From Verrucomicrobiales bacterium (lineage in GTDB: Bacteria > Verrucomicrobiota > Verrucomicrobiia > Verrucomicrobiales > DEV007), in contig JAEUHH010000039.1 in the NCBI GenBank assembly GCA_016795505.1, forward strand, positions 1 to 43,664: a stretch of 43,664 nucleotides of DNA. Direction: 5' to 3'. The notes beneath the pieces were generated by a model. The model did no database searches, was not told the origin of the DNA, and was given only the letters and a program-made list of their open reading frames with translations. Each line of letters opens with the position of its first letter. Within the stretch, counting starts at the first letter, position 1. Of this stretch, positions 1-43,664 are shown in pieces. Made by a program: the position numbers and the translations under genes.

Positions 1-523
1 CCCCTCTCCGCCCTCCCGAGCTCCGGCCACCCCTTCTCCGGCCCCGGCCGCTCCGGCCACGCCTGCTCCGGCCACGCCTGCTCCGGCCACGCCTGCTCCG
101 GCCACGCCTGCTCCGGCCTCGCCTGCTCCGGCCTCGCCTGCTCCGGCCACGCCTGCTCCGGCCACGCCTGCTCCGGCTGCGCCCGAGTCGGCCGCCGCGA
201 CCCAGGTCGACCATGTCGATGCCGCCGGGGCTGCCAAGCTCCTCGCGGGAGCGGACAAGCCGGTCGTCCTCGACATCCGCACCGCGCCCGAGTGCGCCGC
301 CGGCCACATCGACGGCGCCACGATGATCGATTTCCGCGCGCCTGATTTCGAGAGCAAGGTGGCCGCCCTCGATCGGAACAAGTCCTACCTCGTCCACTGT
401 CAGGGCGGCGGTCGCAGCACCGAGTCACTCGCCACCTTCAAGAAGCTCGGGTTCAAGCACATCATCCACCTCGATGGTGGCTTCGGCGACTGGGAAGCCG
501 CCGGCAATCCGGTCAAGAAGTAA
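1..523 (+). CDS. Rhodanese-like domain protein, 5' end missing
   Basis: The gene enters from the left edge and is open in the frame of base 2. The visible part is a Pro/Ala/Thr linker of about 60 residues built from APATP units, then a single rhodanese domain of about 110 residues that ends at a TAA at 521-523. The active-site loop reads HCQGGGRS, so the sulfur-carrying Cys is present, and the LDIRTAPE and GGFGDWEAAG segments fit the family. Rhodaneses move sulfane sulfur or act as redox or binding modules; the substrate cannot be told here. The long flexible linker suggests a surface or periplasmic protein whose missing N-terminus holds a signal peptide or another domain (inference). A very similar linker occurs in the cytochrome/LRR protein at 40636-42207. 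Confidence 0.85.
   Translation, partial: PSPPSRAPATPSPAPAAPATPAPATPAPATPAPATPAPASPAPASPAPATPAPATPAPAAPESAAATQVDHVDAAGAAKLLAGADKPVVLDIRTAPECAAGHIDGATMIDFRAPDFESKVAALDRNKSYLVHCQGGGRSTESLATFKKLGFKHIIHLDGGFGDWEAAGNPVKK
51..170 (+). repeat. Eight tandem 15-bp units coding for an APATP linker
   Basis: The unit CTCCGGCCACGCCTG repeats eight times without spacers from 51 to 170, with a partial ninth copy up to about 183. Two units (111-125 and 126-140) carry CTC in place of CAC, changing Thr to Ser. The repeat lies in frame inside the rhodanese gene, so copy-number change by slippage would only alter linker length in five-residue steps. Confidence 0.9.
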
Positions 524-547
524 GCCCTCCCCCTCCCTGCCCCGTGC

Positions 548-572
548 CGGTCGGAGGTCCTGCCTCCGGCCG
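548..572. terminator. Hairpin between convergent genes
   Basis: A 10-bp stem (548-557 with 563-572, one G-T wobble) closes a five-base loop between the rhodanese stop and the end of the convergent amidotransferase gene. There is no T-run on either side, so it could be a poor intrinsic terminator or a processing or stability hairpin. Confidence 0.35.
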
Positions 573-655
573 TGCCTCTGGGGCATCGGGCGCTGCGGCG
601 GGTTGCTTTCCCCGTCAAATTCCTCATCCGGAGCGCCGCCGCCGGATACCTGAGA

Positions 656-1219
656 TCACAGATCGAGGAAATTTTTCAGCAGTTTCTTCCCCTCCTGGGT
701 CAGGATCGACTCGGGGTGGAATTGGACCCCGTGGATGGGGTATTCCCGGTGGCGCAGGCCCATGATCTCGCCTTCCGCCGTCTCGGCCGTGATCTCGAGG
801 CAGTCGGGAAAGGTCTCGCGCTTTACGATCAGCGAGTGGTAGCGGGTCGCTTCGAACGGATTCGGCAGACCGCGGAAAATCCCGTCGTCATGGTGCCGCA
901 CCGGCGAGGTCTTGCCATGCATCAGCCGGCCCGCCCGCACCACTTCGCCGCCGAAGACATGGCCGATACATTGGTGCCCCAGACACACCCCCAGCAGCGG
1001 CGTCGACTCGCCGAAGGCGCGGATCACCGCATTGCTGATGCCGGCCTCGTTCGGCGTGCAGGGACCGGGTGAGATACAGATGCGCTCCGGCGCCTTTTCG
1101 CGGATCTCATCGACCGTGATCCGGTCGTTCCGATACACCTCCAGCTCCGCGCCCAGTTCGCCGAAGTACTGGACCAGGTTGTAGGTGAAAGAATCGTAGT
1201 TGTCGATGACCAGCAGCAT
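656..1219 (-). CDS. Glutamine amidotransferase, anthranilate/aminodeoxychorismate synthase component II
   Basis: A class I glutamine amidotransferase of 188 residues, the usual TrpG/PabA length. It starts [20 protein letters not shown], the signature N-terminus of this subfamily. The nucleophile is in GVCLGHQ, and the His-Glu pair is in VQFHPES near the C-terminus. The [12 protein letters not shown] oxyanion strand is also present. It hydrolyses glutamine and passes ammonia to the TrpE or PabB subunit for tryptophan or folate synthesis. No synthase large subunit is in the window, so TrpG and PabA cannot be separated; many bacteria use one amphibolic subunit. An upstream in-frame start at 1249 would add ten residues, but the conserved N-terminus begins at 1219. 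The gene stands alone, divergent from the DUF1553 gene. Confidence 0.93.
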
Positions 1220-1603
1220 GATGCCCCAAAGAGGCCGGAAAACGGCCAAGAATCAACCGCCGATTCGGCCTTCTGCTGCCCGGCCGTGGGAGCAGAATAG
1301 CGGCGCGCGATCCACTGGGTGACGAAAAGACACCCTCCAGTCTCCCGCCTCACCCTGCCGCATCGGATTTGCCACTCCCCGTCGTCGATCACCGCACCGC
1401 GAGGCCCTCATGGCCCGCAGACAAGGCGCAACGGGCTGATCCGGATGAAAAAATGGGACCGGCGCAAAGATTTTCTGTCCAAGATCGCGCCATGCCCGAC
1501 TACAGGGGTAAAGCTTGTCTCATCGGGGGTTTCCAGTACCGTTCCCTCAGCATTCACGAACTGCCCCGCACCCAAGCCTCTGAATCCCCCGCACCGCCTC
1601 GTC
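1220..1603. other. Divergent intergenic region, no gene seen
   Basis: This 384-bp stretch separates two divergent genes and must hold promoters for both. An open frame runs through it on the plus strand into the DUF1553 gene, but its translation lacks a signal peptide or domain before residue 96 and is treated as non-coding. I see no hairpin with a T-run, no RNA gene and no near-consensus promoter. Confidence 0.5.
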
Positions 1604-4543
1604 ATGAACGGATCGATCCGACGTCTGCTCCTGCTCGCGACCACCGCCGCGCTGCCGCATGTCTCCGCCCTCGCCGCGCCGGAAAAGGCCCCGGAGGACC
1701 GGATCTCGGCGAAAGACCGTGCGTATTGGTTTTTCCAGCCGCTGGCCTCGCCAGCTGTGCCGACCGTGAAGGATGCGGCAGCCTGGGCGAAGAATGATGT
1801 GGATCGCTTCATTTTAGGAAAACTGGAGCCGAAAGGCCTGTCCCCCGCCCCGCTGGCCGAGCCGCGGGCGCTGATCCGGCGGGCCTACTTCGATCTCACA
1901 GGCTTGCCACCGAGCTACGAGCAGATCGAGGCCTTTTCCCGCGCCCACGCCGCCGATCCCGATGCCGCTTTCCAGGCTCTGCTGGACGAACTGCTGGAGT
2001 CTCCCCAATACGGTGAGCGCTGGGGCCGGATCTGGCTCGACCTGGTTCGCTACGGCGAATCGGACGGCTACAAGGCCGACGCCTATCGCCCCCACATGTG
2101 GCGCTACCGCGATTGGGTGATCCGGGCGTTGAATGCCGACATGCCCTACGATCAGTTCATCCGCTGGCAGATCGCGGGCGACGAGCTGGAGCCGGAAAAT
2201 CCCGAGGCCATCACCGCCACGGGCTACCTGCGGCTCTGGCCCTACGAGTGGAACCAGCGCAACGCGCCGAGCCAGTGGAACATCATCCTGGAGGACATCA
2301 CGGACATCACCGGCCATGCCATGCTGGGCCTCAGTGTGGGCTGCGCGAAGTGCCACGACCACAAGTTCGATCCCATCCTGCAGGACGACTACTTCCGGCT
2401 CCAGGCCTTTTTCGCCTCGGTCTTTCCGGTGGACACGGTGGCCGCCACGGCCGAGCAAAAAGCCGCCCATGCCGCCCAACTCGCGAAGTGGGAAACCGCC
2501 ACCACCACCATCCGCGCCGAGATGGACAGCCTGCTGGTCAAACACCGCGAGAGCGCCATCGCCGGCATGGTGAAGATGTTTTCCCCCGAGTTGCAGGCGG
2601 TCTATCAGAAGCCCGCAGCCGAGCGCACCCCCTGGGACACCCAGATCCACATGCTGATCGACCGTCAGGTGCAGGATGCCGCGTCAAAGGTCGATACCAA
2701 GCTCAAGGACGAGGCCAAAAAGCGCTACACGGAGCTGCAGGCCCAACTCAAGACCTTTGACTCGCTGAAGCCGGCTCCCCTGCCCGAAGTTTACTCCGTC
2801 ACCGACCTCGGCACCGACCGGCCGGTGACCCGCATCTTCGACGCGCCGGAGCGGACCTTCCATCCCGGCTACCTCACCATCCTCGACCCCGACCCGGCCC
2901 AGTTGCCGGCGCCAGACGCCCGCCCCGCCCACAGCAGCGGCGCCCGGATCGCCCTGGCCGACTGGATGACGCGCCCGGACAACGCCCTGACCACCCGGGT
3001 GATCGTGAACCGGCTGTGGCAGTCGCATTTCGGCGTCGGCATCGTGCCGAATGCCAATGACTTCGGCAAACAGGGCACGCCGCCCACCCATCCCGAACTG
3101 CTGGACTGGCTGGCGCGCCGGCTCGTCGCCGAAGGCTGGAGCCTCAAGAAAATGCACCGCCTGATCATGTCGTCAGCCGCCTGGCGCCAGTCCGCCGTGG
3201 TCGAGGCCAGTGAAAAGGCGATCCAGGAAGACCCGGAGAACAACCTGCTCTGGCGCCAGCGCATTCGTCGCCTCGAGGCCGAGCAGATCCGGGACGCCGC
3301 CCTGGCTTCCGGCCGCGAGATCGATCTCAAAATGGGCGGCGAGGGCATCAGCGGCGAAGACACCAAGCGGCGCGCCGTATACCAGAAGCTGATGAAGAAC
3401 GCCCGCACGCTGTTTCTCAACACCTTCGACGGACCCGACGGTTTCAACTCCTGCACCCGGCGCGATGTCACCACCACCGCCCCGCAGGCGCTGGTCATGC
3501 TGAACAATGCCTTCCTCAACCAGCGCGCCTCGCAGATCGCCGCCCTGGCCGCCGCCGAACCTGCCGAGGACGCCGGCATCGACCGGGCTTTCACCCTGGT
3601 GCTGGGACGACAGCCGAACGGTGAGGAAAGCAGTCAGGCCCGCGATTTCCTCACCGCGATCCGCACGGAAATCGCCGGCGGCCCCGTGAACAATGCTCCC
3701 GCCAAGGGCGCGCCGAAGGTGCAAACGACGGCCTTCAAGCCCTTCCCGAAGAATTCCTACTCCGGTGAGCAGGCGGTGAATCTCCAGCCCAATTCGCTGT
3801 TCGAAAAGATCGAAGTGGTAAAGAACCCGCGCCACGAGGGCGACACCTTCACCGTGGAGGCGGTCATCTCGCTCGATTCCTACTTCCCCGACGCGGCCGT
3901 GCGCACCATCGCCTCCCGCTGGAACGACAGCGGCGATCTCACCGCGGATAGTTATGGCTGGTCCTTTGGCATCACCTCGGAGAAGTCGAAATACAAGCCG
4001 GGCAACCTGATCGTCCAGCTCACCGGCTTGGACACCGCGGGCAATCCGCGCTACGAGGTGCTGGCATCGGACCTCCGCATCGAACGGCAAAAGCCCTACT
4101 ACGTCGCCGCCGTCATCGCCGCCGGTGCCAGCAAGGACGGGGGCTCGGTGACCTTCCATGTGAAGGACCTGTCCGACCCGGCCGCCAAGCCGCAGTCTGT
4201 CGTGGTGCCCCATGCCTTCGCTGGATCGATCTCGCGGCCCGACCGCAAGCTGCATCTCGGCGGGCGCGACGCCGCGAACCATCAGTTCGACGGCGCCATC
4301 GCCCGTTTCCGCCTCACCGACCGCGCCCTGCCGGCCGACCAACTCATCATCGGTCGGCAGCCCGCCGCCGATCCGATCATAGAGGGTCTCTTCTCCGATC
4401 CAACCCTGTCTGATCGTTTCGTCCGCACCGAGCCCAGCGCCAGCCCCACCGCTCCGGCGAAGAAGGCCGACCCGCGCCTCGCCGCCTACGTGGATCTCAG
4501 CCTCGCCCTGTTGAACTCGAATGAGTTCCTGTATGTGGATTGA
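1604..4543 (+). CDS. DUF1549/DUF1553 protein with embedded LamG-like domain
   Basis: A 979-residue exported protein of the planctomycete cytochrome-associated DUF1549/DUF1553 family. The start at 1604 gives a clean signal peptide (MNGSIRRLLLLATTAALPHV). The open frame extends 95 codons further upstream without recognisable sequence. The DUF1549 part spans about residues 55-270 and includes GCAKCHDHKFDP near residue 246, the family's CxxCH site. DUF1553 follows at about 440-700 (TRVIVNRLWQSHFG, RRDVTTTAPQALVMLNN). A concanavalin/LamG-like domain occupies about 720-915, after which the canonical DUF1553 terminus LLNSNEFLYVD resumes. The N-terminal cytochrome domain common in relatives is absent. 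The family usually pairs with DUF1501 proteins, here at 5167 beyond a toxin-antitoxin module. Biochemical function is unknown; polysaccharide-related activity is often inferred from context. Confidence 0.92.
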   Translation: MNGSIRRLLLLATTAALPHVSALAAPEKAPEDRISAKDRAYWFFQPLASPAVPTVKDAAAWAKNDVDRFILGKLEPKGLSPAPLAEPRALIRRAYFDLTGLPPSYEQIEAFSRAHAADPDAAFQALLDELLESPQYGERWGRIWLDLVRYGESDGYKADAYRPHMWRYRDWVIRALNADMPYDQFIRWQIAGDELEPENPEAITATGYLRLWPYEWNQRNAPSQWNIILEDITDITGHAMLGLSVGCAKCHDHKFDPILQDDYFRLQAFFASVFPVDTVAATAEQKAAHAAQLAKWETATTTIRAEMDSLLVKHRESAIAGMVKMFSPELQAVYQKPAAERTPWDTQIHMLIDRQVQDAASKVDTKLKDEAKKRYTELQAQLKTFDSLKPAPLPEVYSVTDLGTDRPVTRIFDAPERTFHPGYLTILDPDPAQLPAPDARPAHSSGARIALADWMTRPDNALTTRVIVNRLWQSHFGVGIVPNANDFGKQGTPPTHPELLDWLARRLVAEGWSLKKMHRLIMSSAAWRQSAVVEASEKAIQEDPENNLLWRQRIRRLEAEQIRDAALASGREIDLKMGGEGISGEDTKRRAVYQKLMKNARTLFLNTFDGPDGFNSCTRRDVTTTAPQALVMLNNAFLNQRASQIAALAAAEPAEDAGIDRAFTLVLGRQPNGEESSQARDFLTAIRTEIAGGPVNNAPAKGAPKVQTTAFKPFPKNSYSGEQAVNLQPNSLFEKIEVVKNPRHEGDTFTVEAVISLDSYFPDAAVRTIASRWNDSGDLTADSYGWSFGITSEKSKYKPGNLIVQLTGLDTAGNPRYEVLASDLRIERQKPYYVAAVIAAGASKDGGSVTFHVKDLSDPAAKPQSVVVPHAFAGSISRPDRKLHLGGRDAANHQFDGAIARFRLTDRALPADQLIIGRQPAADPIIEGLFSDPTLSDRFVRTEPSASPTAPAKKADPRLAAYVDLSLALLNSNEFLYVD

Positions 4544-4578
4544 ATGCCCCTGCCCTTTCTCCGGTGAAAGCCAGTCCG

Positions 4579-4884
4579 TCAGAGCAAATCGTCGAGCTTC
4601 CTTGCCCCATGGAGGATGCGGATGATGGTTACCACGTCTTCATCGACCCGGTAAAAAACGAGGTGATGAGGAAACCGAGATACACGCCAGTAGCGAATTC
4701 CTTTCAACCGCCCGGAAAGCCCCCGCGCCACCGGGCCGAGATATGGCTGAGCGGAGATCTGTTTGACGGCCTCTTCAATGGCATCGACAAATCGGAGCGC
4801 CAAAGCAGCATCCTCAACCTCAGTGAACCAGGCAGCGGCTTCCCAGACGTCTTGTATGGCCAGGGCGGAGCGAAAAACGGTCAT
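4579..4884 (-). CDS. ParE/RelE-superfamily toxin
   Basis: A 101-residue protein with the compact RelE/ParE layout: an N-terminal helical pair (IQDVWEAAAWFTEVE), a central ISAQPYLGPVARGLSGRLKG segment, then the strands RYWRVSRFPHHLVFYRVDED and IIRILHGARKLDDLL. The closing R-I-L-H-G-A-R pattern is typical of ParE-like toxins, which poison gyrase in tested members; RelE-like members cut mRNA instead, and sequence alone does not settle which. Its ATG overlaps the stop of the antitoxin gene by four bases (4881-4884), so the two are translationally coupled. It is convergent with the DUF1553 gene, 35 bp from its stop. Confidence 0.88.
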   Translation of the reverse strand: MTVFRSALAIQDVWEAAAWFTEVEDAALALRFVDAIEEAVKQISAQPYLGPVARGLSGRLKGIRYWRVSRFPHHLVFYRVDEDVVTIIRILHGARKLDDLL

Positions 4885-5117
4885 GTCCCAAGTCGTTTGC
4901 GAATCGATGCCCGGATGTCATCCAGATCAGCCTCTCGCCATTCTGCCACCGGGGAATCCAGCCCCTCTTGGAGTAAATCGCCCAACTCGGATGGCCCCAC
5001 CCGCTTCCCCAACAGCCGAAAGGCCTCGTCCAACACCTCGGTAGGGCTACTGAACTCTCCTTCGTCTATCCATCGGCGCATGGCCATCGCCTGTTTCTCG
5101 GTCAGCTCGACTTGCAT
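4881..5117 (-). CDS. ParD-like antitoxin
   Basis: A 78-residue protein encoded directly upstream of the toxin. The N-terminal half (VELTEKQAMAMRRWIDEGEF, then SSPTEVLDEAFRLL) is a ribbon-helix-helix type DNA-binding region of the ParD/CopG kind. The acidic C-terminal half (DLLQEGLDSPVAEWREADLD) would wrap the toxin. The ATG at 5117 was chosen because the RHH strand begins just after it; an upstream in-frame start at 5168 would add 17 residues of no recognisable character. Antitoxins of this kind repress their own promoter, and an imperfect palindrome covers this start codon. The module is antisense to its neighbours and sits between two genes that are normally adjacent. Confidence 0.85.
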   Translation of the reverse strand: MQVELTEKQAMAMRRWIDEGEFSSPTEVLDEAFRLLGKRVGPSELGDLLQEGLDSPVAEWREADLDDIRASIRKRLGT

Positions 5118-5137
5118 GATTGCCCCTAGGTAAGCAT
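5116..5137. promoter_or_regulatory. Imperfect palindrome, candidate antitoxin operator
   Basis: Arms ATGATTGCC (5116-5124) and GGTAAGCAT (5129-5137) are inverted repeats with two mismatches around a four-base centre. The site covers the antitoxin start codon and lies in the 49-bp gap to the divergent DUF1501 gene, where an autoregulatory operator would be expected. If bound, it could also affect the DUF1501 promoter. This is inference from position and symmetry. Confidence 0.3.
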
Positions 5138-5166
5138 ATCCGGACACCCCCTTCAAGATCTCTCCC

Positions 5167-6594
5167 ATGAAACTCCCCCACTACGAACTCGCCCGGTCCC
5201 GCCGCGACTTCATTGCCCGCGCGGGCGCCGGCTTTGGCTCGCTGGCTCTGACGCATCTGCTGAGCCGCCAGGGCCTGCTGGCGGCAAAAACGCCGGCTTC
5301 CACATCGCTGCCGCTGCCCCATCACGGCAAGGGAAAAGCCAAGTCGGTGATCTTCCTCTTCATGGAGGGCGGGCCTTCGCACTTGGATTCCTTCGATCCG
5401 AAGCCGCTGCTGAACCAACTCGCCGGGCAGCCGCTGCCGGCCAGTTTCAAGCGACCCCTGACCGCCATGGGCGAACAGGACAGCCCCCTGCTGGGAGAGA
5501 AGCGGGTGTGGAAGCAGTTCGGCCAGGCCGGCACCTGGGTCAGCGACTGGCTGCCGCACACCCAAAAGATCGTCGATGACATCTGCGTGATCCGCTCGTG
5601 CCGTCAGGACGGCCTGAACCACGTCGGCTCGGTCTGCCAGATGAACACCGGCTCCATCCTCGCGGGGCGGCCCTCGCTGGGCGCGTGGACGGTCTACGGG
5701 CTCGGCTCGGAAAACGAGAACCTGCCGGCCTTTGTCGTGATGACCGACAATGAATCGCAGCCTTTCAACGGCACGCGCAACTGGGGCACGGGCTTCATGC
5801 CCTCGACCTACCAGGGCACACGGTTCCGCTTCGGCGATGAGCCGGTGGCCGATCTGAACAATCCCAACGGGGTCAGCCGCGAGCGCCAGCGCAAGCGGAT
5901 CGATTTCATCAATCAACTGAACCGCTCCCACGCGGCGCCACGGGCCTTCCACTCGGACCTCGAGGCGCGGATCAACAGCTTTGAGCTGGCCTACCGGATG
6001 CAGGCGGAGATCCCGCTGGCGGTGAACATCGACGAAGAGCCGCAATACATCAAAGACCTCTACGGGGTCGGCGGTGCGAAAACGGACGCGGTGGCCAAGA
6101 ACTGCCTCCTCGCCCGCCGGATGGTGGAACGCGGGGTGCGATTCGTGCAGGTGTTCTGCGGCACGGGCTCGAAGTGGGACGCCCACAGCGGGATTGAAAA
6201 GAATCACACGGATCGCTTTGCCGAAAGTGATCAGCCGGTCGCGGCGCTGGTGATGGACCTGAAGCAGCGCGGGCTGCTCGACGAGACGCTGGTGATCTGG
6301 GGCGGCGAGTTCGGCCGCACCCCGATGTCGGAAAAGGGCGACGGTCGCGACCACAATCCCTGGGGTTTCACCATGTGGATGGCCGGCGGCGGAGTGAAAG
6401 GCGGGCAGGTGCTGGGCTCGACCGATGAACTCGGGCTCTACGCGGTGGAGGACCCGCAGCATGTCCACGACCTGCACTCCACCATCCTCTATGCGCTCGG
6501 ACTCGACGCCCGCGAGCTGATCTACATGAACCACGGCACGGAGGAGAACCCGGTGATCAATCAGGGCAAGCCGTATATGAAGGTCTTCGGCTGA
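5167..6594 (+). CDS. DUF1501 (sulfatase-like) protein with Tat signal
   Basis: A 475-residue protein of the DUF1501 family, related to the alkaline phosphatase/sulfatase fold. The N-terminus carries a twin-arginine signal (SRRDFIARAGAGFGSLALTH), so export folded through Tat is expected. Family features include VIFLFMEGGPSHLDSFDPKP near residue 60, RMVERGVRFVQVFCG, KWDAHSGIEKNH, and the C-terminal VIWGGEFGRTPMSEKGDGRDHNPWG split across strands with its His and Asp metal-type residues. In planctomycetes and verrucomicrobia these genes sit immediately after DUF1549/DUF1553 genes and probably act with them in the periplasm. Here the pair is separated by 623 bp containing the toxin-antitoxin module, so co-transcription from the upstream gene is doubtful. 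Confidence 0.94.
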   Translation: MKLPHYELARSRRDFIARAGAGFGSLALTHLLSRQGLLAAKTPASTSLPLPHHGKGKAKSVIFLFMEGGPSHLDSFDPKPLLNQLAGQPLPASFKRPLTAMGEQDSPLLGEKRVWKQFGQAGTWVSDWLPHTQKIVDDICVIRSCRQDGLNHVGSVCQMNTGSILAGRPSLGAWTVYGLGSENENLPAFVVMTDNESQPFNGTRNWGTGFMPSTYQGTRFRFGDEPVADLNNPNGVSRERQRKRIDFINQLNRSHAAPRAFHSDLEARINSFELAYRMQAEIPLAVNIDEEPQYIKDLYGVGGAKTDAVAKNCLLARRMVERGVRFVQVFCGTGSKWDAHSGIEKNHTDRFAESDQPVAALVMDLKQRGLLDETLVIWGGEFGRTPMSEKGDGRDHNPWGFTMWMAGGGVKGGQVLGSTDELGLYAVEDPQHVHDLHSTILYALGLDARELIYMNHGTEENPVINQGKPYMKVFG

Positions 6595-6653
6595 TCCGGT
6601 CCCGCCGATGCGCCATGCGCGGGGATTGCCGGGAGGCTGGCTTTTCCGCTACC

Positions 6654-8099
6654 ATGGCCGTCATGCGCACGCTCTGGATTTCCTGTTCCCTCGCCCTCCT
6701 GTCCCTTTTTCTGTCGCCGGCCCGCGCCATCGACGAGGGCCGCTCGCTCTATATCGAAGGCTACCCCGGCGAGATCAGCTATGCCCCGGGTGACGAGGCG
6801 GCTTTCCATATTTCCACCACCTCGCCGACCTACGACATCGAGATCGCGCGCGTCGGCCGGGAGCGGACCGTCGTTTTCGAGAAGAAGCAGATCGCCGGCG
6901 GCCAAGAATATGCCATCCCGGAAAAGGCCTCCTCAGAAGGCTGCGGCTGGCCGGTGGGCTACACGTTCGCGATCCCAAAGGACTGGCGGACGGGCTACTA
7001 CGAGGTGCGCCTGCGGGTGTCGGACACGGGCGGTCGTTTCAGCCAATGGAACACCCGCTCGGCCGAGGGCGGCTTTTACTTCGTGCTCCGGCCGGCCGAG
7101 CCGGGACGCGACGCGAAGATCCTGCTCCAACTCGCGACGCACACCTACAATGCCTACAACAACTGGGGCGGGTCCAGTCTCTACGCCTATCACGGGCGGT
7201 CGAATCTCCAGGGCCACCAGGTCTCCTACCTGCGGCCGGGGCGCAGCCAGTTTTCCCGCTGGGAACAGCCCTTCGTCGAATGGGCCGAGACGCACGGCTA
7301 TGCGATCGACTACTGCACCAACCTGGATCTGGAGACGCGCCCGGAGATCGTGAAACCCTACCGGCTCATTCTCAGCATCGGACATGACGAGTATTGGTCC
7401 TCGCCGATGCGCGACACGGTCGAAGGTCACATTGCCCGCGGCGGCAACGTGGCCTTTTTCTCCGGCAACACCTGCTGCTGGCAGGTGCGCTGGGTGCCGG
7501 AGACGAAGTCGCTGCTCTGTTGGAAGCAGTGGTTCAATCAGGACGAACTCTACTCGTCCACGGCGGAGAAGATCCCCCTGTTGGCGACGCTCTGGAGCCA
7601 CCGACTCATCGGCCGGCCCGAGAACACCCTGACCGGCGTCGGTTTCATCCATGGTGGCTATCACAAGAGCCATGGCCAGCACATGGACGGGCCGGGCGCC
7701 TTCACCATACACCGGCCGGATCACTGGCTCTACGAGGGCACGGGGCTGAAATCGGGCGACCAATTCGGCGGAAAGGACACCATCGTCGGCTATGAATGCG
7801 ACGGCTGCGAGATCGAGTGGCGGGACGGACTACCCCACCCCACCCATCGCGATGGCACACCCAAGACATTCACCATCCTCGGCACCTGTCCGGCGACCTG
7901 GGCCGCCGGTGACAGTTGGTGGTACGAGGGCTGGCCGGGACCGAACCACTCCGGCCATGCCGTGCTCGGCGTCTATACCAGCGAGGCAGGCGGCACGGTG
8001 GTGACTTCCGGGACCACGGACTGGGCGCACGGGCTGAAGGGCAAGGACCCCGCCGTCGAGCGCATCACCCGCAACGTGCTGGACCGGTTGGGCAAGTGA
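6654..8099 (+). CDS. N,N-dimethylformamidase beta-subunit-like exported protein
   Basis: A protein of about 480 residues that matches the C-terminal, DmfA2-like family. Distinctive segments are QLATHTYNAYNNWGGSSLY, LILSIGHDEYWSSPMRD, GGNVAFFSGNTCCWQVRW, and the terminal GTVVTSGTTDWAHGL. The family often has a class I amidotransferase-like fold; substrates outside dimethylformamidase are mostly unknown. The start is uncertain: ATG at 6654 or 6663 both give a signal peptide (MRTLWISCSLALLSLFLSPA), while the longer frame from 6615 adds charged residues that would spoil it. It follows the DUF1501 gene by about 60 bp on the same strand, so it may share its transcript. No catalytic claim is made. 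Confidence 0.8.
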   Translation: MAVMRTLWISCSLALLSLFLSPARAIDEGRSLYIEGYPGEISYAPGDEAAFHISTTSPTYDIEIARVGRERTVVFEKKQIAGGQEYAIPEKASSEGCGWPVGYTFAIPKDWRTGYYEVRLRVSDTGGRFSQWNTRSAEGGFYFVLRPAEPGRDAKILLQLATHTYNAYNNWGGSSLYAYHGRSNLQGHQVSYLRPGRSQFSRWEQPFVEWAETHGYAIDYCTNLDLETRPEIVKPYRLILSIGHDEYWSSPMRDTVEGHIARGGNVAFFSGNTCCWQVRWVPETKSLLCWKQWFNQDELYSSTAEKIPLLATLWSHRLIGRPENTLTGVGFIHGGYHKSHGQHMDGPGAFTIHRPDHWLYEGTGLKSGDQFGGKDTIVGYECDGCEIEWRDGLPHPTHRDGTPKTFTILGTCPATWAAGDSWWYEGWPGPNHSGHAVLGVYTSEAGGTVVTSGTTDWAHGLKGKDPAVERITRNVLDRLGK

Positions 8100-8114
8100 C
8101 CGCCGCGGATCAGC

Positions 8115-8489
8115 TCAAAACTGGCCCGTGCTCAGCAGCACCAGGGTGCAGGCTTCCTCATGGGGAATGCCCGCCTCATCCAGCCGCTCGGCCAGCACCG
8201 GGGATTCGGTGCCGGGATTGAAAATCACCCGCCCGGGATCGAGGGCGATGATCTCGTCTGCGAGGCTCTCACCGACAGCGGGATTCACGTAGAGGGTCAG
8301 GGTATCGACCACTCCATCGATTTCCTCCAAGCCGGCCACCACCGGGATGCCGTCGATCTCACTGAGCTTCGGATGCACCGGCACGACGATATGACCATGC
8401 TCGCCCAGCATGACGAGGGCTCGATAGGCATAGCGGTCCGGCTTGTCGCTGGCCCCGAGGATCACCACCCGTTCGGATCGTTCGTTCAT
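8115..8489 (-). CDS. CoA-binding domain protein (YccU-like)
   Basis: A 124-residue single-domain Rossmann protein of the CoA_binding_2 family. The nucleotide loop is VVILGASDKPDRYAYRA at residues 8-24, followed by VVPVHPKLSEIDGIPV and the C-terminal NPGTESPVLAERLDEAGIPH. Such stand-alone proteins bind CoA or related dinucleotides and their physiological role is not settled. The start at 8489 was chosen because it overlaps the stop of the upstream membrane-protein gene as ATGA (8486-8489) and gives the full Rossmann N-terminus. It is the last gene of a coupled trio and is convergent with the DmfA2-like gene, 15 bp away. Confidence 0.88.
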   Translation of the reverse strand: MNERSERVVILGASDKPDRYAYRALVMLGEHGHIVVPVHPKLSEIDGIPVVAGLEEIDGVVDTLTLYVNPAVGESLADEIIALDPGRVIFNPGTESPVLAERLDEAGIPHEEACTLVLLSTGQF

Positions 8490-9394
8490 GACGCCAATTT
8501 GTCTCCTTCCCGCCATTTTCGCAATCGCGCGCCAATCCGATCCAGGTCCGACCCGTCGAGGAACGCGATGTAGGGCACCAGCACGGCGAGGGAAAACAGC
8601 AGGATGTGTGAAGTGACGGTGATGGCTCCGTGCAGCAGCACGCCGGCGGCGATGCCGGCCCAACGGGTGTCTTTTCGCCACAACAGCAGCGGGATGGCGG
8701 CCTCGAACGCGAGCGTCAGGTAAGTCAGGCCGGCGGAGACGAGGTCCGCGCCTGCCCAAGCCGGCGAGGGAAACCGCGAATAGATCGAAAGCATGAAGTG
8801 GGAGAAAAATTCCCCGTTTCGCCAGTAGGGATCCGGGGCCTTCAGCCACACCGTCTGCCAGTAGAGCACGGCGAGCTGAATCTGCGCCAGCACCAGCCCA
8901 TGCCGGGACACCCGCGCCACCGCCCCCGCGCGACGACCGCCGGGCCACTCCCGCCAGGACGGTCCGAGCGGCGAGATCAGCACGATGAAGGACAAGATCC
9001 TGAGCAAAATGTCCCAGCCGTGCATCGCCGGATAAGCCATCGCGGTGTAGGCAAAATGCCAGACGAACAGAAGGGCCGCCGCCGGTCTCGCCCGCACGCC
9101 CGACGCCAGCCACAGCGCCGACAGGGCGGCGAGGACCATCACGCCATCGATCTGGAGGGCCGACAACTCCGGCAGGGACAGGATCGGGCGTCCAGACAGA
9201 TCCGGTCGGCCGATCAACCCTTCGTCGGAAAGCAGCGCGTGCCGGTGAGGCCAGAGTTCGACCACATTCACCAACGCCACGAGCGCGAAGGCCATGCGGA
9301 ACAGCGCATAGACCCGGGCATCGACCGGCCGGAACCAAAAGGCTTCCCCTTTCCCCCATGCGGCCGGGATGGATCGTAGCAGGCCGCGAATCAT
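8486..9394 (-). CDS. HTTM-domain integral membrane protein
   Basis: A 302-residue protein with about six to eight hydrophobic segments. The N-terminal FWFRPVDARVYALFRMAFAL and the following NVVELWPHRHALLSDEGLIG match the HTTM domain, the membrane module shared with vitamin-K-dependent gamma-carboxylase. Further matches are HGWDILLRILSFIVLISPLG and LAVLYWQTVWLKAPDPYWRNG. No separate carboxylase domain is attached; the protein is only the membrane part. Stand-alone bacterial HTTM proteins have no agreed function. Its start overlaps the stop of the preceding gene by ATGA (9391-9394), and its stop overlaps the next start in the same way, so all three proteins are probably made together. Confidence 0.85.
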   Translation of the reverse strand: MIRGLLRSIPAAWGKGEAFWFRPVDARVYALFRMAFALVALVNVVELWPHRHALLSDEGLIGRPDLSGRPILSLPELSALQIDGVMVLAALSALWLASGVRARPAAALLFVWHFAYTAMAYPAMHGWDILLRILSFIVLISPLGPSWREWPGGRRAGAVARVSRHGLVLAQIQLAVLYWQTVWLKAPDPYWRNGEFFSHFMLSIYSRFPSPAWAGADLVSAGLTYLTLAFEAAIPLLLWRKDTRWAGIAAGVLLHGAITVTSHILLFSLAVLVPYIAFLDGSDLDRIGARLRKWREGDKLAS

Positions 9395-9981
9395 GGCATT
9401 GCCCCGGCACCCGGGATCGGATAGGGACCGTGCAGGGTCGATTGCTCGTAGGCGATCTCACCCAGATCCCGAATCGTGGTCAGCGCCTGGATGCGGCCGG
9501 CACTCTTGCGAATGCGAAAGCGCCCTCCGCGCCACTCCGGATGGGCTGCGGCGAGTTCCGCCCCAAGCCGGTTGGTATATGGCTCCAGCCAGGCAGCATA
9601 TTGGGGATCGTCGAGCCGGGAAAAGAAGGTGTGATAGCGAAAATAGGCCGGCTTTTCCCGAAATCCCGGCAGCACCGGGCCGATTTTCGCGACAGAGCCA
9701 GCCGGGCTCGGTGTGGGCGGCTCGATTTCCACCGTCACCGCATAGGAATGATGGAACGGAGCCGTGATGAACATGTCCCAATGCTGATCCAGCCCCGTCC
9801 ACAAGCGGACCGGGTCCATCCAGCCCTGCGTCTGGCGCCGAATGGCCGACTCGACCGGCACCAGCGTCCACAGCATGGCACCAGCCACTCCCGTCAGCGC
9901 GACGGCCGCCAGCGCCCTGGCCCATGAAGCCAAAGGGCTGCGAACGCGGCCTGCGGTGCCTGAATCTGCCTGGTCTGTCAT
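9391..9981 (-). CDS. Unrecognised single-TM protein, partner of HTTM
   Basis: A protein of 196 residues with one hydrophobic helix (ALAAVALTGVAGAMLWTLVP) near residues 22-42, then a soluble domain of about 150 residues outside the membrane. The remainder has FHHSYAVTVEIEPP and YFRYHTFFSRLDDPQYAAWL but no motif that I can name. Genes of this shape often sit beside HTTM membrane proteins, which is how the partner role is inferred. The ATG at 9981 was preferred over the frame's first start at 10005 because the latter only adds MCGKPCNP; the choice is not firm. It is the first gene of the trio, downstream of the 10304-10333 terminator. Confidence 0.7.
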   Translation of the reverse strand: MTDQADSGTAGRVRSPLASWARALAAVALTGVAGAMLWTLVPVESAIRRQTQGWMDPVRLWTGLDQHWDMFITAPFHHSYAVTVEIEPPTPSPAGSVAKIGPVLPGFREKPAYFRYHTFFSRLDDPQYAAWLEPYTNRLGAELAAAHPEWRGGRFRIRKSAGRIQALTTIRDLGEIAYEQSTLHGPYPIPGAGAMP

Positions 9982-10163
9982 GGGATTACACGGCTTGCCA
10001 CACATCGCCCCGATAGCCGGGTCGAGAATCGCCCAATCGGGCCGATCGGGGCCAAAAATAGCACGGCGAGACCGTTTGAAAGCTTCTTTTCCTCCTCCAG
10101 GACCAGCTAACCGCTCAAAAATGAGAACAATCTAGAAATTTATGCTTATTTTTGAAATTTTTA

Positions 10164-10192
10164 TTGGACTTCACGGCAATTCTGGATAAACT
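10164..10192 (+). promoter_or_regulatory. Weak promoter-like pair before a codon-run leader
   Basis: TTGGAC (10164-10169) and TAAACT (10187-10192) are separated by exactly 17 bases. The matches are 3 of 6 and 4 of 6 to the sigma-70 consensus. A transcript from here would be about 135 nt and end at the terminator at 10304-10333, with five TTG triplets and a TGA at 10240-10257 on the way. This is inference only. Confidence 0.2.
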
Positions 10193-10303
10193 TTCAACAG
10201 TTAGCGAAACCGCTGACGAAACTTTTCAAGTTTGCTTGGTTGTTGTTGTTGTTGTGACCCCGGAGCCGGGACTTGGTAACTCCCCGCGGCCGGACACGAA
10301 TCG

Positions 10304-10333
10304 AAAAACCTCCCCAGTTCTGGGGAGGTTTTT
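10304..10333. terminator. Strong bidirectional intrinsic terminator
   Basis: AAAAACCTCCCCA (10304-10316) pairs perfectly with TGGGGAGGTTTTT (10321-10333) around a GTTC loop, giving a 13-bp stem with an A-run on one side and a T-run on the other. On the minus strand it would end transcription after the STAND gene, 38 bp past its stop. On the plus strand it would end anything started in the AT-rich spacer. Confidence 0.85.
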
Positions 10334-10371
10334 TGCTTTTCCGGAAAAGCTGTTCGAACTCCGGAAATGGC

Positions 10372-11997
10372 TCAAAACCAGGCCGCAAGGGCCAGCAGCA
10401 GCACCACGACCGCTCCGGCCACCAGACCGAATTTTGTCGCCCGACGCCGACGTTCCCTCACCCGGCCGCCTTGGCGGATCCGGTCATCCAGCGCCACCGA
10501 CTCCTCCAGATAGGCGACCAGATCGCCCTCCAGACAGGGCTGGCGGGCATGGGCCGCCAGCCAGGTGCGGGCATCGTCGATCTGCCGCGACGCATGCAGC
10601 AGACGCACCACGGAGCGCCGATCGGTCTCCCACCGCCGCTTCGCTTCGCGAAATTGTTCCAGACGCGCCATCTGCCGGTATCGCTCGACTTCCGCCTCCC
10701 GAACCGGCGCCCAGGCCTTTACCCCTGGCGGCCAGGCCCAGGAAAGCCGGGCTTCGCGCTTTTCACCCCCGTTCAAGAGAAGAATCCGGGCCTCGATCAG
10801 TGCCTCCACGAGCCGGCGGAGCCCCTCATCGCCAGTCGCCACCAGTTCGCTCCAGCGGATCGACGGGCTCTCGTCCGAAGCGTCATCCGGAAGAGGCAGA
10901 GCCTCAATGAGGCGCGAGAGAGCGTCCCGCAGCATCTCCGAGTCAAATTCCGCGACGGCCGCATTGCCCGCCCGGACGAGCAGAGCCTTCATCGATGGCT
11001 CCCAGCCTCCAGCCGGGTCTTTCAGCCAGTCCGCGCCTGGATTCCGCAGGGCGAGATCGGACAAGAACTGGGAAAAAAACGGCAGCAGCCCAGGAAAACG
11101 CGCGATTTCCCGCTCACCCTCGGCCAGCAAAGCCGGATCGACCCGCCGCCCGGACTCACCCATCCGAAAATCCGGACTGGCCGACAAAAAGCGCCCGATC
11201 CACCGGGCGGCCGGCCTACCCACACGGAAAGGCCGTCCCCAGTCAGGCACCCCGGCGCTACCGGCCACCTGACGAAAGGCTGCCAAATGGGCGGATCGCA
11301 TCACGACCAGCACGGAGAAGGCTCCCGTCAGGCTCAGGTCATCCAGCAACCGCACCACGGAGCCCGCACCATCACGGGACAGCACCGGATCGAAGGGATC
11401 GAGGATGAGCAGGCATCGCGCACCCGCCCCGTGGTCCCGACGCCAGCAGGACGCGAGATACTCCGCCGCCGCTTCCGGTGAATCCTGCCGCCAGAGCATG
11501 CCAAACTGCCTGAGCCGGCCTTCCGCATCGAACCGGTCATCTTCCCGGCCTTCGGTGCGCCGCAAAATCCCCGCCGCCACGGCTTCGACCCAACTGTCGG
11601 CCTCGCCCATGGCCGGCGGATCGATTCGTATCCACGTGTGGCGATGATCCGTCCCGGCAAACAACGCCGGGATCAGCCCGGCCATGACCAGCGAGGTCTT
11701 GCCGGCGCCACTGTCCCCGATCAGACACGCCACCGGAGCCCGACCGTCACCGGACCTGTCAAAATGCGCCGCCAGCGCCCGGATCTCCCGAGTCCGGCCA
11801 AAAAGCCGGGTCCGATCAGCCACGCGGAAGGGACTCAGCCCCGGCCACGGAGGACGCAACCGCGGCGGAGTCGTCGGGGCGCATTCGGCCCGCGCCGAAC
11901 CGGCCCGCACCCCTGCCAACCACCGCGGTGCGGCAGTCGCGGCGGCGTTTTTGCCCGTCCGAACCTTCGTCCGGCCGATCTCGATCTGAAAATCCAT
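10372..11997 (-). CDS. STAND-like P-loop NTPase with C-terminal membrane anchor
   Basis: A 541-residue protein with the novel-STAND layout. A Pro-rich N-terminal stretch of about 50 residues leads to GLSPFRVADRTRLFGRTREI, the usual entry to these NTPases. Walker A is GDSGAGKTSL (residues 94-103), and a Walker B-like strand is CLLILDPFDPVL, here with Asp but no following Glu pair. A helical region continues to a basic stretch (RERRRRATKFG) and a single hydrophobic helix, VAGAVVVLLLALAAWF, that ends the protein. Relatives normally continue past such a helix into WD40 or TPR repeats; none follow. STAND proteins are signalling switches, some in anti-phage defence. ATG 11997 was chosen over 12069, which overlaps the preceding gene. 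That gene stops 7 bp upstream, implying co-transcription. Confidence 0.72.
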   Translation of the reverse strand: MDFQIEIGRTKVRTGKNAAATAAPRWLAGVRAGSARAECAPTTPPRLRPPWPGLSPFRVADRTRLFGRTREIRALAAHFDRSGDGRAPVACLIGDSGAGKTSLVMAGLIPALFAGTDHRHTWIRIDPPAMGEADSWVEAVAAGILRRTEGREDDRFDAEGRLRQFGMLWRQDSPEAAAEYLASCWRRDHGAGARCLLILDPFDPVLSRDGAGSVVRLLDDLSLTGAFSVLVVMRSAHLAAFRQVAGSAGVPDWGRPFRVGRPAARWIGRFLSASPDFRMGESGRRVDPALLAEGEREIARFPGLLPFFSQFLSDLALRNPGADWLKDPAGGWEPSMKALLVRAGNAAVAEFDSEMLRDALSRLIEALPLPDDASDESPSIRWSELVATGDEGLRRLVEALIEARILLLNGGEKREARLSWAWPPGVKAWAPVREAEVERYRQMARLEQFREAKRRWETDRRSVVRLLHASRQIDDARTWLAAHARQPCLEGDLVAYLEESVALDDRIRQGGRVRERRRRATKFGLVAGAVVVLLLALAAWF

Positions 11998-12004
11998 GCG
12001 TGGC

Positions 12005-15000
12005 TCACTGTCCAGACGCCTGGGTAGCGGCGCCGGTTTTGAGGAATGCCACCAAGTCCAGCAATTCACCTCTTGTCAACGCCTGATCGAGGCCCTGCGG
12101 CATCAGCGAAAGCGGCAGCGAGGCGATTCCAGCCACCTGGCTCCGTGCGATCGGGATTTCCTCCCCCACAGGATTGGTCAGGTAGATCGTGTCGGCGGTT
12201 TCCCGCTGAATCAGGCCCAGTTGCACGGCGCCATCTTTCATCGTGACCTGGAAAGTCTCAAAGTCGCGCGCCAGCGACTCGCTGGGATACAGGATCGACT
12301 CGAGCAGGTCGCGACCAGTCCGGATCTGGCCGATGGTCGTGAGATTTGGCCCGATCGCCCGACCATCCTTGCCGACCTGGTGACAGGTGATGCAGGCGCC
12401 CTTGCCCGCCAGAAAGGCAGCCCGGCCCCGCTCGGCATCGCCTTCGCTCAGAGCGGGCTCCAACTCGGCCAGACGGGCCGCCTGCTGGCTTTTCCGCGAC
12501 TCCAATTGCTCGACCGTCGGCCGGATCAGTGCCGCCACCTCGGGCGGAAAGCGTCCGAACAGAGCCGTCAGCGCGGCGGGATCGGCATTGCCAATTCCCT
12601 TCGACTCCGGCAGGGCTGCGGCGAGCGCCTTGCCCACTTCGGCGTCGCGAGTGCTTTCAAAGGCCTTCAGCAGCAGCGGCAGATCCATCGGCCCGGCCAG
12701 TTTCGTCAGCGCGGCCAACTCGACCAGTTGAGGAACCGCCAGTTTGGCCCCGCCCAGCAGCCGGGAGGCCTCCAGACGCTCCAACGGACTCGCCGCAGGA
12801 CCGGCGAGGCCTTTCAGGAGATCGAAAGCCGCCTGTCCCAGCGCCGCATCGGGCTTGGCCATCGCCCGCAGTGCCTGAACCCGGCGCATCGCGGGCACGG
12901 CTTCGTCATTGGCGATCACCTGAAGCCGCTCGTCGAACGTACGCACTCCCATTTTCACCAAGGCCTCCAGCGCAGCCCCCGCTAGAGCCGATCCCGGCTC
13001 AGCCAGAGCCGCCGTTAGAGGGGCCAGCCAGCTTTCGTGGAAACCGGGAGCATCCGCCGCCGCGATGGCCTCGAAGGCTGCCTGACGCAGCAACTCGGAC
13101 TCGGCCGCGAGAAATTGACCGACCAGCGATTGCATGGGCGGCGTGGCCATGAATTTCGGCGCCAGCGCCGCAAAGGCAGACCGCTGGGCTTCCGACAACG
13201 CACCGGCATCGAGCCACTCGTGGAAGCGGTTGGCGATCGCCGCGTCCCATTCGGCATGCCGTCCCGCCAGCCACACCGCCGTCTCCCGCAGCCGGGCATC
13301 GGCCGTATCGAGGAAAGGCAGCAGGGACAGCACTTCCAGCGGCGAACCGCGCATCTGGTCCATCGCAATCAGCGCGGCGGACTGCCGGCGCGGTACATCG
13401 GAGGTCAGCCCGTGGCGGGTCGCGTCGGCATCACCGATCTGGATCAGCGCGTGGATGGCGGCATGTTCCAGCGCCCGGTCCGTGCCGTCGCGCCCGGTTA
13501 CCCCGAGCAGCGGCCCCACCGCGGCCGGGTCGCCCATTCGCCCCAGCGCCTCGGCGGCGGTGCGTTGCAGAGCTGCCTCGCCCGTCTGGAGCAGCCCCAC
13601 GAGAGCCTGCACGATGCGGTGATTTCGCTCGATCTCGATGCGGGCCTCGTCGGGCAAGTTGGCCGAAACCGTCCGCCAATCCCGCGTCGCCGCGATGGAC
13701 TGGCAGGCCGCCTGCCGCACCGAACTGTCCGGATCAGCCATCGAGGCGAGCAGCAGGTCGGGAGAGTCGGAGAAACGCATCCGGGCCAGCGTCCACACGG
13801 CATTGCGCCGGGCCATGACGCTATGATTCTTCGGCTCTGTGAGAATCGTCTCCAGTTCAGGCAGCGCCGGCTCCCCCTGCAGGGCCAACTCGGTGCGGGC
13901 GCGCTCCCGGATGGCGAACGACGGATCGTCGAGCTTCTTCGCGACCTCCTCGGCGGAGGCATTGGCCCAGTCGAACTGTTTCCCAAAAGCATCGCCCTGC
14001 GTGTTGGCCGGCCCGGCTTTTCGGATGCGGTAGATGGCCCCGGGGATCTCCGGCTTGGCCACCTGGGAGGTCGGGCAGCCGATCCGGAACCAGCCGCCCG
14101 TGTCCACTACCATCAGGTCGCCGTTCGGATCCTCGAACACATCAGTGATGTGGGTGTCGGCACTGCCGATCTTGAGAATGGTCTCCGTCTGTCCCGCGCG
14201 GAAGCTCGCTCCGGCGGGTATCAGCTCGGTGCGAGTGATCGTCTGGGTGTTGAAATGGGTGACGATCGCGTTGTCCTTCCACGCCGGATTCAGGTGCCCG
14301 GTGCGGTAGAGACACATCCCCGACACCGCCACGTGGCCGAAATTGTGCACTTCCTCCAGCAGCGGCCCGGTGCGGAGGAATTCCGCCACCACCGTCTCCT
14401 GGTCGTGCCGCGGGTAGGCGCCGCCGCGCAGCCAGTGTACCAGCGTGTCGCCGCGGGGACGCCCGTGGAACAGATTCACCGTGCCCACGATCTCCCCGGT
14501 CTCCGTGAAGTCGATCTCCACCGGATTGTCCATGCCGCCGCCAGCAAAGACCTGCACATCGCTGCCATCCGGCTTGCACGACCAGATCCGGGCGCCCTTG
14601 CCCTTCGAGACCAAGTCACCGGTCTTGGGATCGTGGACCTCGTGCCCCTTGCGACCGTGGCACCAGTAAAGCCGGCCGTCGGGATGGAGAAACGGGCCGT
14701 GCACATCCGCCGCGTTACCCGTGTAGTCGAGACCCGTCACCAGTTCCTCGCGCACATCGGCCACTCCGTCGTCGTCGGTATCCTCCAGCCGCCACAGGCT
14801 CGGCGGCGACATCACGTAGAGCGACCCCATCAGCCACAGCGCGCCCTGGGGAAAGGTCATCCCGTCGGCAAACACGGTCGCCTCATCGAAGATCCCGTCT
14901 CCGTCCGTGTCGACGAGCCGCTTCACCGAGTTCGGCTTCTGCTTTTCCAGCTCCTCTTTGTTCAGGTTCAGCCCGGCATTTTCGGAGACAAAGAGCCGGC

Positions 15001-15427
15001 CCCGGTCGTCGAAGGCCGCCATGATCGGATGCTGCACCAGCGGCGGAGCCGCCGCCACCTCGGCCACCAGCCCGTCGGGCAATTCGAAAGACGGCGGATC
15101 GAACGCCGGATCGATCCCCGCGGCAAAGCCTCCCTCCACCCGGACCAAGCCTTTCCCGGAGCCCTTCCCGTTTTCCGTGAGCAACCGGGCCTGCGATACG
15201 CCGTCGCGCCGCTCATCGGAGAGATCCCGCCCCGACAGCCGCGGCGCGCCAAAGACCGAATGGGAGTTGCCGGGGATATCCCATCGGCCGACCGCGGGAT
15301 CACCAGTGGAGGCGTCCGCATCTTCCGTTGGCAGCGATCGCACACTCGCCCCCATCGCCGGCAGGGCCAGAGCCAGCCCCATCATTGTTGTCACCCGGCG
15401 GACATTGCGGAAACTCGTCATCATCAT
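12005..15427 (-). CDS. PVC-type dehydrogenase/HEAT/cytochrome c protein
   Basis: A 1140-residue exported protein with three parts. After a short hydrophobic signal, residues about 110-480 form a sorbosone-dehydrogenase-like beta-propeller (PSFELPDGLVAEVAAAPPLV, GRLFVSENAGLN, LMVVDTGGWFRIGCP), with DTDGDGIFDEA and DTDDDGVAD calcium-type loops. Residues about 500-960 are HEAT-like helical repeats. The last 150 residues form a cytochrome c domain with CITCHQ near 1010 and GPNLTTIGQIRTGRDLLESI. This is the standard PVC membrane-bound dehydrogenase domain architecture, expected to oxidise a sugar-like substrate in the periplasm; the substrate is not known. The start is one of three successive Met codons at the 5' end. 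A STAND NTPase gene follows after 7 bp. Confidence 0.93.
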   Translation of the reverse strand: MMMTSFRNVRRVTTMMGLALALPAMGASVRSLPTEDADASTGDPAVGRWDIPGNSHSVFGAPRLSGRDLSDERRDGVSQARLLTENGKGSGKGLVRVEGGFAAGIDPAFDPPSFELPDGLVAEVAAAPPLVQHPIMAAFDDRGRLFVSENAGLNLNKEELEKQKPNSVKRLVDTDGDGIFDEATVFADGMTFPQGALWLMGSLYVMSPPSLWRLEDTDDDGVADVREELVTGLDYTGNAADVHGPFLHPDGRLYWCHGRKGHEVHDPKTGDLVSKGKGARIWSCKPDGSDVQVFAGGGMDNPVEIDFTETGEIVGTVNLFHGRPRGDTLVHWLRGGAYPRHDQETVVAEFLRTGPLLEEVHNFGHVAVSGMCLYRTGHLNPAWKDNAIVTHFNTQTITRTELIPAGASFRAGQTETILKIGSADTHITDVFEDPNGDLMVVDTGGWFRIGCPTSQVAKPEIPGAIYRIRKAGPANTQGDAFGKQFDWANASAEEVAKKLDDPSFAIRERARTELALQGEPALPELETILTEPKNHSVMARRNAVWTLARMRFSDSPDLLLASMADPDSSVRQAACQSIAATRDWRTVSANLPDEARIEIERNHRIVQALVGLLQTGEAALQRTAAEALGRMGDPAAVGPLLGVTGRDGTDRALEHAAIHALIQIGDADATRHGLTSDVPRRQSAALIAMDQMRGSPLEVLSLLPFLDTADARLRETAVWLAGRHAEWDAAIANRFHEWLDAGALSEAQRSAFAALAPKFMATPPMQSLVGQFLAAESELLRQAAFEAIAAADAPGFHESWLAPLTAALAEPGSALAGAALEALVKMGVRTFDERLQVIANDEAVPAMRRVQALRAMAKPDAALGQAAFDLLKGLAGPAASPLERLEASRLLGGAKLAVPQLVELAALTKLAGPMDLPLLLKAFESTRDAEVGKALAAALPESKGIGNADPAALTALFGRFPPEVAALIRPTVEQLESRKSQQAARLAELEPALSEGDAERGRAAFLAGKGACITCHQVGKDGRAIGPNLTTIGQIRTGRDLLESILYPSESLARDFETFQVTMKDGAVQLGLIQRETADTIYLTNPVGEEIPIARSQVAGIASLPLSLMPQGLDQALTRGELLDLVAFLKTGAATQASGQ

Positions 15428-15678
15428 CCCTCCGATGATGGCAGATGCCCCCTACCCCGGCAAGCGGCAGTCCGCCGCGCTCGCGCCACCCGCGACCCGT
15501 CCGTCGCGACGTTTCCGAAGCGGATCATCCCGGCCCGACCACTGAAAGCCGCCATCCACCGTCTGGCGGCTGCTTTGGGAGCCCGCGCACAGCCATTTCA
15601 CACAGGACCAATTCAACACGTGCCTGCCACATGGGGCCAGAGCTTGAATTCCAAGGATCACCCTACTATCATGCCCCA

Positions 15679-15872
15679 GTGCCACGAAAAGTTCGCGACC
15701 TTATTTCTGACCTCCGGCGATCCGGCTTCCAGGTCTTCACGGGCGGCGGTAAAGGCTATTCGTTCACCCAGCCTATCCCGGAGTCGTAACGATCAGCGGA
15801 CAGGAAGGGGACGACGCGAAGTCCTATCAAGAAAAACAGGTAAAACAAGCCATTGATTCAGTGACTCCATGA
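15679..15872 (+). pseudogene. hicA: HicA toxin remnant, frameshifted and lacking the catalytic His
   Basis: From a GTG at 15679 the frame reads VPRKVRDLISDLRRSGFQVF then TGGGKG, the opening of HicA mRNA interferases. It derails and stops at 15787-15789. Another frame immediately resumes the family sequence as LFVHPAYPGVVTISG and then GDDAKSYQEKQVKQAIDSV, ending at TGA 15870-15872, four bases into the hicB start. Between GGGKG and LFVHP, HicA proteins normally have S-H-R with the catalytic His; here that segment is gone as well as the frame. A small deletion near 15755-15763 explains both. The toxin should therefore be dead, while the overlap with hicB is preserved. A sequencing error alone would restore the frame but not supply the missing His. 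Confidence 0.8.
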
Positions 15873-16090
15873 AAGCAACGGATCGATACCACAAATGGGT
15901 GGAATGGAGCGATGCAGATAGCTCGTATATTGGGAAATGTCCCGATTTGATCACTGGCATCCATGGCGACGATCCCGTCGAAGTCTACCGGGATCTCTGC
16001 GAAGTAGTCGCCGAAGTCATTGCCCATTTTGAAGCGACCGGTCGCGATTTGCCCGCATCGACGACTCGCCCCATGCGCGAGGTGGCTTGA
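15869..16090 (+). CDS. hicB: HicB-family antitoxin
   Basis: A 73-residue protein, MKATDRYHKWVEWSDADSSY followed by IGKCPDLITGIHGDDPVEVY and RDLCEVVAEVIAHFEATG, that matches the partial RNase H-like HicB fold across its length. It neutralises HicA by covering its active site. No extra C-terminal DNA-binding domain is present, so it is the short form. The start overlaps the stop of the broken hicA gene as ATGA. With the toxin disabled, this antitoxin would have no local partner; it might still act on a HicA elsewhere, or simply be on its way out. It is convergent with the cupin gene. Confidence 0.82.
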   Translation: MKATDRYHKWVEWSDADSSYIGKCPDLITGIHGDDPVEVYRDLCEVVAEVIAHFEATGRDLPASTTRPMREVA

Positions 16091-16118
16091 GAGCGCGTAA
16101 CCCGCACCCCACCCTGCC

Positions 16119-16604
16119 TCAAGGCACAAAGTAGATCCCGTGCCGTCCGCAGATGCCCGCGATGCGGCTCATGTCCGGACCACCGGATTGGGCGAACTCT
16201 GCCGCACATTCGGCAAAAAATTCCTCAAAGCCCGATGGTGCCGTCGTCACCAGCAGGCGCCCCACCGTCTCGCCAACATTCTTGAACGAGTGGATCGCCC
16301 CCTTCGGCATGTAGACCGCGCTGCCCACCGGCACCTCGGACCACTCCCCATCCTTGAGAAACGAGAAACGTCCCTCCAGCACGTGGAACCACTCGTCCTC
16401 CCGCGTATGGAAATGCGCCGGCGGACCATTCCCCGGCGGCGTCTCCTCGACCCACTGCGTGTATTTGCCGCCCGTTTCCGCGCCGGTCAGCAGAAAATGG
16501 GCGGTCTCGCCAAAAGCCTCCAGCCGGCGGGCGCCCTCCGGCCGGGTGACCACACCCGCTTCCTTCATGTCGGCACTCTTGCTGTCTCCAGGGTTCATCC
16601 CCAT
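16119..16604 (-). CDS. Cupin-domain protein
   Basis: A small single-cupin protein of 161 residues. Motif 1 is HFHTREDEWFHVLEGRFSF, containing H-x-H, Glu and a later His. Motif 2 is PKGAIHSFKNVGE with its His. The core is therefore complete for a mononuclear metal site, as in quercetinase-like and other cupins; substrate unknown. The frame allows a GTG at 16622 overlapping the stop of the upstream gene (GTGA), and ATGs at 16604 and 16598. I chose 16604, which has a GAGG about 12 bases upstream. It follows the thioredoxin/cytochrome/PDZ gene with little or no gap and is probably co-transcribed with it. Confidence 0.85.
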   Translation of the reverse strand: MGMNPGDSKSADMKEAGVVTRPEGARRLEAFGETAHFLLTGAETGGKYTQWVEETPPGNGPPAHFHTREDEWFHVLEGRFSFLKDGEWSEVPVGSAVYMPKGAIHSFKNVGETVGRLLVTTAPSGFEEFFAECAAEFAQSGGPDMSRIAGICGRHGIYFVP

Positions 16605-16618
16605 CTTCTGCCATCCTC

Positions 16619-17962
16619 TCACTGCATCGGCAACTTCAATTCCACCCGCTGCCCGCCCCGCAGCACCACCGCCGGCAGTTGCGCCGGCTTCAGATGCTTT
16701 TGCAGCAGTGTGCCGATGAACTCGCTCTCCGTCATCCGCCCGGTCAGGCCGTCCACCTCCACGATCACATCATCCTTTTGAAATCCGTTCCGCTTCGCCG
16801 CCGCGTGTTTGCCGAACTGCCCCACGCCCACCGCCAGCAACGCCAGTTGATCCGGCTTCAGGCCCCGCTTCCGCCGCTCCTCGTCCGACAAATCTTCCAG
16901 CTTCAGCCCGCCGCCAGCCATCGCCCGCATCGGCCAGGTGCCCACCCGGCGGGAAATGTCCGACTTTGTCCGCCAGCCATCCGGGAGTAAAAGCGTCAGC
17001 CGTTGCTGGTTCCCCCCGCGATCCACCACCGCCTCCAGCGTGCCCGCATCCGGCGCCCGGTGCAGCGCCCAGGCCACATCGGCCACCGACACCGGCGGCT
17101 GGCCGCCTAGACTCGCCAGTTCGTCGCCCGCCACGAATCCCGCCGCCGCCGCCATCGATCCCGGCGCCACCGCCGTCACCCGCGCCCGGCTGTCCGTCCC
17201 CAGACTGAGCCCGATCGTCTCCGGCATCGGCATCGGATAGATCAGGTCCAGCGGGATCGGCAGCCCCCGGTCGCGATAGTGGGAGCGGAACGCATCGCCC
17301 ACCATGTGGCAGTGCACACAGCTCTGCACCACCTTCCCCTCCCAATCCAGCTCCCGCTCATACTTCGCCGCCAGCGTCGGGATCTCCACTGGCACCTGAA
17401 ACGGCGCCGGCCCACCCTGCTTGCCCACCAGCGCCGCCCGGTTCGCCGGATAGCCCCGGTGGATCTCCAGCACCGCCTCCATCGCCACCCGAAAACCCGC
17501 CGTCGAGCGGTCCGCCGAGTCCTTCTGGTGCGTCCACGAGCCGAAACGCCCATACACCGTCCCGTCGCCATTGAAAAACAGCGTCGACAGCGACAAGTCG
17601 TAGTCGAACTGGAACCGCTGCAGGTCCAGCGCGTTCGCATTGATCACCCGCACACAGACGAACTGATCCAGCAGTCCCTCCAGGCCTTTCCCCTCCAGGA
17701 TGCCCGCGTCGATGCCCATGCACGACACACACGGCACACAGCGCAGCACCACCAGCAGCGGCTTCCCCGTGCGTTTCGCCTCCGCAAAGCCCTGATCCAC
17801 ATCATTGTAAAGCCAACGCGCATCCGCCTCCATCTTGGCCCGGTCCTGCCGCACCGCGCCCTCCCGGTCCTTCACCGTCTCCCCCCACACCGGCCAGACG
17901 GCCAGCAGGCCGGCCAGCCAACAAAGTCCCGATTGCATCCGTAGGTTCCGTTTCATGAGCAT
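16619..17962 (-). CDS. Exported thioredoxin-like / CxxCH / PDZ protein
   Basis: A 447-residue protein with an N-terminal signal (CWLAGLLAVWPVWG). Residues about 45-170 are thioredoxin-like, of the thioredoxin_7 kind, with CVPCVSC (Cys 75, 78 and 81) where a redox pair is expected and PLLVVLRC before it. At residues 215-219 lies CVHCH, a haem c or metal-type site. PDZ-like segments follow: SLGTDSRARVTAVAPGSMAA with GFVAGDELASLGGQP at about 245-300, and NGFQKDDVIVEVDGLTG near 395. Planctomycetes and verrucomicrobia encode proteins of this mixed type with no tested function. A periplasmic redox or folding role is the plain inference. The cupin gene overlaps or abuts its stop. The three-Cys cluster differs from a simple CxxC. 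Confidence 0.82.
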   Translation of the reverse strand: MLMKRNLRMQSGLCWLAGLLAVWPVWGETVKDREGAVRQDRAKMEADARWLYNDVDQGFAEAKRTGKPLLVVLRCVPCVSCMGIDAGILEGKGLEGLLDQFVCVRVINANALDLQRFQFDYDLSLSTLFFNGDGTVYGRFGSWTHQKDSADRSTAGFRVAMEAVLEIHRGYPANRAALVGKQGGPAPFQVPVEIPTLAAKYERELDWEGKVVQSCVHCHMVGDAFRSHYRDRGLPIPLDLIYPMPMPETIGLSLGTDSRARVTAVAPGSMAAAAGFVAGDELASLGGQPPVSVADVAWALHRAPDAGTLEAVVDRGGNQQRLTLLLPDGWRTKSDISRRVGTWPMRAMAGGGLKLEDLSDEERRKRGLKPDQLALLAVGVGQFGKHAAAKRNGFQKDDVIVEVDGLTGRMTESEFIGTLLQKHLKPAQLPAVVLRGGQRVELKLPMQ

Positions 17963-18100
17963 GCCAGGTAAAAGTGGTGAAAACCGGGATCGCCATCGAT
18001 CCCACCTTTTCGCGCCTTTCTATCAAAACGCCCCGATTCGTCAAGCCCTCGCCGAACGGGCGACTCGTCCCGCATCCCGCCGCCGCCGGGCCGATTTTCC

Positions 18101-18149
18101 GATGAAACCCTGTTTGATCGGCGATCATACCCTGTTTGATCAGAAACGG
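18101..18149 (+). repeat. Dispersed 49-bp intergenic repeat, copy A
   Basis: Two ACCCTGT blocks flank a TGATCG-G-CGATCA palindrome, and the copy ends TTTGATCAGAAA. Closely similar copies lie at 42332-42380 on the plus strand and 35291-35339 on the minus strand. This copy is in the spacer between the start of the thioredoxin/PDZ gene and the end of the DUF2199 gene. Confidence 0.75.
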
Positions 18150-18261
18150 TCCGATCCCCGGAAAGCGCGGAACAAGGTCTCTCACCTCGCTTTTGCCTTT
18201 TTCGGGGATTTCTGCTCATCCAGCGCAAACGACTCGGCTCAGTCGCTGAGCAGTTGCCTGT

Positions 18262-18756
18262 TCAAGAATGAATAATCTGATGGACGATCTGACGCCATCG
18301 ATCCTCGGTAATACCTTGGTGTTGATCGATCGCCAGACGATGTCCGGTGGGCTCAACCGTAAAAAGAGGAGTAAAGCCCGGCGGGCGTGACTGCACGGAG
18401 AGCTTCAGATGAATGGTACTGGGATAGACGAAAATAGGACTGCATAACCAGCCAAAGTATGGAGGGTCAGCGTCTCGGTCCGCCTCGTTCCAACGATCAC
18501 ACAAGTGGGTGAAGCTCGCTCCGCTGAGCGAAGCCCAAACGGAAAATGACAAGGGCTGCTCTCGACCATGAATGGGGATCTCGATGTGGCCCCGGACAAA
18601 AAAGTGTTCCTCGTCTACGACACACAGATCTTCGGTCAGTGCCACCCGGGAATCGAACTCATCCTCCGGCACGAACGAAGGCCACGGAGCAGCTATGGCG
18701 AAGCAATCGGGTAGATCACCATGCTCTTCATCACAAATCTGGCACTTCCAAGACAT
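18262..18756 (-). CDS. DUF2199 protein
   Basis: A 164-residue cytoplasmic protein of the DUF2199 family. It begins with the family's short zinc-ribbon-like CQICDEEHGDLP, then DSRVALTEDLCVVDEEHFFV and RGHIEIPIHGREQPLSFSVW, both typical. The end, GHRLAIDQHQGITEDRW, is also conserved in type. Function is unknown. Only two Cys are close together, so the metal site, if any, needs His or Asp partners. It is a single gene on the minus strand, divergent from the protease gene at 19022 with a 265-bp gap, and its GC content looks somewhat lower than that of its neighbours, which may reflect transfer. Confidence 0.85.
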   Translation of the reverse strand: MSWKCQICDEEHGDLPDCFAIAAPWPSFVPEDEFDSRVALTEDLCVVDEEHFFVRGHIEIPIHGREQPLSFSVWASLSGASFTHLCDRWNEADRDADPPYFGWLCSPIFVYPSTIHLKLSVQSRPPGFTPLFTVEPTGHRLAIDQHQGITEDRWRQIVHQIIHS

Positions 18757-19021
18757 GGTTGGGCGGGAAGAGTCGGTTCGTTACGATGTGTCAGACCCTA
18801 CCGTCTCCCCAAAAAACCGGTCAAGCCAAAACATCTCCGCACTCCCGGCCACCCACCATCGCCCCCATCCCGCGCTGCCGCCTTGCCCCTCCGCGGCCCA
18901 TTCATCCGTTTCCGGGTCCTGGACGGCGAAAGCCGCGGGCAGACCGGCTGGCTGGCGTCAAAAAGTCCACCTGCCCCTTTACCTTTTCCCCCATTCCCTG
19001 CATGCTATCGGCATTGCCCCT

Positions 19022-21262
19022 ATGAAGCAGCAGCCGACGCGATCCGTTCCCCGTGGCCTTGCCGCCATCGTTTTTGCCTGTCTCCTTGCGATCGCGCCAG
19101 TCTCCGGACGAGCCGACCTCAATCCCGATGGCCTGCGGCAGATCGACCAGCGCATCCAGTCGGTCACCCGTGCCGCCCTGCCCTGCACGGTCGCGCTGAT
19201 CCCCGGCGGACCGGCGAAGGAATACGGCACCGGCAGCGGGGTCGTGGTGAGCCCCGACGGTCTCATCCTCACCGCCGCTCACGTCACCATGGGCATGGGC
19301 GAGAAGGTCATCGTCATTTTCCCCGATGGCAAGCGCGCCAAGGGCAAGGTCCTCGGCATGGATTACACCCGCGACTCGGGCATGGTGCAGATCACTGATC
19401 CCGGGACCTATCCGCATGTGCCAGTCGGCGACTCCACCGGCCTCCAGCCCGACGACTGGTGCCTCGCCCTCGGTCACAGCGGTGGCTTCGATCCCCAGCG
19501 CACCCCGCCGGTGCGGCTCGGCCGGGTGATCCAGCACGATCCCGCCGGCTTTCTCATGACGGACTCCACCCTGATCGGCGGCGACTCGGGCGGCCCGCTG
19601 TTCGACCTCGACGGGCGGGTCATCGGCATCCATTCGAACATCGGATTCTCCCTTTCGCAGAACAACCACGTGCCCATCGCCGCCTTCCACCAGCACTGGG
19701 ACCGGCTAAAGGCTGGCGAGCGCTTCGGCGGCGATACGCCGGACAGCCTGCTGCGCCATCCCGATCTGCCGCCTCCCGACCGGGAGAAAAAAGGGAAAGC
19801 CAAGGGCAAGGGCCGGGGTAAAGGCGACGAAAAGGGCAAACCAGACGCCCCATCCGGCAAGAAATCCCCCGATCCCGATGCCGCACCCGATCCATCGGAC
19901 GATGCCGATGCGAAGAAGCCCGCGCCCGCTGATCGGCCGCCGGTCGATCCCGCCACGAAGCAAAAGCAACTCGACGCCTTTGAGCGCAAACTCCGCGAGT
20001 CCATCGAGAGTGGCGAATTCCAGATGACGCCGGCCGATGTCGACATTTTCGAGTCGCCCGAGGACTTCAAGGCCTTCATGGACCGGTTCAAAAAATCCCT
20101 CAAGCCCTCCGAGCGCCGCGCCCTGAACGATCTCGTCCGTCCGCCCACCGCGCCGCCCGCCATCCGGCCCGGGGCCTACGATCCCGACCAGCCGCTCGAT
20201 GTCGGTGACCCGATGATCCGCGCCGTCCTCGACGCCCTGCGGCCGAGTGTCTCCACGGCCTCGCAGGCGACCCACCTCGTCTTTCGCGGCGACCAGTGGC
20301 GCAGCCTCTGCACCGTGGTCCATCCCGACGGCTTTGCCGTGACCAAGGCCAGCGAGATCGAGTTGCGCCCCGGCACCGCCCCCGGCGATGCGGAACCGCT
20401 CACCGTGATGCTTTCCAAAGACCGGCAGGTCCCCGCTGAGATCCTGCAAACCTTCCCGAAGCACGACCTCGCCCTGATCCGGCTCCAGGGCGTCGAGCGC
20501 CTGCCCGCCGTGTCCTGGGCCAGCACCGGCAGCGAGAGCGACGGCGCGCCGGCCCTGCCGCTGGGCGGCCTGATCGGCGCCGCCGGCTCGGGTCCCGATG
20601 CCGTGGCCATCGGAGTCGTCAGCGTACAGCCCCGCAGCCTCGCCGGCGAGAGTGGCGGCTTCCTCGCCATCGGCACCGCTTCGCACGAGGACGGTGTGCT
20701 CGTCACCATGGTCATGCCCGGCGGAGCCGCTGCCAAGGCCGGGATCAAGAAAGGCGATGTCATCCTGTCCGTCGACGGCACCCCCTGCGACGAACCCGAG
20801 ACGCTGATCAGCAAAGTGAAAGGCACCGATCCCGGCAAGGCGATCAACGTCGAATACCGCCGCGAACAGACCGTCGTGACCGTGAAAGTCACCCTCGGCG
20901 ACCGCAGCAGTCTCGACACGATGGTGGGCGATCCCAACGCCAAGATGAACCGCATGGGCACGGATGTCAGCGAGCGCCGCACCGGCTACGAGCGCGCCCT
21001 CCAGACCGACCTGCCCATCCGCCCGCAGGAGTGCGGCGGCCCGGTGGTCGACCTCGCCGGCCGCGTGCTCGGCCTGACCATCGCGCGCGCCGGTCGCACC
21101 GCCACCTACGCGCTGCTTGCCGATGACGTGCGACGCCTCGTAGACCCGGAGATTGCCAAACGACGCGCCGCCGAGCCCCCGCGCCCGGCTTTGCCTGAGC
21201 CAAGCGGCGCCCCTGCCAAGCCAAACCGCCCTCCGCTCGGCCTGCCCGGCTTGGTGCAGTGA
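19022..21262 (+). CDS. Trypsin-like protease with a second, degenerate protease domain containing a PDZ insert
   Basis: A 746-residue exported protein. After a signal peptide, residues about 45-240 form a trypsin-like domain of the DegP type with all three catalytic residues: His87 in LTAAHV, Asp118 in YTRDSG and Ser189 in GGDSGGP. A Lys/Gly/Asp/Pro linker spans 250-315. A second protease-like domain starts near 415. It has TKASEI in place of TAAHV, keeps HDLALIRL (Asp482), and ends with QECGGPVVDLAGRVLGL (670-686), where Cys671 takes the Ser position. A PDZ domain at about 555-630 (VTMVMPGGAAAKAGIKKGDV) lies between the halves of this second domain. The start at 19022 gives the signal peptide; the longer open frame upstream does not. 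It could be a periplasmic quality-control protease with a peptide-binding pseudo-enzyme arm. Confidence 0.88.
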   Translation: MKQQPTRSVPRGLAAIVFACLLAIAPVSGRADLNPDGLRQIDQRIQSVTRAALPCTVALIPGGPAKEYGTGSGVVVSPDGLILTAAHVTMGMGEKVIVIFPDGKRAKGKVLGMDYTRDSGMVQITDPGTYPHVPVGDSTGLQPDDWCLALGHSGGFDPQRTPPVRLGRVIQHDPAGFLMTDSTLIGGDSGGPLFDLDGRVIGIHSNIGFSLSQNNHVPIAAFHQHWDRLKAGERFGGDTPDSLLRHPDLPPPDREKKGKAKGKGRGKGDEKGKPDAPSGKKSPDPDAAPDPSDDADAKKPAPADRPPVDPATKQKQLDAFERKLRESIESGEFQMTPADVDIFESPEDFKAFMDRFKKSLKPSERRALNDLVRPPTAPPAIRPGAYDPDQPLDVGDPMIRAVLDALRPSVSTASQATHLVFRGDQWRSLCTVVHPDGFAVTKASEIELRPGTAPGDAEPLTVMLSKDRQVPAEILQTFPKHDLALIRLQGVERLPAVSWASTGSESDGAPALPLGGLIGAAGSGPDAVAIGVVSVQPRSLAGESGGFLAIGTASHEDGVLVTMVMPGGAAAKAGIKKGDVILSVDGTPCDEPETLISKVKGTDPGKAINVEYRREQTVVTVKVTLGDRSSLDTMVGDPNAKMNRMGTDVSERRTGYERALQTDLPIRPQECGGPVVDLAGRVLGLTIARAGRTATYALLADDVRRLVDPEIAKRRAAEPPRPALPEPSGAPAKPNRPPLGLPGLVQ

Positions 21263-21482
21263 TTTGTGGCCTTCGGAATACCGGGAGCCTGCCCGGTCCG
21301 CAACGGCACGGCATTTTCCCTACGCCGCAGCCGATCGCCGCGAAAAGGGTATGAGAAATGCGGACTGGAGGGAAATGCCACGGACGACTCCATACCGCCC
21401 CGGCATTCCGGGATTTTCCAGCCTTTCTGCCCGCAATAGCCGATCGCCGAAAGGCGAAATTCTGCTAGTAAATATTAAAATT

Positions 21483-21511
21483 TTGACATTCCGAAATAAA
21501 GTCGATATGAT
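21483..21511 (+). promoter_or_regulatory. Near-consensus sigma-70 promoter
   Basis: TTGACA (21483-21488, 6 of 6) and TATGAT (21506-21511, 5 of 6) are separated by the ideal 17 bases, in an AT-rich patch just downstream of the protease gene. Transcription would start near 21518, 42 bases before the ATG at 21560. It is the best promoter match that I see in the window. Confidence 0.75.
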
Positions 21512-21559
21512 GTGACCGTTGTAAATAGCCACGATTTTTCAGCTGTTTCCCGACTTTCC

Positions 21560-21787
21560 ATGAAGCGCTCTCAGATCCACCTTGCCCCCCCAAAAGCCGT
21601 CATGGCGCGGGTTCCGGATCTCGCTCCGGCGGGCTTGGTGGAAATGCGGTGCCCGGATCACTGGCTGGCGCACACGGAGCAAGCCACCGTCCTGCCGGTC
21701 CGGCAATCGCCCCAGGCGCCGCTGGCTTTGTGGCTGGCGCTTTCCACGGGCAGCCTCGTGGCCCTGGGCTGGCTGGCTTTGGCTTGA
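21560..21787 (+). CDS. Small protein with C-terminal membrane helix
   Basis: A 75-residue open frame starting MKRSQIHLAPPKAVMARV and ending with a hydrophobic segment, APLALWLALSTGSLVALGWL, likely a tail-anchor helix. It lies directly behind an excellent promoter whose expected start point falls between the upstream in-frame GTG (21512) and this ATG, which is why 21560 was chosen. The ribosome-binding site is weak. I do not recognise a family. It precedes the altronate dehydratase gene by 78 bp on the same strand, so the promoter may serve that gene too, and the ORF could be no more than leader sequence. The Cys-containing middle (VEMRCPDHWLAHTEQA) has no known motif. Confidence 0.5.
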   Translation: MKRSQIHLAPPKAVMARVPDLAPAGLVEMRCPDHWLAHTEQATVLPVRQSPQAPLALWLALSTGSLVALGWLALA

Positions 21788-21865
21788 TTTCTCCCCCGGC
21801 CCTTGCCCATAGCAGGCCTTGCGCCCGTCTCCGCCGCCGCTATCGTCGTGCGCGAAAGCTCACGC

Positions 21866-23518
21866 ATGACGAACGCCATCACTCTCGACTCCCGCGACGA
21901 TCTCGCCGTCGCCCTCCGCGATCTGCCCTCCGGCTCGGCCATCACGGTCAACGGAGTGTCGGTCACCCTGCCGGAAACCATTCCCGCCAAGCAGAAATTC
22001 GCCCTGCGCCCGTTCGCACCCGGGGATCTGGCCACCATGTATGGAGTGCTCGTCGGTGAGGCCACGGCCGCCATCCCGCTCGGTGGCCTGATCACGACGG
22101 CGAACCTCACCCACCGTTCGTCGGAATACTCGGTGACCGGCCGCCCGGCCTTCCATTGGCAGGCGCCGGACGCCAGTGCCTGGATGGGACGGACTTTTGA
22201 CGGGTTCGCCCGGTCTGGCGGCTCGTTCGGAACCGCCAACCACTGGATCGTGATCCCGCTGGTGTTTTGTGAGAACCGGAACCTGATCATGATGCGCGAG
22301 GCTCTGGAGCGAGCCCTCGGCCAGGCCAAAGCCACTCCCTACGAGCGTTTCACCCGTCGGCTGGCCGATCTGCAACGCTCCGGTGCTTCCCGCGATGCCA
22401 TCCTCGCGGCCGCCATCGCCGATGATGACCGGGCCGACCGTCCGGACCGCCTTTTCCCGAATATCGACGGAGTGAAATTCCTCCTCCACGGTCTCGGCTG
22501 CGGCGGGACCAAGGACGATGCACGCACCCTCTGCGGTCTGCTGGCCGGCTACGTCACCCATCCCAACGTGGTGGGAGCCACCGTGCTGAGCCTCGGTTGC
22601 CAACACGCCCAGGTGTCCATCCTCCAGGAGGAAATCGCCCGCCGGACCCCGCATTTGGACAAACCCCTGCTGATTTTCGAGCAGCAAAAATGGCCCAGCG
22701 AAGAGCGCATGCTGGAGGCCGCCCTGCGCGAGACCTTCGCCGCTCTGGCCGACGCGAATCGCCTCACCCGCCAGCCGGCTCCTCTGTCGAAGCTCGTCTT
22801 TGGAGTCGAATGCGGCGGCAGCGATGGCTTTTCCGGCATTTCCGCCAATCCGGTCATCGGCCGCACCGCCGACCTGATCGTGGCACTGGGCGGCGGCGCG
22901 ATCTTGTCCGAATTCCCCGAACTGTGCGGCGTCGAGCAGGAGTTGGTGAACCGCTGCGTGTCCGACGAAGCCGCCGCGCGCTTCGCCGCCCTGATGCGGT
23001 CCTACTCCCGCGCCGCGGAGGCCGTGGGGGCCGGCTTTGATCAAAACCCCAGTCCGGGGAACATCCGCGACGGCCTGATCACCGACGCCATCAAGTCCGC
23101 GGGCGCCGCCAAAAAGGGCGGCACCTCCCCGATCGTCGAGGTGCTCGACTACCCGGAGAAAGTCACCCGGCCCGGCCTTTCCCTGCTCTGCACTCCCGGC
23201 GGAGACGTGGAGTCCACCACGGCGCTGGCCGGCGCCCATGCGAACCTCATGTTTTTCTCCACTGGTTTGGGCACGCCAACCGGCAATCCCATCGTCCCGG
23301 TCGTCAAAGTCTCCACCAACACGGAAATGGCGACGCGCCTCTCCGATCTGATCGACTTCGACACCGGACCGGTGATCCGCGGCGAGGCTTCGGTGGAGGA
23401 TCTCGGCGGTCGGCTGTTGGATCTGGCCATCGAGGTGGCTTCCGGCCGTCAGCTCACGAAGGCACAGGTCCTCGGGCAGGACGACTTCCTGCCCTGGAAG
23501 CGCGGCGTCTCGCTCTGA
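21866..23518 (+). CDS. uxaA: Altronate dehydratase
   Basis: A 550-residue protein of the UxaA family. The N-terminal SAF domain covers about residues 1-100 (KFALRPFAPGDLATMYGVLV). The catalytic C-terminal region includes NHWIVIPLVFCENRN, FLLHGLGCGGTKDDARTLCG, GATVLSLGCQHAQVS, FGVECGGSDGFSGISANPVI, and near the end NLMFFSTGLGTPTGNPI. UxaA dehydrates D-altronate to 2-keto-3-deoxygluconate in galacturonate breakdown and uses iron or manganese. No uxaB, uxaC or kdg genes are in the window, so another sugar acid is possible. The start at 21866 fits the SAF N-terminus; the longer frame from 21803 is unsupported. It is downstream of the strong promoter at 21483. Confidence 0.9.
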   Translation: MTNAITLDSRDDLAVALRDLPSGSAITVNGVSVTLPETIPAKQKFALRPFAPGDLATMYGVLVGEATAAIPLGGLITTANLTHRSSEYSVTGRPAFHWQAPDASAWMGRTFDGFARSGGSFGTANHWIVIPLVFCENRNLIMMREALERALGQAKATPYERFTRRLADLQRSGASRDAILAAAIADDDRADRPDRLFPNIDGVKFLLHGLGCGGTKDDARTLCGLLAGYVTHPNVVGATVLSLGCQHAQVSILQEEIARRTPHLDKPLLIFEQQKWPSEERMLEAALRETFAALADANRLTRQPAPLSKLVFGVECGGSDGFSGISANPVIGRTADLIVALGGGAILSEFPELCGVEQELVNRCVSDEAAARFAALMRSYSRAAEAVGAGFDQNPSPGNIRDGLITDAIKSAGAAKKGGTSPIVEVLDYPEKVTRPGLSLLCTPGGDVESTTALAGAHANLMFFSTGLGTPTGNPIVPVVKVSTNTEMATRLSDLIDFDTGPVIRGEASVEDLGGRLLDLAIEVASGRQLTKAQVLGQDDFLPWKRGVSL

Positions 23519-23589
23519 CCCGGGGGCCGTTGCATTGGCGCCCGACCCGCGCTTCATTGACCAAGTCATTCCCCCCCGCCCTTTCTGCC

Positions 23590-23970
23590 ATGTCACTCAC
23601 GACACCCACTCCGGCCGTCAATTTCAAGATCGGCAACGAAACCCTGATCAAGGTGCTCGACGGCGCCGCCCAGCGCCTGCGCTCGCTCCTCAAGCGCCAG
23701 GGCCGCCTCGACACGGGCGCCCTGCGCATCGCCGTGGTCGGCGGGGGCTGCTCGGGCCTGCAATATAAAATGGATCTCGTCGATGGCCCGGCCAACCGCG
23801 ACATTCTGGTCGAATCGAACGCCGTGCGGGTCGTCATCGACCCGAAGAGCGCGCTCTTTGTCACGGGCTCCCAACTCGATTACAGCGACGACCTGCAGCA
23901 GGGCGGTTTCAAGGTGACCAATCCCAACGCCGTCGTCACCTGCTCTTGTGGCGAAAGTTTCGCCGCCTGA
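23590..23970 (+). CDS. A-type iron-sulfur carrier (IscA/ErpA-like)
   Basis: A 126-residue protein of the HesB/IscA family. The three cluster-binding Cys are in VVGGGCSGLQYKMDL and, near the C-terminus, CSCGES. The strand VIDPKSALFVTGSQLDYSDD is typical. These carriers receive Fe-S clusters from a scaffold and deliver them to apo-proteins. The start at 23590 removes about 20 residues of the open frame that have no counterpart in the family. An HscB-like gene follows after 18 bp, supporting a role in cluster biogenesis. No IscS, IscU or HscA gene is nearby. The altronate dehydratase immediately upstream may itself need iron, though this link is inference. Confidence 0.9.
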   Translation: MSLTTPTPAVNFKIGNETLIKVLDGAAQRLRSLLKRQGRLDTGALRIAVVGGGCSGLQYKMDLVDGPANRDILVESNAVRVVIDPKSALFVTGSQLDYSDDLQQGGFKVTNPNAVVTCSCGESFAA

Positions 23971-23988
23971 TCGCGTCCGATTTCCCCC

Positions 23989-24567
23989 ATGGATGCCGAT
24001 CCCTTCGATGCCTACCGGGTGCTGGACCTACCCGGACTGCTGGACATCGACGAGGCGCGCGTGGAGGCCGCCTGGCAGCGGCTCAGCCGGGAAGCCCATC
24101 CCGATGTCGCCGGCGGAGACACGGACCGCGCGGCGAGCATCAATCGCGCCCGCGACCTGCTGGCCTCGCCCGCCTCACGACTGCGGCACTGGCTGGAGCG
24201 ACACGGCGTGAGCGTGCCCCGGCAGAGCCCGATCGACGGGGATCTCATGACTCTTTTCTCGGAAGTCGGCGAGACCCTGCGGCAGGCCGACGACCTCCTC
24301 GCAAAACGCGCCGCCGCCACCACCCACCTGAGCCGGGCGCTGCTCGCCGCCCCCGAGATGGCCGCCCAACAGGCCATCCAGAGCCGGCTCGCCCGGCTCC
24401 GCGCCGAGTCGGAAGCGGTCCGTGATCGATTTGCCGACCATGAACGCGATTGGAACGAACGCCAGGATGCCCGGGCCGCACTGGCCGACCTCGCCCGGCT
24501 CGGCTTTCTGGAAAAGTGGGAACAGCAGTGCCGCGACAGTTTGCTGCGCCTGCTCGTCCCCGGGTGA
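23989..24567 (+). CDS. hscB: HscB-like J-domain co-chaperone
   Basis: A 192-residue protein. The J-domain (residues about 5-70) has the required HPD at 37-39 in REAHPDVAGGD, followed by INRARDLLASPASRLRHWLE. The C-terminal half is a helical bundle (DGDLMTLFSEVGETLRQADD, LARLGFLEKWEQQC), as in HscB, the co-chaperone that brings the IscU scaffold to the Hsp70 HscA for cluster transfer. No N-terminal zinc domain is present. It starts 18 bp after the A-type carrier gene, which is the main support for naming it HscB and not a generic DnaJ-like protein. Confidence 0.8.
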   Translation: MDADPFDAYRVLDLPGLLDIDEARVEAAWQRLSREAHPDVAGGDTDRAASINRARDLLASPASRLRHWLERHGVSVPRQSPIDGDLMTLFSEVGETLRQADDLLAKRAAATTHLSRALLAAPEMAAQQAIQSRLARLRAESEAVRDRFADHERDWNERQDARAALADLARLGFLEKWEQQCRDSLLRLLVPG

Positions 24568-24625
24568 GGTCCGGTCGCGCTATTTCCTTGCGCCCAGAGC
24601 GGTTTTCGCCCACAGAAACGGTGCC

Positions 24626-24964
24626 ATGTCTGCCTCCGAACGCATCAAACGCCGCCTCGATCGCCGCCGCGAAGCCTCCGCCCAGGAGGATCGTGCCAAT
24701 CGCCTCCTCTTCATCGGCATCATCGCCGCTTTCGTGATCGCCATCGGCTATATCCTCTTCAAAAACTATCTCGACTCCGGCCCGGTCGATCTCAATCGCG
24801 CCTCCGCCGCCAAACTCGAAACACTGCCCGGCGTCGGCCCCGACACCGCACAGGCCATCATCAAGGCCAGGCCGTTCACCACCGTTGACGACCTGCAAAA
24901 GGTCAAAGGCATCGGCCCGGTGACACTCGACAAATTACGGCCCCGCGTGACCGTGGGCGATTGA
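24626..24964 (+). CDS. Helix-hairpin-helix membrane protein (ComEA-like)
   Basis: A 112-residue protein. A basic N-terminus (ERIKRRLDRRREASAQEDRA) precedes one transmembrane helix, LLFIGIIAAFVIAIGYILF, at about residues 28-46. A ComEA-type helix-hairpin-helix pair follows: VDLNRASAAKLETLPGVGPD and FTTVDDLQKVKGIGPVTLDK. This fold binds double-stranded DNA without sequence preference; ComEA does so in natural transformation. The positively charged side would face the cytoplasm and place the HhH domain outside. No other competence genes are in the window. The start at 24626 fits the compact layout; the longer frame from 24422 overlaps hscB. Confidence 0.85.
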   Translation: MSASERIKRRLDRRREASAQEDRANRLLFIGIIAAFVIAIGYILFKNYLDSGPVDLNRASAAKLETLPGVGPDTAQAIIKARPFTTVDDLQKVKGIGPVTLDKLRPRVTVGD

Positions 24965-25068
24965 TGGCCGAGCCGCGCATTTCTTGCCATTCCATCGTCG
25001 CATCGGGCTCCCGGATTGAATCAGGGGCGGGAAATTTGTAGATTTTCCGACCGTCCCGAGCCAACCCC

Positions 25069-26229
25069 ATGAGCAAGCCCCCCCGTCCCAAATCCCATCC
25101 CCGCAAGGCAACCTCTCCCGCCTCCCGTCGATCCCGCCGAGCCAAGAAAGGCGATATCGCTCCTTCCCTGTCCGCCACCGGCATCGAAACCCATGCCGTC
25201 ACCGAGTCGACTTCGGCCGCCCGCGAGTCGAAGACGGCCGCCGTGACCGACATCCTGAGACGCACGGCTCCGGAGGGCGGCGCCGGCCTGACGGAGGCTT
25301 TCGACGCCATTCTTTCGGGAGCCTCTCCCGATGACATCCTCGCCATCCGCAATCTCCTCGGCAAGCATGTCGAAGCCGCCAAATCCGCGAAGCGCGACCG
25401 CTCGGACTTCGAACTGGCCGATGACTGGCGCGACGGCGGCTACCCCTACCAAAATCTCATGTCCCGCCGCAACTACGAGCGGGAGAAATACAAGCTGCAG
25501 GTCGAACTGCTCAAGCTCCAGGCGTGGGTGAAGAACACCGGCCAGCGGGTCATCATTCTTTTCGAGGGCCGCGACGCCGCCGGCAAGGGCGGTGCGATCA
25601 AACGCTTCATGGAGCACCTCAATCCCCGCGGCGCGCGCGTCGTCGCGCTGGAGAAACCCACCGACTACGAGCGGGGCCAGTGGTACTTCCAACGCTATGT
25701 CGAGCACCTGCCCACCAAGGGTGAAATCGTGCTCTTCGACCGATCCTGGTACAACCGCGCCGGCGTCGAGCGCGTCATGGGCTTCTGCACCGACGACGAA
25801 TATCTCGAGTTCATGCGCCAGGCTCCGGAATTCGAGCGCAACCTCGTGCGCAGCGGCATCCACCTCATCAAATTCTGGTTCTCCGTGAGTCGCAGGGAAC
25901 AGCGCCGCCGCTTCAAGGAGCGCAAATCCCACCCGCTGAAGCAGTGGAAGCTCTCCCCCATCGACATGGCGTCTCTGGACAAATGGGAAGACTACACCAC
26001 CGCCAAGGAGGCCATGTTCTTCCACACCGATACCGCCGACTCTCCCTGGACCGTGGTGAAATCCGACTGCAAAAAGCGCGCCCGGCTCAATGCCCTGCGC
26101 TACGTGCTGCACAAGCTCCCCTACGCGAGAAAGGATCCCAAGCAGATCGGCCCCGTCGATCCCCTGCTCGTCGGCCGGGCCAACGTCGTTTACGAACGCG
26201 GCGAAAAGGAGGACATCGCCATCCTCTGA
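25069..26229 (+). CDS. ppk2: Polyphosphate kinase 2
   Basis: A 386-residue cytoplasmic enzyme of the PPK2 family. A Lys/Arg/Ser-rich tail of about 30 residues and a variable region precede the core. Walker A is EGRDAAGKGGAIKRF (residues 166-180), and Walker B with the following Arg-rich lid is FDRSWYNRAGVERVMGF (223-239). EKPTDYERGQWYFQRYVEHL and the C-terminal KLSPIDMASLDKWEDYT and SDCKKRARLNALRYVL are class I signatures. PPK2 transfers phosphate between polyphosphate and nucleotides, mostly toward GTP or ATP from the diphosphates. It lies on the same strand as the Fe-S genes but about 100 bp away, with no clear promoter seen. Confidence 0.93.
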   Translation: MSKPPRPKSHPRKATSPASRRSRRAKKGDIAPSLSATGIETHAVTESTSAARESKTAAVTDILRRTAPEGGAGLTEAFDAILSGASPDDILAIRNLLGKHVEAAKSAKRDRSDFELADDWRDGGYPYQNLMSRRNYEREKYKLQVELLKLQAWVKNTGQRVIILFEGRDAAGKGGAIKRFMEHLNPRGARVVALEKPTDYERGQWYFQRYVEHLPTKGEIVLFDRSWYNRAGVERVMGFCTDDEYLEFMRQAPEFERNLVRSGIHLIKFWFSVSRREQRRRFKERKSHPLKQWKLSPIDMASLDKWEDYTTAKEAMFFHTDTADSPWTVVKSDCKKRARLNALRYVLHKLPYARKDPKQIGPVDPLLVGRANVVYERGEKEDIAIL

Positions 26230-26463
26230 CTGCCGCCCGGCTTCCTGATCCGGCTCGACGGCAAACCCCGTCCCCCGGCGATCTGCCGCCATGCCCTCGG
26301 CCGATCGTCCGGGCGGCAAAAATCGGCCCTTTTCAGATGGCCAAACGCCGTCATATTCCGCCCACACCCGTCCCACCACCGTCCGCAATTCCTTGCAGAC
26401 TCTGCCTCCCGCCGCCACCCTTACCTTCCCGACCGTCCTCCCGCCGACGATCGCCTCCCGACC

Positions 26464-27954
26464 ATGAGCCGCACGTTCCTCGTCGTGGACCGGCCCGCCG
26501 ACTGGTCGATCGCCCTGCCCGATGGGGTGCGAATGATCACTCCCCGCGAGTACCTCACCGAGCCCGACCTGCAGCGGCTCCGCCGGGCCCGCGTCTTCAA
26601 TCTCTCGCGCGACTACTCCTACCAGAGCGCCGGCTACTACGTGTCCCTGCTCGCCGAGGCCCGCGGCCATCGGCCCCTCCCCAGCGTGACCACCCTGCGA
26701 CATCTGCACGGCCGCCAACCCGTCGTCACGCCCGAACTCCAGCAGGTCATCCAGTCATCCCTGTCCCGACTCCAATCCGAGGAGTTCACGCTTTCCATCT
26801 ACTTCGCCCGCAGCCTGGCCAAACGCCACGACCGGCTCGCGCGAGCCCTCTACAATCTCTTTCCCGCCCCCCTGCTCCGCGCCAATTTCGCTCTCGGCCG
26901 CAATGGCAACTGGCGCCTGCGTTCTCTCGGGCCGATTCCCGCCCGCGACATTCCTGAAAGCCACGCCGAATTCGTCAGGGAAGCCGCCCAGCGCTGGCTC
27001 CGTCGTCCCGCCGAAGCCGGTCCGCCATCCGCCGCCCGATACAACCTGGCCATCCTGATCGATCCCGCCGAGACCCTGCCGCCTTCCGATGAAGGAGCCC
27101 TGAAACGCTTCATCCGCGCCGCCGCACGCCAAAAGATCGCCGCCGAACTCATCGAGCCAGACGACCTCGGCTCTCTCGCCGAATATGACGCCCTCTTCAT
27201 CCGGGCTACCACTTCGGTTGAGAATTTCACCTTCCGCTTCGCCCGCCGCGCCGTTGACGAGGGCATACCCGTCCTCGACGATCCCGTGTCCATCCTCCGC
27301 TGCTCGAACAAGGTCTTCATGGCCGAACTCTTCGAGCGCCACCAGATTCCCGCCCCGCTGACCCGCATCCTCTACCGCGGGGCCGCCACCGATGCCCTGC
27401 GTGCCCTCGGCCTGCCCCTGGTGCTGAAACAGCCCGACTCCTCCTTTTCCCAGGGAGTCATCAAGATCAAGACCGCCGAGGAGTTCGACTCCACCTGCGC
27501 CCGCCTCTTCCAGTCCACCGACCTGCTCATCGCCCAGCAGTACCTGCCCACCGAGTTCGACTGGCGCATCGGAGTGCTCGATGGACGACCGCTCTACGCC
27601 TGCCGGTATTACATGGCCCGCGGTCACTGGCAGATCTACAAAACCACGGTTAATTCCCGGCACACCATCTCCGGCCGTTCCGACACCCTGCCCATTGAGC
27701 AGGCGCCGCCCGCCATCGTCGACACCGCCGTCCGCGCCGCCAATCTCATCGGCGACGGCTTTTATGGAGTCGACCTGAAGGAGATCAACGGGCGCCCCCT
27801 CGTCATCGAGATCAACGACAATCCGTCGATCGAGCAGGGTGTCGAAGATCTCGTGCTCAAGGACTCCCTTTACGATGCCGTCATCCAGTCCTTTGTCCGC
27901 CGCATCGAGAGCCGCCTCGCCGGCAACGTCCCTCCGGCGAACCGCCTGCCCTGA
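26464..27954 (+). CDS. RimK-like ATP-grasp protein with N-terminal RLAN-type domain
   Basis: A 496-residue protein. The first 160 residues (IALPDGVRMITPREYLTEPD, RVFNLSRDYSYQSAGYYVSL) match the RimK-like ATP-grasp N-terminal domain. From about 190 comes the ATP-grasp part: DDPVSILRCSNKVFMAELFE, PLVLKQPDSSFSQGVIK with its ATP-binding Lys, FDWRIGVLDGRPLYACRYYM, and the metal-binding end VIEINDNPSIEQGVED. RimK relatives ligate an amino acid, often glutamate, to a carboxylate of a protein or small molecule. No partner gene is obvious, so the substrate is unknown. It follows ppk2 after a 234-bp gap in which I see no other feature. Confidence 0.88.
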   Translation: MSRTFLVVDRPADWSIALPDGVRMITPREYLTEPDLQRLRRARVFNLSRDYSYQSAGYYVSLLAEARGHRPLPSVTTLRHLHGRQPVVTPELQQVIQSSLSRLQSEEFTLSIYFARSLAKRHDRLARALYNLFPAPLLRANFALGRNGNWRLRSLGPIPARDIPESHAEFVREAAQRWLRRPAEAGPPSAARYNLAILIDPAETLPPSDEGALKRFIRAAARQKIAAELIEPDDLGSLAEYDALFIRATTSVENFTFRFARRAVDEGIPVLDDPVSILRCSNKVFMAELFERHQIPAPLTRILYRGAATDALRALGLPLVLKQPDSSFSQGVIKIKTAEEFDSTCARLFQSTDLLIAQQYLPTEFDWRIGVLDGRPLYACRYYMARGHWQIYKTTVNSRHTISGRSDTLPIEQAPPAIVDTAVRAANLIGDGFYGVDLKEINGRPLVIEINDNPSIEQGVEDLVLKDSLYDAVIQSFVRRIESRLAGNVPPANRLP

Positions 27955-27992
27955 GAGAGCTGGCACAGTGCTTTGCCCTACCCAACCAAATC

Positions 27993-28634
27993 TTACCCCT
28001 GCTTCCCATGCCGGCTCAGCAGGGGCTTGATCACCACCCAGAGCAGTGCCGGCACCACGGCGCTCAGGATCAGGGCCCATGTCGGACTCCCCCGGCCCGC
28101 CGCCCCGATCGCCGCAAAGGCAAATCCGAGCGGCACGCTGCCACACGCCAGAGCGGCCGCGAACCGGCCAAAGGGCATCCGCGAAAGCCCTGCCAGACAG
28201 GAGATCACCTCCGGCATCACCGGCAGCCAGCGCGACAAGGCCACCAGAAAGCCGCCTGCCGGCCCTGCAAAGACCCGCTCGCTGACTTCCAGGTCGTGCT
28301 CTCCCGCGATGAAGGCCGCCGCCCGGTGCCCCAGTCGCCGACACAGACCATAGGCCAGCAGACCGGACATCATCGACCCAACCGCACCGATCAGGCCCCC
28401 CAGCCAGATGCCATACACATAGCCAAGGGCCGAAATCACCGCCGTTCCCGGCACCGGCAGCACGATGTCCCCCATCAACAGCCCGATTCCCGCTAGCCAG
28501 CCCCACGCCCCGCAGCCTCGCAGCCAGTCGACCGCTGCTTCACCGGAAAAATAACTTTCAAATCCCTCCCCCCAGATCGCGAACGGGATCAGGACCAAGG
28601 CTGCCAGGATGAGAATGATCCAGAGCAAACGCAT
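27993..28634 (-). CDS. VTT/DedA-family membrane protein
   Basis: A 213-residue integral membrane protein with about five to six hydrophobic segments. The core matches the VTT (SNARE-associated, TVP38/TMEM64, DedA) domain: GDIVLPVPGTAVISALGYVY, LAYGLCRRLGHRAA, and LVALSRWLPVMPEVISCLAG with its re-entrant Pro motif, then FAFAAIGAAGR. Members are thought to be lipid scramblases or transporters; no substrate can be assigned. It is convergent with the ATP-grasp gene and about 80 bp downstream of the unknown gene on the same strand. Confidence 0.87.
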   Translation of the reverse strand: MRLLWIILILAALVLIPFAIWGEGFESYFSGEAAVDWLRGCGAWGWLAGIGLLMGDIVLPVPGTAVISALGYVYGIWLGGLIGAVGSMMSGLLAYGLCRRLGHRAAAFIAGEHDLEVSERVFAGPAGGFLVALSRWLPVMPEVISCLAGLSRMPFGRFAAALACGSVPLGFAFAAIGAAGRGSPTWALILSAVVPALLWVVIKPLLSRHGKQG

Positions 28635-28715
28635 CGCAGGAAAGAATCGAACCCGGGCCCTCGACGGACGCGGACGATCAAAGCTGGCTCAACTGCCCCC
28701 GGTTCTCCAGCGCCA

Positions 28716-29042
28716 TCAGCGCCGCTCGTAGACCTCGAAGCTGTCGAAGACCACTTCCTCGCTCGCCGCCGCGAGCGCCGCGATGGAATCGTAGTGATCC
28801 TGATCCTCTTCCGTCTGCCACGGGATGTCCGCGTAGAGACTCACGAACTCCACGAACCGCATGCCGAGCTTTCGGCTGGCGAATTCCAGTTGGAACTGCT
28901 CCAGCCCGTCGCGCGCGTCTGTCGCCTGGACAAAACAATAGACGTAGCCGCCTTCGAATTCGCCGTAGTGCTTGGACCCGGGCTCGTAGGTGAACTCGAC
29001 ATTGGCCCAGTAAACCAACCGGTCAGGTGCGGGATGAAACAT
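28716..29042 (-). CDS. Unrecognised small cytoplasmic protein
   Basis: A protein of 108 residues, MFHPAPDRLVYWANVEFTYE followed by GGYVYCFVQATDARDGLEQF. It is rich in aromatic and acidic residues and has no signal peptide or membrane helix. The alternation of strands and one long helix (DGLEQFQLEFASRKLGMRFV) suggests an alpha/beta sandwich, but I cannot name a family. The ATG at 29042 was preferred to 29084, whose extension (MARRRTIIHSHSTT) has no structure. The frame's codon use and GC match those of its neighbours. It lies upstream of the VTT membrane protein on the same strand. Confidence 0.6.
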   Translation of the reverse strand: MFHPAPDRLVYWANVEFTYEPGSKHYGEFEGGYVYCFVQATDARDGLEQFQLEFASRKLGMRFVEFVSLYADIPWQTEEDQDHYDSIAALAAASEEVVFDSFEVYERR

Positions 29043-29357
29043 GGTCGTGGAGTGGGAGTGAATGATGGTCCGTCGCCGGGCCACCGGCCGCCCGCAGGCA
29101 AGCCAATGGGCCGATCATCGCCGAATTCCCGACGGGATGCAAAGCAAAAGGGCTGCCAAACGCCCCGCCCTTCTCGGGAGGGGCCCAAGCAGCCCATCCC
29201 AGGCGGAAAATGCCACCCGGATCGCGATTTTCATGAAATGCGGCTTTGACTCTCCCCGTCTGCCCGTGCCAAGGATCTCCCCTACCGGCGGACCGGACAG
29301 CCCGACCGCCTGTTTCCCTCATCATCCCTTCACAGCACCCTTCTTCCGACCCATCCC
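29043..29357. other. Divergent intergenic region, no feature seen
   Basis: These 315 bp separate divergent genes and should hold their promoters. I see GC-rich inverted stretches near 29160-29190 but no T-run terminator, RNA gene, repeat or near-consensus promoter. Confidence 0.4.
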
Positions 29358-30215
29358 ATGAAACTGCTCCGCCACGGCCTCGCCGGCTCTGAAAAACCCG
29401 GTCTGCAACTCCCCGACGGCACCCGTATCGACGCTTCGGGCTGCGGATACGACTGGAATGAGGCGTTTTTTGCCGATCCCACGAACCTGGACCGGGTTCG
29501 CGACTGGGCTGCCGGCCCCGGTGCATCGGCTCCCGTCATCGCCCCCGGCACCCGCCTGGGATCGGCCATCTGCCGGCCCAGCAAGATCATCTGCATCGGC
29601 CTGAATTTCTCCGACCACGCCCGCGAAACCGGCGCCACGCCCCCCGCCGAGCCGATCGTATTTTTCAAGGCCACCAGCGCCCTCGTCGGCCCCGACGATG
29701 ACCTCGTCATCCCCCGCGGCAGCGAAAAGACCGACTGGGAGGTGGAACTCGGCGTCGTCATCGGCCGCAAAGCCAGCTACGTCAGCGAAGCCGATGCCCT
29801 CGACCATGTCGCCGGCTACGTGCTGCACAATGACTACAGCGAGCGGGCTTTCCAGCTCGAGCGCGGCGGCCAGTGGGTCAAAGGCAAAAGCTGCGACACC
29901 TTTGCCCCGGTTGGCCCCTTCCTCGCCACCCCGGACGAGATCGCCGACGTCAACAACCTGCGCATGTGGCTGAAAGTGAACGGCCAGACCATGCAGGACG
30001 GCAACACGTCGAACTTGATCTTCAATATCCCGACCCTCATCAGCTACCTGAGCCAGTTCATGACCCTGCTGCCCGGAGACCTCATCTCCACCGGCACCCC
30101 CGCCGGCGTGGGACTCGGGATGAAGCCGCCGATTTTCCTGAAGCCCGGCGACCGCGTCGCCTTGGGCATTGACGGTCTCGGCGAGCAGCGCCAAGTGGCC
30201 ACGGCCTGCCCGTGA
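29358..30215 (+). CDS. Fumarylacetoacetate hydrolase family protein
   Basis: A 285-residue cytoplasmic enzyme of the FAH superfamily. A variable N-terminal 65 residues precede the core. The core has SKIICIGLNFSDHARETG, the metal-binding Glu pair in TDWEVELGVVIG, an Asp in YVLHNDYSERAFQ, GKSCDTFAPVGPFL, and the C-terminal LLPGDLISTGTPAGVGLG. These fit a 2-keto acid or acylpyruvate hydrolase that cleaves a C-C bond, such as 2,4-diketo-3-deoxy-L-fuconate hydrolase, or a ureidoglycolate lyase-like enzyme; the substrate cannot be fixed here. The start at 29358 gives MKLLRHG, the usual beginning. It precedes the ABC transporter genes with a 151-bp gap. Confidence 0.92.
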   Translation: MKLLRHGLAGSEKPGLQLPDGTRIDASGCGYDWNEAFFADPTNLDRVRDWAAGPGASAPVIAPGTRLGSAICRPSKIICIGLNFSDHARETGATPPAEPIVFFKATSALVGPDDDLVIPRGSEKTDWEVELGVVIGRKASYVSEADALDHVAGYVLHNDYSERAFQLERGGQWVKGKSCDTFAPVGPFLATPDEIADVNNLRMWLKVNGQTMQDGNTSNLIFNIPTLISYLSQFMTLLPGDLISTGTPAGVGLGMKPPIFLKPGDRVALGIDGLGEQRQVATACP

Positions 30216-30324
30216 TCGTCCCGGCATCACAACCGGCCACCAGTTGGCCGCCTTCTCGCTCCCAGCGAGCCGTGATCGTCCCCTGATCGGCGTCCGCGGC
30301 ACGCCCTCGAACCCGCGATTTGCG

Positions 30325-30346
30325 CGAAGCCGGGAAGTCGGCTTCG
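30325..30346 (+). other. Hairpin just upstream of the ABC ATPase start
   Basis: CGAAGCCG (30325-30332) pairs perfectly with CGGCTTCG (30339-30346) around a six-base loop, 20 bases before the ATG at 30367. It has only TTT afterwards, so it is a poor terminator; it could end the FAH transcript partly or affect translation of the ATPase. It may also have no role. Confidence 0.3.
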
Positions 30347-30366
30347 TTTGCGCTCCCACGTTTTCC

Positions 30367-31062
30367 ATGAGTGATCCCATCGTCCAACTGAAAGCCGTCT
30401 CCAAGTGGTATCCGTCCGATCCCGGACGCCGCGTGCTCGATGGCATCGACCTCTCCATCGCCCCCGGCGAGCGTTTCGCCATCGTCGGCCCCTCGGGCTG
30501 CGGCAAGAGCACCCTGCTCAATATCCTCGGTACCCTAGACCGCCCCAGCGAGGGCAGCGTCATCGTCGCCGGACAGTCGATGGATGCCTGTGACGAGCCC
30601 ACCACCGCCGCCCTGCGGGGTCGTGAAATCGGATTCATCTTCCAGCTCCATCACCTGCTACCCCAATGCACCGCGCTGGAAAATGTGCTCGTTCCCACCC
30701 TGGCGATCACTCCGCGTCCCGATCCCGCCGAAGCCGCCGGACGCGCCCGCGAACTGCTGGGGCGCGTGGGTCTGGCCAACAAACTGGATAGTCGCCCCTC
30801 CCAGCTTTCCGGAGGCGAACGCCAGCGCGTCGCCGTGGTGCGCGCCCTGATCAACCGCCCCCGCCTGCTTCTCGCCGACGAGCCCACCGGAGCCCTCGAC
30901 GAAGACAACGCCGCCCGTCTCATCGATCTCCTCATTGAGCTCAACGAGTCGGATCAGGGCCACCTCGCCCTCGTCATGGTCACCCACGACCTCGCCCTGG
31001 CCAACCGCCTCGGCTCCGTCCGCCCTCTTCGCGAGGGGCGTTTCGTCACGGAGAGCCTTTGA
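30367..31062 (+). CDS. ABC transporter ATP-binding protein (LolD/MacB-like)
   Basis: A 231-residue ATPase. Walker A is GPSGCGKST (residues 41-49), the Q-loop is [11 protein letters not shown], the signature is [15 protein letters not shown], Walker B is [12 protein letters not shown], and the switch His is in [11 protein letters not shown]. The HHLLPQ segment and overall length are typical of the LolD/MacB/FtsE group that powers extraction of lipoproteins or export of other substrates from the inner membrane outward. The start at 30367 yields [16 protein letters not shown]; the upstream frame is unsupported. The permease gene follows on the same strand after an unusual AT-rich 155-bp spacer with long inverted repeats. 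Confidence 0.93.
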
Positions 31063-31072
31063 TCGGCAAAAG

Positions 31073-31204
31073 GTAAAAAGTGAAAAGTGAAAAGTGAAAA
31101 GTGAAAGGCCGTCAACCTATAGAAAGATAACGTAAAAGTAACCAAAAAGAATTCCCTCAATTTAAATACCAAACACTTCTAACTTTTTACTTTTCACTTT
31201 TTAC
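31073..31204. repeat. AT-rich inverted-repeat island between ABC genes
   Basis: GTAAAAAGTGAAAAGT at 31073-31088 is the exact reverse complement of 31189-31204, and the match extends about seven bases further inward with one mismatch. The left arm also holds four tandem copies of a 7-base GTGAAAA-type unit (31080-31107). The 132-bp block is far more AT-rich than its surroundings, and the spacing between arms is about 100 bp. This looks like a small non-coding insertion or a large hairpin. Confidence 0.8.
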
Positions 31205-31217
31205 TCTCCACTCCCCC

Positions 31218-34200
31218 ATGTCCCTCCTCCGCCTCACTCTCGCCTCTCTCACCCACTACCGCGGGCTCAATCTCGCGGTGCTGGCGGGGGTGGCGCTGAC
31301 TTCGGCGATCCTGAGCGGAGCCCTTGTGGTGGGTGACTCGGTCAAGGAGAGCCTGCGCCGCAACGGAGCCGCCCGCATCGCCGGCACGGGGCCGGTTCTC
31401 GTCGGCGGCGAGCGATTTTTCACCACCGCCCTGACCGATCGACTGAGCCGGGAACCCCAGGCTCCACAGGTCATCGCCCCCGTCCTGCAGCTGGAGGGCA
31501 CCGTGAGCGTCCCCGGCGGCAGCCGTCGCCTCAACGGCGTGCAGATCGTCGGCGTCACCGATGCCTTTTGGAAACTGACCGAAGCCGGCGCCGCCCCGGA
31601 GGCCCTTGCCGCCAAGGGGGCCGACTGGTTTGCGGTGAACGACGCCGCCGCCCGCCGCCTCGGCGTGAAACCCGGCGACCGCGTCATCGCCCGCATGGAA
31701 AAGCCGGGAGCCCTGTCCCGCGATGCACCGCTGTCGGGCGAATCCGAACAGACCGTGCCGCTCTCCGGCACCATCGACGCGGTGGTGGATGCAGCCCATT
31801 TCGGTCGTTATAGCCTCAAGGCCGAGCAGGTGTCCGCCGCCACCGTCTTCGTCCCGCTGGAGAAACTGCAGTTGACCGTGGAAAAGGAAGGCCAGGCCAA
31901 TGTCCTGCTCGCCGACGCGGCCGCCGACCGGACCGCCTTCGCCGCCGCCGTCGAGCGCGCCTGGAATCTCGCCGATGCCGAGTTGCACCTCGCCAAGGTC
32001 GGTCCCGGCGAGGTGCTCTGGCAACTCAGCACCGCCCGTGTCTTTCTCGATCCCGGCACCGTCGAGAAGGCCCGCGACGTCGCCGGCCCGGCCGTCTCCG
32101 ATGCCGTGCTCACCTATCTGGTCAACGGCATCCGCGTCGGCGACCGGCTCACCCCCTACTCCATGGTCGCCGCCACCGGCCACGCCGCCAATCAACTCGT
32201 CCCCGCCGACCTGGGTCCGAACGAGATCGTCGTCACCGACTGGCTGGCCGAGGATCTGGCGCTCCGGAACGGCGACGCCATCCGCCTCGAATACTATGTC
32301 GTCGACACCGGACGCAAGCTCCGCGAGGAGAGCAGCGAATTCACCGTCCGCGCCGTCGTGCCGATGGAGCATCCCCAGATCGACCGCTCCTGGACCCCGG
32401 AGTTCCCCGGCGTGCTGGAAGTCGACTCCATGGACGAGTGGGAGCCCGGCATCCCCATCGACAAGGAGCGCATCCGCAAGAAGGATGACGAATACTGGGA
32501 GGAATACCGCGCCACGCCCAAGGCCTTCGTCGCCCTCGAGCCAGGCCGCCAATTGTGGTCCAACCGATTTGGCAACACCACCTCGGTGCGTTTTCCCGTT
32601 TCCGCCATCACCGCGGAAGCGTTTGAAAAGGGACTTAAAGAGCGGCTCACCCTCGCCGACCTCGGCTGGACCCTCCGCGACCTGCCCGCCGAGTCTGCCG
32701 CCGCAGTGGCGGATTCCTTCGATTTCGGCCAGCTATTCGCCGCGATGAGCTTTTTCCTCATCGTGGCCGCGCTGATTCTCACCGGATTGGTGTTCGTCTT
32801 CGGTATCGAGCAACGCGCCTCGCAGATCGGGCTGATGATGGCCCTCGGCTTTCCCGCCCGCCGCGTGCGCCGGCTGTTCCTGGCCGAAGCCGCCGCTCTT
32901 GGCATCGTGGGCGCCCTGCTCGGCCTCGTCGGCGGCTGGATCTACACCCGCCTCGCCCTACTCGGCATGTCGGGGGCCTGGCAGGCGGCCGCGTCGGGCA
33001 TCGAGTTTGTCTATCACATCCGTCCGGCCAGCCTCGCGGCTGCCTTTGCCATCACGGTGCTGATGGCGCTCGGCGTGGTTTGGTTTGCCAGCCGGTTGGT
33101 CATGCGGGTCCAGCCCGGCCACCTCATTGCCGGCGGCGAGGCCATTTCCCCGTCCACCAGCCAGCCCGGGCACTCGAATCGCCGCTCGTGGAGCCTCTGG
33201 ATCGGCCTGACCAGCCTGCTCGCCGGTTTGGGTTGCCTCCTCGCGCCCAAGGTGCCCGGCACCATGGCGGAACAGGGGCTTTTCTTCGGCGCCGGTTTCC
33301 TGCTCACCATCGCCGGAGTCAGCGCCTGTGCCCTCGGCCTGCGCCGGCTGGAGCGCCCCGGCCGCGCTGTCACCAGCCTCGCGGCGCTTGGCCGGCAGTA
33401 CTCCGTGCGCCGGAAAGGCCGCAGTCTCGCCGTGATCGGACTCATGGCCGCCGGCGTCTTCATGGTCACCGCGATCAATTCCTTCCGGCTCGAGGGCGAG
33501 CGCGGAGCCGAGCGACGTGGCTCCGGCACCGGCGGCTTCGCCTATGTGGGCGAGTCCACCCTGCCTGTTTACGAGGACCTCAACGGCGATCAGGGACGCG
33601 AGAAATACGGCTTCCCCGTCTTCGAACGCGACGACTACTGGTGGCTCGTGCCCTTCCGCGTCAGCGATGGCGACGATGCCAGTTGTCTCAATCTCAACCG
33701 CGCCCAGCGGCCCCGCCTGATGGGGGTGAACCCCGCCAAACTGACCGAGACCCGCGCCTTCACCTTCATGAAAAGCGCCGGCGAGCCACCCCACGACGGT
33801 TGGGACGCCCTGAAAACGCCCCTCGAACCCGTGGACGGCATGCCTGTCTACCCCGGCGTCATCGACATGAACACCGCGACCTACGCGCTGAAGCGCGGGC
33901 TCGGCGATGTCATCATCTACGAGTCGGCTGGCGGCCAGACCTTCGGCGTCCGCCTCGTTGGCCTGCTCGAGACATCCATCCTGCAGGGCACCATCATCAT
34001 CTCCGAGGAAGCCTTCGTGCAGGAGTTTCCCGACGCCGGCGGCTACCGTTTCTTCCTGCTCGACGCCGACGGTCCCGCCACCGCCACCCGCGTCGCGGAG
34101 CAGTTGACGCGCATGCTGGGCGACCGCGGTCTCGAAATGATCCCCGCCTGGCAGCGGCTCAACGAATTCAACGCCGTGCAGAATACCTACCTCAGCATCT

Positions 34201-34565
34201 TCTCCACCCTCGGCGGACTCGGCCTGCTGCTGGGCACCGTGGGCCTGGCCGTCGTGGTGGGCCGCAACGTGCTGGAACGGCGCGGCCAGCTCGGACTGAT
34301 GCAGGCCGTTGGCTTCACCCGCCGCTCCCTCGCCCGGATGGTGCTGGACGAACACTGGTTCCTTCACGTCCTAGGCGTCCTGCTCGGCATCGCCGCCGCC
34401 GTCGTCGCTGTGCTGCCCAAGTTACTCAGCCAGTCAGCCGCGCTGCCCTACGGCCTGCTCATCGGCATCAATGCCGCCATCCTCATAGGCGGTCTCGTCT
34501 TCTGCGCCGTCGCCGCCCGGCTGGTGCTGCGCGGCCCCCTGATCGAGGCGCTCCGCTCGGAATAG
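31218..34565 (+). CDS. Large FtsX/MacB-like ABC transporter permease
   Basis: A 1115-residue membrane protein. An N-terminal helix (GLNLAVLAGVALTSAILSGA) is followed by a large periplasmic domain of about 450 residues. The first FtsX core is at about 515-640 (FFLIVAALILTGLVFVFGIE, SQIGLMMALGFPARRVRRLF). Central helices and a second periplasmic region follow, then a second FtsX core at about 985-1110 (LGGLGLLLGTVGLAVVVGRN, GQLGLMQAVGFTRRSLARMV). Two cores in one chain make it a fused permease, as in large lipoprotein or efflux exporters of the DUF214/FtsX type. It surely works with the preceding LolD-like ATPase. The periplasmic regions would contact substrate or a partner. The start at 31218 lies just beyond the inverted repeat. 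Confidence 0.92.
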   Translation: MSLLRLTLASLTHYRGLNLAVLAGVALTSAILSGALVVGDSVKESLRRNGAARIAGTGPVLVGGERFFTTALTDRLSREPQAPQVIAPVLQLEGTVSVPGGSRRLNGVQIVGVTDAFWKLTEAGAAPEALAAKGADWFAVNDAAARRLGVKPGDRVIARMEKPGALSRDAPLSGESEQTVPLSGTIDAVVDAAHFGRYSLKAEQVSAATVFVPLEKLQLTVEKEGQANVLLADAAADRTAFAAAVERAWNLADAELHLAKVGPGEVLWQLSTARVFLDPGTVEKARDVAGPAVSDAVLTYLVNGIRVGDRLTPYSMVAATGHAANQLVPADLGPNEIVVTDWLAEDLALRNGDAIRLEYYVVDTGRKLREESSEFTVRAVVPMEHPQIDRSWTPEFPGVLEVDSMDEWEPGIPIDKERIRKKDDEYWEEYRATPKAFVALEPGRQLWSNRFGNTTSVRFPVSAITAEAFEKGLKERLTLADLGWTLRDLPAESAAAVADSFDFGQLFAAMSFFLIVAALILTGLVFVFGIEQRASQIGLMMALGFPARRVRRLFLAEAAALGIVGALLGLVGGWIYTRLALLGMSGAWQAAASGIEFVYHIRPASLAAAFAITVLMALGVVWFASRLVMRVQPGHLIAGGEAISPSTSQPGHSNRRSWSLWIGLTSLLAGLGCLLAPKVPGTMAEQGLFFGAGFLLTIAGVSACALGLRRLERPGRAVTSLAALGRQYSVRRKGRSLAVIGLMAAGVFMVTAINSFRLEGERGAERRGSGTGGFAYVGESTLPVYEDLNGDQGREKYGFPVFERDDYWWLVPFRVSDGDDASCLNLNRAQRPRLMGVNPAKLTETRAFTFMKSAGEPPHDGWDALKTPLEPVDGMPVYPGVIDMNTATYALKRGLGDVIIYESAGGQTFGVRLVGLLETSILQGTIIISEEAFVQEFPDAGGYRFFLLDADGPATATRVAEQLTRMLGDRGLEMIPAWQRLNEFNAVQNTYLSIFSTLGGLGLLLGTVGLAVVVGRNVLERRGQLGLMQAVGFTRRSLARMVLDEHWFLHVLGVLLGIAAAVVAVLPKLLSQSAALPYGLLIGINAAILIGGLVFCAVAARLVLRGPLIEALRSE

Positions 34566-34584
34566 AAATGCCCCTAAAGACCAG

Positions 34585-35271
34585 ATGAAACGCATCACTC
34601 TCCTTCTCGCCGCCCTGCTGCCCCTGGCCACCTCCCATGGGCAGGAAAAGGCCAAATCCGATGATCAAAAAGAGACCGACAAAGTCTTCCGCGCCAACTT
34701 TGACGACCTCACGCCCGGCCCCGTCCCGGCGAGCTATTTCGTGGTCGAAGGTACCTGGTCCATCGCTGAGCTGGACGGCGGCAAGGTCCTGCACCTCGCC
34801 GAGGTGCCGATCGTCGATGCCCAGGTCCAACTCGGCGACTCGCTGAAGGACGCCGGCGGCACCGTGACCGCCCGGGTCAAAGCCGAGCGGAAGCGCCGCA
34901 GCTTTCCCCGCTTCGGCGTGGGCCTGCACGGCATGTCCGGCTTCCGGCTCCGGCTCTTTCCGGCCCAGAACAAGCTGGAACTCGTCCGCAATGAGGAAGT
35001 CGTCACCGCCGTCCCACTCACCTGGGATGCGTCCACCTGGTGGCATCTGGAGCTGACCGTCTCCCCTGCCGAAGCCGGCTGGACCGTGGAGGGCCGGGCC
35101 TGGGCCGAGGGCACCGAACGCCCCGACAAGCCCCAGATCGAAGCCACCTCCGACGAACCGAAGTTTTCCGGCAAAGCCAGCGTCTTCGGCACGGCCTTTG
35201 CCGGTCTGCCGCTGCATTTCGACGACATCAGCATCACGCCCATTCCCCGGCCGGATGCCGCGAAGAAGTAA
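34585..35271 (+). CDS. Exported LamG/concanavalin-like protein
   Basis: A 228-residue protein with a signal peptide (MKRITLLLAALLPLATSHGQ). The mature part is nearly all beta, with VFRANFDDLTPGPVPASYFV, WSIAELDGGKVLHLAEVPIV, STWWHLELTVSPAEAGWTVE and, at the end, PLHFDDISITPIPRP. This pattern fits a concanavalin/LamG-like jelly roll such as the DUF1080 type that often binds or cleaves sugars. No active-site residues are evident. It follows the permease gene by 19 bp and is probably on the same transcript, so it may be an exported partner or cargo. The repeat copy at 35291 lies just after its stop. Confidence 0.82.
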   Translation: MKRITLLLAALLPLATSHGQEKAKSDDQKETDKVFRANFDDLTPGPVPASYFVVEGTWSIAELDGGKVLHLAEVPIVDAQVQLGDSLKDAGGTVTARVKAERKRRSFPRFGVGLHGMSGFRLRLFPAQNKLELVRNEEVVTAVPLTWDASTWWHLELTVSPAEAGWTVEGRAWAEGTERPDKPQIEATSDEPKFSGKASVFGTAFAGLPLHFDDISITPIPRPDAAKK

Positions 35272-35290
35272 GTCACGATGAGACTCTATC

Positions 35291-35339
35291 TCTTCTCCGA
35301 TCATACAGGGTCTGATCGGCGATCCAACAGGGTCTGATC
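35291..35339 (-). repeat. Dispersed 49-bp intergenic repeat, copy C
   Basis: On the minus strand this copy starts GATCAGACCCTGTTGGATCG and carries a second ACCCTGT block 22 bases after the first, separated by a GATCG-C-CGATC palindrome. It matches the copies at 18101 and 42332 in layout. It fills the 73-bp gap between two convergent genes. Confidence 0.75.
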
Positions 35340-35344
35340 GAAAA

Positions 35345-36283
35345 TCACGCCACCAGCGCCCGGGCCAGAGCCAGCCAGACCTGACTCCGGCTTACTTTCA
35401 CCCGTTCCGTCAGCGCGCCGGCCCCGGCGGCATCGAGCCGGTCCACGGTTTTCTCCGCCAGGATCAGGGGCAGACTGGTCGCGGCGCGCACCCGGCCCCG
35501 CCGCAGGCGGCGCACATAATCCCAACCCGGCCTGAGCCGATCCCGGCAACGCTCCCGCCACTGCGCGGCCACGGTGGCAATCGCGGAGGCCCGGTCCCGC
35601 TCCCACCCGGCCTCGAGGAGCGAGGGGCGCGGCAAATAGCAGCGTCCCGCCCGCAAGTCCTCGCCGAGATCGCGCAGGATGTTCACCAGTTGCAGCCCCT
35701 GCCCCAAGCTGCGTCCTTCGACGAGCATCCGAGGCTGATCCGGCAGGCTCGCGAACCGCTCCCCGAGGTTGAGAAAACCGACCCGCGTCCAGAACTCGCC
35801 GACGCACCCCGCGACGCGATAGGTGTAGTCGTCCAACTCCCCACCACTTTCGCAGAATGCCGGTCGGTCGGCGTTAGCCCCGCCAAACCGCTCCAGATCC
35901 CAGGCTTGTCCGGCGGTGATCTCGGCGAGCACCGACACGATGGCCTGACGATTCGGCTCCGACACAGTCGCCAGCCAGGCCTGGCATTCTCCGAGCCGGC
36001 ACAGCAGGGCCGCCTCGCCGGCATGGTGTTGATACGGTCCGAAGGTGGCTGCCCATTGCCCGGGAAATCGCCCACCCGTCTCCAGCGAGGCGCGGAACTC
36101 GTCCAGAGCTGCGCGCCGATCCCCGACCGGCACTGCGGCGGTGTCGGCAAGGGTGTCGGAGGCGCGGGCCAGCAGATAGCCGAGGCTCACAGGCCCGCGC
36201 ATGGCCACGGGCAGCAGGCGCATCGAGAGATAGAAGGATCTCGACACGCTACGCAACAGATCGCGATGCAGGGAATCGGCCAT
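35345..36283 (-). CDS. Squalene/phytoene synthase family protein
   Basis: A 312-residue prenyl synthase. The first aspartate-rich motif is ASDTLADT (Asp43 and Asp47), and the second is NILRDLGEDL (Asp205, Glu208 and Asp209); SRSFYLSMRLLP at the N-terminus is also typical. The family condenses two farnesyl- or geranylgeranyl-diphosphates head to head. The sequence resembles bacterial squalene synthases more than phytoene synthases, though I cannot prove this by eye. The usual hopanoid partners (hpnC, hpnE, shc) and carotenoid genes are absent, so the enzyme's product and pathway are undetermined. It is convergent with the LamG-like gene. Confidence 0.88.
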   Translation of the reverse strand: MADSLHRDLLRSVSRSFYLSMRLLPVAMRGPVSLGYLLARASDTLADTAAVPVGDRRAALDEFRASLETGGRFPGQWAATFGPYQHHAGEAALLCRLGECQAWLATVSEPNRQAIVSVLAEITAGQAWDLERFGGANADRPAFCESGGELDDYTYRVAGCVGEFWTRVGFLNLGERFASLPDQPRMLVEGRSLGQGLQLVNILRDLGEDLRAGRCYLPRPSLLEAGWERDRASAIATVAAQWRERCRDRLRPGWDYVRRLRRGRVRAATSLPLILAEKTVDRLDAAGAGALTERVKVSRSQVWLALARALVA

Positions 36284-36353
36284 GAGCCTCTATGGATAGC
36301 CCATGGCATTCCCTCCCGCCGCCGAAACTTGGCCGGGGCGACGCATTTCCCGG

Positions 36354-37445
36354 CTAATGGCCGGTCGCGAACCGGGATTCAATGAAGCGATAGGCCTCCT
36401 CCCGAACCTCGGGCACGAAGTCGTGGTCGGAATCGGGATAGGCGATACGCAGCTCATTGGGCACGCCGAGCAGCTCGTAGATGCGTCGCACCCGCGGCGC
36501 GGCCTTTTCCACGCCGCGATAGTCGAAGTTGCTGTCGCGCAGGGGTGAGTTGGAAAAGAAAGCCCGTGGCGCGAGGGCGGCGATGAGACCGTAGTAGTCA
36601 AAGGGCACCCGGTCGGGATCGAGCCCGAAGTCGGTGCGGATCGCCGGCACGTAGCGATCACTGGTCCATCCGTCGAGTTTCCCACCATAGTAATCGTGCA
36701 TCGGCGTCCAGCCACAGCTCGACACCACGACCTTCACCCGGGTGTCGAAGACGGCGTGGAAAATGGCATTGTGCCCGCCCAGCGAATGCCCGATCGAGGC
36801 GATCTTTTCCGGATCGACATCGGCACGCGCGACGAGGACATCGACGCAGCGCAGGTGGTTCCAGATGCCCTTCATCGTGCCGCTCTGATAGCGGTCCTTG
36901 GCGAAGTCGTAGCTTGCAATATCGCCGAACGAGGGGTAATCCGGAGCGATGACGACATGCCCGCGTTCGGCGAGTTCCTTCGCGTAGGCGCGGTTCGGTC
37001 GAGGCCCCTGCCCGTCGGTGATGCCCTTGCCCAGCGGTCCGGTGGGATGCAGGGCGACGATGCCGGCCCGGCGCTCGCCCGGCGCGATGCCCTTTGGCAC
37101 ATAGAGGTAAGCCGGGGTGCGGTCTCCCGGCTCTGACTGAAAGGTGATGGTGTGCCGGGTGTACTGATCCGTCTCGATCGTCTCGCTCGTCTGGATGTCG
37201 AGGTCGGGCAAGCTCTCCCGGCTGGGCAATGGGCCGCAGGGTATCTCGAAGCTCTTCACGATCTCGGCCCGACGCTTTTCCCAGTCAGCCGGAGTCTGGA
37301 TGGGTTGCTTCCCGCCTGCCTCATTTCGGAACCAGGTGAGGTCGTGATGGTCGGGGCGGGATTGGGGAAACGCCTCCTGCGCCCGGCCACTGACGGCAGC
37401 GAGGGCGAGGCAGGCAAGGATGGTGGCGGAGCGGGGAGAAATCAT
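36354..37445 (-). CDS. Exported alpha/beta hydrolase
   Basis: A 363-residue protein with a signal peptide (ATILACLALAAVSGRAQ), placed by starting at 37445; the open frame to 37523 adds 26 residues before it. The hydrolase core has the oxyanion region IVALHPTGPLGKG, the nucleophile elbow GHSLGG (Ser221), an acid likely in LGVPNELRIAYPDSDHDFVP, and the catalytic His in that last segment. The order and the YGLIAALAPRAFFSNSPL strand resemble dienelactone hydrolase and acetyl-xylan-esterase-like enzymes that are common in PVC genomes for polysaccharide deacetylation. Substrate unproven. It stands on its own about 70 bp upstream of the squalene synthase gene. Confidence 0.85.
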   Translation of the reverse strand: MISPRSATILACLALAAVSGRAQEAFPQSRPDHHDLTWFRNEAGGKQPIQTPADWEKRRAEIVKSFEIPCGPLPSRESLPDLDIQTSETIETDQYTRHTITFQSEPGDRTPAYLYVPKGIAPGERRAGIVALHPTGPLGKGITDGQGPRPNRAYAKELAERGHVVIAPDYPSFGDIASYDFAKDRYQSGTMKGIWNHLRCVDVLVARADVDPEKIASIGHSLGGHNAIFHAVFDTRVKVVVSSCGWTPMHDYYGGKLDGWTSDRYVPAIRTDFGLDPDRVPFDYYGLIAALAPRAFFSNSPLRDSNFDYRGVEKAAPRVRRIYELLGVPNELRIAYPDSDHDFVPEVREEAYRFIESRFATGH

Positions 37446-37573
37446 GCCGCTATCAGTGCCAAAACCGGCGGCTGCCACGCAACCCCAATCTGATGCCGCT
37501 CTGACCGGCTTTGCGTCCCCCATGTCCCGCGGATCGTTGACGAATGGGACCGATTGCGATAGCCTCAGGCGTT

Positions 37574-38254
37574 ATGATCCTGCCGCCTCCCACGCCCCCG
37601 TTCGAGACCGACAAGGCTGGCCAAATCATCTATCCCGTGGATAATGGCGAACCCTTGAGCAACGACACCGAACACCTGAAGTGGATCACGTTCGTCAAGT
37701 ACGGTCTCGATGACTGGTTCGGTGATCGCACGGATGTTTTTGTTGCCGCCGATCTGCTGTGGTATCCGATCGAGGGCCGTCCGGACATTTCCCAGGCACC
37801 GGACGTGATGGTGGTGCTCGACCATCCCCCCGGCGAACGCCCCAGCTACAAGCAATGGGAAGAAAATGACCGACCGCCGAACATCGTGTTCGAATTTATC
37901 TCCAAAAGCAACACGGCCGACGAGATGATGGACAAGTTGGAGTTTTATTCCGAAATGGGATGTGACGAATTTTACGTTTACGACTACCGGAGGGGGAAAT
38001 TGAGCGCATTTCACCGTGACGACGGCCGGACCCTTGCCCAGAAGCTTGCCGGTATTCAGGGTGAATGGCAGAGCCCCCTGCTGGGCATCACGTTGGGCCT
38101 AGATGCGTCAGGGAAGCTCTGGATCCGGCGACCGGACGGAAGATTGATGGAAACCCAGAGGCAGATCGCCCGACGAGCCGAGGCGGAGGCTCAGCGCGCT
38201 GCGCGTCTGGCCGCCAAGCTCCGCGAGTTGGGTGTCGATCCCGACTTGATTTGA
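37574..38254 (+). CDS. Uma2-family (DUF820) endonuclease-like protein
   Basis: A 226-residue protein of the Uma2 group, a PD-(D/E)xK-like nuclease family. The core has FVAADLLWYPIEGRPDISQA then APDVMVVLDHPPG, and PPNIVFEFISKSNTADEMMD followed by LEFYSEMGCDEFYVYDYRRG, with the P-D, E-x-I/S-K and K-x-x-x-Y elements of the fold. The C-terminal 35 residues are an Ala/Arg/Glu helix, likely a coiled coil. These proteins occur in many copies in cyanobacteria and some PVC bacteria, and their biological role is uncertain. ATG 37574 was chosen because it begins MILPPPTPP just ahead of the core. The D-aminoacylase gene starts 29 bp downstream. Confidence 0.85.
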   Translation: MILPPPTPPFETDKAGQIIYPVDNGEPLSNDTEHLKWITFVKYGLDDWFGDRTDVFVAADLLWYPIEGRPDISQAPDVMVVLDHPPGERPSYKQWEENDRPPNIVFEFISKSNTADEMMDKLEFYSEMGCDEFYVYDYRRGKLSAFHRDDGRTLAQKLAGIQGEWQSPLLGITLGLDASGKLWIRRPDGRLMETQRQIARRAEAEAQRAARLAAKLRELGVDPDLI

Positions 38255-38283
38255 CGAGCCCCCTGGTCAACCTCCCGTCCGCC

Positions 38284-39846
38284 ATGCGTGCTTTGCTTTT
38301 GCCCCTCGCTCTCGGCTTGGCTCATCCGGCTGCGGCAGCCGATTTCGATCTCCTCATCACCGGAGCCCGGATTGCCGACGGCACCGGCGCGCCGCTGGTC
38401 GAGGGATCGGTGGGTATCAAGGACCGCCGCATCGTGGCCGTGGGAACCGTCACTGGCAGCGCCACGGAGACCATCGACGCGGGCGGACGCGTCCTCGCGC
38501 CGGGCTTCATCGATGTCCACACCCATTCCGAGAATATTCTCACCCTGCCCGAGGCGGAAAACTTCCTCCGCATGGGAGTAACCACCATCATCACCGGAAA
38601 CTGCGGCAATTCGCGCACCGATGTGGCCGCGTTTTTCCGGGAGATCGAGCAGGCTGGCACCACGCTGAATGTCGCCACCCTCATCGGACACAATGCGGTG
38701 CGGGAGCAGGGCATGGGCGGCCGCTTTATCCGTCCGCCGAGCCCGTCCGAGTTGGAAGCCATGAAGACGCTGGTCGCGCGGGCCATGAACGACGGAGCCG
38801 TCGGTCTCAGCACCGGGCTGATCTATGTGCCCGGCTCATTTGCCAAGACCGACGAGATCGTCGCCCTGGCCCGGGTCGCCGCCGCGCACGACGGAATCTA
38901 CGTCAGCCACATGCGGCACGAGACGACCCGCATCTTCGAGGCGATCAATGAATTGCTCACCATCGCCCGGCAGGCCGACATCCCCGCGCAGGTGTCGCAC
39001 ATCAAGCTCACCGGGCCGACCGCGTGGGGAAAAGCCGGCGAGGTGATCGCCGTGCTGGACCGGGCGCGGGCCGAGGGGCTGCGCATCACCCACGACCAGT
39101 ATGCCTACACCGCCTCCAGCACCGGCCTGCGGCAGACTCTGCCCGACAGCGCGATGGAAGGCACGCGCGAGGATTTCCTCGCCCGCCTCGCCGACCCGGC
39201 CAAAAAGCAGGCCATCATCGAGGGCATGCAAAGGATGCGCACCCGGCTCGGCCGCGACGACTACGGCTATGTGGTGATCGCCAAGTTCGCCGCTGATCCC
39301 AGCCTGAATGGCAAGACCCTTCCCGAGGCGGCCCGCATCCTGCGTGGTGGCGACTCGCTGGCCGATCAGATCGAGACCATCCTCGACATCGAGTCCCGCG
39401 GCGGTGCCAGCGCCGTCTATCACGGAATGAACGAGGCCGATCTCGTCCAGTTCCTCCGGCACCCGTCCACCATGGTCGCCAGCGATGGCGGCCCGCGAAA
39501 ACTGGGCGAAGACGTGCCCCACCCACGCAGCTATGGAAACAACGCCCGAGTGTTGGCCCGCTATGTGCGCGAGCAGAAAATCTTCTCACTCGAGGAGGCG
39601 ATCCGCCGCATGACTTCCCTGCCGGCCGACACCTTTGGGCTCCGCGACCGGGGACGAATCGTACCGGGTGCCATCGCCGATCTGACCCTGTTCGATCCCG
39701 CCACGGTGGGCGATCCCGCCACCTTCGAGTCGCCCCATCACTATGCCGAGGGATTCGGCGACGTCATCGTGAATGGCGGCATCGTCATCCGCTCCGGCCG
39801 GCTCACCGGTCTTCGCTCCGGGGGCCCCCTGCGGAAAAGCCGGTGA
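38284..39846 (+). CDS. Exported D-aminoacylase / N-acyl-D-amino-acid deacylase family protein
   Basis: A 520-residue amidohydrolase with a signal peptide (MRALLLPLALGLAHPAAAA). The family pattern is clear: DFDLLITGARIADGTGAPLV, the metal motif APGFIDVHTHSE, TTIITGNCGNS, STGLIYVPGSFAKTDEIVAL, the YVSHMRHE and QVSHIKLTGP His ligands, a VASDGGPRKLGEDVPHPR segment with the Asp, and LRDRGRIVPGAIADLTLFD. D-aminoacylases release D-amino acids from N-acyl forms using zinc; some relatives are dipeptidases. The export signal suggests scavenging of peptidoglycan-derived D-amino acids (inference). The frame is open from 38065 across the Uma2 gene, but only the start at 38284 gives a signal peptide. Confidence 0.92.
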   Translation: MRALLLPLALGLAHPAAAADFDLLITGARIADGTGAPLVEGSVGIKDRRIVAVGTVTGSATETIDAGGRVLAPGFIDVHTHSENILTLPEAENFLRMGVTTIITGNCGNSRTDVAAFFREIEQAGTTLNVATLIGHNAVREQGMGGRFIRPPSPSELEAMKTLVARAMNDGAVGLSTGLIYVPGSFAKTDEIVALARVAAAHDGIYVSHMRHETTRIFEAINELLTIARQADIPAQVSHIKLTGPTAWGKAGEVIAVLDRARAEGLRITHDQYAYTASSTGLRQTLPDSAMEGTREDFLARLADPAKKQAIIEGMQRMRTRLGRDDYGYVVIAKFAADPSLNGKTLPEAARILRGGDSLADQIETILDIESRGGASAVYHGMNEADLVQFLRHPSTMVASDGGPRKLGEDVPHPRSYGNNARVLARYVREQKIFSLEEAIRRMTSLPADTFGLRDRGRIVPGAIADLTLFDPATVGDPATFESPHHYAEGFGDVIVNGGIVIRSGRLTGLRSGGPLRKSR

Positions 39847-39905
39847 CGAAAACGGCTTGAGTCACTGCTGGCTTTCCCTTTAGTAGCGTCTCGCCCTCCG
39901 CCGCG

Positions 39906-40457
39906 ATGCCTGCCACCCGACAGATCCTTCCGACGCTCGCCGCACTGTGGCTCGCCGGTCTAGCATTGACTGTGGCTCAGGAGGCGGCGCCAGCCACCAC
40001 CACCGCATCCGCCGCCGCCGCGGGCACCCTGCAACAGCCCATCCCGGCATTCGTTCGCACCACGGCCTACACCCACACCGAGGCCGACCACCTGAAGTAC
40101 GGCAACAAGACGGCCCTCGGCACGGTGCTGCGCTACACCCCGGAGTATCACTCCGTCGCCGCCGACTGGTCACGGTTTCCCCTCGGCACAAAGTTCCGGA
40201 TCAAAGGCTTCGACCGCCTCTTCGTCGTGGATGACTACGGCAGGGCCCTCGTCGGCACCCGCACCATCGACATTTATTTCCCCACCAAGGAACGCATGAA
40301 CAACTGGGGCGTCCGCTGGGTGAACATCGAAATCGTCGAGCTGGGCAGTTTTCACGCCAGCCGCAAGATCCTCGCCGAACGGGCAAAAAATGCCTACTGC
40401 CGCGAGATGCTGGCCACCATGACCACCGACGATTGGTGGAAGGTATACAATCGCTGA
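39906..40457 (+). CDS. 3D-domain protein, likely cell-wall enzyme
   Basis: A 183-residue exported protein. The signal (LPTLAALWLAGLALTVA) is followed by an Ala/Thr linker and a 3D domain at about residues 50-150. That domain has AFVRTTAYTHTEADHL, LGTKFRIKGFDRLFVVDDYG and TRTIDIYFPTKERMNNWG, including the three Asp for which the fold is named. The domain is the catalytic part of MltA-like lytic transglycosylases and of YabE/resuscitation-type proteins. It lacks the rest of MltA, so it may cut peptidoglycan on its own. It follows the D-aminoacylase gene by about 60 bp and may be co-transcribed, which would fit a shared role in wall turnover. Confidence 0.85.
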   Translation: MPATRQILPTLAALWLAGLALTVAQEAAPATTTASAAAAGTLQQPIPAFVRTTAYTHTEADHLKYGNKTALGTVLRYTPEYHSVAADWSRFPLGTKFRIKGFDRLFVVDDYGRALVGTRTIDIYFPTKERMNNWGVRWVNIEIVELGSFHASRKILAERAKNAYCREMLATMTTDDWWKVYNR

Positions 40458-40635
40458 CTCCACGCGACGCCACCCGACCGCCGAGCCGGGCTCCGCGGCT
40501 GTTTCACGCCCCGGCCAAGTCAAGACCGCCCGGCTCTTACGCCCCAATCCCTCCCGCCAATGCGTAATCCCTTTGCCTTGCCGGCCCCCCGTTTTCGGGC
40601 TTATTTTACAATTCGGAAATTCCAAACCTGCCCCT

Positions 40636-42207
40636 ATGAACCAAAATTTTAAAACTTCACTACTCCTTGGAGTTCTGACCCTCTCACCGGCCCTTCTCCA
40701 GGCCGCCGGCCCCGACAGCATCCTGTTCAAGGACGCCGTCATGCCGATCCTAAATGCCAAGTGCGTCGCCTGTCACGGAGCCGACAAGCAGAAGGGCAAG
40801 CTGCGCCTCGATTCGCTGGAGGAAATCATGAAGGGCAGCGGCGGCGAGAACGTCATTCCCGGCAAGGTCGAGGAAAGCCTCCTCACCCATCGTGTCCTGC
40901 TCCCGGCCGATGACGACGAGCACATGCCGCCGGAAGACGAGCCGCAGTTGACCAAGGAAGAAATCGAAGTGCTTAAATTTTGGGTCGGCAGCGGCGCCAA
41001 GGCCGATGCCAAAGTCGCCGACTTGAAGCCGGCCGGCGATGTCGCCAAAGCCATCGAAGTCGTGCTCGCGAATCCGCCGAAAGGCGCCGTCGCCGCCAAT
41101 GCCAAGCCGGCCGTCGATCCCAAGGTCGCCGAAGCCATGGCCAAAGCCGCCGCCGAGACCATCGGCCGCGTGGAGAAAGAAGGAGCCTCCCTGATGGCCA
41201 TCGCCCAGGACACCCCCGACCTCCGTTTCAGCGCCCTGAATGTGGCCAAGGAATACAGCGACAAGAACCTCGAAGTCCTCAAGCCCGTCGCCGATCAGGT
41301 GAAATGGATGGACCTCGCCCGCACCCAGGTGACCGACGCCGGCCTCGCCCACCTCGCCGCGATGAAGAACCTGACCCGCGTGCATCTGGAAAACACCAAG
41401 ATCACCGACGCCGGTCTGGATCACCTCAAAGGCCTCGCCAATCTGGAGTATCTCAACCTCTACGGCACCCAGGTCACCGACGCCGGCATTGCCAAGTTGG
41501 CCGGCCTGAAGAACCTCAAGAAGCTCTTCGTCTGGCAGACCAAGGTCACCGAAGACGGTGCCAAGAAACTGGTCGCCGCCATCGCAGGCCTCGACGTGAA
41601 CACCGGCTGGAAAGAGCCCGCCAAGCCCGTGGCCGTCGCCGCCGCCACCCCCGCGGCCCCGAGTCCGGCCGCCCCGGCCCCGGCCAAGCCCGCGACCCCG
41701 GCTCCCGCCAAGCCGGCCACGCCCGCTCCGGCTCCCGCCAAGCCCGCCACCCCGGCTCCCGTGGCTGCGAAACCCGCTACGCCCACTCCGGCCCCGGCCA
41801 AGCCCGCTACGCCCACTCCGGCCCCGGCCAAGCCCGCTACGCCTGCTCCCGCACCGGCCGTCGCCGCTGCCGCTGCCGCCTCGACCCAGGCCGTCGCCGC
41901 CCTGACCGCCAAAGTTGACGCCGCCATCGCCGGAGCCACCAAGGCCGGTGACGAAGCCAAGAAGAGCGCCGCCGCCGCCGGCACCACCGCCGCCGAGGCC
42001 AAGAAGATCGCCGAAGATTCGAAGGCCAGCGTCGCCGAGGCCCGCAAGATCGCCGAGGACGCCAAAGTCGCGGCCGAATCCGCAAAGAAAGCCGCCGCCG
42101 ATGCCCAGAAGGCCGCCGAAGCCGCCAATGCCATCGCCGCTCAGGCCAAAACCGCCCTCGAGCAGCTTCAAAAAGCCGCCGCCGCCATCGCCGGCGCCGC
42201 CAAGTGA
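40636..42207 (+). CDS. Planctomycete-type cytochrome, leucine-rich-repeat, Pro/Ala linker and coiled-coil protein
   Basis: A 523-residue exported protein. After the signal (TSLLLGVLTLSPALLQAAG), residues 25-115 are a planctomycete cytochrome C-like domain with AKCVACHGADKQKGKLRLDS (CxxCH at 43-47) and HMPPEDEPQLTKEEIEVL. Residues about 205-310 hold 24-residue leucine-rich repeats of the planctomycete type (TQVTDAGLAHLAAMKNL, TKITDAGLDHLKGLANL, TQVTDAGIAKLAGLKNL). A KPATPAPA linker of about 85 residues follows, then an Ala/Lys/Glu coiled coil to the end. The linker DNA has near-identical 30-bp units at 41770-41859. The layout suggests a surface scaffold with a redox or metal site, not a conventional electron carrier. 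The start at 40636 fits the signal. A strong terminator follows at 42247. Confidence 0.92.
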   Translation: MNQNFKTSLLLGVLTLSPALLQAAGPDSILFKDAVMPILNAKCVACHGADKQKGKLRLDSLEEIMKGSGGENVIPGKVEESLLTHRVLLPADDDEHMPPEDEPQLTKEEIEVLKFWVGSGAKADAKVADLKPAGDVAKAIEVVLANPPKGAVAANAKPAVDPKVAEAMAKAAAETIGRVEKEGASLMAIAQDTPDLRFSALNVAKEYSDKNLEVLKPVADQVKWMDLARTQVTDAGLAHLAAMKNLTRVHLENTKITDAGLDHLKGLANLEYLNLYGTQVTDAGIAKLAGLKNLKKLFVWQTKVTEDGAKKLVAAIAGLDVNTGWKEPAKPVAVAAATPAAPSPAAPAPAKPATPAPAKPATPAPAPAKPATPAPVAAKPATPTPAPAKPATPTPAPAKPATPAPAPAVAAAAAASTQAVAALTAKVDAAIAGATKAGDEAKKSAAAAGTTAAEAKKIAEDSKASVAEARKIAEDAKVAAESAKKAAADAQKAAEAANAIAAQAKTALEQLQKAAAAIAGAAK

Positions 42208-42246
42208 TTCCGGCCGGCTTCAGCCAGCCCCAATCCTAGAACGCGA

Positions 42247-42273
42247 AAGCCGGGCCATCGCGCCCGGCTTTTT
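42247..42273 (+). terminator. Intrinsic terminator of the cytochrome-LRR gene
   Basis: AAGCCGGGC (42247-42255) pairs with GCCCGGCTT (42262-42270) around a six-base loop and runs into TTTTT (42269-42273), 39 bases after the stop codon. Confidence 0.88.
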
Positions 42274-42331
42274 GCGTTCGCAGGCGAGGGCGGCAGCCCT
42301 TTCGAACGGCTGGCCAACTTTATGGGCTGCT

Positions 42332-42380
42332 GATCATACCCTGTTGCACCGCCGATCAGACCCTGTCTGCTCAGAAACTT
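42332..42380 (+). repeat. Dispersed 49-bp intergenic repeat, copy B
   Basis: The copy starts GATCATACCCTGTTGCACCG and has its second ACCCTGT block 22 bases after the first, ending CTGCTCAGAAACTT. It matches copy A almost base for base in the last third and copy C in the centre. It lies between the cytochrome-LRR terminator and the zinc-ribbon remnant. Confidence 0.75.
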
Positions 42381-42411
42381 GGGTGGGAGATTCGCATCCG
42401 GGATTGGCGCA

Positions 42412-42639
42412 TTATTGCCCAGAAAACCACCAAATCAGCGTCATTCCCACGACAAAAACCAACAGGATAGCCACCCCTCCGACATTGGCACTCGCGCCGT
42501 TTTCATCCGTCTCCATTTGAGCAAACTCGGTGAGTTCGGATTCACAATGCGGGCATTTTGATGCTTCCCGTGAAAACGGCTCACGGCAAAAGGGACAAAG
42601 CGCCAGTTCTCAATCTGGGAGGGTGATTTTCAGAGACAT
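42412..42639 (-). pseudogene. Zinc-ribbon single-TM protein interrupted by an in-frame TGA
   Basis: Reading from ATG 42639 gives MSLKITLPD, then TGA at 42610-42612, then an unbroken frame ELALCPFCREPFSREASKC continuing PHCESELTEFAQ and ending with a membrane helix VAILLVFVVGMTLIWWF before TAA at 42412-42414. The two CPxC knuckles make a classic zinc ribbon, and the layout of ribbon plus one helix is a common bacterial small membrane protein. The conserved part starts only three codons after the TGA, and no ATG, GTG or TTG lies between them, so a nonsense mutation is more likely than a later start; a CTG start at codon 12 cannot be excluded. An IS630 element lies about 67 bp upstream of its start. 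Confidence 0.65.
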
Positions 42640-42714
42640 GGGTCTGAATCGGTTGGGAAGATCATTGCAGAAAGATCTCCGAAGCTTCATGGAGTAGGAG
42701 CCACCTAGAGCGGT

Positions 42715-43188
42715 TTAAATAAAATCATAGCCACAAGAAGCAAACCAACCCAAGGCATCCTGATGGGTGACCTTTTCGAGGGCGGCGGCGATCGCCTTGT
42801 CCAGTTCATCGGGCGTTCGGGCTTCCGCGCTACGCAGACTGGACTTCACCTTGCTCCACATCTTCTCGATTGGATTGAGATCCGGTGAGTAGGCCGGCAG
42901 GAATAACACCTCGGCTCCTTTCGAGTAAATCAGTTCCAGAGTGGCCGGGCTCTTATGGGCCCCGAGGTTGTCCATGACGACCAGATCGCCCTTGCGCAAG
43001 GTCGGGCAGAGCACCTCCTGGACGTAGGTGCGAAAGACTTCCGTGTCTGTGGCGCCGGCAATGGTCATGCAAGCCGTTGTCCCATCCAACCGGAGTGAAC
43101 TGATCATGGTCGTACTCTGCCAGCGTCCGCACGGCGCCTTGGCATGAACTCGTCCGCCTCGCCTGGCCCGTCCGCGCAACCGGGTCAT
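42715..43188 (-). CDS. IS630 transposase, second frame (DDE catalytic part)
   Basis: A 157-residue open frame beginning MTRLRGRARRGGRVHAKAPC. It carries the second Asp of the DDE triad in LVVMDNLGAHKS and the Glu in YSPDLNPIEKMWSKVK. The first Asp is in FLDESGAKTN, encoded in the same frame but upstream of this ATG (around 43210), and this frame is open back to an A7 run at 43316-43322. So the catalytic protein must be made as a fusion with the first frame by -1 slippage on the A-run, and the ATG at 43188 would give an inactive fragment. Confidence 0.85.
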   Translation of the reverse strand: MTRLRGRARRGGRVHAKAPCGRWQSTTMISSLRLDGTTACMTIAGATDTEVFRTYVQEVLCPTLRKGDLVVMDNLGAHKSPATLELIYSKGAEVLFLPAYSPDLNPIEKMWSKVKSSLRSAEARTPDELDKAIAAALEKVTHQDALGWFASCGYDFI

Positions 43189-43652
43189 GTTTGTCTTGGC
43201 CCCGCTTTCGTCGAGGAAGACAAGCCGATTCGGGTCGAACCCGGTTTGCCGCCGTCGCCAACGCCGCCGGGCTTTGAGGATGTCCGGTCGGTCTTGCTCG
43301 CTGGCGCGGAGCGTCTTTTTTTATATGTCAGTCCCATGTCGACCAAGACGTAATGGATCGCTGGCAGGGTGCATTCCAATCCCAAGATTTGCCGCAGTTC
43401 TTCAAGAGTCAGGTCGGGCCGGCGTTTGAGCTCTTCGCGGATGATTCTGCGATGAGCGGCGACAATCTTCGGTTTGCGTCCCGAACGATGGTACTGGGGC
43501 CGGATGTCCCCTGTGCGGCGCCTCTGCTGGATGAGTTTCTTGACCATGCCCAAGGACACGCAAAAGCGCCGGGCAATCTGATCCCGGGTACCTTCACCTT
43601 TGTCGTAGGAGGCAAGAATGCGTTCGCGCAGGTCGAGGGAGAGCGTGGCCAT
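43185..43652 (-). CDS. IS630 transposase, first frame (DNA-binding part)
   Basis: A frame of about 155 residues from ATG 43652 (TTG at 43658 is possible). It has the N-terminal helix-turn-helix of IS630 (LSLDLRERILASYDKGEGTR, QIARRFCVSLGMVKKLIQQR) and a second winged-helix-like region (LEELRQILGLECTLPAIHYV). After MGLTYKK the sequence turns to nonsense (RRSAPASKTDRTSS) and stops at 43185, while a -1 shift at the A7 run gives KKTLRASEQDRPDILKARRR, the normal family sequence. This supports programmed frameshifting or transcriptional slippage, as in many IS630 elements. The start lies 13 bases from the window edge. Confidence 0.85.
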   Translation of the reverse strand: MATLSLDLRERILASYDKGEGTRDQIARRFCVSLGMVKKLIQQRRRTGDIRPQYHRSGRKPKIVAAHRRIIREELKRRPDLTLEELRQILGLECTLPAIHYVLVDMGLTYKKRRSAPASKTDRTSSKPGGVGDGGKPGSTRIGLSSSTKAGPRQT

Positions 43653-43664
43653 CCTCAATCATGA

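Follow-up and report, generated by a model that had tools for sequence, protein, structure and literature searches.

The window analysed here is a 43,664-nucleotide stretch of a Verrucomicrobiales genome (contig JAEUHH010000039.1). The gene under study encodes a 746-residue protein in which a predicted live trypsin-like domain (half A) is joined through a linker to a predicted pseudoprotease with a nested PDZ domain (half B). Its parts are listed in Table 1, with residues numbered from the ATG at 19022. The direct neighbours encode a DUF2199 protein (18262-18756, minus strand) and an altronate/galactarate dehydratase-like protein (21803-23515, plus strand), neither of which has an obvious functional link to the 19022 gene. 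The gene two places upstream (16619-17959, minus strand) encodes a thioredoxin-like/PDZ protein, which scores 349.9 bits against NF041199 (Trx7/PDZ (seleno)protein, cut-off 300). The window also encodes, on the plus strand, a RimK-like ATP-grasp protein with an RLAN N-terminal domain (26464-27951) and a planctomycete-type cytochrome c (PSCyt1) fused to a leucine-rich-repeat stretch (40573-42204).

Table 1. Features of the 19022 gene and its predicted product, in nucleotide positions of the window.
Feature	Residues	Position	Strand	Basis
Whole gene: predicted active trypsin-like half A, linker, predicted pseudoprotease half B	1-746	19022..21262	+	
Probable Sec signal peptide	1-31	19022..19114	+	judged by eye from sequence
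Half A, predicted active HtrA-like trypsin domain	about 66-214	19217..19663	+	Trypsin_2 1.3e-34
Half A, catalytic His	87	19280..19282	+	alignment column
Half A, catalytic Asp	118	19373..19375	+	alignment column
Half A, catalytic Ser (GGDSGGP)	189	19586..19588	+	alignment column
Linker: low-complexity Lys/Pro/Asp, then apparently helix-forming stretch	237-395	19730..20206	+	sequence
Half B, predicted pseudoprotease with nested PDZ	396-712	20207..21157	+	AlphaFold2 pLDDT 91.4; HtrA fold Z 22.8
K-A-S, replacing A-A-His of the catalytic-His motif	442-444	20345..20353	+	K 172/174, S 171/174, His 0/174
Asp at catalytic-Asp position, half B	482	20465..20467	+	172/174
Arg aligned with DegP R187, taken as the start of sensor loop L3	538	20633..20635	+	Arg in 153/174
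Nested PDZ	547-625	20660..20896	+	PDZ_2 profile 2-80 of 80, 3e-15
Pseudoprotease fold, C-terminal part including former Ser loop		20969..21157	+	phmmer and structural alignment
Cys at catalytic-Ser position, half B	671	21032..21034	+	Cys 45/79 and 23/38 (samples not selected for Cys)
R-A-G-R, two conserved Arg on the strand that follows the Ser loop	689-692	21086..21097	+	R689 170/174, R692 173/174

Relatives of half B were taken from 80 regions found by whole-genome searches, 80 loci from a scan of genome contigs (the best 80 of 184 matches to a single pattern containing Cys) and 40 regions from a Planctomycetota search. Once near-identical rows had been taken out, the set comprised 174 distinct half B sequences, the window included. 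The median identity among relatives is about 30% (81 rows). The nearest ones are from Verrucomicrobiales. Half B was matched at E <=1e-14 in 37 of the 387 Verrucomicrobiota genomes drawn, counting that of the window; at 1e-8 the number of matched genomes was 52, the weaker ones mostly being PDZ-only. For Planctomycetota, 50/294 genomes drawn contained a match at 1e-30 or better. The live-plus-dead pair is a family spread across Verrucomicrobiota and Planctomycetota and is not a one-off.

Pfam places three Trypsin_2 stretches across the protein, the best of which covers residues 71-203 of half A (1.3e-34), and the PDB relatives of this half are MucD and HhoA (1.4e-19). The first-pass annotation had located a full active site in the first domain only, which agrees with the alignment, where His87, Asp118 and Ser189 occupy the triad columns of half A. 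Where the column is filled, the triad is kept in every one of the 130 distinct rows (those of L063-L222 having half A, plus the window): H in 129, D in 129 and S in 130, the two gaps belonging to the contig-cut rows L065 and L080. All 38 of the further Planctomycetota half A sequences also carry the triad. Half A is thus, as judged by its intact triad, a live HtrA-like serine protease. Pfam found no PDZ belonging to half A itself in the window protein. The idea that half A has a shortened L3 was abandoned, the difference from MucD being only about one residue. The match of the closest fused homologues to the linker starts at residues 255-302.

For the second half of the protein, a trypsin-like fold interrupted by a complete PDZ had been proposed, an order unlike the protease-then-PDZ arrangement of DegP, and both the sequence matches and the structure predictions bear this out. 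The motifs named at the time are found at residues 441-446 (TKASEI), 481-488 (HDLALIRL) and 669-675 (QECGGPV), with the PDZ between the second and the third. Scanned alone (353 aa), half B gives a Trypsin_2 match that lies N-terminal to the PDZ (8.2e-10). A phmmer comparison with PDB sequences divides half B into three pieces, the PDZ standing between an N-terminal and a C-terminal protease part: query residues 64-145 correspond to the DegP protease domain as far as R187, 163-235 to a DegP PDZ, and 261-295 to DegP 193-227, the catalytic-Ser loop (3otp numbering). Since the pieces run in this order, the PDZ splits the protease fold after the position of DegP R187, which we assign to sensor loop L3, and ahead of the strand that leads into the Ser loop. 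The nested PDZ comes directly after Arg538; it occupies the position of L3 and is closely followed by the catalytic-Ser loop.

An AlphaFold2 model of residues 396-712 was built from an alignment of 78 sequences, all of which (78/78) matched both Trypsin_2 and PDZ, and it has a mean pLDDT of 91.4 and a pTM of 0.82. On structural re-alignment with 992 comparable chains, its best matches were HtrA protease domains, with AlgW (7co5_B) at Z 22.8 and an rmsd of 2.2 over 180 residues. The range of the model aligned with AlgW is 9-317, on both sides of the PDZ, and the model's own PDZ (model residues 152-230 by Pfam) falls inside the span aligned to HtrA. The DegS chain aligned over 42-250, presumably its protease domain, ending before the DegS PDZ. 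A second model, of the homologue from the cultured Zavarzinella formosa DSM 19928 (pLDDT 90.8, pTM 0.78), agrees, matching HtrA at Z 25.6 over 182 residues (rmsd 2.1). In both models the trypsin fold is present and the PDZ lies within it, and an unrelated fold, or a PDZ outside it, was not what the predictions returned. In the plain Foldseek ranking, query-normalised TM-scores were only 0.29-0.40 among the 50 matches listed, because the PDZ of half B is placed elsewhere than in HtrA. The usual DegP order with misassigned strands was ruled out by the protease/PDZ/protease succession of the phmmer pieces and by the fact that both models span the PDZ. Likewise, a sequencing or assembly artefact was ruled out by the same order in relatives from many independent assemblies, which extend the nested arrangement to other proteins in both phyla.

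The degenerate site of half B was then compared across the family. The reading of TKASEI as a replacement for the catalytic His is upheld, as Ser444 stands at that position and the 174 rows contain Ser 171, Glu 2, Thr 1 and His 0. HDLALIRL does keep the Asp (Asp482), and QECGGPV does place a Cys at the position of the catalytic Ser. The conservation of that Cys671 was confirmed in part: it is common but not strictly conserved. In a first sample of 79 rows the position holds Cys 45, Met 13, Ala 10, Val 7 and one each of Ile, Thr, Leu and Ser, and in a second sample of 38 it holds Cys 23, Gln 7, Met 4, Ile 2, Val 1 and Thr 1. The scan sample has Cys in 57/57 rows by construction, its search pattern containing Cys. 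The sole Ser at the old nucleophile position belongs to row L134, in a loop without its GG. With these frequencies and the 13 changes between Cys and other residues needed on the tree (FastTree), Cys671 is frequent but replaceable. Two rows (L085 and L194) read TKHSE for TKASE, which puts a His next to the lost catalytic-His position, on its N-terminal side.

Near-invariance is found elsewhere in the same region, at K442 (172), S444 (171), D482 (172), D663 (171), G680 (174), R689 (170) and R692 (173 of 174 rows), while at the median half B position the commonest residue is present in 37% of the 174 rows. Three rows (L110, L111 and L136) break the conserved K/S/D/R set with half B otherwise kept. 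The residues of the degenerate site are among the most conserved of half B, and therefore the dead site appears to have been rebuilt and kept, without drift. The conserved feature of half B is the loss of the His together with a new K-x-S / D / R..R set. These data support half B being an HtrA-fold pseudoprotease that has lost the catalytic His and Ser.

Half A and half B are closely linked. Half A shares the open frame of half B in 32 of the 174 distinct rows and lies in an adjacent upstream gene on the same strand in 134, so that the two are fused or adjacent in 166/174. Half B is therefore usually a separate gene directly downstream of the active protease and is fused to it in the window. 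Of the other eight rows, four are cut by a contig end (L087, L090, L098, L170). Half A was not found in the 1.8-2.4 kb upstream of B in L141, L254 and L259; in the latter two, covered over 2.3-2.4 kb, an opposite-strand frame just upstream reads, by eye, like a sugar kinase. Row L134 has the reversed order, with half A after half B: the pseudoprotease comes first, followed in the same open frame by a protease half with a TAAH motif, and the frame ends early. On the FastTree tree, which has long branches, the fusion state requires at least 12 changes, of which at least 4 are forced by well-supported branches; joining or splitting has therefore occurred repeatedly.

Among split pairs, 106 of 118 B frames have a start that is followed by a stretch resembling a signal peptide under a simple hydropathy rule. 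The median distance from the A stop to the B start is 15 nt, with overlap in 31/106 and a distance of <=100 nt in 97/106. Two or three cassettes occur in 19 of 59 genomes, and in 18 of these 19 every copy has its half A. Moreover, A and B distances are correlated across 166 pairs (r 0.756, against at most 0.064 in 200 permutations). With shared descent still contained in r, this demonstrates that the halves are inherited together and nothing further. No third gene conserved beside the cassette was found in the flanking frames of the 80 scan loci. These frames, many of which are probably not genes, cluster within near lineages only (largest cluster 13 loci), and a pathway drawn from neighbouring genes was dropped on these grounds.

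The HtrA/Deg proteases (DegS, DegP, AlgW, MucD, HhoA), which we take to be MEROPS S1C, are the obvious comparison. Both halves share their chymotrypsin-type fold, the window protein has a peptide-reading PDZ, the L3 arginine and the QxD and GG(P) loops, and the best structural matches of half B are all HtrA in both models. However, HtrA carries its PDZ after the protease domain, whereas the only PDZ of the window protein lies within the second, dead protease domain. A chymotrypsin-type domain with an H-D-S triad is found in half A only, and the window protein does not have one or two PDZs C-terminal to the protease. The whole protein scores 179.9 bits against NCBIfam TIGR02037, below the cut-off of 416.2. 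In a 2008 survey, the PDZ was C-terminal to the trypsin domain in 112/133 multi-domain prokaryotic trypsins (PMC2605481), and a 2019 survey reports that PDZ proteins are expanded in planctomycetes (PMC6411480). The nested form is not described in the text available from either. Titles and abstract openings in the open-licence literature yielded neither a PDZ nested in a trypsin-like fold nor this pair, and a search of that literature with domain-insertion wording returned no such PDZ/trypsin case.

The nearest functional parallel is MamO, an HtrA-fold protein without protease activity that is encoded with an active HtrA requiring it: MamO is reported to be needed for MamE-dependent proteolysis (PMC4794232). 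Half B is likewise encoded with an active HtrA partner in 166/174 rows, and in the same chain in the window. The same source states that activation of MamE needs the TauE domain of MamO and that contact between MamE and MamO had not been detected (PMC4794232); the precedent therefore does not itself show contact. MamO differs in keeping His and Asp, with Thr for Ser, whereas half B has lost His and Ser, and in having a TauE-like transporter domain, the term PDZ being absent from the main text (PMC4794232). Half B, unlike MamO, has the nested PDZ, and a Pfam scan of the window protein gave no TauE match up to E 1. Against the MamO model NF040961 (cut-off 800) the whole protein scores 46.4 bits and half B 21.2. 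Compared by profile score and published description, the logic of half B would resemble that of MamE/MamO, but its architecture differs. With the whole protein below the curated HtrA and MamO scores, and both surveys silent on the nested form in their available text, we regard the protein as a new form of HtrA, in which the protease has a pseudoprotease partner of its own with a PDZ nested in it.

Other proteases with built-in PDZs are more distant. In Prc/CtpB (S41) and the RseP-type site-2 proteases, a regulatory PDZ is inserted within the protease chain. Their catalytic folds are unrelated, however, and it is the PDZ alone that is matched in the window protein: no S41 catalytic domain was detected, TIGR00225 and the CtpA/B models matching the PDZ region only. 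In SpoIVB (S55) the PDZ precedes the protease domain. It too combines the trypsin-like clan with a regulatory PDZ, and its PDZ-protease arrangement has been likened to that of HtrA (PMC6581720); the SpoIVB model TIGR02860 matches only the PDZ in the window protein.

In our reading, to which we give a probability of roughly 0.6, half B is a dedicated pseudoprotease partner: its nested PDZ senses peptides or captures them, and half B regulates the live protease or supplies it. That a live and a dead copy are kept side by side in two phyla points to control of the live copy by the dead one, or to delivery of substrate to it. The gene product would be exported as a two-part protease, in which half A cuts and half B does not. 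The PDZ of half B probably binds C-terminal or exposed peptides, such as those of damaged or signalling envelope proteins. The protease-like body of half B could then dock on half A, in the manner of an HtrA subunit, and alter its activity in one direction or the other, or half B could hand the PDZ-bound substrate to half A. Either way, the labour in the window protein would be divided, with B sensing or capturing peptides and A cleaving. The conservation of the dead-site surface favours a contact or ligand role for it. In the Planctomycetota sample, half A has its own C-terminal PDZ in most split pairs, and A may therefore not need the PDZ of B there.

The alternative that fares best takes half B as a passive adaptor or chaperone, whose PDZ and dead cleft concentrate unfolded envelope proteins near A without allostery. 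We judge this unlikely, although several features suit it. The PDZ is complete, and a linker of some 160 residues in the fused form would let half B reach out without being docked in one place. Moreover, some Planctomycetota have several nested PDZs, which suits substrate capture: in one clade, long fused proteins carry two in half B (L223, L225-L228, L230-L233, L242), L229 has two, its half A being encoded in another frame, and L224 carries three. Tethering, however, leaves unexplained both the high conservation of the dead catalytic region and the insertion of the PDZ inside the fold instead of at its end. Much less probable is an enzyme in which K442 and S444 form a relocated Ser-Lys pair in place of the lost triad. 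The two residues are conserved like catalytic ones, but they are two residues apart at the former His site, away from the oxyanion loop, the residue at the old Ser position drifts, and the three rows that break the set keep half B otherwise; such conserved residues could equally be structural or lie at an interface. A cysteine protease or redox switch acting through Cys671 is more improbable still. In the window, and in over half of the rows not selected for it, a Cys does take the place of the nucleophile, but no row has a His, and Met, Ala, Val, Gln, Ile, Thr and Leu all substitute for the Cys; the cysteine protease was rejected for these reasons. Least credible is a decaying, functionless duplicate, which would account for the lost catalytic residues but is refuted by the open frames, the linkage to half A and the near-invariant positions kept across two phyla at that median identity.

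A wider form of the preferred reading, in which half B is a sensing or capturing partner, is tentative and, in our estimate, doubtful. It holds that planctomycete-verrucomicrobial bacteria have a general two-part HtrA system in which the L3-nested sensor of B switches A on in trans. In active HtrA structures, L3 is positioned between the protease domain and the PDZ and makes contact with loop LD of the adjacent subunit (PMC5003398). Peptide binding to half B would move L3, which in HtrA trimers contacts the activation loop of the neighbour. If true, the sensor would be separated from the catalyst. The L3 arginine (position of Arg538) is missing from most rows that have more than one PDZ, and the L3 relay may therefore not be general. 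HtrA is the textbook case of PDZ-controlled proteolysis, and the route by which the PDZ signal passes via L3 to the active site is still argued. A PDZ inside L3 of a non-cutting subunit, beside a live protease and in two phyla, offers a natural test system for trans-activation. It would be a second lineage, besides MamE/MamO, with a dead HtrA copy as the working partner of a live one, and the pair gives a function to seek among the numerous genes with trypsin and PDZ domains in these bacteria.

Lastly, half B is unevenly distributed among near relatives. In three genomes of the window's own genus (G001-G003, 86-90% complete), the protein found best matches no stronger than 1.5e-18 to 3.7e-13 among the matches listed, with no half B match among them, while other genera of the family have half B. 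This suggests patchy loss or transfer of half B.
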